Below are positions 1-40,220 of a stretch of DNA of 40,220 nt, piece by piece. The notes beneath the pieces are model-generated. The model searched no databases. It was not told the origin of the DNA and worked only from the letters and a program-made list of their open reading frames with translations. The stretch covers positions 1 through 40,220 of the forward strand of contig CAITEF010000119.1 in assembly GCA_903891315.1 (NCBI GenBank), given 5' to 3'. This DNA is from an uncultured Rhodospirillales bacterium (lineage in GTDB: Bacteria; Pseudomonadota; Alphaproteobacteria; Acetobacterales; Acetobacteraceae). The position numbers were made by a program, and so were the translations under genes. Positions within the stretch are counted from its first letter, which is position 1. Each line of letters begins with the position of its first letter.

Positions 1-887
1 AGCTTCTTCTGAATGGTCGGCAGGTCGATCACGCCGAGCGCGCGCACGCGCGCGATGTCGGTCGGGTCGTCGATGCCGGCCGCCCGCATCGCCTCGCAGG
101 TGCGCTGGACGATGCGGCTGATGCCGGTCTCGCCGACGAACATGTGGTGCGCCTCCTCGGTCAGCATGAAGCGGCAGGTGCGCGACAAGGGATCGAAGCC
201 CGACTGCGCCAGGCTGTGCAGCTGCATCTTGCCGTCGCGGTCGGTGAAATAGGTGAACATGAAGAAGCTCACCCAATCCGGAGTCTCCTCGTTGAACGCG
301 CCCAGCATGCGCGGGCTGTCCTGGTGGCCGGAGCGGCGCTTGAGCAGTTCTTCCGCCTCTTCGCGGCCATCCTTGCCGAGATATTTCTGCAGCAGATAGA
401 CCATCGCCCAAAGATGACGGCCCTCTTCGACGTTGACCTGGAACAGGTTGCGCATGTCGTAGAGCGAGGGAGCGGTCTTGCCGAGGAAGCGTTGCTGTTC
501 GACGGATGCCGGCTCGGTGTCGCCCTGGATTACCATCAGGCGACGCAGCAGGCCGCGATATTCGCCGGGGATATCCTGCCACGCGGGCTCGCCTTTGTGC
601 GCGCCGAAGCCGATCAGACGGCCCTCGACCTGCGGGGCGAGGAGGACGCCCCATTTGTATTCCGGCATGCGGACATAATCGAACTTCGCCCAGCCCTTGG
701 GATCGACCGACACGGCGGTGCGCAGATAGACGAGGCTTTCCTGGAACCCCTCCGGCCCCATGTCCTTCCACCAATCGATATAGCCGGGATGCCACGTCTC
801 CAGCGCCTTGCGGACGCGGGCGTCCTCGTTGAGGCCGACATTGTTCGGGATCAGGCCGTCGTAATCGACTTTCATGCCGTCGGGCAT
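1..887 (-). CDS. boxB: Benzoyl-CoA 2,3-epoxidase subunit B (BoxB), C-terminus cut by window edge
   Basis: This is the oxygenase component of the aerobic box pathway. With the reductase BoxA it uses O2 to convert benzoyl-CoA to its 2,3-epoxide in the cytoplasm. About 295 N-terminal residues are present; the family is roughly 470-480 long. The opening residues DGLIPNNVGLNEDA and the segment WWKDMGPEG are typical of BoxB. Two diiron-type helices are visible: NVEEGRHLWAM near residue 150 and LTEEAHHMF near residue 240, with Glu and His ligands in the expected places. The start is the ATG at 887, preceded by a GGGAGAG ribosome-binding site; a second in-frame ATG lies four codons later. It follows boxC by 25 bases and is probably in the same transcript. 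BoxA is not in the window and may lie beyond position 1. Confidence 0.95.
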   Translation of the reverse strand, partial: MPDGMKVDYDGLIPNNVGLNEDARVRKALETWHPGYIDWWKDMGPEGFQESLVYLRTAVSVDPKGWAKFDYVRMPEYKWGVLLAPQVEGRLIGFGAHKGEPAWQDIPGEYRGLLRRLMVIQGDTEPASVEQQRFLGKTAPSLYDMRNLFQVNVEEGRHLWAMVYLLQKYLGKDGREEAEELLKRRSGHQDSPRMLGAFNEETPDWVSFFMFTYFTDRDGKMQLHSLAQSGFDPLSRTCRFMLTEEAHHMFVGETGISRIVQRTCEAMRAAGIDDPTDIARVRALGVIDLPTIQKK

Positions 888-912
888 TGGTTTCTCTCCC
901 TGTGGGTGATGA

Positions 913-2562
913 TCAGACGCGAACGCGGTCGTATTCAGGCTGCACGCCGGAGCCGTAGCGCTTGAGCGCGCCTTCGGCGCCGACAGCGTTGGGGCGTTGG
1001 AAGATCCAGTTCTGCCACGCGGTGAGACGACCGAAGATGCGGGTCTCCATCGTCTCCGGGCCGACAAAACGCAGATTGGCTTCCATGCCGGTCAGCGCGT
1101 CAGGCGAGAAGCTGGCGCGCTCCTCGGTGAGGATGCGGATTTCGTCCTCCCAATCGGTTTCGTCGAAGCTGGCAGTGACGAGGCCGAGCGCGTTGCTGGC
1201 ATCGGCATCCAGGCTCTGGCCGATCTGGCCGTGGGCGGACTCGACCGTCTGCGGCTCGCCCCAGAACCGGGCTTGCAGGCGGGTGAGGTCGTTGCCCATC
1301 GGATATGGGCCGAAATTCATCGGCGAGAGAGTGATCTCGGCAGGCTTGCGGTTGTCGCCCGCCAACGGGCCCTCGAACATCAGCGAGCGGTCGGCGGCAA
1401 ACGCCAGTTCGGCCAGTGTGCCAGCGAAGCACGAGCCCGGCTCGATCAGTGCGATGAGGCTGCGCGAGGTGACGTCGATCCGCTTGAACAGCCGTTTGAG
1501 ATAGAGGCGGACCTCGCGGATGAACCAGTCGGCGGCGTGGGCTTCGAGGAACGCGTCATAGGCGAGCACGGCTTCGGCAGCGCCTTGGGTCTTGAAGACG
1601 ATCAGGCCGAGTTCCGGCTCGTTGGCGCGCAGATGCAGGATCGCGTCATCGAGTTCACGCGCCCAGCGCAACGGCCAGAACTCTGCCGATTTTGTGGCAT
1701 CCAGGCTGGCAGGCACCGGCGCGTCCGGACCAGCAACGGTGATCGTCGCGCGGCGGGTGTTGCGGTCGAGTTCGACGGTGACGGCGGAGTAGCGGATCGA
1801 GTCACCGTCTTCGGCGCGCTCGATGCGCGGCAGGGCAACGCCCTTCGCATCGGCGGGTCGGTCGGACGTCGCTGCGAACTCAGCAGCACGCGCGGCGACG
1901 CGGTCGTTCCACTGCGAGGGCGGCACCACCTCATCAACGAGCCGCCACTCCACCGCCCGTTTGCCACGCACGCCTTCCTCGACCGAGCAGAACACATCGG
2001 CCAGATCGCGACGCACTTTCCGCTTGTCGGTGACGCGGGTGAGGCCGCCCGTGCCGGGGAGCACGGCCAGCAGCGGGGTTTCGGGCAGCGCCACCGAGGA
2101 CCGGCGGTCATCGATCAGCATGATGTAGTCGCAGGCCACCGCCAGTTCGTAACCACCACCGGCTGCCGCGCCATTCACCGCGCAGAGATAGAACTGGCGA
2201 GAATTCTGCGTCGCATCCTCGATGGTGTTGCGCGTCTCGTTGGTGAATTTGCAGAAATTGACCTTATGCGCGTGGGACGCGCGGCCGAGCATGCGGATAT
2301 TGGCCCCCGCGCAGAACACGTTGTCCTTGCCTGACCGCATCACCACCGCGCGCACTTCCGGATGCTCGAAGCGCAGCCGCTGGATCGCATCCGACAGTTC
2401 GATGTCCACACCGAGATCGTAGGAGTTGAGCTTCAACTCGTACCCCTCGAACAGCCCGGCATCGGCGTTCACGTCCATGATCAGATGCGCGACCGGGCCA
2501 TGGAATTCGAGCTTCCAGTGGCGATAACGCGAAGGCTCGGTGCGGAAATCGATGGTGGTCAT
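913..2562 (-). CDS. boxC: Benzoyl-CoA-dihydrodiol lyase (BoxC)
   Basis: BoxC cleaves 2,3-dihydro-2,3-dihydroxybenzoyl-CoA (the hydrated epoxide) to 3,4-dehydroadipyl-CoA semialdehyde and formate, opening the ring without a further oxygenase. The 549-residue length matches the family. The N-terminal half is a crotonase (enoyl-CoA hydratase) fold, with FCAGANIRMLG near residue 84 and the oxyanion-hole type segment AAAGGGYELAVACDY near residue 133. The C-terminal half is a second, more diverged crotonase-like domain, as usual in BoxC. The ATG at 2562 has a strong GGGGAGGGG site just upstream. It lies between boxB and an alpha/beta hydrolase gene and probably has its own promoter in the 89-base gap upstream. 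Confidence 0.95.
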   Translation of the reverse strand: MTTIDFRTEPSRYRHWKLEFHGPVAHLIMDVNADAGLFEGYELKLNSYDLGVDIELSDAIQRLRFEHPEVRAVVMRSGKDNVFCAGANIRMLGRASHAHKVNFCKFTNETRNTIEDATQNSRQFYLCAVNGAAAGGGYELAVACDYIMLIDDRRSSVALPETPLLAVLPGTGGLTRVTDKRKVRRDLADVFCSVEEGVRGKRAVEWRLVDEVVPPSQWNDRVAARAAEFAATSDRPADAKGVALPRIERAEDGDSIRYSAVTVELDRNTRRATITVAGPDAPVPASLDATKSAEFWPLRWARELDDAILHLRANEPELGLIVFKTQGAAEAVLAYDAFLEAHAADWFIREVRLYLKRLFKRIDVTSRSLIALIEPGSCFAGTLAELAFAADRSLMFEGPLAGDNRKPAEITLSPMNFGPYPMGNDLTRLQARFWGEPQTVESAHGQIGQSLDADASNALGLVTASFDETDWEDEIRILTEERASFSPDALTGMEANLRFVGPETMETRIFGRLTAWQNWIFQRPNAVGAEGALKRYGSGVQPEYDRVRV

Positions 2563-2608
2563 GGTCCCCTCCCCAGAGGAAGCTCGGGCATCAGCGAGCG
2601 TGATAGGC

Positions 2609-2656
2609 TATATAATGCATTATTCTATTACGACGCAAGCGATATGATGCATTATT
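2609..2656 (-). promoter_or_regulatory. Putative boxC promoter with two TGCA palindromes
   Basis: The stretch carries two copies of the minus-strand sequence AATAATGCAT, at 2615-2624 and 2647-2656, exactly 32 bases (about three helical turns) apart. The first is part of a perfect 12-base palindrome, ATAATGCATTAT, at 2612-2623; the second is a near-palindrome at 2644-2655. On the minus strand a possible -35 (TTGCGT, 2633-2638) and -10 (TTATAT, 2610-2615, 17-base spacer) fall between and over the two copies. BoxR/BzdR-type repressors of benzoyl-CoA pathways are known to bind TGCA-containing repeats, so this is probably the operator of such a regulator. The outer copy overlaps the stop codon of the upstream hydrolase gene. 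The repeats are seen directly; the promoter and the regulator are inferred. Confidence 0.55.
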
Positions 2657-3431
2657 GTTCATCTCGACGCAGGCGATTGACGAAATCCTGCACGGTGGCA
2701 AGCACGGTTTCGGTGGCATCGGCATGCGGCGCGTGGCTGTCGCCCGGCAGGATTAACGTCTCCACCGGGCAATAGGTCTCGCGCTGGATTGCGGCGATCT
2801 GGCCGAGCGTGCCGTAAGGATCGCCGTCGTCTTGGATCGCGAGGATCGGCACCCGGATATGGGCGAGGTCGGGGATCAAATCGAGGGCTGCGGGATAGCC
2901 GGGGTCGAGCCAGGCGTTGAGCCATCCGAGGAAGGCGTTGTCGACATCGCGATGATGCCGCGCGAGACGCTCGCGCAGATTGCCTTCTTGGTAGCGCTCG
3001 CCGGTCACGGCGATGGCGGCGAGGCCGTGCGGTTCGGTGAAGAAATGCGGGGCTTCGAGGATGATGCCGAGCAGGTCGAAATCCTGGATCGATCCTGCAT
3101 AGGCGGCGGCGATGCTGGCCCCGTCGGAATGGCCCAACAGGATTTTCCGCTGAATTCCGGCGGCAGCGACCACGCGCGGCAACACATCGCGGCCCTCGCG
3201 GGCGAGGTAGTCGAGGGGGCGCGGCAGGGCAACGGGATCTGACTGGCCGTAGCCGAGCCGGGAGAAGGCGAACACGCCGCAGCCGGTGGTCTCGGCGAGC
3301 TTTGCCGGGAAATCCCGCCACAGGCCAAGACTGCCGAGGCCTTCGTGGAGCAGGACGATGGTGGGGGCAGCGTCGGCGGAGGGGCCCCACCATGCGGTGT
3401 CGATGGAACCCTCAGGCAGAACAATCGTCAT
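2652..3431 (-). CDS. Alpha/beta hydrolase in the box cluster
   Basis: This is an alpha/beta-hydrolase-fold protein of about 259 residues. It shows the oxyanion region HEGLGSLGLW, the nucleophile elbow GHSDGAS (Ser), an acid in the AIQDDGDPYG segment and a late His in GDSHAPH, so the triad looks complete. Proteins of this type often accompany box genes and may be thioesterases or lactone/ester hydrolases; the substrate cannot be assigned. The 5' end is unusual: the only sensible ATG (3431) is supplied by the end of a hairpin repeat, and no ribosome-binding site precedes it. The frame stays open through the repeat to a GTG at 3494, but those 21 extra residues would be entirely repeat-encoded. 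The stop codon lies inside the boxC operator region. Confidence 0.8.
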   Translation of the reverse strand: MTIVLPEGSIDTAWWGPSADAAPTIVLLHEGLGSLGLWRDFPAKLAETTGCGVFAFSRLGYGQSDPVALPRPLDYLAREGRDVLPRVVAAAGIQRKILLGHSDGASIAAAYAGSIQDFDLLGIILEAPHFFTEPHGLAAIAVTGERYQEGNLRERLARHHRDVDNAFLGWLNAWLDPGYPAALDLIPDLAHIRVPILAIQDDGDPYGTLGQIAAIQRETYCPVETLILPGDSHAPHADATETVLATVQDFVNRLRRDEQ

Positions 3432-3512
3432 TGCGAGGAGCCGCAGGCGACCTGGCAATCCAGGAATCGGCGGACGCGATTCCTCGATTGCCACGCTTCG
3501 CTCGCAATGACG
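3426..3512. repeat. Intergenic hairpin repeat (CGTCATTGCGAG family)
   Basis: This 87-base imperfect inverted repeat has outer ends CGTCATTGCGAGGAGC and GCTTCGCTCGCAATGACG, which are reverse complements apart from small differences. The inner arms GCAATCCAGGAATC and GATTCCTCGATTGC pair at 13 of 14 positions around a short loop. Sequences with these termini are a known class of dispersed intergenic repeats in several proteobacteria. It fills the gap between the benzoate-CoA ligase stop (3525) and the hydrolase and provides that gene's ATG. Confidence 0.85.
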
Positions 3513-3524
3513 GACAGAGGGCGC

Positions 3525-5108
3525 TTACTCCCCCGCATGGCTGAACGCCTCGCGCAGTTTGAACCGCTGGATCTTCCCGGTCGCCGTCTTCGGCAACTCG
3601 TCCACCACCTCCAGCCAACGCGGGTATTTCCACGCGCCGACATGCTCCTTCACCTGCGCCTTCAGGGCGGCGAGCAACTCGTCATTCATCTCCACCCCTT
3701 GCTTGAGTACGATGAACGCCATCGGCTTGAGCAGCCCTTCGGCATCCTCGCGGCCAATCACCGCGGCTTCCTGCACGGCAGAATGGGAGATCAGCGCGGT
3801 TTCCACCTCAAACGGCGAGACCCAGATGCCGCTGACTTTGAACATGTCGTCGGCGCGGCCCTGGTACTGATAGAATCCATCCTCCAACTGGATGTATTTG
3901 TCGCCGGTGCGCGTCCACTCCCCCTGAAACGTGCGGCGCGAGCGGGCGCGTTGGTTCCAATAGCCCTCCGCGGCGGACGGCCCGCGCACCAGCAATTCGC
4001 CGATCCCACCCGGCGGCAGATCGTGCTCCTGCTCATCGACAATCCGCAGATCATAGCCCGGCACCGCGACGCCGCTGGTGCCGTATTTCAAGTGTGTGGG
4101 CGAGTTGGAGACGAAGATATGCAGCATCTCGGTGCTGCCGATTCCGTCGAGAATCTCCGCCCCCACCTTCTCCGACCAGCGTTTGCCGACCTGCTCAGGC
4201 AGCGCCTCACCGGCGGAGATGCAAACCCGCAGCCGGTTCGAACCGGCACCAGGGCCAAGCGCCGGATTCGACAGCAATGCTGCATACAAGGTGGGCACAC
4301 CGCAGAAGATCGTCGGATTGTGCGCCCGCATTACCGACATCACCGAATCCGGCGTGGGCCGATCCGGCAGCAGCACCGTCGTCGCCCCCACCGACATCGG
4401 AAAGGTGATCGCGTTGCCCAATCCATAGGCGAAGAACATTTTCGCCGCCGAGAACACCACATCGTCCGCCCGGATTCCGAGCACCTGGGCGGCGTAGGTA
4501 TCCGCCGTCGCCCGGATCGCGGAATGGACGTGTTTCACCCCCTTGGGTGCCCCGGTCGAGCCGGAGGAATATAGCCAGAACGCCACGTCATCCGGGCTGG
4601 CTTGCACCGGCTCCGGCACAGCGTGGCCGTCGGCAGCGAAACGGGCGAAATTCAGGGCACCGCTTGGCAGATCGGTGGTGACGCTGCCATCCGCCTCGGC
4701 GATCAGGATCAGCCGCAGATGGCGGGCCTGGGCGAGGACATGTCCATAGGCGACCAAGCAAGCGCGCGAGATGCACAATGCCTCAGCGCGGCTGTCCTCC
4801 AGCATATAGGCGACCTGTTCGGGGGCGAGCAGCGTGTTGATCGGCACCGGCACCACGCCCGCGCGGATCGCACCCAGAAAGGCGACCGGAAAATCGATGG
4901 TGTCCTGCTGGATCATCACCATCCGCCGCTCCCGTCCTACCCCGGCCTGCCACAGCGCGCCGGCGAAGCGGGCGGAGGCATCGGCGAGACCGGCATAGGT
5001 CAAGCTGCGATGCGGATCGACGAAAACTGTGTGGTCACCACGTCCGTCCTCCAGATGCCGGTCAAGCAGCCAGATGACGGCATTGCCGTTCTCCGTCGTC
5101 GTCCCCAT
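3525..5108 (-). CDS. bclA: Benzoate-CoA ligase
   Basis: This is an acyl-adenylate-forming enzyme that activates benzoate (or a close analogue) with ATP and CoA to benzoyl-CoA, the first step of the box pathway. The protein is 527 residues. It has the AMP-binding P-loop YSSGSTGAPKG at about 180-190, the segment DGIGSTEMLHIF, and the C-terminal RADDMFKVSGIWVSP hinge and TATGKIQRFKLRE (catalytic Lys). All these match the benzoate-CoA ligase branch. I chose the ATG at 5108 because a GGGGAGA site precedes it; the frame is open further upstream, but that extension runs into operator DNA. It is the first gene of the minus-strand set ligase, hydrolase, boxC, boxB. Substrate preference among substituted benzoates cannot be read from sequence. 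Confidence 0.93.
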   Translation of the reverse strand: MGTTTENGNAVIWLLDRHLEDGRGDHTVFVDPHRSLTYAGLADASARFAGALWQAGVGRERRMVMIQQDTIDFPVAFLGAIRAGVVPVPINTLLAPEQVAYMLEDSRAEALCISRACLVAYGHVLAQARHLRLILIAEADGSVTTDLPSGALNFARFAADGHAVPEPVQASPDDVAFWLYSSGSTGAPKGVKHVHSAIRATADTYAAQVLGIRADDVVFSAAKMFFAYGLGNAITFPMSVGATTVLLPDRPTPDSVMSVMRAHNPTIFCGVPTLYAALLSNPALGPGAGSNRLRVCISAGEALPEQVGKRWSEKVGAEILDGIGSTEMLHIFVSNSPTHLKYGTSGVAVPGYDLRIVDEQEHDLPPGGIGELLVRGPSAAEGYWNQRARSRRTFQGEWTRTGDKYIQLEDGFYQYQGRADDMFKVSGIWVSPFEVETALISHSAVQEAAVIGREDAEGLLKPMAFIVLKQGVEMNDELLAALKAQVKEHVGAWKYPRWLEVVDELPKTATGKIQRFKLREAFSHAGE

Positions 5109-5173
5109 CCCGTGTCTCCCCTGCAATTCCCTGTCTGCGCAGGGATTTTTCTGCAGCCGCCAGGGAGCGACCA

Positions 5174-5187
5174 TGCAAAATTATGCA
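5174..5187. promoter_or_regulatory. TGCA-N6-TGCA operator-like site downstream of the ligase promoter
   Basis: Two TGCA tetramers (5174-5177 and 5184-5187) are separated by six bases, a ten-base period. They lie about 66 bases before the ligase start codon and downstream of the predicted transcription start. This arrangement resembles the TGCA repeats described for BzdR/BoxR-type repressors of benzoyl-CoA pathways. No such regulator gene is in the window. Confidence 0.55.
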
Positions 5188-5220
5188 GGTTTCGCGTCCA
5201 ACAGCCCCATCACCGGAAGT

Positions 5221-5249
5221 ATTATGCAGCATAAGAAATGGTGATGCAA
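5221..5249 (-). promoter_or_regulatory. Predicted benzoate-CoA ligase promoter with TGCA sites in both hexamers
   Basis: On the minus strand TTGCAT (5244-5249) and CATAAT (5221-5226) are separated by exactly 17 bases, which fits a sigma-70 promoter. A TGCA lies inside the -35 (5245-5248) and another overlaps the -10 (5225-5228). The latter is within the palindrome TTATGCAGCATAA. Binding there would block RNA polymerase directly. The leader to the ATG at 5108 would be about 105 bases. Confidence 0.6.
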
Positions 5250-5284
5250 GAACCGCAGCCCGCTTCGCGCTAAGCTGATGCGGG

Positions 5285-6172
5285 CTACGGTTCTATCGAA
5301 CGCCGGAAATCCCTTGGAGTCTGGCCGGTCTGCCTTTTGAAGAAGCGGCAGAAATAGGCGGGGTCCTCGAAGCCGAGGTCCCAGGACAGTTTTGAGATCG
5401 GCGCGGCAATATAGGTCAGATGGCGACATGCCTCGCGCGTCAGCCTCTCCTGCACGATCTCCAGGGGCAACCGTCCGGTTTCACTGCGCACCAGTCGATT
5501 CAGCCGCTCCGGCGTCAGGCCAAGTGCGTCTGCGTAGCTGGTCATTGGCCAATGTTCGCGGAAATGCGCTTCGACCAGCACGAGAAACCGGGTGAACAAT
5601 TTCTGCCGCGCCCGCCCGATCCCCTGCCGCCCGCGCGCCGCCCGGTCGGCCAGCAGCCACACCGCTGCCCGCGCCAGCCAGACCGGCACCGGCGAGCCTG
5701 CCGAGCCGGGGGCGGCGAATTCAGTGGCCAATGTGGCCATCATCAACCCGAAACGCACCGCCTCGGCCTCCTCGCCCTCAAAATCCAAAATGCGCGGCTC
5801 GGCGAATAGCTGATCGAGTGCCTCACCAGCCGCAGGCAGATCGCCCTCGATCATCGCCGCCGGATCGAAGGTGAGCACATGGCCATCGGTCTGCTCGGAG
5901 AAACGGAATTCATGCACCACGCCGGGCGGAATCGTGACCACCACCGGCCCCTGCCGCGTCTCCCGCCGCTCGTCGAGCGCAATCGTGGCAGGCCCTGAGG
6001 CCACCCAAAGCACCTGATGCAGGCCGCGATGGGTGTGCGCGTCGATCTCCCAGGCATAGAGGCTGGAGCGCTGCTGGATCGGCTCGACATGCAGCTTTTC
6101 CACCGCATTGCCGCCCTGCTCGCCATAGAGCCGGAAGCTGGGTGGTGGGGCGGTGCGAAGGGAGCGGCTCAT
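5285..6172 (-). CDS. AraC-family transcriptional regulator (PobR-like)
   Basis: This is a 295-residue regulator. The N-terminal half is a cupin-like sensor domain (HTHRGLHQVLWV near 47, then TIPPGVVHEF near 80). The C-terminal 100 residues carry the two AraC helix-turn-helix motifs: SYADALGLTPERLNRLVR, then a second with LGFEDPAYFCRFFKRQTG and PRDFRRS. The layout resembles PobR-type activators of hydroxybenzoate genes. It is divergent from the P450 gene across 143 bases (6173-6315), so it most likely activates the P450 set in response to an aromatic ligand; it could also act on the ligase promoter on its other side. The ligand is unknown. The start ATG at 6172 gives a complete cupin. Confidence 0.88.
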   Translation of the reverse strand: MSRSLRTAPPPSFRLYGEQGGNAVEKLHVEPIQQRSSLYAWEIDAHTHRGLHQVLWVASGPATIALDERRETRQGPVVVTIPPGVVHEFRFSEQTDGHVLTFDPAAMIEGDLPAAGEALDQLFAEPRILDFEGEEAEAVRFGLMMATLATEFAAPGSAGSPVPVWLARAAVWLLADRAARGRQGIGRARQKLFTRFLVLVEAHFREHWPMTSYADALGLTPERLNRLVRSETGRLPLEIVQERLTREACRHLTYIAAPISKLSWDLGFEDPAYFCRFFKRQTGQTPRDFRRSIEP

Positions 6173-6315
6173 ATCCAGGCTTACCCCATAACGTCAGAAA
6201 AGTGCAAGTTTTTGAACCAAGCACACATCACGCCCGCCCCGCGCATTCCGTTACATCATGCGCATGGAGCCGGGCCAAGACCCAGGCTTCCAAGCAATCT
6301 CGGGAGAGACACGCC

Positions 6316-7479
6316 ATGTTCAGCTTCGATCCCTATGACCCCTCGGTGGATGCCGACCCGTTTCCTTTCTACAAGACCCTACGCGACGAACACCCGTGCT
6401 TCTGGTCGAAACAGGCGCAAATGTGGGTGCTGTCGCGCTATGCCGACATCGTCTCGGCAGGCCAGGATTGGCAGACTTTCTCCTCGGCGAGCGGCAATCT
6501 GATGACGGAATTGCCCAACCGCGCCGGGGCCACGCTGGGCACCACCGATCCGCCACGCCATGACCGTCTGCGCGGCCTCGTCCAGCACGCCTTCATGAAG
6601 CGCAATCTGGAAAGCCTGTCCGGCCCGATCCGCGACATCGCGCGCACCACCGCCGAGACGCTGCGCGACCGTCCGAAATTCGACTTCATCCACGATTTCT
6701 CGTCGGTGTTCACCGTCCGCGTGCTGTTCGCCGCCCTCGGTCTGCCGCTCGGCAACGAGGAGACGGTGCGCGAGAAGGCGGTGCTGATGGTGCAATCCGA
6801 CCCGTCCACCCGCGCCAAAGGGCCGCAACATATCGAGGCCTATAATTGGATGCAGGACTATGCGGCCCGCGTGATCGCCGAGCGTCGCGCCAATCCGAAG
6901 GACGACCTGATCTCGCATTTCTCCGCCGCCGAGATCGATTGCGACAAGCTCGATGAGCGCGAAGTGCTGCTGACCACCACCACGCTGATCATGGCCGGCA
7001 TCGAATCACTTGGCGGCTTTATGAGCATGATGGCGCTCAACCTCGCCGATCATGTACGGGCGCGGCAGGCGGTGGTGGATCACCCGGCATTGATCGCGGA
7101 TGCCGTCGAGGAATCGCTGCGCTTCAACACCTCGGCCCAGCGGTTTCGCCGCCGATTGCAGAAAGACGTCGAACTGCACGGCCAAATGATGAAGGCGGGC
7201 GATTTCGTTTGTCTCGCCTATGGCTCGGGCAATCGCGACGACCGGCAATATCCCAACCCGGATAGCTACGACATTGCCCGCAAGCCGCGCGGCCATCTCG
7301 GTTTCGGCGGTGGCGTGCATGCCTGTCTCGGTACCTCCATCGCACGACTTGGCGTCAAGATCGCGTTTGAGGAACTGCATCAGGTGGTTCCGGTCTATCG
7401 TCGGGTGGCCGAACAACTGGCATGGATGCCGTCCTCGACCTTCCGCAGTCCGCTGCGGCTGGATTTGACGGTTCATTGA
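6316..7479 (+). CDS. Cytochrome P450
   Basis: This is a soluble bacterial P450 of 387 residues, hydroxylating or demethylating an unknown, probably aromatic, substrate with electrons from the ferredoxin and reductase encoded next. The heme-binding loop FGGGVHACLG is at 330-339 with Cys337 as thiolate ligand, and the ExxR motif is E266-S-L-R269. In the oxygen-activation helix the usual acid-Thr pair reads AGIES (Glu230, Ser231), so Ser replaces Thr. The start is the ATG at 6316, behind a GGGAGAG site at 6302-6308; the frame is open upstream, but that region looks like the divergent promoter. No membrane anchor is present. Proximity to benzoate genes suggests, but does not prove, an aromatic acid substrate. 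Confidence 0.93.
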   Translation: MFSFDPYDPSVDADPFPFYKTLRDEHPCFWSKQAQMWVLSRYADIVSAGQDWQTFSSASGNLMTELPNRAGATLGTTDPPRHDRLRGLVQHAFMKRNLESLSGPIRDIARTTAETLRDRPKFDFIHDFSSVFTVRVLFAALGLPLGNEETVREKAVLMVQSDPSTRAKGPQHIEAYNWMQDYAARVIAERRANPKDDLISHFSAAEIDCDKLDEREVLLTTTTLIMAGIESLGGFMSMMALNLADHVRARQAVVDHPALIADAVEESLRFNTSAQRFRRRLQKDVELHGQMMKAGDFVCLAYGSGNRDDRQYPNPDSYDIARKPRGHLGFGGGVHACLGTSIARLGVKIAFEELHQVVPVYRRVAEQLAWMPSSTFRSPLRLDLTVH

Positions 7480-7488
7480 GTCATAACG

Positions 7489-7580
7489 CGTCATCCTGAG
7501 GAGCGAAGCGACGTCAGAATCCAGAAGTCATAGAGCCGTCTCTACGCCTTCTGGATCGCTACGCTTCGCTCACGATGACG
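7489..7580. repeat. Intergenic hairpin repeat between P450 and ferredoxin genes
   Basis: This is an imperfect inverted repeat of 92 bases. The left end is CGTCATCCTGAGGAGCGAAGCG and the right end CGCTTCGCTCACGATGACG; the centre pairs CCAGAAG with CTTCTGG. It resembles the repeat at 3426-3512 in its CGTCAT ends and GAGCGAAGCG core but belongs to a CGTCATCCTGAG subtype. It occupies nearly all of the 120-base gap between two genes that should be co-expressed. Confidence 0.8.
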
Positions 7581-7599
7581 AGAAAAGGATGCGAAACAC

Positions 7600-7923
7600 A
7601 TGGTCAACATCGTCTTCATCGAACCCACCGGCGCCAAAATGCCGGTCAACATCAACGAAGGCTGGAGCCTGATGCAGGGTGCCACCACCGGCGGCGTGGA
7701 CGGTATTCTCGGCGAATGCGGTGGCTCCTGCGCCTGTGCCACTTGCCATTGCTATGTAGACGAATCCCGCCTCGGTGAGCTGCCGGAAGCCAGTGAAAGC
7801 GAGCTTGAAATGCTGGAGAACGTCGCCGCCGAGCGCCGCTCGAACAGTCGGCTCGCCTGCCAGATCAAGGCGGTGAACGCGCTGGACGGCCTGATCGTCA
7901 CGTTGCCGGACACCCAGGAATGA
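7600..7923 (+). CDS. [2Fe-2S] ferredoxin, putidaredoxin type
   Basis: This 107-residue ferredoxin has the vertebrate/putidaredoxin-type cluster ligands Cys40, Cys46, Cys49 and Cys87 (C-x5-C-x2-C, then a Cys 38 residues on). These sit in GECGGSCACATC and SRLACQIK. It carries single electrons from the FAD reductase to the P450. The ATG at 7600 follows an AAAAGGA site. It overlaps the reductase gene by four bases (ATGA), implying translational coupling. Extra Cys at 44 and 51 are close to the ligand loop. Confidence 0.95.
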   Translation: MVNIVFIEPTGAKMPVNINEGWSLMQGATTGGVDGILGECGGSCACATCHCYVDESRLGELPEASESELEMLENVAAERRSNSRLACQIKAVNALDGLIVTLPDTQE

Positions 7924-9104
7924 GCGACGTGCCCGGCATAGTCATCATCGGTGCCGGGCAGGCCGGTCTGCAATCGGCGGAATCGCTGCGGGCGGGCGGC
8001 TTTCAGGGCAGCATCACCCTGCTGGGCGACGAGCCCTACGGCCCCTATCATCGCCCGCCCTTGTCCAAGGCGTGGCTGTCGGGTGAGATCGAGGCGAGCC
8101 AATTGGTGATGCGCGCGCCGGAATTGCTGGCGCGCAAAGAGATCGATTTGCGCATCGGCGTTCGCGTGCACTCCATAGACCGAGCAGCACAGATGCTGCG
8201 TCTTGCTGACGGCAAGGCGCTTCCCTATGCCGGTCTCGTGCTCGCCACCGGTGCCACGCCGCGAGCGCTGCGTTTGCCCGGAGCGGACGCACCGAACGTG
8301 CTCGCCTTACGCACGCGCGATGACGGCGTGCGGATCGCCGAGGCGCTGAGCGTCTGCAAATCCCGCGCCCTGCCAGTGGTGGTGATCGGCGGCGGCTTCA
8401 TCGGCTTGGAAGTCGCCGCCACCGCCCGCAAACTCGGGCTGGAAGTCAGCGTGCTCGAAGCCACCCCCCGCCTGTGCGCCCGCGCGCTGGTGCCGATGTT
8501 GTCGGACTGGTTCGCCGAACTGCATCGCAGCCACGGAGTCGGCATTGAACTCGGGGCCAAGGTGGCGGCAATTGAAGTGTCCGACGGGCGCGCCGTCGCG
8601 GTGCGCTGTGCGGACGGCGCGGTGTTTTCCTGCGGTCTGGTTGTGGTCGGCATCGGCGTGGTGGCGAACGATCAACTCGCTTTCGCTGCCGGCTTAGAAT
8701 GCGAGGGCGGCATTGTGGTCGATGAGTGCGCCCGCACCGCCGATCCGATGATCACCGCGGCTGGCGACTGCACCGCGAGGCGTCTGCCGGATGGTGGGTT
8801 GCTGCGGCTGGAATCGGTCAACAACGCCACCGAACAGGCGAAATCCGCCGCCGCTTCCTTGCTCGGCCTGGAACGGAAATTCACCGGGACGCCGTGGTTC
8901 TGGTCCGATCAATTCGGCTGGAAATTGCAAATGGCCGGGTTGCCGGTCGGGGCCGATCGGGTGGAGCTGCGCGGCGACATGCAGGGCGACAGTTTCAGCC
9001 TCTACCATTATCGCGGCGACCAACTGGTCTCGGCGGACAGCCTCAACGCGCCCAAAGATCATCTGGCAGCGCGAAAGGAACTCGACAAAACCGCTACGCT
9101 GTAA
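7920..9104 (+). CDS. NAD(P)H-dependent ferredoxin reductase, FAD-binding
   Basis: This is a 394-residue flavoprotein of the putidaredoxin reductase family. It has the N-terminal FAD Rossmann motif IIGAGQAG (9-16), HRPPLSKAWLSG near 42, the central NAD-binding motif VIGGGFIGLE near 159, and AAGDCT near 280, which contacts the flavin. It passes electrons from NAD(P)H to the ferredoxin. It overlaps the ferredoxin stop by four bases and completes a class I P450 electron chain. Its 3' end overlaps the convergent MFS gene by 11 bases, so no terminator fits between them. Confidence 0.94.
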   Translation: MSDVPGIVIIGAGQAGLQSAESLRAGGFQGSITLLGDEPYGPYHRPPLSKAWLSGEIEASQLVMRAPELLARKEIDLRIGVRVHSIDRAAQMLRLADGKALPYAGLVLATGATPRALRLPGADAPNVLALRTRDDGVRIAEALSVCKSRALPVVVIGGGFIGLEVAATARKLGLEVSVLEATPRLCARALVPMLSDWFAELHRSHGVGIELGAKVAAIEVSDGRAVAVRCADGAVFSCGLVVVGIGVVANDQLAFAAGLECEGGIVVDECARTADPMITAAGDCTARRLPDGGLLRLESVNNATEQAKSAAASLLGLERKFTGTPWFWSDQFGWKLQMAGLPVGADRVELRGDMQGDSFSLYHYRGDQLVSADSLNAPKDHLAARKELDKTATL

Positions 9105-10299
9105 CGTCGCGTCTCCCCACCATCGCCGTCACCGCCAGCGCCACGCAAGCAATCGCCACTGGCGGAAACACCACCCAATTCACCGCCTCCCAGCCATGGT
9201 TCGCCAGGATCTGGCCGGACGAGAACGACCCAATCGCAGTGGCTCCAAACACCAGGAAATCGTTGAAGCTCTGCACGCGGGTGCGCTCTTCTTGCGTGTG
9301 ACACTGGAGCACCATCGCGGAGGCCCCGACGAAGCCGAAGTTCCAGCCCAGTCCGAGCAGGATCAGCACGACGTCGAAATGCGCCTCGGTGATGCCGGAC
9401 AGCCCGGTCAACGCGGCACAGATCGTCAAGGCGAAGCCCGCGAGCACGATGCGCGAGGCACCGAAGCGGGCGATCAGCGATCCGGTGAAGAAGCTCGGCC
9501 CATACATCGCCACGATATGCCACTGGATCGCCCAGTTCGACGCCGTCACCGGCAGGCCGCACATCTTCATCGCCAGCGGGGCTGAGGTCATCACCAGATT
9601 CATCAACACGAAGGCCACCACGCCACAGACCACGGCTGCGATGAAGCGAGGCTGGCGCGCAATCATCGAGAGCGGGCGGATAGTGCCCAGACTGACCATC
9701 TGCGGTCGCGGCAGGTCGACTCCGGACAGCACCAACATCGCCAGCAATGCCACACCCGCCTGCGCGACATAGGAGGCGGCGAACAGATACGGTGCCCAGA
9801 GTCCCATCGTCCAGGTGACCAGCTGTGGCCCGAGCACGCCGGCGAACACGCCGCCCGCCATCACCCAAGACAGCGCGCGCGGCCGGTCCGCTGCGCTTAC
9901 GCCATCGGCGGCGGCGAAGCGGAAACTCTGCACCACCGAGGCATACAGACCGCTGCACAAAGTGGCGATGCAGAACAGCCAGAATGAGCCGATGGTCACC
10001 GCCACCGCTGCCAGCAGCCCGGTGAGCACACCCAATCCTGCGCCAACCTGGAACGAGGCACGGCGGCCATAATTTCGTGCGATGTAGCCTGTCGGCAATG
10101 TCCCTGCCGCCATTCCCAAAACGAACACGGACAACGGCACCGTTGCCAGCGACATATCCGGGGCCAGTTGGGCTCCGATGATCGAGCCGGTGGCGAAGAT
10201 CACCGAGGCATTCCCGCCCGCCAGCGCCTGCGCGATGGCCAGCCGAATCACATTGCCCCGCGCGCGTGTCGCGTCAGCCTGTGCTCCGGCTCCGGTCAT
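9094..10299 (-). CDS. MFS transporter
   Basis: This is a hydrophobic protein of about 401 residues with an apparent twelve-helix major facilitator layout. The cytoplasmic loop signature appears as ARNYGRRASFQ after helix 2, and a central loop runs near residue 190. It lacks clear substrate markers; overall it resembles the YbfB/nitrate-nitrite-like or drug-efflux MFS branches. The ATG at 10299 is preceded by AAAGGA; a GTG directly upstream (10302) is an alternative. It follows the SGNH hydrolase gene by 33 bases and is probably last in the OpgC-like operon, though it could also export or import a compound for the convergent P450 genes. Confidence 0.82.
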   Translation of the reverse strand: MTGAGAQADATRARGNVIRLAIAQALAGGNASVIFATGSIIGAQLAPDMSLATVPLSVFVLGMAAGTLPTGYIARNYGRRASFQVGAGLGVLTGLLAAVAVTIGSFWLFCIATLCSGLYASVVQSFRFAAADGVSAADRPRALSWVMAGGVFAGVLGPQLVTWTMGLWAPYLFAASYVAQAGVALLAMLVLSGVDLPRPQMVSLGTIRPLSMIARQPRFIAAVVCGVVAFVLMNLVMTSAPLAMKMCGLPVTASNWAIQWHIVAMYGPSFFTGSLIARFGASRIVLAGFALTICAALTGLSGITEAHFDVVLILLGLGWNFGFVGASAMVLQCHTQEERTRVQSFNDFLVFGATAIGSFSSGQILANHGWEAVNWVVFPPVAIACVALAVTAMVGRRDVTA

Positions 10300-10332
10300 C
10301 ACGCGTCCTTTGTAAACCGCGATCTCTGCAGC

Positions 10333-11124
10333 TCAGTGCGTCAGCGTCGCAATCTTGGAGTCAGCGGCGGCCATTGCGTCGCAACGGGCCTGTTGCGCGG
10401 CCGTCAGCGTCTCGGGCAATTTCTTCGGCAGCCTCGCGCCTTTGACAATGAAATCCGCTGCCTCGTGTCCAAGCAGTTCGTAGCCCACATCGGACATGTG
10501 GAAATCATCCTTGTAGATGATCGCAGGGCCGAACGCCTTGAACCATTCCTTCATCAGGTCGAAACGCTTGATGACGCCGATATGCAGCTCGCGTCCAACA
10601 TCACGCACCGCTTTGGCGTATTCGTCGGCATGACCGCTTTTGCGGAAATTCGGCGTGTCCTGCGGATCGATCAGGACCACATCAATGTTGTTCTCGATCA
10701 GCGCCTTGATACCGTCCGAGGCCGCCTGATGGAATTCAGCGATCGAGGTGCCATCGAAGGCCTCGTTCACACCGAGATTCCAGATCACCAGATCCGGCCG
10801 CTTGTCGAGCACATCACGCTGCATGCGGCGATTGTTCATCACGGTTGTGTCGCCGTTGACGCCAGCGTTGATCACCAATGGGGCTGGTAGATTGGGCAGG
10901 TTCTTCTTCAGATATGTCAGCATCTGCGCCGGATAAGTTTTCTCGGGAGAGCTGGCACCGTAGCCGAATGTGGTCGACGAACCGAACGCCACGATGCGGA
11001 TCTGCTGGTGGCAGACCACACGATCATTGATGTTCTTGAGGGTGCGGACGTCGTCCTCTGCCCGTACAGATGTCGACGCCAGGCCAAGAGCCAGAACGCC
11101 GATTACAAGGCGGAATGAACGCAT
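10333..11124 (-). CDS. Secreted SGNH/GDSL-type hydrolase
   Basis: This is a 263-residue protein with a Sec signal peptide (about residues 1-22, cut after VRA). The SGNH blocks are intact: FGSSTTFG (nucleophile Ser), INAGVNGDTT (Gly), LGVNEA (Asn) and DDFHMSDVG (Asp and His). It should be a periplasmic esterase or acyltransferase partner acting on O-acyl groups of a glycan or lipid. It lies 19 bases after a degenerate paralogue and downstream of the OpgC-like gene, suggesting it works on the same envelope glycan. The substrate is unknown. Confidence 0.88.
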   Translation of the reverse strand: MRSFRLVIGVLALGLASTSVRAEDDVRTLKNINDRVVCHQQIRIVAFGSSTTFGYGASSPEKTYPAQMLTYLKKNLPNLPAPLVINAGVNGDTTVMNNRRMQRDVLDKRPDLVIWNLGVNEAFDGTSIAEFHQAASDGIKALIENNIDVVLIDPQDTPNFRKSGHADEYAKAVRDVGRELHIGVIKRFDLMKEWFKAFGPAIIYKDDFHMSDVGYELLGHEAADFIVKGARLPKKLPETLTAAQQARCDAMAAADSKIATLTH

Positions 11125-11143
11125 AGGGAAGGCTCTCCTGAGT

Positions 11144-11908
11144 CTATTTCGACGTTTCTGAGTGCATCATCGCACGGACCACGATCTGGTCCAGTCCCTC
11201 ACCCACGCAATCTTCCACTTCATCGGCCATCTTCTGGCGCTGGTCGGCCGGAAGATTGTCCATATCCATCGTGTCCTGCTCGCTCCAGCTTTTCATTGCA
11301 GCGTAACGGCCAAGCAAAGGTGCCGACGCGTTGTCGGCGCCGATACGCACGGCGTCGAGATACGGCTCAAGCTTGATCATCTGCGCTGCAGCTGCCGAGT
11401 ACGGCATGTCGATCACAATGACGTCAGACTGACCTGCTTTGATGATTCCGATGCCGCGCTCAAGGTCGTTGGACATCTGACGCGGGTCGGCGTTCATCAT
11501 CGCCTCCAGCGCCCCGGTCTCCCACAGCACCAAGGTTGGATGCGCGGAAACGATGTCGCGCGTGAGGCCGTTGCTGATCACGCTGGTATTTGCACCAGGC
11601 TTGCCTTTGTTGATCACCTCAACGCTCTGCACTTTCTGCACGGTGCGCAGGCGCTGCGCCAACCGTTCCGGGAATGCAGCGTCTCGGCTGCTCAGCCCCA
11701 TGCCGGTTACGGTCCCCGCACCGATGGCAACAATGCGCACCGGCTGACCGGCGGCAATTGCTTTCGCCACGTTGGGCAGGCTGGCGTTCGCGGGCAGGAA
11801 GCTGTCCTGGAAGCTGCACCCAGCCGCCGCCATCGCCGGTCGCGCAACGGCGTTCGCTGCGATGGCAAGAAGAACCAGAGCAGCTGATGCGGTCTTGTGT
11901 CTGAACAT
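11144..11908 (-). CDS. SGNH-fold protein with lost catalytic residues
   Basis: This is a 254-residue protein with a signal peptide ending near ARPAMAAA. It aligns along its length with the SGNH hydrolase encoded next, but the active-site blocks have changed. The nucleophile block reads IGAGTVTG (no Ser at the GSS position), the Asn block reads TGALEA instead of LGVNEA, and the D-x-x-H block is replaced by DMDNLPADQ with no His. The Gly of block II (GKPGANTS) remains. It is probably a non-catalytic, periplasmic glycan-binding or partner protein. The ATG at 11908 shares one base with the stop of the OpgC-like gene (TGATG). The frame is intact, so it is not a simple pseudogene. Confidence 0.8.
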   Translation of the reverse strand: MFRHKTASAALVLLAIAANAVARPAMAAAGCSFQDSFLPANASLPNVAKAIAAGQPVRIVAIGAGTVTGMGLSSRDAAFPERLAQRLRTVQKVQSVEVINKGKPGANTSVISNGLTRDIVSAHPTLVLWETGALEAMMNADPRQMSNDLERGIGIIKAGQSDVIVIDMPYSAAAAQMIKLEPYLDAVRIGADNASAPLLGRYAAMKSWSEQDTMDMDNLPADQRQKMADEVEDCVGEGLDQIVVRAMMHSETSK

Positions 11909-13047
11909 CACGGTTTTGCCTCCGCCACCACGTGGATCGGCTTCGCATGGTGAGTGGCTTGGTCATACCACATCAACAATTCGCCGAGACCCAACATCAA
12001 CAGGAAGCCGAGAATGTCATAGAGCACCTGCGCGTAGATCGGCGGATGGAACTCAAGCTGCACCATGCGGCACATCGTGGAGAGCAGAATACTGAAGGCG
12101 AACACGTAAAGTGAGTTCTGCCCGCAGACGATGATACGCTTGGCCCAACCATGGGTGAGGATGCTCGATTTCGGCGTGACCCAATGGGCCGCCAGCATCG
12201 CCATCGCGACGAAATTGACCAGTCGCAACGGCGCCAACACCGTTTTGTCCACCCACGGCCAGATCGTAACATTGAGGATGGCAGGAATCGACGGCCAAAT
12301 CGCGTGGAATTCCCAGCTCAGGCGGATGAACGCGCAGATGATCGCCACCGTGACGCAAGTCTCGCGAATCCAATGCCGCTCGGGCACGATCTCCTGGCCG
12401 CGCATCGCGGCGATACCGCAAGCCGCGCCAAAGCCGAATAGCAACTGCCACGCAAGCGGGTCGAAGAACCAGCGATTGCCTTCTGGATAGGCGGGCAAGT
12501 CGATCTGGGTGACGTTGGCGACGATGTAGATCGCCAGCGATACCAACATCGCCCAGAGATAGCTCTTGCGCACCAGCCAAAGGAAGAACGGAAAGAGTGC
12601 AAGCAACGAGATGTAGAGTGGCAGAATGTCGAGGAAGACCGGCTGGAATTCCAGGATCAGCGCCTTGACGATGGCCATATGCGGCTCGGTCAGGAACGAG
12701 CCCACCCGCAGATCCTGTTTCAGGAACGGGTTGTTGATGCGCGAGAGGGTGAACGACACCTCGGCCATGTAGATCATGAACAAGGTCAGATGCGCGACAT
12801 AGAGCTGCCAGATTCGACGATAGATCTGCGCGCAGGCGACCCAGAACCCGTTATGGTCAATCGCCCGACCGTACACCTCGGCAGCCGTATAGCCGGAGAT
12901 GAAGATAAACACCTCGGCGGCGTCGTTGAAGCCCACCGAATGCAGGGTGAAATGGGCAAGAAAATTGTCCGGAATATGATCCAAGAAGATCATAAACAGT
13001 GAAATGCCGCGGAAAAAATCCAGACGCAGATCGCGTTGGGATGACAT
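11908..13047 (-). CDS. OpgC-like membrane acyltransferase
   Basis: This is a polytopic inner-membrane protein of 379 residues with about ten hydrophobic segments. The opening RLDFFRGISLFMIFLDHIP and the FIFISGYTAAEVYGR segment are typical of the OpgC domain family. Known OpgC adds succinyl groups to osmoregulated periplasmic glucans; related proteins acylate other envelope glycans. It is the first gene of a minus-strand set with two SGNH-fold proteins and an MFS transporter. Membrane acyltransferases often pair with SGNH proteins that pass or remove acyl groups. No opgG or opgH is present. The 88-base gap upstream (13048-13135) must hold its promoter, but I see no convincing hexamers. Confidence 0.87.
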   Translation of the reverse strand: MSSQRDLRLDFFRGISLFMIFLDHIPDNFLAHFTLHSVGFNDAAEVFIFISGYTAAEVYGRAIDHNGFWVACAQIYRRIWQLYVAHLTLFMIYMAEVSFTLSRINNPFLKQDLRVGSFLTEPHMAIVKALILEFQPVFLDILPLYISLLALFPFFLWLVRKSYLWAMLVSLAIYIVANVTQIDLPAYPEGNRWFFDPLAWQLLFGFGAACGIAAMRGQEIVPERHWIRETCVTVAIICAFIRLSWEFHAIWPSIPAILNVTIWPWVDKTVLAPLRLVNFVAMAMLAAHWVTPKSSILTHGWAKRIIVCGQNSLYVFAFSILLSTMCRMVQLEFHPPIYAQVLYDILGFLLMLGLGELLMWYDQATHHAKPIHVVAEAKP

Positions 13048-13135
13048 CGTGCCGGTGCCCCTCTCGTCGTTCTCGGTCTAGGATCGATCCCGCGCCCTCG
13101 ACTGCCTTCACTTCATACCCGTGCTGGGCGGAAAT

Positions 13136-14479
13136 TCAAGCGCGCCGCCCTGCAGAGTTGGGAACAAACAGTTGGGGTCTGACGATTGGTTTCATTGCCG
13201 ACCAATCCGGATGCACCGCACTGCCATGGCCAACGGCCGAGCCGAGGCGATGCGTGGGCACCGCGCCGTTTTGGATGCGCAGGTGCCGCCCTTGGTAGAG
13301 TTCGGGATGTGCGCTGGCGAAAATCGCCGCCTCCCCCGCATCGGCAAACCCGTCGGCATAGCAATGTCCATTGCGCTCCATGTGCGCGAGACCGAGGAAC
13401 GAAACCAGCGCGGTGTCCTGCTGCAAGGCGAGGCCGGGCTGGGCGGTGAGGTCTTCGGCGGTCATCACCAGCCCCGCGCGTTGGGCGCGGATGGCGTTGA
13501 GCAGGGCCTTGTAGGTGCCCTTGCAGGATTTGCTTGAAACCCCGCGCCAGCCCGCCGCGATGGCGCGCGGGAAGGCGGCGTAGCTGTCGTCGCCTTCGTC
13601 GAGCACGCATGCGAAATTCTTCGAGAATGCGCCGAGATCAATGCTGTCGCGCGCGGTCGGTTGCTCGACATAGAGCAGGCGGCAGTGCAGATCGGCGAGG
13701 CTCGCGTGGTCCAGAATGGCGCGCAGTTCGGGCAGCAAAGCGGGGTCGTATTGCTCGTTGGCGTCCACGCTCACACCCTCAACCGAGGTGGGCAATACCG
13801 CCGCGATCGCCGCCAGACGCACCCGGTCGGCCTCGGGATTGCCGGAGAGTTTGAGCTTGAGGAAGCGGCAGCCGGTCGTTGAGATTGTGGCGGGAATGCT
13901 GGTCGGATCGTCAAGAAATCCGACTGTGTGGCGGATCGCGACGCTGTTGAGCGGCGCGCGGCTGGCGAGGAAATCGGTGATCGATGTGGCGTCCAGATCG
14001 GGGGTGAGACGCGCATCGAGGCCCGCGAGATTGCGCGAGAAACCTTCCCAGCTTCCCACGCCCGAGGCGCGGAAGAGCGCGTCGAGCACCGCCTTGTCGA
14101 TCTCGGCGTTGCCGAACGCGGCCGCGAGGCCGGGAAGCCCCGGCTCGGCGCAGGCGGCGATATGCGCGTCGTGGCGTTCGGCATGGATGGCAAACGCCGT
14201 CCCACTTGCGCCGCGATAAGCTTGGGCCGCGAGATACAGTGACAGGCGCAGATCATCGGCGGTTTGATCCGCTGATTTGTGCGGGTTCTTGTCGAACCAT
14301 TTGGGCACCATCAGCTCAGCCGATGCGCCGATAACTTCGCGTCCGTCCACCTCCGCCCTGACCCGCACATAGGCCTGCGACGCCCCTTCCACCGTCACCG
14401 CGCCGAAGCGGAACGGGTGGGTGAACGGGATGTCGCGCTCGAACAGATCGATCGCGAGGATGCGGATATTGGGGGTCAA
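13136..14479 (-). CDS. Enolase-superfamily protein (muconate-lactonizing/epimerase-like)
   Basis: This 447-residue protein has the enolase-superfamily layout: an N-terminal capping domain and a C-terminal barrel. Candidate active-site residues are the KLK motif at 208-210, metal ligands Asp239 (VDANEQ), Glu272 (YVEQP) and Asp294/Glu295, and a second Lys at 317 (SSKSCKG). Two barrel lysines suggest the MLE subgroup (cycloisomerase, epimerase or racemase) rather than the His-Asp dehydratases. At 447 residues it is longer than the usual 360-400. It overlaps the ABC ATPase stop by four bases, so its substrate is probably what that importer brings in. It is the last gene of the long minus-strand run. 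Confidence 0.82.
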   Translation of the reverse strand: MTPNIRILAIDLFERDIPFTHPFRFGAVTVEGASQAYVRVRAEVDGREVIGASAELMVPKWFDKNPHKSADQTADDLRLSLYLAAQAYRGASGTAFAIHAERHDAHIAACAEPGLPGLAAAFGNAEIDKAVLDALFRASGVGSWEGFSRNLAGLDARLTPDLDATSITDFLASRAPLNSVAIRHTVGFLDDPTSIPATISTTGCRFLKLKLSGNPEADRVRLAAIAAVLPTSVEGVSVDANEQYDPALLPELRAILDHASLADLHCRLLYVEQPTARDSIDLGAFSKNFACVLDEGDDSYAAFPRAIAAGWRGVSSKSCKGTYKALLNAIRAQRAGLVMTAEDLTAQPGLALQQDTALVSFLGLAHMERNGHCYADGFADAGEAAIFASAHPELYQGRHLRIQNGAVPTHRLGSAVGHGSAVHPDWSAMKPIVRPQLFVPNSAGRRA

Positions 14480-15246
14480 TCCAAATGCCCTTGCGTGTGG
14501 AAATGCGTGCGAACCTGCCGCGCCAGTTCGGCGAAACGCGGGTCGCCCATCATGTCGAGATTACGCGGGCGAGGGAGGTCGACTTCGTAGCTGGCGACAA
14601 TCGCGCCCGGCCGCTCGCTCATCACCAGCACCCGATCGGCGACGAAGACGGCTTCGGGGATTGAGTGGGTGATCAGCAGTATGGTCTTGCCGGTCTCGGC
14701 CTGGATGCGCAGCAGATCGAGATTCATCGTCTCGCGGGTGAGCGCGTCCAGCGCCCCGAACGGCTCGTCCATCAGCAGGATTTCCGGGTCATGCACCAGA
14801 GCGCGGCAGATCGCCACGCGCTGCTGCATGCCGCCCGAAAGCTGCCAGGGCGATTTGTCGGCAAAGCCGGACAGGCCTGTCATCTTCAGCAACGCATGAG
14901 CGCGCTGGAGATACTCGGCTTCCGGCAGACGTTTGACCTCCACCGGCATCATCACGTTGCGCAACACACTGCGCCACGGCAGCAAGAGCGCCTGTTGGAA
15001 GACGATGCCGACATCGCGGTGCGGTTTCGTCACCGCGGCACCGTTGACCTGCACCGCACCACCGCTGGCGGGCAGAAGTCCTGCCACCAGCTTGAGCAGC
15101 GTGCTCTTGCCGCATCCGGAGGGGCCGACAATGGCGACGACCTCGCCGCGTTTGATCGCCAGATCCACCGGACGCAGCGAGGGCACATCGCCCTGCTTCG
15201 TCCGGTAGGTCTTGGTGACACCGGCAAGTTCAATCGCGGTGGTCAT
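14476..15246 (-). CDS. ABC transporter ATPase, NitT/TauT type
   Basis: This is a 256-residue ABC ATPase. The Walker A is GPSGCGKST (near 41), the Q-loop region is FQQALLLPW, the signature is LSGGMQQR, the Walker B is ILLMDEPFGALDALTRE, and the switch His is in LLITHSIPEA. The FGALDALTRE form is characteristic of the SsuB/TauB/NrtD group that energises uptake of sulfonates, taurine, nitrate, pyrimidine precursors and aromatic acids. It is two bases from the substrate-binding protein gene and overlaps the enolase-like gene by four bases. Confidence 0.93.
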   Translation of the reverse strand: MTTAIELAGVTKTYRTKQGDVPSLRPVDLAIKRGEVVAIVGPSGCGKSTLLKLVAGLLPASGGAVQVNGAAVTKPHRDVGIVFQQALLLPWRSVLRNVMMPVEVKRLPEAEYLQRAHALLKMTGLSGFADKSPWQLSGGMQQRVAICRALVHDPEILLMDEPFGALDALTRETMNLDLLRIQAETGKTILLITHSIPEAVFVADRVLVMSERPGAIVASYEVDLPRPRNLDMMGDPRFAELARQVRTHFHTQGHLD

Positions 15247-15248
15247 GC

Positions 15249-16247
15249 TCAGTTGGTCGGTGCCTGATCAGGCAGATAAGCGTTGGTGTAGAAGCTGGAC
15301 AGCTTGTCCTTCGCCGCCGCTTCCAGACCGCCATACTCGACCAGCAGATCCACCGACTCCTTCATCAGCTTGTCCGTCACCAGGAAGGGGCGATTGTGCG
15401 CACCCGGCAGGCGATAAAGCGGAATGGTGAGTTGGAAGCCCTCGGTCAGCGTATCGATCTTGCCGCCTTTCGGGTTGGCCGTCAGGATCGACTGCGCGGC
15501 GGCGGCTGGCTCTTTCTCGGCCACTTCCACCGATTTGGTGGCAGCGCGCATGAAGCGGCGGACCAGATCGGGGTTGTCCTTCAGCACTGCCGTGTTGGTC
15601 ACGATGCCGGAGCTGACCATGTCGATGCCGTAATCGGCGAATTTGATCGGGGTGACGCTCTTGCCGGTTGCGTCCTTGATCTTCATCGACTGGTCCATCA
15701 CGTAGCCGAGCAGCAGATCGGCGCGGCCGTTGATCACCGCGTTGAGCTTGGTGGTGGCGTCGCCGGAGACGGTGGTGAAATCGCTCTCCTTCAGGCCGGT
15801 CTTCTTCAGGAACAGCGGCCAAATCTGGCTCAGGCTGTCACCGGGGCTGACGGCCACCGTCTTGCCCTTGATCTGGTCGGGGGTGCGGATGTTCTTGTCG
15901 GTGAAGCCCATCACCGACATCGGGCTGACTTGCACCAGCACGCCGGTTGCGATCACCGGGGCACCTTTGACGGCCAAGCGCATCATCGTCGGCACGTCGA
16001 TATAGCCGAACGGCACGGAGCCCGCGGCGACCGCTTGGGCCACGACGCCCGAGCCTTTGCCCTCCTGAATGTCGAGATCGATGCCTTCAGCGGCGAAGAA
16101 GCCGCGTTCCTTGCCGAGATAGAACGGCGCGTGTTCGCCGTAGACGTACCAGTTCAGCATCAGCACCACCTTGTCCGCGGCGCGGGCCGGCATGGTGGCG
16201 AGCAACATCAGGGCGCAGGCGCAGGCGAGAGCTATTTTCTTCAACAT
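15249..16247 (-). CDS. ABC transporter substrate-binding protein, NMT1/THI5-like
   Basis: This is a periplasmic binding protein of 332 residues. A clear Sec signal (MLKKIALACACALML, cut after ARA) is followed by LNWYVYGEHAPFYLGKERGF, typical of the NMT1/THI5-like fold, which binds small organic ligands such as pyrimidines, sulfonates or aromatic acids. The ATG at 16247 follows a GGAGGA site; the frame is open upstream, but that extension would destroy the signal peptide. It forms a complete importer with the flanking permease and ATPase genes. The ligand cannot be named. Confidence 0.92.
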   Translation of the reverse strand: MLKKIALACACALMLLATMPARAADKVVLMLNWYVYGEHAPFYLGKERGFFAAEGIDLDIQEGKGSGVVAQAVAAGSVPFGYIDVPTMMRLAVKGAPVIATGVLVQVSPMSVMGFTDKNIRTPDQIKGKTVAVSPGDSLSQIWPLFLKKTGLKESDFTTVSGDATTKLNAVINGRADLLLGYVMDQSMKIKDATGKSVTPIKFADYGIDMVSSGIVTNTAVLKDNPDLVRRFMRAATKSVEVAEKEPAAAAQSILTANPKGGKIDTLTEGFQLTIPLYRLPGAHNRPFLVTDKLMKESVDLLVEYGGLEAAAKDKLSSFYTNAYLPDQAPTN

Positions 16248-16267
16248 CACGTCCTCCGTTTTTGTTG

Positions 16268-17047
16268 TTATGAGCCTTGGTTGAAACTCTTTTGCTGGCT
16301 GGAATGCCAGGGGATGGCGAGCTTTTCGACCCATTCGACGAGCCAGAACAGCACGACGCCGATCAGCGCAAGCAGCACGAGGGCAGCGAACATCGTGGGC
16401 AGTTCGAAATTCCCGATCGACCGTTGCAGAACGAAGCCCAACCCGCCATTGCCGCCGACGAACTCGCCGACCACCGCACCGACCACGGTGAGCGTCACGC
16501 TCACTTTGAGCCCGGCGAAGATGGCGGGGGCGGCGGAGGGCAGGCTGACCATACGGAAGATCTGCCAGCGATCCGCCTCCATCCCACGCGCGAGGTCGAG
16601 CAGATCGGAATCCACAGATTTCAGCCCCTGCACGGCGCTGACCACCACCGGGAACATGCCGAGCAGAAAGGCCGAGATCACTTTAGGCACCAGTCCAAAG
16701 CCGAACCAGACGACGAAAAGCGGGGCGATTGCGACTTTCGGGACGGATTGGCTGAACACCAGCAGCGGATAGACGTAATCCTCAACCGTCTTGGACGAGA
16801 CGATCAGCAAGGCGAGCGGAATGCCGATCACCGCACTGGCGACGAAGCCGAGCAAGGTTGCACTCAGTGTCGGGACCGATTGCGCGAATAAATCGGGCCA
16901 GTCCGCGATCAGCACTTGGATCACATCGAGCGGGGCCGGGATCAGATAGGGTGGCACGTGGAAGACGCGGATGCTCAGGTCCCAGAGTGCGATGAGCAGC
17001 AACAGGAACAGCACCGGCTTGGCCACGGCAGACACTCTGCTGATCAC
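16268..17047 (-). CDS. ABC transporter permease, NitT/TauT type
   Basis: This inner-membrane permease has about 259 residues and some six membrane segments. The EAA-type loop is ARGMEADRWQIFRMVSLPSAAP, followed by GEFVGGNGGLGF, both typical of SsuC/TauC permeases. I prefer the GTG at 17047, which has a GAGG site eight bases upstream in the short gap after the glyoxalase stop. A GTG at 17095 would add 16 residues and overlap the upstream gene by 34 bases. It belongs with the binding protein (20 bases downstream) and the ATPase. Confidence 0.9.
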   Translation of the reverse strand: MISRVSAVAKPVLFLLLLIALWDLSIRVFHVPPYLIPAPLDVIQVLIADWPDLFAQSVPTLSATLLGFVASAVIGIPLALLIVSSKTVEDYVYPLLVFSQSVPKVAIAPLFVVWFGFGLVPKVISAFLLGMFPVVVSAVQGLKSVDSDLLDLARGMEADRWQIFRMVSLPSAAPAIFAGLKVSVTLTVVGAVVGEFVGGNGGLGFVLQRSIGNFELPTMFAALVLLALIGVVLFWLVEWVEKLAIPWHSSQQKSFNQGS

Positions 17048-17061
17048 CTGCTTTGCCTCAT

Positions 17062-17478
17062 TTACCAGCTGCCGACATTGGGCATGCTCGTCCACGGCTC
17101 GGCAAGTGGCAGTGCGGTGCCGGCCTGGATCAGCTCGATGGAAATCCCGTCCGGCGTGCGGATGAACGCCATGCGGCCGTCACGCGGCGGGCGGTTGATC
17201 GTCACGCCATGGGCGATCATCGCGTTGCAGCTGTCGTAGATATTGTCCACCGCATAAGCGAGATGGCCGAAATTGCGACCGCCGGTGTAGGGCTCTGGGT
17301 CCCAATTATGGGTCAGCTCCACCGGCGCATCCTCGTCGCCCGGCACCGCCATGAAGACCAGTGTGTAGCGGCCCTTTTCGTCCACCCGGCGGCGGATTTC
17401 CTTCAGGCCGAGCACTTCGAAGAATTTCATGGTGGCATCCAGATCGCTGACCCGGATCATCGTGTGCAGGTATTTCAT
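17062..17478 (-). CDS. Glyoxalase I-like (VOC superfamily) protein
   Basis: This 138-residue protein has the two beta-alpha-beta-beta-beta modules of glyoxalase I. Metal-ligand candidates are His6 (YLHTMIRV), Glu in VELTHNWD, His in NFGHLAYAV and Glu in SIELIQ, the same order as lactoylglutathione lyase (GloA). It may detoxify methylglyoxal or another 2-oxoaldehyde made during sugar breakdown, or be an isomerase or epimerase of this fold acting on a pathway intermediate. The ATG at 17478 follows a GGAAGAG stretch. It sits 27 bases after the epimerase gene and 14 before the permease. Confidence 0.87.
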
Positions 17479-17505
17479 CGGTCTCTTCCTGGTTGGGTTG
17501 AACGA

Positions 17506-18387
17506 TCAGACATTGTCGCGCCAGCGATGGCGCGGGTGGTAGCCGAGAACCCGGCGGGCCTTGTCGATGCTGAGCAGAGTTTCAAATCCTTGCAATGGCC
17601 GACGGAGTTCCACGCCTGGATAGCATGTCGCCATCAACTCAGCCGAGGGATAGGCTTGGCAGGAATCCTCGGCGGTGATGATGAAATGATCCGCGCCAGT
17701 GAAATCCGCCTCCAGCCCAAGACGGCAGGCAAGGCCGACATCGCGGGCGTCGACATAGCTCCACATGTTCCATTTTCGGTTTTCCGGATCGGTGTGCCAG
17801 CCGGGGAACAGATGGTATTCGCTGGTGTCCTTGATGTTGCCGATGCGCAGGCCGACGAAGCTGGTGCCAGGATTCCAGCGGTGCATCTGCCGCGCCATCT
17901 CCTCTTGCAACACTTTGGTCAGCGCGTAGCCACTTTCCGGCAGCAGCGGGTGATCCTCATCGAGCGGAACATAGGCGGGCATCACGCGGGTGAAAGGGAT
18001 GCCGAATGGCGTCTCGCTCGATGCCCATACCACACGTTTCAGCCCCATCCGGGTGGCCGCACTGAACACGTTGTAGGTGGACATCATGTTGGTGCGGAAC
18101 GTGACCTCTTCCGTCGCCAAACCCGGCGCGCGGATCGCGGCCATGTGGACGACCGCATCGGCTTTTCCGACCGGCTTGCGCAGGCCGAGATCGACCACGC
18201 CGGGGGCCATTTCGAAGGCGTCTATGGTCTGGCCCATATCGGTGAGATCGACCTTGAGGAACGGCGAGATCATCTCGGCTGGGGGCGCAAGATCGACGTT
18301 GAGCACGTTGTAGCCGTGATCCATCAACTCCCGGATCGCCGCCTGCCCGGCCTTGCCGCTGCCGCCCGTGACGATGATGTTCTTCAT
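17506..18387 (-). CDS. NAD(P)-dependent epimerase/dehydratase (extended SDR)
   Basis: This is an extended short-chain dehydrogenase of 293 residues. The Rossmann motif TGGSGKAGQ is at 7-15, a pocket segment reads VVHMAAIRAPG, and the catalytic Ser and YxxxK motifs are in WASSETPFG and SGYALTK. Candidate roles are oxidation of a uronate or sugar aldehyde (uronate dehydrogenase-like) or epimerisation of a sugar; the sequence does not decide. The ATG at 18387 overlaps the DUF2264 stop by four bases. The frame is open upstream to 18900, but that stretch is antiparallel coding noise inside the DUF2264 gene. Confidence 0.88.
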   Translation of the reverse strand: MKNIIVTGGSGKAGQAAIRELMDHGYNVLNVDLAPPAEMISPFLKVDLTDMGQTIDAFEMAPGVVDLGLRKPVGKADAVVHMAAIRAPGLATEEVTFRTNMMSTYNVFSAATRMGLKRVVWASSETPFGIPFTRVMPAYVPLDEDHPLLPESGYALTKVLQEEMARQMHRWNPGTSFVGLRIGNIKDTSEYHLFPGWHTDPENRKWNMWSYVDARDVGLACRLGLEADFTGADHFIITAEDSCQAYPSAELMATCYPGVELRRPLQGFETLLSIDKARRVLGYHPRHRWRDNV

Positions 18388-20264
18388 GCGACGAACTCCA
18401 GCTTGAGCGCATCGACCGTGGCCGGGGCCTGCACGCCAGCGGCCAGATCCACGGGCCAACCGGCGCGTGCGAGGAGCGCCACCACGTCGTCCCTGCTGGG
18501 CGGCAGGCCAACTTCTCCGTTCGGGTCGTGGAAGGCGCGAACAGCGGTGATGAACACGCTCTCGCCCAGCGGGATGTTCTGCCCCAGCACCGGCACCGAG
18601 GCGTGCGGGAACAGCAGATTGGTGTTCGGCGCAGTGTCGAGCGGCATTGCCGTGCGGGTGCCGGTCAGATCGACGATGCTTGAGACATGCGGCGTGTTGA
18701 GTTTCAGCGTGATCCCGTGCCGCGCGCCCGGCAGCCCAACCGGCTGATTGCCGCGCCGCGAGCCGCAACGGGTCGGGACGGCGTGGCCGGATTCCAGGGT
18801 GTGCAGCGGCTCGGAGGCTTCGATCTGATGCACGCGGATTTCCCAGCCACCGGAAAAGCCCTGCAGGGTGCGGATCTCGACTTCGGGGAAGGGTGACCAA
18901 TGCGAGGTGAGGAAACCGTCACCGGCGTGTTGCTCGACATTGCGCGAGCGGGCGGTGAACTGCAGGCCGTTGCGGCTGAAGGCGAGGATGTTGTCGCCAC
19001 AGAAACCGCCTTCCATCCATCGATCGGATTCCACGCAAAGGCCGAAGCGGGTGGAGTAGGCGAATTTGGAGTATTTCTCGGCGACATTCCGCATCTGCAA
19101 GCGCGGCGGCCCGGCCATCAGGGCCACCACGTCGCCATTCTCGCGGCGAGTGATCGTCCAGGCCGGTTTGTTGGTCTTCGGCGCACTGTTCAGCTCGATC
19201 GGCGTCTCGGTGGCCGTCCAGAACGGGTGATCTTCGGGCAGGGCCAGCGGCAGGAAGGCCTTGAACGCCCAGTAAGGCGAGCCGGGCGAGTTGTATTCCT
19301 CGCTCATCAGATAATTCGGCCAGGCGTAGCCGACGGTGAGCACGCCGCGTGCGTCGAAGATCGGCTTGTCCATCCACCAGCGAACCTGACGCCCCCAGAT
19401 GCCGCGGATCTCGCCCCACGGCAGCGCTTCCACCCCGGCATAGGCCAAAGCGGCCCAGAAGGCGGCGCAGGCGAAGCGGTAGGTGAGCGAGCGGCCTTGC
19501 ACCAAAGCCGCGCCATCGGCGCCGTACCATTCACGGAAGCTCTGGGCGAATTGGGTGGCGCGGGCGATGTATTTCGCCGACCGTTCCGGGTCTTCCACGC
19601 GACGATGGGCGGCGTAGATCAGGCCGTAACAATGCAGCGCGAAGCCGTTGTAATGGTCGATATGCTTGCCCGGCCCGTCGCCGTACCAGCCTTCATCCAG
19701 ATACAACTCGTCGATGCGGGCGAGGTGGCGAGCCTTGGAGTCCTGATCGATCACAACCCCGATCCGCTCCAGCCCGAGGCCTGCCATCACCGGAAAGAAA
19801 TGCCAGTTATTGTCCGACATCACGACATTCTGCACTTCGGACAGCCAGGTGATCAGATTGGCGCGCGCGGTTTCGTCCAGCCCGTCCCAGAGTTTGTCGG
19901 GGGCGAGCGCCAAGGCGAAGCCGAGTGCTGCCATTTCGACCGAGCGCTGATTGTTGTTCGTCGTCGGCTGCCAGTATTCTGGATGCTGGGGATTGGTGCC
20001 GTTGGCGATGCCTTCGCGGAACAGGTCCCAATACGCGAATTCACCGCCACCGGCATGCAGCGGAGCCAGGGCCCAGAGCGGGCGCGCGAAGCCCTCGAAA
20101 TAGGCGGCCTGTCGATTGAAATGTGCGGCCTCCGGGCCGAGCACCACCCAGGCACGGCCCGGGCTGAAATGCGGCAGCAGAGGCGCGGTCATGTCCAGCA
20201 CCATCGCTTGCGCGTCGGCGCGAGAGGCGAGTTTGTTGGTGCGAAGCTTCTCGCTCAAATGCAT
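18384..20264 (-). CDS. DUF2264 domain protein, probable glycan-active
   Basis: This is a 626-residue protein of the DUF2264 family. The N-terminal two-thirds are rich in paired aromatic and acidic motifs (YWQPTTNNNQRS, NNWHFFPVM, DEGWYGDGPGKHIDHYNG, YNSPGSPYWAFKA) typical of an alpha/alpha toroid. The last third looks like a beta-rich domain. Members occur in sugar-catabolic clusters and may act on unsaturated or oxidised glycosides, but I know of no firm biochemical function. There is no signal peptide, so it acts in the cytoplasm. The ATG at 20264 has a GGGGGAGAA site. It follows ThuA by 19 bases and is translationally coupled to the epimerase gene. Confidence 0.85.
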   Translation of the reverse strand: MHLSEKLRTNKLASRADAQAMVLDMTAPLLPHFSPGRAWVVLGPEAAHFNRQAAYFEGFARPLWALAPLHAGGGEFAYWDLFREGIANGTNPQHPEYWQPTTNNNQRSVEMAALGFALALAPDKLWDGLDETARANLITWLSEVQNVVMSDNNWHFFPVMAGLGLERIGVVIDQDSKARHLARIDELYLDEGWYGDGPGKHIDHYNGFALHCYGLIYAAHRRVEDPERSAKYIARATQFAQSFREWYGADGAALVQGRSLTYRFACAAFWAALAYAGVEALPWGEIRGIWGRQVRWWMDKPIFDARGVLTVGYAWPNYLMSEEYNSPGSPYWAFKAFLPLALPEDHPFWTATETPIELNSAPKTNKPAWTITRRENGDVVALMAGPPRLQMRNVAEKYSKFAYSTRFGLCVESDRWMEGGFCGDNILAFSRNGLQFTARSRNVEQHAGDGFLTSHWSPFPEVEIRTLQGFSGGWEIRVHQIEASEPLHTLESGHAVPTRCGSRRGNQPVGLPGARHGITLKLNTPHVSSIVDLTGTRTAMPLDTAPNTNLLFPHASVPVLGQNIPLGESVFITAVRAFHDPNGEVGLPPSRDDVVALLARAGWPVDLAAGVQAPATVDALKLEFVA

Positions 20265-20283
20265 CGAATGTTCTCCCCCGAGA

Positions 20284-20925
20284 TTAACGCGCCGCCCAGA
20301 TCAGTCCACGGCGCAGGATTTCGCGCACGGTTGGATGCTCCAACTCGCGCGCCACGTGGCCGAGCGAGGAGTAGAACACCCGCCCCTCGCCGAATTTCTT
20401 CTTGATCACCACCGGCAGCACCGCGCCCTTGGTCCAATAGGCGTGCTCGCCACTGCAGGTCGTGGTGGCGAGCACTTCGACCATCGGATCGACATGGATG
20501 TAGTATTGCTCGGAGCGGTAATCGAATGATTCCAGCCCCTTGGTGATCGGGTCGGTGTGGTTGGTGATGTCGACCCGGTAGTCGATGATGTTGCCGGGAT
20601 GCGCCACCCATTGGACACCGCACATGAAGTGAAACGCCACCTCGTTGCGGAAGCTCGCTGCCATCCCGCCGTGATAGCTGCCCAGGCCCGCACCGCCTTT
20701 GACGGCTGCGAGCAGATTGTCGAGTGGCACTTTCTCGATGGTCGCTCGGGTGAAGATCGGCACAATCAGGCTCATCTCTGAGAGAGTCGGGTCGGCAAAC
20801 GAATCCGATCCCTGCTCAACGCGCACGTCGAAGCCTTCGAGCGTGAGCATCTCCTCCACCACAGCGGCCCCCTGTTCCGGCTCATGGCCTTCCCAGCCGC
20901 CCCAGACGATCAACGCCTTGCGCAT
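20284..20925 (-). CDS. ThuA-like protein
   Basis: This 213-residue protein has the ThuA fold, a class I glutamine-amidotransferase-like flavodoxin-type domain. Motifs are WGGWEGHEP at 8-16, GLGSYHGG near 80, ITNHTDPIT and SLGHVARE near the end. ThuA is known from rhizobial trehalose/sucrose/maltitol use, where it works with the Gfo/Idh-type dehydrogenase ThuB on 3-keto sugars; the exact reaction is not settled. Here a Gfo/Idh gene lies 16 bases upstream, the same pairing. The ATG at 20925 follows GGGGAGAG. The protein is cytoplasmic. Confidence 0.9.
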   Translation of the reverse strand: MRKALIVWGGWEGHEPEQGAAVVEEMLTLEGFDVRVEQGSDSFADPTLSEMSLIVPIFTRATIEKVPLDNLLAAVKGGAGLGSYHGGMAASFRNEVAFHFMCGVQWVAHPGNIIDYRVDITNHTDPITKGLESFDYRSEQYYIHVDPMVEVLATTTCSGEHAYWTKGAVLPVVIKKKFGEGRVFYSSLGHVARELEHPTVREILRRGLIWAAR

Positions 20926-20941
20926 GTGATCTCTCCCCAGG

Positions 20942-22045
20942 TCAACGGCGCGGCACCCAGCCGTGATATTTCGGATGATCGGGGCCGATGGGCAGCGCCA
21001 CCGCCTCTCCGGTCTCGTTGGTGTGGAAGATCGCGGTGATCAGTTCGAGCGAGCGGCGGGCGTCTTCCAGCGTGACCGGGAAGGGGCCACCGGTCTCCAA
21101 TGCCGTGTGGAACAGGGCAAACTGCCGGGCGAAGCGGGCCTCTTCATAGGGTGCCACAGAGTCCATCGCCGCTTGGATTTCAGCGCCGATTTCCGGCGTT
21201 TTCGGGATCATCACCCAGTCCGGCTCGCCCGGCCGCCCGGCTGCACCCGGCGTCGCGTCGGCGATATTGCCGGTGTCGATCTCGAAGGTGACGTTCTCGA
21301 AGCAGAACCGCATCCGGGTGATCTGCTTTTGCGAGCCGAGTGTGGCGGTGAGGGAGACGAGCGAGCCATCTTCCATCTTCAAGGCGGCAACCGCGCAGTC
21401 TTCCACCTCGATTGGGTTCACCCGCGTGGCCTTGAAGCCTGCCACCGCGGCGGCGGGGCCGACGAGATACATCATCAGGTCGTGCATATGGATCGACTGG
21501 GTGAGCAGCACGCCGCCCAATTCGGTGGCGAATTTACCGCGCCAGGCGACCTTGTAATAGTCCGGCCCGCGCTTCCAGAACGTGTCGATGGCATGCACAT
21601 AGCCGCGCCCGGCGAGGCCAGTTTCGATCACGTGCTTGACCCGCTTGATCCCGGTGCCGAAGCGATACTGGAAGATCGGCATCACCCGCGCCGTGCAGGT
21701 CTTCTGCCGTTCGATGATTTGATCGGCCAGCGCCAGCGAGGAGACGAAGGGCTTTTCGCAGATCACGTGCTTCCCCGCATCAAGGGCGGCCATCACCATC
21801 GGGAAATGCAGGCTCGGTGGGGTGCAGATACTGACGACGTCGATGTCGTGCCGCGCCAGCACTTCATCATAGCTCGCACAGGATTCGGCGATGCCGTAGC
21901 GCTGGGCGAAAGCTTGTGCGCGGGCGGGATCGACATCGCACGCAATGGCGAGATCGAATTGGGCGGGGATGGCCTGATACCCGTCTTCGGCGTGCGATTC
22001 CGCCACCCATCCGCACCCAATGATCGCCGCGCGTAGCCTCGCCAT
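20942..22045 (-). CDS. Gfo/Idh/MocA-family sugar dehydrogenase (ThuB-like)
   Basis: This is a 367-residue NAD(P)-dependent sugar oxidoreductase. The N-terminal Rossmann motif is IIGCGWVAESHA, the CEKPFVSS motif carries the conserved Lys, and IHMHDLMMYLVG in the C-terminal domain holds a catalytic His. Such enzymes oxidise a sugar hydroxyl, often at C3, of mono- or disaccharides. Its place before thuA suggests it makes a keto sugar used by ThuA. The ATG at 22045 has a GGGAG site; the open frame upstream runs into a terminator. It is the first gene after that terminator. Confidence 0.9.
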   Translation of the reverse strand: MARLRAAIIGCGWVAESHAEDGYQAIPAQFDLAIACDVDPARAQAFAQRYGIAESCASYDEVLARHDIDVVSICTPPSLHFPMVMAALDAGKHVICEKPFVSSLALADQIIERQKTCTARVMPIFQYRFGTGIKRVKHVIETGLAGRGYVHAIDTFWKRGPDYYKVAWRGKFATELGGVLLTQSIHMHDLMMYLVGPAAAVAGFKATRVNPIEVEDCAVAALKMEDGSLVSLTATLGSQKQITRMRFCFENVTFEIDTGNIADATPGAAGRPGEPDWVMIPKTPEIGAEIQAAMDSVAPYEEARFARQFALFHTALETGGPFPVTLEDARRSLELITAIFHTNETGEAVALPIGPDHPKYHGWVPRR

Positions 22046-22081
22046 TCTCAATTGCTCCCGTGTTCGTGTCAAACAAACAAG

Positions 22082-22111
22082 CCCCCGGGACGGCACAGGC
22101 CACCCCGGGGG
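22082..22111 (-). terminator. Rho-independent terminator after the sugar-binding protein gene
   Basis: The arms CCCCCGGG (22082-22089) and CCCGGGGG (22104-22111) form a perfect 8-base GC stem with a 14-base loop. On the minus strand the stem is followed by CTTGTTTGTTTG, a T-rich tail. It lies 10 bases past the binding-protein stop (22122) and 36 before the next ATG. It probably stops much of the transcript between the two genes. Confidence 0.72.
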
Positions 22112-22121
22112 TGATCTGCGA

Positions 22122-23405
22122 TCAGAGGATCGCGTTGGCGCGGCTGACCACTTCCTTGCCGGCCTGCGTCGAGGTGAGCTTTCCGAAAGCCAGTTCGTCG
22201 GCCACCGGACGCATCACGTTGCGATCGAACTCGCTCGCACCCTTCGGTGCCACGGGCGGGATCTTCACAACCTTGGAGGCGATGTTGTTGACGTAATCCA
22301 CCGTTGCCTGCTCGGTGGGGTTCAGAGTCGGGAAGATCTGCTTGCGGATAGCGGGCAGCATCGGCACGCCACGCTCCACACCCAGGATGGCGCCAGCTTC
22401 CGGGTCGGTGACGAAGTAGCTGATAAACTCTGCCGCCTGTTCCTTGTATTTAGAATTGGCCGCAATGCTCCAGATCAACGCCGGACGGTAGAAATGGCCG
22501 GAGCGCACCGAGCCTTTTGTCTGCGGATAGAGGCTCAGCGAGAGCTTGTTCTTGGTCTGGACTTGATAGCCAATCAGCTGGTTCGAGTATTGCAGACCGC
22601 TCGCTGCCTTGCCCTGGCCAAGCGGCGAGCTGTCGATGTCGAGATGGTCACCGGCCTGCACGTCTGCCGACACACAGCCACCCGCCTTGGCCAGCTTGTC
22701 CCAGTAATTGAACCACTCAGCGGCATCATCGGCGGTGAAACCGAGCTGGCCGTCTTCGGTGTAAAGCCCCTTGCCACGCTGCTCCAACCACACATTCAAG
22801 CCGTTGTGGTAGCGCGCGCCGTTCGGCGCACCCCAGAAATTCGGCTTATTGACCGCCTTTGTGATGGCAATCGCGCCTTCGGCATATTCGTCCCACGTCG
22901 TCGTCATTGTGGGGATCGGCACGCCGGCCCGCTCGTAGATCGTCTCGTCGATCACCAATGCAAACGAGTTCAACCCAAGACCCACACCCCAGATCTTGCC
23001 GTTGACCTTGCACAGGTTGAGGTTGTCACCGAACTCCGCGATTTTCAGTGTCTTGGGGATGTAGCTGTCGAGTTGGGTGCAGGCTCCGCGCTTGGAGAAA
23101 TCGGCGAGCGTGTTCGGCTCTAGCTGGAACACGTCGGGGATGTTGCGCCCAGCCATCATGGTGACCAGCTTCTGCCAATAATCTGCCGATGACGACTCAC
23201 CGACCATCGTGATGTCGGGGTGACGATCATGGTATTTCGAACCGGCTTCGAGCGTGCGGCGCGAGCGTTCTTGACCACCCCACCAGAACATCCGCATGCG
23301 AATTTCTTCGGCATGCGCGGCGGAGAAACCGGCATTTCCGGCGAGCAGAGCGCCCGCACCGAGACCGGCTTTGAGAAGTGTACGACGGCTGGTTGAGATC
23401 GACAT
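22122..23405 (-). CDS. Carbohydrate ABC transporter substrate-binding protein (CUT1)
   Basis: This is a 427-residue extracellular solute-binding protein of family 1. The N-terminus SRRTLLKAGLGAGALL with cleavage near AHAEE looks like a Tat or Tat-like signal. Mature-domain hallmarks are MFWWGGQERSRR, SSADYWQKLVTMMAGRNIPDV and NSFALVIDE. It binds a sugar or oligosaccharide in the periplasm. No permease lies next to it on this strand. Its partners are most likely the two permeases and ATPase at 27597-30463 on the other strand, in the same regulon. The ATG at 23405 follows GGAGG. Flanking by an upstream stem-loop and a downstream terminator fits its need for higher expression. Confidence 0.93.
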   Translation of the reverse strand: MSISTSRRTLLKAGLGAGALLAGNAGFSAAHAEEIRMRMFWWGGQERSRRTLEAGSKYHDRHPDITMVGESSSADYWQKLVTMMAGRNIPDVFQLEPNTLADFSKRGACTQLDSYIPKTLKIAEFGDNLNLCKVNGKIWGVGLGLNSFALVIDETIYERAGVPIPTMTTTWDEYAEGAIAITKAVNKPNFWGAPNGARYHNGLNVWLEQRGKGLYTEDGQLGFTADDAAEWFNYWDKLAKAGGCVSADVQAGDHLDIDSSPLGQGKAASGLQYSNQLIGYQVQTKNKLSLSLYPQTKGSVRSGHFYRPALIWSIAANSKYKEQAAEFISYFVTDPEAGAILGVERGVPMLPAIRKQIFPTLNPTEQATVDYVNNIASKVVKIPPVAPKGASEFDRNVMRPVADELAFGKLTSTQAGKEVVSRANAIL

Positions 23406-23458
23406 CGACGTTGCCTCCGTGTTGATTCGCCGTGTTGCCCGGCGTTTTTGTTATTCAG

Positions 23459-23492
23459 TAGGGTGCAATTCCTGTGTGGAATTGGCACCCTA
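23459..23492 (-). promoter_or_regulatory. Intercistronic stem-loop overlapping the isomerase stop codon
   Basis: The inverted repeat TAGGGTGCAATTCC (23459-23472) and GGAATTGGCACCCTA (23478-23492) pairs over 14 bases with one bulge and a 5-base loop. The isomerase-like gene's TAG stop is the first stem triplet on the minus strand. No T-run follows (the tail is CTGAATAACAAAAACG), so it is not a normal terminator. It may act as an mRNA stabiliser or processing element ahead of the binding-protein gene. Confidence 0.6.
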
Positions 23493-24332
23493 CACCCTCG
23501 CGGCACACAAACTCTGATACCGCTCCACGCACACGCGCAGCACCTCGTCGCCGTCGCGCGTCCACCAATCCTGGGCGGAGAAGATCTCGACCTCATGCGA
23601 CCCGAAATATCCGGCCGCCTCGATCATCGCGCGGAAGCCCGACAGATCGATCACGCCATCGCCCATCATGCCGCGATCGAGCAGCAAATCCTTCGTCGGC
23701 ACCAGCCAGTCACAGATATGATGCGCGAAAATCCGCCCGTCGCGACCGGCGCGGGCGATGGAGGCGGCGAGATTGGGTTCCCACCAGACGTGATAGGTGT
23801 CGATGGCAACGCCGACATCGGGGGCGATCTCGCCTGCCATGTCGAGCGCTTGGGCGAGCGTGTTCACGCAGGACCGGTCAGCGGCATACATCGGATGCAG
23901 CGGCTCGATGGCGAGTTTGACGCCTTGGGCGCGCGCGTGCGGGAGGACGGTGGAAATGCCGTCGCGCACCATCGAACGTGCCGCTTCGATGTCGCGCGTG
24001 CCGCCGGGCAGTCCGCCGACGACGAGGACGAGGCAATCGGCTTTCAGCGCGGCGGCTTCGTCAATCGCGCGGCGGTTTTCATCGATGGCGGCCTGACGCA
24101 GTTCGGCGGTGGCGGCGGGGAACATCCCACCGCGGCATAGCCCAGTGACTTGCAAGTTGAGATCGCGCACCACGCGCACCGCTTCGTCCAACCCGATGGC
24201 GGCGACTTGGTCACGCCAGGGCGAGATCGCGTGGATGCCGTGCCGCACGCAGGCTTCCGCTGCCTCGCGCATGTTCCATTGCTGGCGGACAGTGGCGAGG
24301 TTGATCGACAGGCCGGGGACGGGGGCCACCAT
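23490..24332 (-). CDS. Sugar phosphate isomerase/epimerase-like TIM barrel
   Basis: This is a 280-residue xylose-isomerase-like TIM barrel. Metal-binding candidates appear in order: Glu in LAIEPLHPMYA, Asp in VAIDTYHVWW, His in FAHHICDW and Glu in SHEVEIF. Proteins of this fold isomerise or epimerise sugars; some (DgpB/C type) cleave 3-keto glycosides by elimination after a Gfo/Idh enzyme has oxidised them. With two Gfo/Idh genes in the operon either role is possible. I chose the ATG at 24332, one base after the DUF993 stop, with GGAG upstream; a TTG at 24341 is possible. Confidence 0.87.
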   Translation of the reverse strand: MVAPVPGLSINLATVRQQWNMREAAEACVRHGIHAISPWRDQVAAIGLDEAVRVVRDLNLQVTGLCRGGMFPAATAELRQAAIDENRRAIDEAAALKADCLVLVVGGLPGGTRDIEAARSMVRDGISTVLPHARAQGVKLAIEPLHPMYAADRSCVNTLAQALDMAGEIAPDVGVAIDTYHVWWEPNLAASIARAGRDGRIFAHHICDWLVPTKDLLLDRGMMGDGVIDLSGFRAMIEAAGYFGSHEVEIFSAQDWWTRDGDEVLRVCVERYQSLCAARV

Positions 24333-24333
24333 T

Positions 24334-25491
24334 TCAGCCAACTCCTTGGACGGCGAGCAGGCGGCGCATGCGTTCGGTGGCCAGATCCGGGTTCTGCAGG
24401 CAGCGTGCCTTGTCGGCGAGGCGGAAGAGTTCGGCCAGATGTTGCAGTGAGCGGGTGCTCTCTTGGCCGCCGATCATGGTGAAATGATCCTGCAAGCCGT
24501 TGAGATAGGACATGAACACCACGCCGGTTTTGTAGAACCGCGTGGGTGCTTTGAAGATGTGGCGGCTGAGTGCGACGGTCGGCTCCAGCACGCTGTGGAA
24601 CGTCGCGATGTCGCCGGTGGCAAGGCTCGACAAAGCCGACGACGCCACCGGCGCGATGGCGTCGAAAATGCCGAGCAGGGCGTCGGAATAGCCATGCTCG
24701 TCGCCCGCGATCAGTTCGGCGTAGTTGAAATCATCGCCGGTATACATCGCAACACCCGCAGGCAGGCGGCGGCGCATAGCGATTTCCTTCTCCTTGGAGA
24801 GCAGGGAAATCTTGATGCCGTCCACCTTGGCCGCGTTGTTCTGCAGAATGCCGAGGCAGACGTCCATCGCGGCCATATGGTCGCCATGGCCCCAATAACC
24901 GGTGAGTGCCGGATCAAACATCTCGCCGAGCCAGTGCAGGATCACCGGCTGTTTCACCTGGGACAGCACGCGGGCATAGACGCGGGCATAGTCGTCGGGT
25001 GATTTGGCGGCGACGACGAGGGCACGGCTGGCCATCAGGATGATGCGGGCACCGGCCTTCTCGACGGCTTCCATCTGCATCTCGTAGGCGGCGATCACGT
25101 CATCGATGGTGACATTGGCGCCGGCTTGCAGATGATCGGTGCCGACGCCGCAGGCGATCACGGCACCTGGGCGGGTGTCGGCTTCGCGTTGGGCGCGGGT
25201 GATCAGTTCGAGCGAGGCGTTCCAGTCCATCCCCATGCCGCGCTGCGCGGTGTCCATCGCCTCGGCGATGCCGAAGCCGAGATCCCAGAGATGGTGGCGG
25301 AACTTCATCGTGGTGTCCCAATCCACCTCCGTGTCGAGCCACGGGTCGCACTCGGCAAGAGGGTCGGCGACGACATGGGTGGCGGCGTAGGCGATGCGGT
25401 TCCAGGCCGGTCGCGCGCCTTGCGGCAAGGGCGTGCCGGTGAGTGTGTAGGACTCAAGCTTGGGGCCGTTGGGCAGGATCAGCGCGGCCAT
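24334..25491 (-). CDS. DUF993 protein, dihydrodipicolinate synthase-like aldolase
   Basis: This 385-residue protein of the DUF993 family is related to the DHDPS/N-acetylneuraminate lyase barrels. VDGIKISLLSKEKE, near 225, contains the Lys expected to form the Schiff base, and HWLGEMFDPALTGYWG near 185 is a family hallmark. It may carry out an aldol or retro-aldol cleavage of a keto sugar acid, giving pyruvate-type products; its true substrate is unknown. It starts four bases after the Gfo/Idh stop with a GGAG site inside the end of that gene. It sits between a dehydrogenase and the isomerase-like gene, so the three probably act in sequence. Confidence 0.87.
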   Translation of the reverse strand: MAALILPNGPKLESYTLTGTPLPQGARPAWNRIAYAATHVVADPLAECDPWLDTEVDWDTTMKFRHHLWDLGFGIAEAMDTAQRGMGMDWNASLELITRAQREADTRPGAVIACGVGTDHLQAGANVTIDDVIAAYEMQMEAVEKAGARIILMASRALVVAAKSPDDYARVYARVLSQVKQPVILHWLGEMFDPALTGYWGHGDHMAAMDVCLGILQNNAAKVDGIKISLLSKEKEIAMRRRLPAGVAMYTGDDFNYAELIAGDEHGYSDALLGIFDAIAPVASSALSSLATGDIATFHSVLEPTVALSRHIFKAPTRFYKTGVVFMSYLNGLQDHFTMIGGQESTRSLQHLAELFRLADKARCLQNPDLATERMRRLLAVQGVG

Positions 25492-25494
25492 GGC

Positions 25495-26646
25495 TCAGAT
25501 CTCCAAGGCTGGCACGTCGATCCAGCGTCGCTCGCGCCAGGATTTCAGGCCGAGTTCGGCGAGTTGCACGCCCTTGGCCCCCTCGGCGAGATCGAATTTC
25601 CACGGCGTGCCGTCGTACAGATGGCGGATATATTCCTCCCACTGCATCTTGAAGCCGTTGTCGGAGGGCAAATTGTCCGGCACCTCGTCCCACTGCTCGA
25701 TGAACTTCATCGTCTGCGGCTGGTCCGGATTCCAGACCGGGCGCGGCGTGTTGACACGGTGCTGGGTGAAGCATTTCGTCAGCCCCGCCACCGCCGAGCC
25801 ATGCGTGCCATCTACATGGAATGTCACGAGGTCATCCCGCCTCACGCGGGTGCACCAGGACGAATTGATATGCGCAATCACGCCGCCTTCGAGCTGGAAG
25901 GTAGCATAGGCGGCGTCATCGGCGTCGGCCACATAGGTTCGCCCCGCCTCGTCAACGCGGCTCGGGATATGCGTGGCCCCCAGACAGGATACCGCCTCGA
26001 CATTGCCGAACAGATTGTCCAGCACGTAGCGCCAATGGCAGAGCATATCGAGAATGATGCCGCCACCCTCGGCGGACTTGTAGTTCCAGCTTGGGCGTTG
26101 CGCCTGCTGCCAGTCGCCCTCGAACACCCAGTAGCCGAACTCGCCGCGCACCGAGAGGATGCGGCCGAAGAAGCCGGAATCGCGAAGCATTTTGATTTTG
26201 CGCAGGCCGGGCAGATAGAGCTTGTCCTGCACCACGCCGCTGCGCACCTTCTTCTCGCGGGCCAATTGGGCGAGCTTGATCACCGCGTCCATCGATTCCG
26301 AAATCGGCTTTTCGCAATAGATGTCCTTGCCGGCCGAGATGGCACGGGTGAGGAGTTCGGCGCGCATCTGGGTCGAGCCTGCATCGAAAAACAGCGTGTC
26401 GGCGGGGTTGGCCAGCGCCGCGTCGAGATCGGTGCTGTGGCGCGTGATGCCGTGTTTGGCGGCGATTTCGGCGATCTTGCCTGCGTTGCGGCCGACGATG
26501 TGGATGTCCGGCATCACGCGGTCGCCATTGGCGAGCAGCACACCGCCCTGGTCGCGGATGGCGCAGATCGAGCGGACAAGATGCTGATTATAGCCCATCC
26601 GCCCGGTCACCCCGTGCATGATCAGCCCCAAGCGAATTTGCGCCAT
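25495..26646 (-). CDS. Gfo/Idh/MocA-family dehydrogenase, first gene of the minus-strand run
   Basis: This 383-residue oxidoreductase differs from the one at 20942-22045. The N-terminus reads MAQIRLGLIMHGVTGRMGYN, with an HGVTGRMG dinucleotide loop instead of the usual GxGxxG. The CEKPISES motif (conserved Lys) and LDMLCHWRYVLDNLFG (Asp and His) are clear. Homologues commonly sit next to DUF993 and TIM-barrel genes. It should oxidise a sugar or sugar acid with NAD(P). The ATG at 26646 has a GGGAGA site. An operator-like sequence lies 41 bases upstream. Confidence 0.9.
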   Translation of the reverse strand: MAQIRLGLIMHGVTGRMGYNQHLVRSICAIRDQGGVLLANGDRVMPDIHIVGRNAGKIAEIAAKHGITRHSTDLDAALANPADTLFFDAGSTQMRAELLTRAISAGKDIYCEKPISESMDAVIKLAQLAREKKVRSGVVQDKLYLPGLRKIKMLRDSGFFGRILSVRGEFGYWVFEGDWQQAQRPSWNYKSAEGGGIILDMLCHWRYVLDNLFGNVEAVSCLGATHIPSRVDEAGRTYVADADDAAYATFQLEGGVIAHINSSWCTRVRRDDLVTFHVDGTHGSAVAGLTKCFTQHRVNTPRPVWNPDQPQTMKFIEQWDEVPDNLPSDNGFKMQWEEYIRHLYDGTPWKFDLAEGAKGVQLAELGLKSWRERRWIDVPALEI

Positions 26647-26687
26647 CTTGCGTCTCCCGCATGACCCCGCTTTTGCCGGGTTGTATA

Positions 26688-26697
26688 TAACTGGTTA
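26688..26697. promoter_or_regulatory. TetR-type operator candidate before the minus-strand run
   Basis: TAAC-TG-GTTA is an inverted repeat inside TATATAACTGGTTACTTA, in the 90-base gap between the Gfo/Idh start and the TetR stop. A related sequence (TATAAC...GGTTACT) precedes the plus-strand operon at 27511-27524. A TATATA on the minus strand (26684-26689) could be the -10, so binding would block transcription. The spacers differ (two against six bases), which weakens the case. Confidence 0.5.
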
Positions 26698-26736
26698 CTT
26701 ACACTACGGACGATACGCCGCCTGCGTCAAGACGGA

Positions 26737-27441
26737 TCAGGGGCGCAGATAGCCGAGGATGACGTGCACGATGTGCTCGCCCCATTGGTCGGTCTCATCG
26801 GTGCGCATCAGGTTGCGGCCGAAAATCACCGAGAGCGTGTGGCGGTTGGAGAGGTAGAAAAATCCGAGCGAGGCGATGGAGATATAGACCTGCACCGGGT
26901 CGGCATCGCGGCGGAAGACGCCCTCGGCCATGCCGCGTGTCAGCAATCCGCCAATGGTTTCCACCAGTGGTGAGTGCAGGTCGAAAATCCGGGCCGAGCG
27001 TTTTAAATACGCGGCTTTGTGGATATTCTCGGTGGCCAGCAAGCTCATGAACTCCGGATGTTCTAGGAAGTAATTCCAGGTGAACAACGCAAGTTCCCGC
27101 ATAGCCTCCGTCGGGTTTCTGTCGGTGAGTTTCAGGCCGTGTTCTGCGGTGCGGATCGAAACATAGGCCGATTCCAGCACGGCGACATAGAGCGCTTCTT
27201 TGTCGCCGAAATAATGGTACAGCATGCGCTTGTTGATCTTGGCGCGGGCGGCAATGGCGTCGATGCGCGCGCCGCTATAGCCCTTTTCGGTGAATTCCCG
27301 CGTGGCAGCTTCCAGGATGGCAGCCGAGGTGCGTTCCGGATCACGCGTGGCCGCTGTTCTGGGAGTGGGCGTGGTCGCGGTCTTGCGTCGCATGGGTTTG
27401 GCCGCAAGCGTCACCTCGGTCTGCTCACCACTCACCGCCAT
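26737..27441 (-). CDS. TetR-family transcriptional regulator
   Basis: This 234-residue regulator has a basic 35-residue N-terminal tail. The TetR helix-turn-helix follows at about 59-78 (ARIDAIAARAKINKRMLYHYFGDKEALY), preceded by ILEAATREFTEKGYSG. The C-terminal part (NYFLEHPEFMSLLATENIHK onwards) is of the TetR_C ligand-binding type found in RutR-like regulators. It lies between two divergent catabolic operons and probably represses both and itself, releasing DNA when a pathway metabolite binds. The ATG at 27441 has GGAG four bases upstream; Met17 is an alternative. Confidence 0.9.
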   Translation of the reverse strand: MAVSGEQTEVTLAAKPMRRKTATTPTPRTAATRDPERTSAAILEAATREFTEKGYSGARIDAIAARAKINKRMLYHYFGDKEALYVAVLESAYVSIRTAEHGLKLTDRNPTEAMRELALFTWNYFLEHPEFMSLLATENIHKAAYLKRSARIFDLHSPLVETIGGLLTRGMAEGVFRRDADPVQVYISIASLGFFYLSNRHTLSVIFGRNLMRTDETDQWGEHIVHVILGYLRP

Positions 27442-27480
27442 ACTCCATTCATCCGCAACACCGTATCCCCAGTTTGCACA

Positions 27481-27524
27481 TTGACCAAGCCGCTTGGGTA
27501 GGGCTATTTATAACCACTCGGTTA
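27481..27524 (+). promoter_or_regulatory. Predicted promoter and TetR-type operator of the plus-strand operon
   Basis: TTGACC (27481-27486) and TATTTA (27505-27510), 18 bases apart, make a plausible sigma-70 promoter. Immediately downstream TAACC-ACTC-GGTTA (27511-27524) is a perfect 5-base inverted repeat covering the expected transcription start, a classic repressor position. The sequence shares TATAAC and GGTTACT with the site at 26688-26697. It also lies 70 bases upstream of the TetR start, allowing autoregulation. The leader to the first permease is about 75 bases and holds no other obvious gene. Confidence 0.55.
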
Positions 27525-27596
27525 CTAAGCGCGCCAGAGCCCAAGCGGACTGGAGGACGAGAACAAGGACCGTTTAGCCCTGGGAGGGGCGTTGTG

Positions 27597-28505
27597 GTGG
27601 GAGCAGCGGTCCAAAGGCAGCGTGCCGGGCGCTTTGTGGCGATGCGGGAAGGCTATGGCTTCCTGCTGCCGTGGTTTGCTGGTTTTTTCGGCCTCACGCT
27701 GGGGCCTGCGCTGTTCTCGCTCTATCTCTCATTTACCAAATACGATCTGGTCAGTGATCCGCGCTGGATCGGGATGGCCAATTACGTGCGCATCGCCACC
27801 GCCGACGCCAAATTCTCGCAGGCTATGCATGTCACCTTCACTTATGTGTTCCTGGCGGTGCCGCTGAAGCTCGCCTTTGCACTGTCGATTGCGATGATCC
27901 TCAACAAGGGATTGCGCGGCCTGCCGATTTATCGCGCGCTGTTCTATCTGCCCTCCCTGCTCGGCGGATCGGTCGCAATTGCGATCCTCTGGCGCGAGGT
28001 GTTTTCGGCCGATGGGTTGTTCAATCAGGTGCTGGCGGTGTTCGGCATCAAGGGAATTGGCTGGGTGACCACGCCGGAGACGGCACTCTACACGCTGGTG
28101 CTGCTGACGATCTGGCAGTTCGGCTCGTCGATGATCATCTTCCTGGCCGGGCTGCGGCAAATCCCGCAGGACATGTATGAGGCGGCGAGCATTGATGGCG
28201 CGAGCCCGCGTCGGCAGTTCTTCAAGATCACGCTGCCGTTGCTCACCCCGGTGATCTTCTTCAACGCGATTGTGCAAACCATTGACGCGTTCAAGGCGTT
28301 CACGCCGTCCTTCATCATCAGCGAAGGCACTGGCGGGCCGGTGAACTCGACATTGTTCTATACACTGTATCTGTTTCAAGAGGCTTTTGCCTATTTCCGC
28401 ATGGGCTATGCTTCGGCACTTGCTTGGGTGCTGGTGATGATCATCGGCAGTTTCACCGCCGTCTCGTTCTTCATGTCGCGCTATTGGGTGCATTACGATG
28501 AGTGA
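27597..28505 (+). CDS. Carbohydrate ABC transporter permease (CUT1, MalF-like)
   Basis: This inner-membrane permease has about 302 residues and six predicted helices. FLLPWFAGFFGLTLGPALFSLYLSF is split over the first helix, and the EAA loop reads EAASIDGASPRRQFFKITLPLL, as in sugar ABC permeases. The start is uncertain. I chose the GTG at 27597, seven bases after a GGGAGGGG site; it keeps the usual basic stretch before helix 1. A GTG at 27594 or the ATG at 27642 are alternatives. It overlaps the second permease by eight bases. The matching binding protein is encoded in the divergent operon (22122-23405). Confidence 0.9.
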   Translation: MGAAVQRQRAGRFVAMREGYGFLLPWFAGFFGLTLGPALFSLYLSFTKYDLVSDPRWIGMANYVRIATADAKFSQAMHVTFTYVFLAVPLKLAFALSIAMILNKGLRGLPIYRALFYLPSLLGGSVAIAILWREVFSADGLFNQVLAVFGIKGIGWVTTPETALYTLVLLTIWQFGSSMIIFLAGLRQIPQDMYEAASIDGASPRRQFFKITLPLLTPVIFFNAIVQTIDAFKAFTPSFIISEGTGGPVNSTLFYTLYLFQEAFAYFRMGYASALAWVLVMIIGSFTAVSFFMSRYWVHYDE

Positions 28506-29367
28506 GCGGGCCGAAGAGAGGCTGCCGGGCGTGCAGTATTCGCGTTGGAGCGGCATTCGCAAGCACACGATGCTGTGCTGCGTGTCACTGGTGATGCTCT
28601 ATCCGCTGTTGTGGATGGTCAGTTCCTCGATGAAGCCCGAGAACGAGATTTTCACCTCGGCCTCGCTGTTCCCGAGCCATTTCGATCTCAGCGCCTATAA
28701 GCGCGGCTGGTTCGGCCTTGATGTCAGTTTCGGGCGGTTCTTTCTCAATTCGCTGATCGTCTCGGTGCTGTCGGTGATCGGCAATGTGATGTCCTGCTCG
28801 CTGGCCGCCTTCGCCTTTGCGCGGCTGCGGTTTCCAGGGCGGCATCTTTGGTTCTCATTGATGCTGGGCACGCTGATGCTGCCCTATCATGTGGTGCTGA
28901 TCCCGCAATATATCCTGTTCCTGAACCTCGATTGGATCGACACGTTCCTGCCGCTGGTGGTTCCGAAATTCCTCGCCTGTGATGCGTTCTTCATCTTTCT
29001 GATGGTGCAGTTCTTCCGCGGCATTCCGCGCGAGCTTGACGAGGCGGCGCGGATTGACGGGTGTTCGGCGTGGCGGATTTACTGGAAGATCATGCTGCCG
29101 CTCTCGACGCCGGTGCTGGCGACGGCGGCGATCTTCTCGTTCATCTTCACCTGGGATGATTTCTTCGCGCCGCTGATCTATCTGGGTGATCCGACCCACT
29201 ACACCTCGCAGGTGGCGCTGCGCAGCTTCATCGACAGCACCAACCAATCCGATTGGGGCGGGTTGTTTGCGATGTCGTCGCTGGCGGTGATCCCGGTTTT
29301 CGTCTTTTTCGTCTTCTTCCAGCGCCTGCTGATCGAAGGCATCGCCACCACCGGCATGAAACGTTGA
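28498..29367 (+). CDS. Carbohydrate ABC transporter permease (CUT1, MalG-like)
   Basis: This is the second membrane subunit of the sugar importer, 289 residues with about six helices. MVSSSMKPENEIF after helix 1 and the EAA loop DEAARIDGCSAWRIYWKIMLPLS are typical of MalG-type permeases, as is the ending FFQRLLIEGIATTGMKR. The ATG at 28498 overlaps the end of the first permease, so the two are co-translated. The ATPase follows after 13 bases. Confidence 0.93.
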   Translation: MSERAEERLPGVQYSRWSGIRKHTMLCCVSLVMLYPLLWMVSSSMKPENEIFTSASLFPSHFDLSAYKRGWFGLDVSFGRFFLNSLIVSVLSVIGNVMSCSLAAFAFARLRFPGRHLWFSLMLGTLMLPYHVVLIPQYILFLNLDWIDTFLPLVVPKFLACDAFFIFLMVQFFRGIPRELDEAARIDGCSAWRIYWKIMLPLSTPVLATAAIFSFIFTWDDFFAPLIYLGDPTHYTSQVALRSFIDSTNQSDWGGLFAMSSLAVIPVFVFFVFFQRLLIEGIATTGMKR

Positions 29368-29380
29368 GGAGAGCCGTGTC

Positions 29381-30463
<1,083 letters not shown>

Positions 30464-30492
30464 GACTTCCAGCACTTGCGCGAGGAGGCAGC

Positions 30493-31593
30493 ATGAACTT
30501 CGTCACAATCCAGTCGGTCACACCGCATTTCAAGCGTGTCAATGGCAAGACGGTGTGGAGCTTCGTGCGCGTGCGATCCGCCGATGGGATCGTGGGTTGG
30601 GGCGAGGCGTCGATCAACGGCAAGGAGGCTGAGATCGGGCAGCAGGCGCGGATCCAGCACGAACGCCTCAGCGGGACGCAGGCTGATGTGGCGAAGGGCA
30701 TTGCGCCGCTGACGAAGGACAAGGTCGGCTGGGCCGTGGCGTCGGCGATTGATCAGGCGGTCTGGGATATTCTGGCGCGGCTGGCGGGCAAGCCGTTGCG
30801 GGATTTGTTGGGGAATAGCAGTCGCGGTGATGTGGAACTCTACGCCAACATCAATCGTGGCACGCTTGATCGCTCTCCATCGGGGTTTGCCGCGACTGCC
30901 GAGGTTGCTGTCGCAGCCGGTTTCAGCGCGATCAAAATGGCCCCGTTCGACGACCTCACGCCGGCAATCGCGGCGTCTGCCGAAGGGGCAAAATTGATAC
31001 ATTCCGGGTTGGACCGGATCGCTGCCGCCTATGCCGCCATTGCCGGACGGGCTCGGTTGCAGGTGGATTGCCATTGGCGGTTTACCCCGCAAACCGCAGC
31101 CGAGGCACTGCGTGAGGCGACGCGGATTGGCATCACATGGTTCGAATGTCCGCTGCCGGAAACCCAAGCGAATATCCCCGAAATCCGCCGTCTGCGTGGC
31201 ATCGCCAACGAAGGTGGTGTGCAACTGGCAGGCATGGAGGAAAGCTCCACTTTGGCGGCGTTTTTGCCGTGGGTGGAGGCGTATGACGTGATGATGCCGG
31301 ATGTGAAATATGCTGGTGGACTCGCGGAGGTGTTCCGGATCGCCGACGCCTTGCAGAGCCATGGCGTTTCGATGTCGCTGCACAACCCGACCGGCTCGGT
31401 CTGCCACGCGACCAGCCTGCATGTGACGGCGGCGATGCCGGAGGGGCTGCCGCTGGAGATGCAGTTCGGCGAGACCGATCTGCTGTATGATTTGCCGCGG
31501 CCCAAACTGCCCCGCCCGGTGGCCGGTCGCAGCAGAGTGCCAGAAGGTGCCGGGCACGGTGCGGAATTGCGGGTTGATGATTTGACGGTTTGA
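30493..31593 (+). CDS. Enolase-superfamily acid-sugar dehydratase-like protein (mandelate racemase group)
   Basis: This 366-residue protein has the mandelate racemase layout. Candidate residues are Lys148 (AIKMAPF), metal ligands Asp192, Glu218 and Glu249 or Glu250, His194 in VDCHWR, and an Asp270-His297 dyad (MPDVKYAGG, SLHNPTGS). The D-x-H arrangement with a late His resembles acid-sugar dehydratases such as galactonate dehydratase, which turn a sugar acid into a 2-keto-3-deoxy acid. The length is normal. The ATG at 30493 follows GAGGAGG; the frame is open upstream only inside the ATPase gene. It lies 29 bases after the sugar ATPase, so its substrate probably comes from that importer. Confidence 0.87.
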   Translation: MNFVTIQSVTPHFKRVNGKTVWSFVRVRSADGIVGWGEASINGKEAEIGQQARIQHERLSGTQADVAKGIAPLTKDKVGWAVASAIDQAVWDILARLAGKPLRDLLGNSSRGDVELYANINRGTLDRSPSGFAATAEVAVAAGFSAIKMAPFDDLTPAIAASAEGAKLIHSGLDRIAAAYAAIAGRARLQVDCHWRFTPQTAAEALREATRIGITWFECPLPETQANIPEIRRLRGIANEGGVQLAGMEESSTLAAFLPWVEAYDVMMPDVKYAGGLAEVFRIADALQSHGVSMSLHNPTGSVCHATSLHVTAAMPEGLPLEMQFGETDLLYDLPRPKLPRPVAGRSRVPEGAGHGAELRVDDLTV

Positions 31594-31625
31594 TGCACTG
31601 TTTCCACAAAGCCGGGGAGGGCGTG

Positions 31626-32909
31626 ATGGATATGAGCCACCAAAAGCCAACGCGCATCCGCGTGCTGATTGTCGGCATGTTGTTCGTCACCACCGTGATC
31701 AACTATCTCGACCGCAGTTCGATCTCGATTGCAGGCCCTTTCATCAGCAAGGAGATGGGGCTGAATTCGGTGCAGCTCGGGCTGGTGTTCTCGGCCTTTG
31801 CCTGGGCGTATTCGCCGTTGCAGATTCCCGGCTCGCTGCTGGTCGACAAGCTCAAACCGCGTCTGCTGTATCCGGTGATCATCGCGCTGTGGTCGAGCAT
31901 GCAGTTGATGCTGGGTTTCGCGGGCGGGCTCTGGCAGCTCTTCGCGTTCCGGCTCGGACTGGGGGCGGCCGAAGCGCCCTCATTTCCGATGAACAACCGC
32001 GTCGTCACCTCCTGGCTGCCGGAGCGCGAGCGGGCGATGGCGGTGGGGTCTTATGTCTCGGGGCAATATGTCGGTCTCGCCTTCCTCACCCCCGTGCTGG
32101 TCTGGCTGACGCAGGATTATGGCTGGCGGACAATGTTTGCCGTGATCGGCGCGGTGGGCATTCTGTGGGCGCTGTGCTTTTGGTATTTCTACCGCGACCC
32201 GGATCGCTCGCAATCGGCCAATGATGCCGAGCGTGATCTGATCCGCCAAGGCGGCGGGCAGGTGGAATGGGTTGGGCGCAAGACCGTCGAAGGTGGTCCG
32301 GCCCCGATCAGCGCGAGGAAAGCATTTGCCAATCGCAAACTCTGGGGCCTGCTGATCGCCCATAGCTGCGAGACAGCGGCGAACTGGTTCTTTCTGACCT
32401 GGTTCCCGACCTATCTGGTGCAGTATCGCCATATCGCCTTCATCAAGGTGGGGTTCCTGGCGACGCTGCCGTTTCTGGCGGCGTTTGTGGGCGTGCTGCT
32501 CTCGGGCTTTGTGTCCGACGCGTTGGTGCGGCGTGGCAATTCGCTGAGCCTCTCGCGCAAGATCCCGATTGTCACCGGGCTCGTGCTGGCCACGTCGATC
32601 ATCGGGGCGAATTATGTCGACGATCCGAACCTGATCATCATGTTCATGACGCTGGCGTTTTTCGGCAGCGGGTTGGGCGCGATCTCCTGGTCGCTGGTCT
32701 CCTCCATCGCGCCGGTGCATCTGGTGGGGCTGGCGAGCGGGGCGTTCAATTTCGTCGGCACCAGCATGGGCATCACCCTGCCGCTGGTGATCGGCTTTCT
32801 GGTGCGCAACGGCGATTTCTCGCCCGCGCTGATCTTTGTCGGCAGCATGGCCGGATTGTCGGCATTTTCGTATCTGGTGATCATTGGCGAAGTGAAGCGC
32901 GTCGAATAA
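31626..32909 (+). CDS. MFS transporter, anion:cation symporter type
   Basis: This is a major facilitator of about 427 residues with twelve helices. VINYLDRSSISIAGPFI in helix 1 is the ACS-family signature (ExuT, GudP, DgoT: hexuronates, glucarate, galactonate), and VTSWLPERERAMAVGSY matches the same group. It probably imports an acidic sugar by proton symport. The ATG at 31626 follows GGGGAGG. It sits between the acid-sugar dehydratase-like gene and the sulfatase gene, which supports a sugar-acid ligand. Confidence 0.9.
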   Translation: MDMSHQKPTRIRVLIVGMLFVTTVINYLDRSSISIAGPFISKEMGLNSVQLGLVFSAFAWAYSPLQIPGSLLVDKLKPRLLYPVIIALWSSMQLMLGFAGGLWQLFAFRLGLGAAEAPSFPMNNRVVTSWLPERERAMAVGSYVSGQYVGLAFLTPVLVWLTQDYGWRTMFAVIGAVGILWALCFWYFYRDPDRSQSANDAERDLIRQGGGQVEWVGRKTVEGGPAPISARKAFANRKLWGLLIAHSCETAANWFFLTWFPTYLVQYRHIAFIKVGFLATLPFLAAFVGVLLSGFVSDALVRRGNSLSLSRKIPIVTGLVLATSIIGANYVDDPNLIIMFMTLAFFGSGLGAISWSLVSSIAPVHLVGLASGAFNFVGTSMGITLPLVIGFLVRNGDFSPALIFVGSMAGLSAFSYLVIIGEVKRVE

Positions 32910-32946
32910 TTGCCAGACAATAAGCAAAACCGAGAGGGGCGTGCCG

Positions 32947-34398
32947 ATGACCAATATGCTTTTCATCATGTCCGACGAGCACAACCGCAAGGTGATGGGC
33001 TGTGCTGGGCATGAGATGATCCAGACCCCGAATATGGACGCGCTGGCGGCGCGTGGGGTTCGGTTTACCGACGCCTATTGCAACTCACCGATCTGCGTCC
33101 CCTCGCGCGCCAGCTTTGCCACCGGGACTTATCCGCATCAGAACCGGTTCTGGGACAACGCGATCCCGTATAACGGCACGATGACCACCTGGCATCACCG
33201 CCTGCGTGAGAGCGGCTGCACCGCGACCTCCATCGGCAAGCTGCATTTCCGCAGCAGTGATGACGATAACGGGTTCACCGAAGAGGTGATGCCGCTGCAT
33301 GTGGTCGATGGCGAGGGCGATGTGCTGGGTCTGGTGCGCGACCACAACGCGCCGCCGCGCAAGGCCACGCTGCGGATGGCCGAGGAGGCCGGGCCGGGGG
33401 ATTCGTCCTATCAGCGTTATGACGACCGGATCATCGAGGCCTCGATTGCCTGGCTCCAGCAGCGCGCCGCCGAAAAGGACGGCAAGCCGTGGACGCTGTT
33501 CGTCTCGCTGGTCTGCCCGCATTTCCCGCTGGTCTCGCGCGAGGAGTGGTATCGGCTTTATCCCGAGGGCAACGTGCCGTGGCCGAAATTCTACGGCGAG
33601 AATGAGCGCCCCCGTCACACTTGGTTGGAGGCGATGCGTCGCACCGCGATCTATGACGAGGCGTTCAACGAGGAGCGGGTGCGGCGGGCGATTTCGGCGT
33701 ATTTCGGCATGGTCAGCTTCCAGGACGACAATCTGGGCCGCCTGATGAAGGCGCTGGAGGACACCGGGCTGATCGAGACGACGCGGGTGATCTACACCTC
33801 CGATCACGGCGACAATCTGGGGGCGCGCGGGCTGTGGGGCAAATCCAACATGTATGAGGATTCGGCGGGGATCCCGATGTTGATGGCTGGCCCGGGCGTA
33901 CCGCAGGGCGTGGTTTGCCGCGAACCGGTGTCGCTGGTGGATGCCTATCCGACGATTCTGGCCACGATGGGCATTGAGCCCAACGAGGCGGACCGCAAGC
34001 TGCCGGGTGCCAATCTGCTCGATGTGGTCAGCGGCAAGGTGGGCGAGCGGACGATCTTGAGCGAATACCATGCGTCAGGATCGGTCTCCGGTGCGTTTAT
34101 GATCCGGCGCGGCCGACACAAGCTGGTCTATTATGCGGCTGGCCATGCGCCACAATTGTTCGATGTGGTGGCCGATCCGTGGGAGGGCCGTGATCTGGCG
34201 CAGGAGCCGGGCTATGCTGGGCTGCTGGCGGATTGCATCGCCGATCTGCGCAAGATTTGCGACCCCGATTCTGTCGACGCGCTGTGCAAGGCCGATCAGG
34301 CCAAGCTGATCGCGCATTATGGCGGTTGGGAGAAAATCACCAAGCGCGGCACCTTCGGCCACTCGCCGGTGCCGGGAGACAAGCCGATCTACGCCTGA
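32947..34398 (+). CDS. Sulfatase (formylglycine type), cytoplasmic
   Basis: This is a type I sulfatase of 483 residues. The modification motif C50-V-P-S-R54 follows SPI; Cys50 must be oxidised to formylglycine for activity. Calcium-site residues are visible in MSDEHN (Asp10) and SDHGDN (Asp286, His287). GKLHF near 98 carries a catalytic Lys and His. There is no signal peptide, so it acts inside the cell on an imported sulfate ester. The ATG at 32947 is seven bases after GAGAGGGG. A formylglycine-generating enzyme is encoded two genes downstream. The fold is close to choline sulfatase and S1 glycan sulfatases; context favours a sugar sulfate. Confidence 0.93.
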   Translation: MTNMLFIMSDEHNRKVMGCAGHEMIQTPNMDALAARGVRFTDAYCNSPICVPSRASFATGTYPHQNRFWDNAIPYNGTMTTWHHRLRESGCTATSIGKLHFRSSDDDNGFTEEVMPLHVVDGEGDVLGLVRDHNAPPRKATLRMAEEAGPGDSSYQRYDDRIIEASIAWLQQRAAEKDGKPWTLFVSLVCPHFPLVSREEWYRLYPEGNVPWPKFYGENERPRHTWLEAMRRTAIYDEAFNEERVRRAISAYFGMVSFQDDNLGRLMKALEDTGLIETTRVIYTSDHGDNLGARGLWGKSNMYEDSAGIPMLMAGPGVPQGVVCREPVSLVDAYPTILATMGIEPNEADRKLPGANLLDVVSGKVGERTILSEYHASGSVSGAFMIRRGRHKLVYYAAGHAPQLFDVVADPWEGRDLAQEPGYAGLLADCIADLRKICDPDSVDALCKADQAKLIAHYGGWEKITKRGTFGHSPVPGDKPIYA

Positions 34399-34453
34399 CG
34401 AAATCACGGCAAACCCCGGAAAACAAGGGGAAGCCGCTGGGGAGGAAAAGCCT

Positions 34454-35731
34454 ATGTGGAGCAATCATCTGGTTCGTCCGGCCAATAGCCGGTGGATGCG
34501 TATCCTGGGCGTCGCCTTTGTGATGTATGTGCTGTCCTATATCGACCGCACCAATATCGCGATGGCAACGCCGTCGATGCGTGCCGAGCTTGGGTTGAGT
34601 GCAACGGCGATCGGCTTTGCCACCAGCATGTTCTTCTGGGGCTATATTATTCTGCAAGTCCCAAGTGGGCGTCTTGCCGGGGTGTGGAGCGCCAAGAAGG
34701 TTATCACGATCCAACTTGTGATGTGGTGCCTCGCCTCGCTCACCACGGCCTTCGTCACCTCCGAAGCCCAGTTGATGGCCAATCGTCTGCTGCTCGGCCT
34801 CGCCGAGGGGGGCGTGTTGACCTGCACCATCGTGCTGATCCGCGCGTGGTTCACCCGCGCGGAGCGGGCACGGGCCAACACGATGTTCCTGCTCAGCCTC
34901 GCGGTGGCCCCGGTGATCGGCAACCCGTTGTCCGGCTTTATTTTGGAGCACTCGAACTGGCAGATGATGTTCATCATCGAGGCGGCTCCAGCACTTGTTT
35001 GGGGCTTTGTCTGGTGGTGGGCGATCTCGGACAGCCCGCGTGATGTCACGTGGCTCGACCCAGAGGAGAAAGCCAATTTGCTGGCCACGTTGGAGGCCGA
35101 GAAGGCATTGGCGGGGCCGCCGAAGGGGCATTGGCTCAGCACGTTGTGGCACCCGGCGGTGCTGCTGCTCGCGCTCTACAATTTCTTGGCGCTGATGGCG
35201 GAGTGGGGGGTGAATTTCTGGCTGCCAACCGTGCTGAAGGAGACCGGGCTGAGCATCGGCGTGGTCGGCATGTTGGCGGCGCTGCCCTACGCGCTGGGGA
35301 TCATCATGATGATCGTGGTCGCACAGCACTCCGACAAAGTGCAGGAGCGCAAATGGCATATGATCATGGCGACCGCTTTCTCGGGCGTGTTTCTGCTGCT
35401 GGCGCAGTTCGCTACCGGCGCGTTCGGCGTGTTTGGAACGGTGCTGTTTCTCTGCCTCGCGGTGGGCTCCTTCCTTGGCCGCTTCGGCCCGTTTTGGACG
35501 TTGCCGGCTGAGGTGCTGCCGCCAGCTGTCGCCGGAGTTGGGATCGGGTTGATCAACGGGACGGGCAATCTCGGCGGCACTGTGGGGCCGTATTTCTTTG
35601 GCGCGGTGCGTGACGCGACCGGCAGCTTCACTCTCGCACTGACCGTGGCGGGCGTGTCGTTGATCTTGGGCAGTTTGGTGGCGGTGCCGATCCAGTCCAA
35701 ACGGGATCACGCGGCGGTTCCGGCGGAATAG
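34454..35731 (+). CDS. MFS transporter, anion:cation symporter type (second copy)
   Basis: This 425-residue major facilitator has VMYVLSYIDRTNIAMATPSM in helix 1 and LLLGLAEGGVLTCTIVLIRAWF in helix 4, as in the tartrate/hexuronate/phthalate branch of the ACS family. It differs clearly from the transporter at 31626-32909. The ATG at 34454 follows GGAGG by eight bases. It lies between the sulfatase and its maturase and probably carries an acidic sugar or sulfated compound. Confidence 0.9.
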   Translation: MWSNHLVRPANSRWMRILGVAFVMYVLSYIDRTNIAMATPSMRAELGLSATAIGFATSMFFWGYIILQVPSGRLAGVWSAKKVITIQLVMWCLASLTTAFVTSEAQLMANRLLLGLAEGGVLTCTIVLIRAWFTRAERARANTMFLLSLAVAPVIGNPLSGFILEHSNWQMMFIIEAAPALVWGFVWWWAISDSPRDVTWLDPEEKANLLATLEAEKALAGPPKGHWLSTLWHPAVLLLALYNFLALMAEWGVNFWLPTVLKETGLSIGVVGMLAALPYALGIIMMIVVAQHSDKVQERKWHMIMATAFSGVFLLLAQFATGAFGVFGTVLFLCLAVGSFLGRFGPFWTLPAEVLPPAVAGVGIGLINGTGNLGGTVGPYFFGAVRDATGSFTLALTVAGVSLILGSLVAVPIQSKRDHAAVPAE

Positions 35732-35733
35732 GG

Positions 35734-36675
35734 ATGGGCGAGGGCGGCTCCTGTTGTTCGGGGATCGGCCGGGCGGCTTTGCCCGTTCTGGCGCGCCCGG
35801 AAGTGCCGCTTGGGTCGCGGCGTCCGGCCCGGTTGGTGGAGCTATCGGGCGGACGATTTCGGATGGGGACGGACACGCCGATCCTGCCGCAGGATGGTGA
35901 GACGCCGTCACGTGAGATGACGCTGCGGCCATTCGGGATGGACCCGTATGCGGTGAGCAATGTGCAGTTCGCCGCATTCGTGGCCGATACCGGTTATGCG
36001 ACAGAGGCGGAGCGCTTCGGCTGGTCGCTGGTGTTTCGAGGGTTTGTCGAGGCGGTCCGGCCCGAGATGCTGTCGCCCAACGGACCGCCTTGGTGGTGTC
36101 GGGTGGAGGGCGCGTGTTGGCGTGCACCGGAAGGGCCGGGTTCCTCGACGGAGGGGCGTGCGGATCATCCGGTGGTGCATGTCTCCTGGAATGATGCGCA
36201 GGCCTTTGCCCGATGGGCCGGGGGACGGCTGCCGACCGAGGCCGAGTGGGAATATGCCGCCAGCGGCGGGCGAGAAGGCGCGCGGTTCCCTTGGGGCGAG
36301 GCGGAGCCTGATGATGTGGCGTTCCAGCCCTGCAATATCTGGCAGGGAGATTTCCCGCGTCACAACACGGCGGCGGACGGCTATGCAGGCACAGCGCCGG
36401 TGGATGCTTTCGCGCCCAACGGGTTCGGGCTGTTCAACATGGTCGGCAATGTGTGGGAATGGACGGCTGAGCCATTCCGCATCCGCTCGCTATCGCGTGA
36501 CGCCAAGCAGCGCAACGCGGCGAGCCAGACGGAGCGGCAGCGATTGCTCAAGGGCGGCTCGTATCTCTGCCATCGGTCTTACTGCTACCGTTATCGAATT
36601 GCAGCGCGGACGGGCGTGAGTGCGGATAGCTCGACCGGGCATGCCGGGTTTCGGCTGGTGTTCGACGCTGTGTGA
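35734..36675 (+). CDS. Formylglycine-generating enzyme (sulfatase-modifying factor)
   Basis: This 313-residue FGE-sulfatase domain protein converts the sulfatase motif Cys to formylglycine with O2 and copper. The family core is complete: GGRFRMGTD near 40, VVHVSWNDAQAFARW, RLPTEAEWEYAASGG, GLFNMVGNVWEW, and GGSYLCHRSYCYRYR with the active-site cysteines at 279 and 284, spaced as in human FGE. There is no signal peptide, matching its cytoplasmic target. The ATG at 35734 is two bases after the transporter stop, so it is the last gene of the operon. About 30 N-terminal residues before the domain are of unknown role. Confidence 0.95.
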   Translation: MGEGGSCCSGIGRAALPVLARPEVPLGSRRPARLVELSGGRFRMGTDTPILPQDGETPSREMTLRPFGMDPYAVSNVQFAAFVADTGYATEAERFGWSLVFRGFVEAVRPEMLSPNGPPWWCRVEGACWRAPEGPGSSTEGRADHPVVHVSWNDAQAFARWAGGRLPTEAEWEYAASGGREGARFPWGEAEPDDVAFQPCNIWQGDFPRHNTAADGYAGTAPVDAFAPNGFGLFNMVGNVWEWTAEPFRIRSLSRDAKQRNAASQTERQRLLKGGSYLCHRSYCYRYRIAARTGVSADSSTGHAGFRLVFDAV

Positions 36676-36843
36676 GGAATGGTTTTCTTATCTGTTCAAG
36701 GTGTTTACACTCCTTCAATCAGACGGTCGCAAAGGGCCGCGTGCGAGGGGTGGGGATGATGAATTTGCGCAAGGTGCAACTGCGACTGGACGCGTTGCCG
36801 ATCCAAGTTGCAATCTCTTGATCCGCGCATCGGGCTCGCAAGC

Positions 36844-38109
36844 ATGACCCTCAGAATCCGGCTCGCTGGCATCGTCGCCATTGTCATCGCCCTGCCTGTC
36901 ATGGTGAGCTGCGCGGCTTTGGTGTGGCAGCCTGCCATGCCGCCCGTCACGCCACCCAAGGCGGCGCAATTTTCGCCCGAGGTGATCGCGCGCGGTGCTG
37001 AAATGGCCGCCATCGGCGATTGCGCGGTCTGCCACACCGCCAGCCACGCGCAGCCTTATGCGGGTGGGCGACGAATTCCGACCCCGTTCGGATTGATCAC
37101 CGCCACCAACATCACGCCCGATGTCGAGAGCGGCGTCGGCAACTGGTCGGAAGCGGCCTTTCGCCGTGCCATGCGTGATGGTGTCGATGATCAAGGCCGG
37201 TTCCTCTACCCGGCGATGCCCTACCCGCATTTCACCCAGGCGACCGACCAGGACATCACGGCGCTCTACGCCTTCCTGATGACCCGCCAGCCAGTCCATG
37301 CCGAGATGCCGCCGAATGAACTGCCATTGCCGCTGAAATTACGGCCGGTGATGGCAGGCTGGAATCTGCTGTTCTTCAAGGCGCAGCCATGGCGCGACGA
37401 TCCCAAGCAATCGGCGGAATGGAATCGCGGTGCCTATCTGGCCACGGCCATCGGTCATTGCGCTGCCTGCCACACCCCGATCAACGCGCTCGGCGGTGAG
37501 GTGAGTTCGAAGCCTTATGCGGGGGGTGAGGTTGAGGGATGGGATGCGCCCGCATTGCAGGCGGCGTCGTCCGCTGCCAAGCCGTGGACGGTTGAGGAAT
37601 TGACCGATTATCTGCGCACCGGTCTGTCGGACCAGCATGGTGCGGCGGGTGGGCCAATGGTGGATGTGACCCGCGAATTGGCGACCGTGCCGGAGCAGGA
37701 TGTGCGGGCGATTGCCACCTATTTCGTCTCGCAAATGCCGAAATCGCCGACCGTGCCACCAGCCCCCAAGGAGAATGAGAGCGTGGCGGCTGGGAGCGCG
37801 GTGTTCGCCGGAGCCTGTGCGGGCTGTCACGCGCCGAATGCGCCGATGGTGCAGCGTGGTGCGCCGTCGCTGGCGTTGAGTTCGGTGGTCAACGCGCCGT
37901 CACCGCGTGATGCGATTCAGACGATCCTGCATGGTCTGCCGTGGCGCGAGGGCAAGACCGGCCCCTATATGCCACCCTTCGAGGCGGTCTTGAACAATCA
38001 GCAATTGACCGACCTTGTGCGCTATATCCGCGCCCGTTTCAGCGGCGGACCCGCCTGGGCCGATGTGGAAGCGCAGACGCAAAACGCCCGGCAGAACGGA
38101 GGCACCTGA
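36844..38109 (+). CDS. Triheme cytochrome c, molybdenum hydroxylase electron acceptor
   Basis: This 421-residue c-type cytochrome has an N-terminal signal or anchor helix (about 7-24). Three heme motifs are present: CAVCH (60-64), CAACH (206-210) and CAGCH (325-329). It resembles the cytochrome subunits of membrane alcohol and aldehyde dehydrogenases of acetic acid bacteria and takes electrons from the Fe-S/Mo subunits encoded next to pass to the respiratory chain. It works in the periplasm. The ATG at 36844 has only a weak ribosome site. The 168-base gap upstream (36676-36843) must hold a promoter, but I cannot point to clear hexamers. Confidence 0.92.
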   Translation: MTLRIRLAGIVAIVIALPVMVSCAALVWQPAMPPVTPPKAAQFSPEVIARGAEMAAIGDCAVCHTASHAQPYAGGRRIPTPFGLITATNITPDVESGVGNWSEAAFRRAMRDGVDDQGRFLYPAMPYPHFTQATDQDITALYAFLMTRQPVHAEMPPNELPLPLKLRPVMAGWNLLFFKAQPWRDDPKQSAEWNRGAYLATAIGHCAACHTPINALGGEVSSKPYAGGEVEGWDAPALQAASSAAKPWTVEELTDYLRTGLSDQHGAAGGPMVDVTRELATVPEQDVRAIATYFVSQMPKSPTVPPAPKENESVAAGSAVFAGACAGCHAPNAPMVQRGAPSLALSSVVNAPSPRDAIQTILHGLPWREGKTGPYMPPFEAVLNNQQLTDLVRYIRARFSGGPAWADVEAQTQNARQNGGT

Positions 38110-38111
38110 AC

Positions 38112-38582
38112 ATGATCACCCTCTCGATCAACGGCCACAACCATGATGTGACGGCAGAGCCCGACACTCCTTTGCTCTATGTTCTGCGCGACGATTTGCA
38201 GATGAACGGGGCCAAATATGGCTGCGGTCTCGGCCAATGCGGTGCCTGCACGGTGATGATCGACGGACATGCGGCGTTCTCCTGCCTCACCCCCATCGCG
38301 CTGCTGCCAGGACGTGCGATCAAGACGATCGAGGGGCTCGGCACCGCGACCTCGCTCAATCCGGTCCAGCGCGCCTTCATTGAAGAGCAGGCCGCACAAT
38401 GCGGTTATTGCACCGCCGGGATGGTGATGCGGGCGCAGGCCTTGCTGGAGCACAACCCCAATCCGGATGACAACACGATCCGTGACGCGATGATGCCCAA
38501 TCTCTGCCGCTGCGGCACGCATACCCGCGTGCTCAAAGCGGTCAAGCGAGCGGCGCAATCGATGAATCGAGCCTCGCTGTGA
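38112..38582 (+). CDS. Molybdenum hydroxylase small subunit, two [2Fe-2S] clusters
   Basis: This 156-residue protein has a plant-type [2Fe-2S] domain, C38-x4-C43-x2-C46 with a fourth Cys at 58. A helical domain with a second cluster follows (QCGYCTAG and LCRCGTH). It is the electron-transfer subunit of an isoquinoline 1-oxidoreductase/aldehyde dehydrogenase-type complex. It has no export signal and probably travels to the periplasm bound to the Tat-targeted large subunit. The ATG at 38112 is two bases after the cytochrome stop with GGAGG upstream, and its stop overlaps the next start. Confidence 0.95.
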   Translation: MITLSINGHNHDVTAEPDTPLLYVLRDDLQMNGAKYGCGLGQCGACTVMIDGHAAFSCLTPIALLPGRAIKTIEGLGTATSLNPVQRAFIEEQAAQCGYCTAGMVMRAQALLEHNPNPDDNTIRDAMMPNLCRCGTHTRVLKAVKRAAQSMNRASL

Positions 38583-40220
38583 GCGGGGCCCTCTCCCGCC
38601 GGGCGCTGTTCGCCCGCAGCGGCGCGCTGGTGGTCTCGTTCGCCCTGATCGACACCGCAAAGGCCCAGAACGTGGCTCCGACGGCGACCGCCGCACCGGC
38701 TCCGGTGCTGCCCGGCAGTCTCAACACCACGCCGATGCTGGATTCCTGGATCAAGGTGGATTCGGCTGGGAAGGTGACGGTTTTCACCGGCAAGGCCGAG
38801 CTTGGCCAAGGGGTGCGCACCGCGCTGCTGCAGGTGGCCGCTGATCAATTGGAACTGCCACCTGAATCGATCACTTTCATCACCGCCGATACTGGGCTCA
38901 CCCCGAATGAGGGTTACACGGCTGGCAGCCACTCAATGCCCGATAGCGGAATTGCGCTGTTCAACGCCGCACGTCAGGTGCGCGGATTGCTGCTGCAGGC
39001 GGCGTCGGACCAATTCGGCGTGGCGGCTGAGCAACTGACGACCGAGTCCGGTGTGGTGCGTGCGCCGGACGGGCGCAGCGCGAGCTATGGCGCGCTGGCG
39101 TCGTCGCTGTCGCTGCATGTCTCGGCGCAGCCTGCGAGCGGGCTGGGTGATCCGAAGAGGTACAAATATATCGGCAAGGCAATGCAGCGCGTCGACTTCC
39201 CCGCCAAGGTGACCGGTGGGGCGGCGTTCATTCAGGATATGCGGCCCGAGGGCATGCTGCATGCCCGCGTGATGCGCCAGCCGAGCCCTGGTGCGGAATT
39301 GGTCTCGCTCGATATCGCGTCCATTGAGGCGATGCCGGGCGTGGTGAAAGTGGTGCGGCAGGGCAATTTCGTCGCCGTGGTGGCCAAGGGCGAGTGGCAG
39401 GTGGTTAAGGCGTGGCGCGCGATGGAGGCCGCTGCGGTCTGGACCGAGACGGCGAGATTGCCGTTGCAGGCGAAACTCGCCGAGACCATCCGTGCGCTCC
39501 CGGCCCGCGATATCGAGGTGTTGACCTGGAAGGCACAGGCAGGTGCTCCGGTGAAGCAGCTTCGCGCGCGCTACACCCGTCCGTATCAGATGCACGGCTC
39601 GATTGGCCCGTCCTGCGCGCTGGCGGTGTTCAACGATGCAGGGCTGACGGTGTGGACGCACAATCAGGGCGTCTTCCCGCTGCGCACCGCGATCTCGGAA
39701 TTGCTGCGACTGCCGCAGGAGAAGGTGCGCTGCATTCACGTGCAGGGTTCGGGCTGTTACGGCCATAACGGGGCGGATGATGTTGCCGGTGACGCTGCCC
39801 TGATCGCGCGTGCGATGCCGGGGCAGACCATTCGCGTGCAATGGATGCGCGAGCAGGAACACACGGCCGAGCCTTACAGCCCTGCGATGGTGACGGAGGT
39901 GTCGGCTTCCCTCGACAGCGAGGGCAATATCGTCGACTGGGATTTCGGCGTCTGGACCAACACGCACAATCGCCGACCGGTGAAGGGCGGGTTGATGCTG
40001 CAGAACGCGGCGCTTCCGGAGAAATTGCCGGTGCCGCCGCCGAACCCGGCTCCGATGCCGGAAGGCGACGGGCAGCGCAATTCAAACCCGATCTATGCGT
40101 TTCCGAATGCGCATGTGGTCTATCACTTCCTCGCCGACATGCCGCTGCGCATCTCGGCGATGCGCTCGCTGGGTGCCTATCACAACGTGTTCACCATTGA
40201 GAGCTTCATGGATGAACTGG
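38579..40220 (+). CDS. Molybdenum hydroxylase large subunit, C-terminus cut by window edge
   Basis: This is the molybdopterin-binding subunit of the xanthine dehydrogenase superfamily, isoquinoline 1-oxidoreductase beta type. About 547 residues are present; the family is roughly 720-760 long. The N-terminus SRRALFARSGALVVSFALI is a twin-arginine signal. FTGKAELGQGVRTALLQ and VQGSGCYGHNGADD are cofactor-binding segments of the group. It should oxidise an aldehyde or N-heterocycle in the periplasm. The start is the GTG at 38579, overlapping the small-subunit stop (GTGA). The substrate is not deducible; an aldehyde is likely given the cytochrome partner. Confidence 0.93.
   Translation, partial: MSGALSRRALFARSGALVVSFALIDTAKAQNVAPTATAAPAPVLPGSLNTTPMLDSWIKVDSAGKVTVFTGKAELGQGVRTALLQVAADQLELPPESITFITADTGLTPNEGYTAGSHSMPDSGIALFNAARQVRGLLLQAASDQFGVAAEQLTTESGVVRAPDGRSASYGALASSLSLHVSAQPASGLGDPKRYKYIGKAMQRVDFPAKVTGGAAFIQDMRPEGMLHARVMRQPSPGAELVSLDIASIEAMPGVVKVVRQGNFVAVVAKGEWQVVKAWRAMEAAAVWTETARLPLQAKLAETIRALPARDIEVLTWKAQAGAPVKQLRARYTRPYQMHGSIGPSCALAVFNDAGLTVWTHNQGVFPLRTAISELLRLPQEKVRCIHVQGSGCYGHNGADDVAGDAALIARAMPGQTIRVQWMREQEHTAEPYSPAMVTEVSASLDSEGNIVDWDFGVWTNTHNRRPVKGGLMLQNAALPEKLPVPPPNPAPMPEGDGQRNSNPIYAFPNAHVVYHFLADMPLRISAMRSLGAYHNVFTIESFMDEL

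Follow-up and report, generated by a model that had tools for sequence, protein, structure and literature searches.

Within the 40,220-nucleotide stretch of DNA that we analyzed (the window), the region upstream of the benzoate-CoA ligase gene bclA is very probably an operator region through which BoxR controls bclA and the adjoining hydrolase gene and from which benzoyl-CoA releases the repressor; the same regulon would also include boxC, boxR and a gene on contig C457. Judged from sequence, the system appears to be a dispersed BoxR regulon and an ordinary further example of a known genetic switch.

The bclA upstream region

Four genes of the box cluster lie in a row on the minus strand of the window. 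They are bclA (3525-5108), which belongs to the benzoate-CoA ligase family (TIGR02262, 733.4 bits against a cut-off of 375.25); an alpha/beta hydrolase (2652-3494; PF12697) that occupies the same place in relatives; boxC (913-2562; TIGR03222, 937 bits, cut-off 712.3); and the front part of boxB (3-869; TIGR03225, 586.5 bits, positions 1-286 of 471), which is cut by the contig end. The same four genes form this row in 17 of 24 mapped loci, with two genomes counted twice.

The gene that adjoins bclA upstream, on the same strand, is of AraC type, as a preliminary description of this DNA had stated; its nearest model is HpaA, at a score below the HpaA cut-off. A strong hairpin at the end of this gene (5250-5293, minus strand, -31.7 kcal/mol, z -6.6) probably separates it from bclA. 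The AraC-type gene, a P450 gene on the opposite strand and a ferredoxin-reductase-like gene together occupy 5285-9104. None of the three has a match in the bclA locus of a sister genome (G001), and for this reason they are perhaps an insertion beside the box cluster.

The start of bclA is likely the ATG at 5108 rather than the start of the open reading frame at 5174. This ATG has a Shine-Dalgarno-like GGGGAG, and the sister bclA begins at the matching place. With this start, the intergenic stretch comprises 176 bases (5109-5284), and the TGCA sites discussed below would therefore be non-coding. A promoter of the form TTGCAT-N17-CATAAT had been proposed here. Its hexamers (TTGCAT at 5249-5244 and CATAAT at 5226-5221, minus strand), the N17 spacing and the overlap with TGCA words are all present at 5221-5249, but the match to sigma-70 is weak: by hand count, 8 of 12 bases agree with the consensus, and a scan needing at least 9 of 12 matches listed no promoter in 4900-5500. 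From these hexamers, transcription would start near 5214.

The preliminary description had also listed TGCA at 5174, 5184, 5225 and 5245, with offsets of 10, 41 and 20, and had singled out a TGCA-N6-TGCA pair. All four positions and offsets are exact, and the pair at 5174/5184 reads TGCA-AAATTA-TGCA. Two further TGCA in the same intergenic stretch, at 5122-5125 and 5152-5155 in the bclA leader, had been omitted. Against dinucleotide shuffles, six TGCA in the 176 bases are more than expected (P 0.00135, shuffle mean 1.65), as is any TGCA-N6-TGCA pair (P 0.0127), and helical phasing gives P 0.0072 for all six. On the scale of the whole window the picture is more sober. Among 200 shuffled windows, 18 have six TGCA within 127 bases and 132 have four within 76 bases, and TGCA is not enriched across the 40 kb (184 found vs 217 expected). 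Taken alone, the cluster and its phasing are only modestly unusual. Because shuffled windows so often hold four TGCA in 76 bases, the cluster by itself is unconvincing, and we dropped its density as an argument for an operator.

Comparison is more telling. BoxR and BzdR bind TGCA repeats spaced by 1, 6 or 15 bases, with ATGCACTATAGTGCAT as the main form (PMC6449761, cited here and below from excerpts). At bclA there is a TGCA-N6-TGCA palindrome with an A/T-rich centre, whose core (5174-5187) lies in a predicted full BoxR-type operator at 5171-5190. The 5225-5245 pair has an N16 spacing, outside the published values; N15 pairs are absent from the whole window, and its single N1 pair lies at 30190, with none at the bclA promoter. 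The TGCA at 5225-5228, 41 bases from 5184, overlaps the predicted -10, and that at 5245-5248 falls within the predicted -35. The matrix described below gives at best 4.9 bits near 5225 and does not list 5245, so these two would be half-sites at most.

Specificity of the predicted operator motif

A pattern of TGCA-N6-TGCA with any centre proved too loose to serve as an operator pattern and was rejected: it occurs at 47 places in the assembly, compared with 21 for the reversed control. The 4.58-Mb assembly contains TGCANWWWWNTGCA just twice, in the 5174/5184 pair and at a site on C457, and its control pattern not at all. Among 18 relatives searched, 10 have a TGCANWWWWNTGCA-type site and 4 have control matches. 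Part of the relatives' sites are at box genes, two on contig C241 of G006 and one on contig C116 of G017.

We built a matrix of 20 positions from 25 sites in 19 box loci, with the bacterium's own genome and the sister genome left out. Over the window it finds three sites above 9 bits (20.3, 18.6 and 17.7), the third of which is the predicted bclA operator; the next score is 7.4, and the best scores in 20 shuffled windows lie between 5.4 and 13.9. Applied to held-out box loci, the matrix gives 76 matches of at least 12 bits, overlapping ones included, in 32 of 60 loci (L134 and L142 share one stretch, as do L048 and L140), compared with 1 to 8 matches for six column-permuted matrices. The other 28 held-out loci have no match of 12 bits. 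A single match was found in 21 control loci (L027-L047), which are fewer and shorter (72 kb vs 839 kb held-out) and only presumed to be without BoxR; one of them, L036, contains a diverged BoxR-like frame interrupted by stops and gave no match. Two sites of 11.0 bits in the bacterium's own genome were set aside, as they have no known proximity to box genes and may be due to chance: C667:4446, inside an open reading frame that we take to be an aldolase gene, and C3:17426.

Operator spacings in the relatives cluster near about three, four and five helical turns. There are 41 cases of neighbouring matrix matches 25-61 bases apart, all at 29-33, 39-42 or 50-53 bases, although these are not independent events because training sites and related genomes are included.

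Plain TGCA words upstream of bclA were counted as well. We used 81 upstream regions, from 80 named loci and pieces of further relatives; the window, L100, L125, L134 (usable upstream missing) and L133 (a piece without the ligase) were dropped. A TGCA pair at offset 10 is present in 11 of these regions, which are not independent since several come from Rhodobacteraceae genera, compared with a mean of 1.05 for the rest of the offsets between 4 and 60. Next come offsets 41 and 51, with 5 regions each; an exact offset-10 pair is lacking in the remaining 70 regions. The other 15 palindromic 4-mers show no peak at 10, though some have one at a different offset (TCGA at 108, in 14 loci). Counted across the full 80 loci, TGCA pairs that have an A/T core occur 25 times at offset 10 and 8 times at offset 9, and no other offset exceeds 3; if the core is disregarded, offset 9 leads with 79 pairs vs 50 at offset 10.

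A BoxR-type regulator, further predicted operators and their conservation

The preliminary description had read the sites as BoxR/BzdR operators, had suggested looking beyond the window for a boxR-like gene, and had named a genome lacking boxR as grounds for dropping this reading; the genome does have one. When the Pfam SKI profile was run over the whole assembly, two places matched, one of which is such a gene. At C330:2985-3887, a protein of about 301 residues combines an N-terminal XRE-type HTH (HTH_3, 47.8 bits) with a C-terminal shikimate-kinase-like domain (SKI, 140.2 bits), both above cut-off, and it passes the model NF006015 ('anaerobic benzoate catabolism transcriptional regulator') at 392.6 bits against a cut-off of 204. 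It is 79% identical to a protein of G001 and 74% to one of another relative, G027, and every one of the six HTH residues invariant across 51 BoxR-type proteins from 88 loci is present in it; some of these loci may share one species. The second place, on C545, has a frame that runs on into what is presumably an aroB part. Thus, a regulator inferred from the TGCA sites was then located on another contig, in the same assembly as boxB, boxC and bclA. Together with the selection of the N6 pair by a matrix from other genomes and its retention in the sister, the presence of this protein supports the BoxR/BzdR reading.

The two other matrix sites in the window are both predicted BoxR-type operators before boxC, operator 1 at 2645-2664 (20.3 bits) and operator 2 at 2603-2622 (18.6 bits), 42 bases away. 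This pair (2603-2664), which lies between the hydrolase gene and boxC and does not appear in the preliminary description, suggests that BoxR controls a further promoter inside the box gene row. Operator 2 contains ATGCATTATAT, which the assembly has twice, in the upstream regions of boxC and boxR; the upstream region of boxR has a matrix site of 13.7 bits. Sites of at least 12 bits before boxC are also present in L050, L051, L062, G027, G009, G022, G017 and G006. Because such sites are commoner before boxC than before bclA, the operators of boxC are possibly older than the rest of the system.

The C457 site scores 22.0 bits (C457:5197; 5197-5210 of L129, G000:C457) and ends 27 bases ahead of a gene for a branched-chain-type substrate-binding protein. 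This gene adjoins a gentisate-dioxygenase-like gene and a MarR-type gene.

Comparison with the sister genome shows that most of these sites are kept. At bclA, the N6 pair and the -35-side TTGCAT (as CTTGCAT) are retained, the TGCA at 5225 is shifted by 3 bases, and those at 5122 and 5152 are lost as TGCA. Upstream of boxC, the sister retains each of the three aligned TGCA, of which two are intergenic and 32 bases apart, and it has both predicted operators, again separated by 42 bases. Upstream of boxR, AAATGCATTATATCTCA is identical within a poorly conserved region, and the sister's only TGCANWWWWNTGCA-type site precedes the orthologue of the C457 gene (89% identical), inside 28 identical bases. 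Each alignment with the sister is weak when considered singly (P 0.049 for bclA, 0.34 for boxR and 0.041 for boxC).

The proposal that all four sites lie on about the same face of the helix fared less well. In the window, the phasing of the four has P 0.056. The sister's four TGCA have spacings of 17, 42 and 10, and because of these and the 3-base shift the four do not keep strictly to one face there.

Two further observations concern the same comparison. In the bclA leader, CCCTGCGCAGACAGGG at 5129-5144 is identical in the sister while its surroundings differ; it is terminator-like on the plus strand, and the folding of this stretch is barely stronger than that of shuffled sequences (z -1.6). 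The sister also has an extra ATGCATTATAT at 3706-3716 of L148 (G001:C10:116706). It lies at, or close to, the beginning of a frame that we take to encode an acyl-CoA hydrolase/transferase, a possible extra regulon member.

Proposed control of the box genes and alternative readings

We propose that a BoxR dimer encoded on C330 binds 5174-5187, about 33 bases downstream of the predicted transcription start, with weaker contacts probable at the half-sites in the -10 and -35. Bound BoxR would block transcription of bclA, and with it of the hydrolase gene, and benzoyl-CoA, the product of the BclA ligase, would release it. The boxC and boxB genes would be controlled again via the operator pair before boxC, and the same BoxR would also act at its own gene and before the C457 transporter gene.

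Binding, repression and the role of benzoyl-CoA are inferred from BoxR and BzdR of other bacteria. In Azoarcus sp. CIB, benzoyl-CoA relieves the repression by BzdR of the PN promoter, whose operators fall into three regions: OR1, covering -32 to +31, and OR2 and OR3 with TGCA(N6)TGCA (PMC6678401, likewise cited from excerpts). As at PN, the TGCA palindromes of the bclA region overlap the promoter and lie downstream of the start, and the N6 form is that of OR2 and OR3. Unlike PN as described in those excerpts, the bclA promoter has no N15 or N1 pair, and the genes are aerobic box genes rather than bzd genes. The sites also resemble the BoxR operators of Betaproteobacteria, as far as these are covered by the excerpts of PMC6449761, in the TGCA-N6-TGCA form with an A/T-rich centre, in the occurrence of multiple sites three to five turns apart, and in the location of sites at bclA, on the boxC side, at boxR and at ABC transporter genes. 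They differ in that three separate contigs carry boxR, the box cluster and the transporter gene in this assembly, bclA has one full operator, and an operator pair stands before boxC inside the bclA-hydrolase-boxC-boxB row. The whole-turn spacing of full sites is found in the 42 bases before boxC; bclA has its one full site plus half-sites whose phasing is not strict in the sister.

How much of the bclA region takes part is less certain. The chances are about even that the N6 pair is the sole operator, and that the TGCA at 5225 and 5245 are mere parts of the promoter hexamers with a meaningless four-site phasing. The difference between 17.7 bits for the pair and at best 4.9 near 5225, the shifted word and altered spacings in the sister, and the phasing P value of the four sites all fit this simpler reading, whereas the recurrence of the 41-base spacing in relatives, the retention of TTGCAT in the sister and the extent of OR1 across PN in the excerpted account (PMC6678401) argue for a role of the promoter words. 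A more elaborate version of the BoxR model, which we consider doubtful, holds that the regulon is scattered over bclA, an internal boxC promoter, boxR and the transporter gene, and that one full operator and phased -10/-35 half-sites across four turns at bclA form a reduced version of the wrapped BzdR/PN complex.

Chance, in the form of incidental TGCA words in an A/T-rich promoter, is a very unlikely explanation. The frequency of such clusters in shuffled windows and the weak P values of single sister alignments are what it would predict, but it does not account for the rarity of TGCANWWWWNTGCA in the genome, the matrix results in the window and the held-out loci, or the conservation in the sister. 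It is also very unlikely that the AraC-type regulator next door acts through these words as BenR/XylS-like sites (TGCA-N6-GGNTA): its gene is the immediate upstream neighbour on the same strand, and the TGCA word and the link to benzoate metabolism are shared with BenR/XylS sites (TGCA in these per the excerpts of PMC6449761 and PMC6678401), but TGCA-N6-GGNTA occurs just once in the window, at 27464, and not at the bclA promoter, the sites are kept in the sister though its bclA locus has no relative of the AraC gene, the protein is nearest to HpaA and under that model's cut-off, and the strong hairpin stands between the two genes.

In the open-access literature searched, including the accessible part of PMC10803450, we recognized no description of BoxR operators from Alphaproteobacteria, Acetobacteraceae or Rhodobacteraceae. 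Control of aerobic benzoyl-CoA degradation by BoxR and TGCA sites, which the excerpted work (PMC6449761) charted for Betaproteobacteria, would be extended to an alphaproteobacterial family, and the motif, having been tested on held-out loci, is usable for predicting regulons in uncultured genomes.
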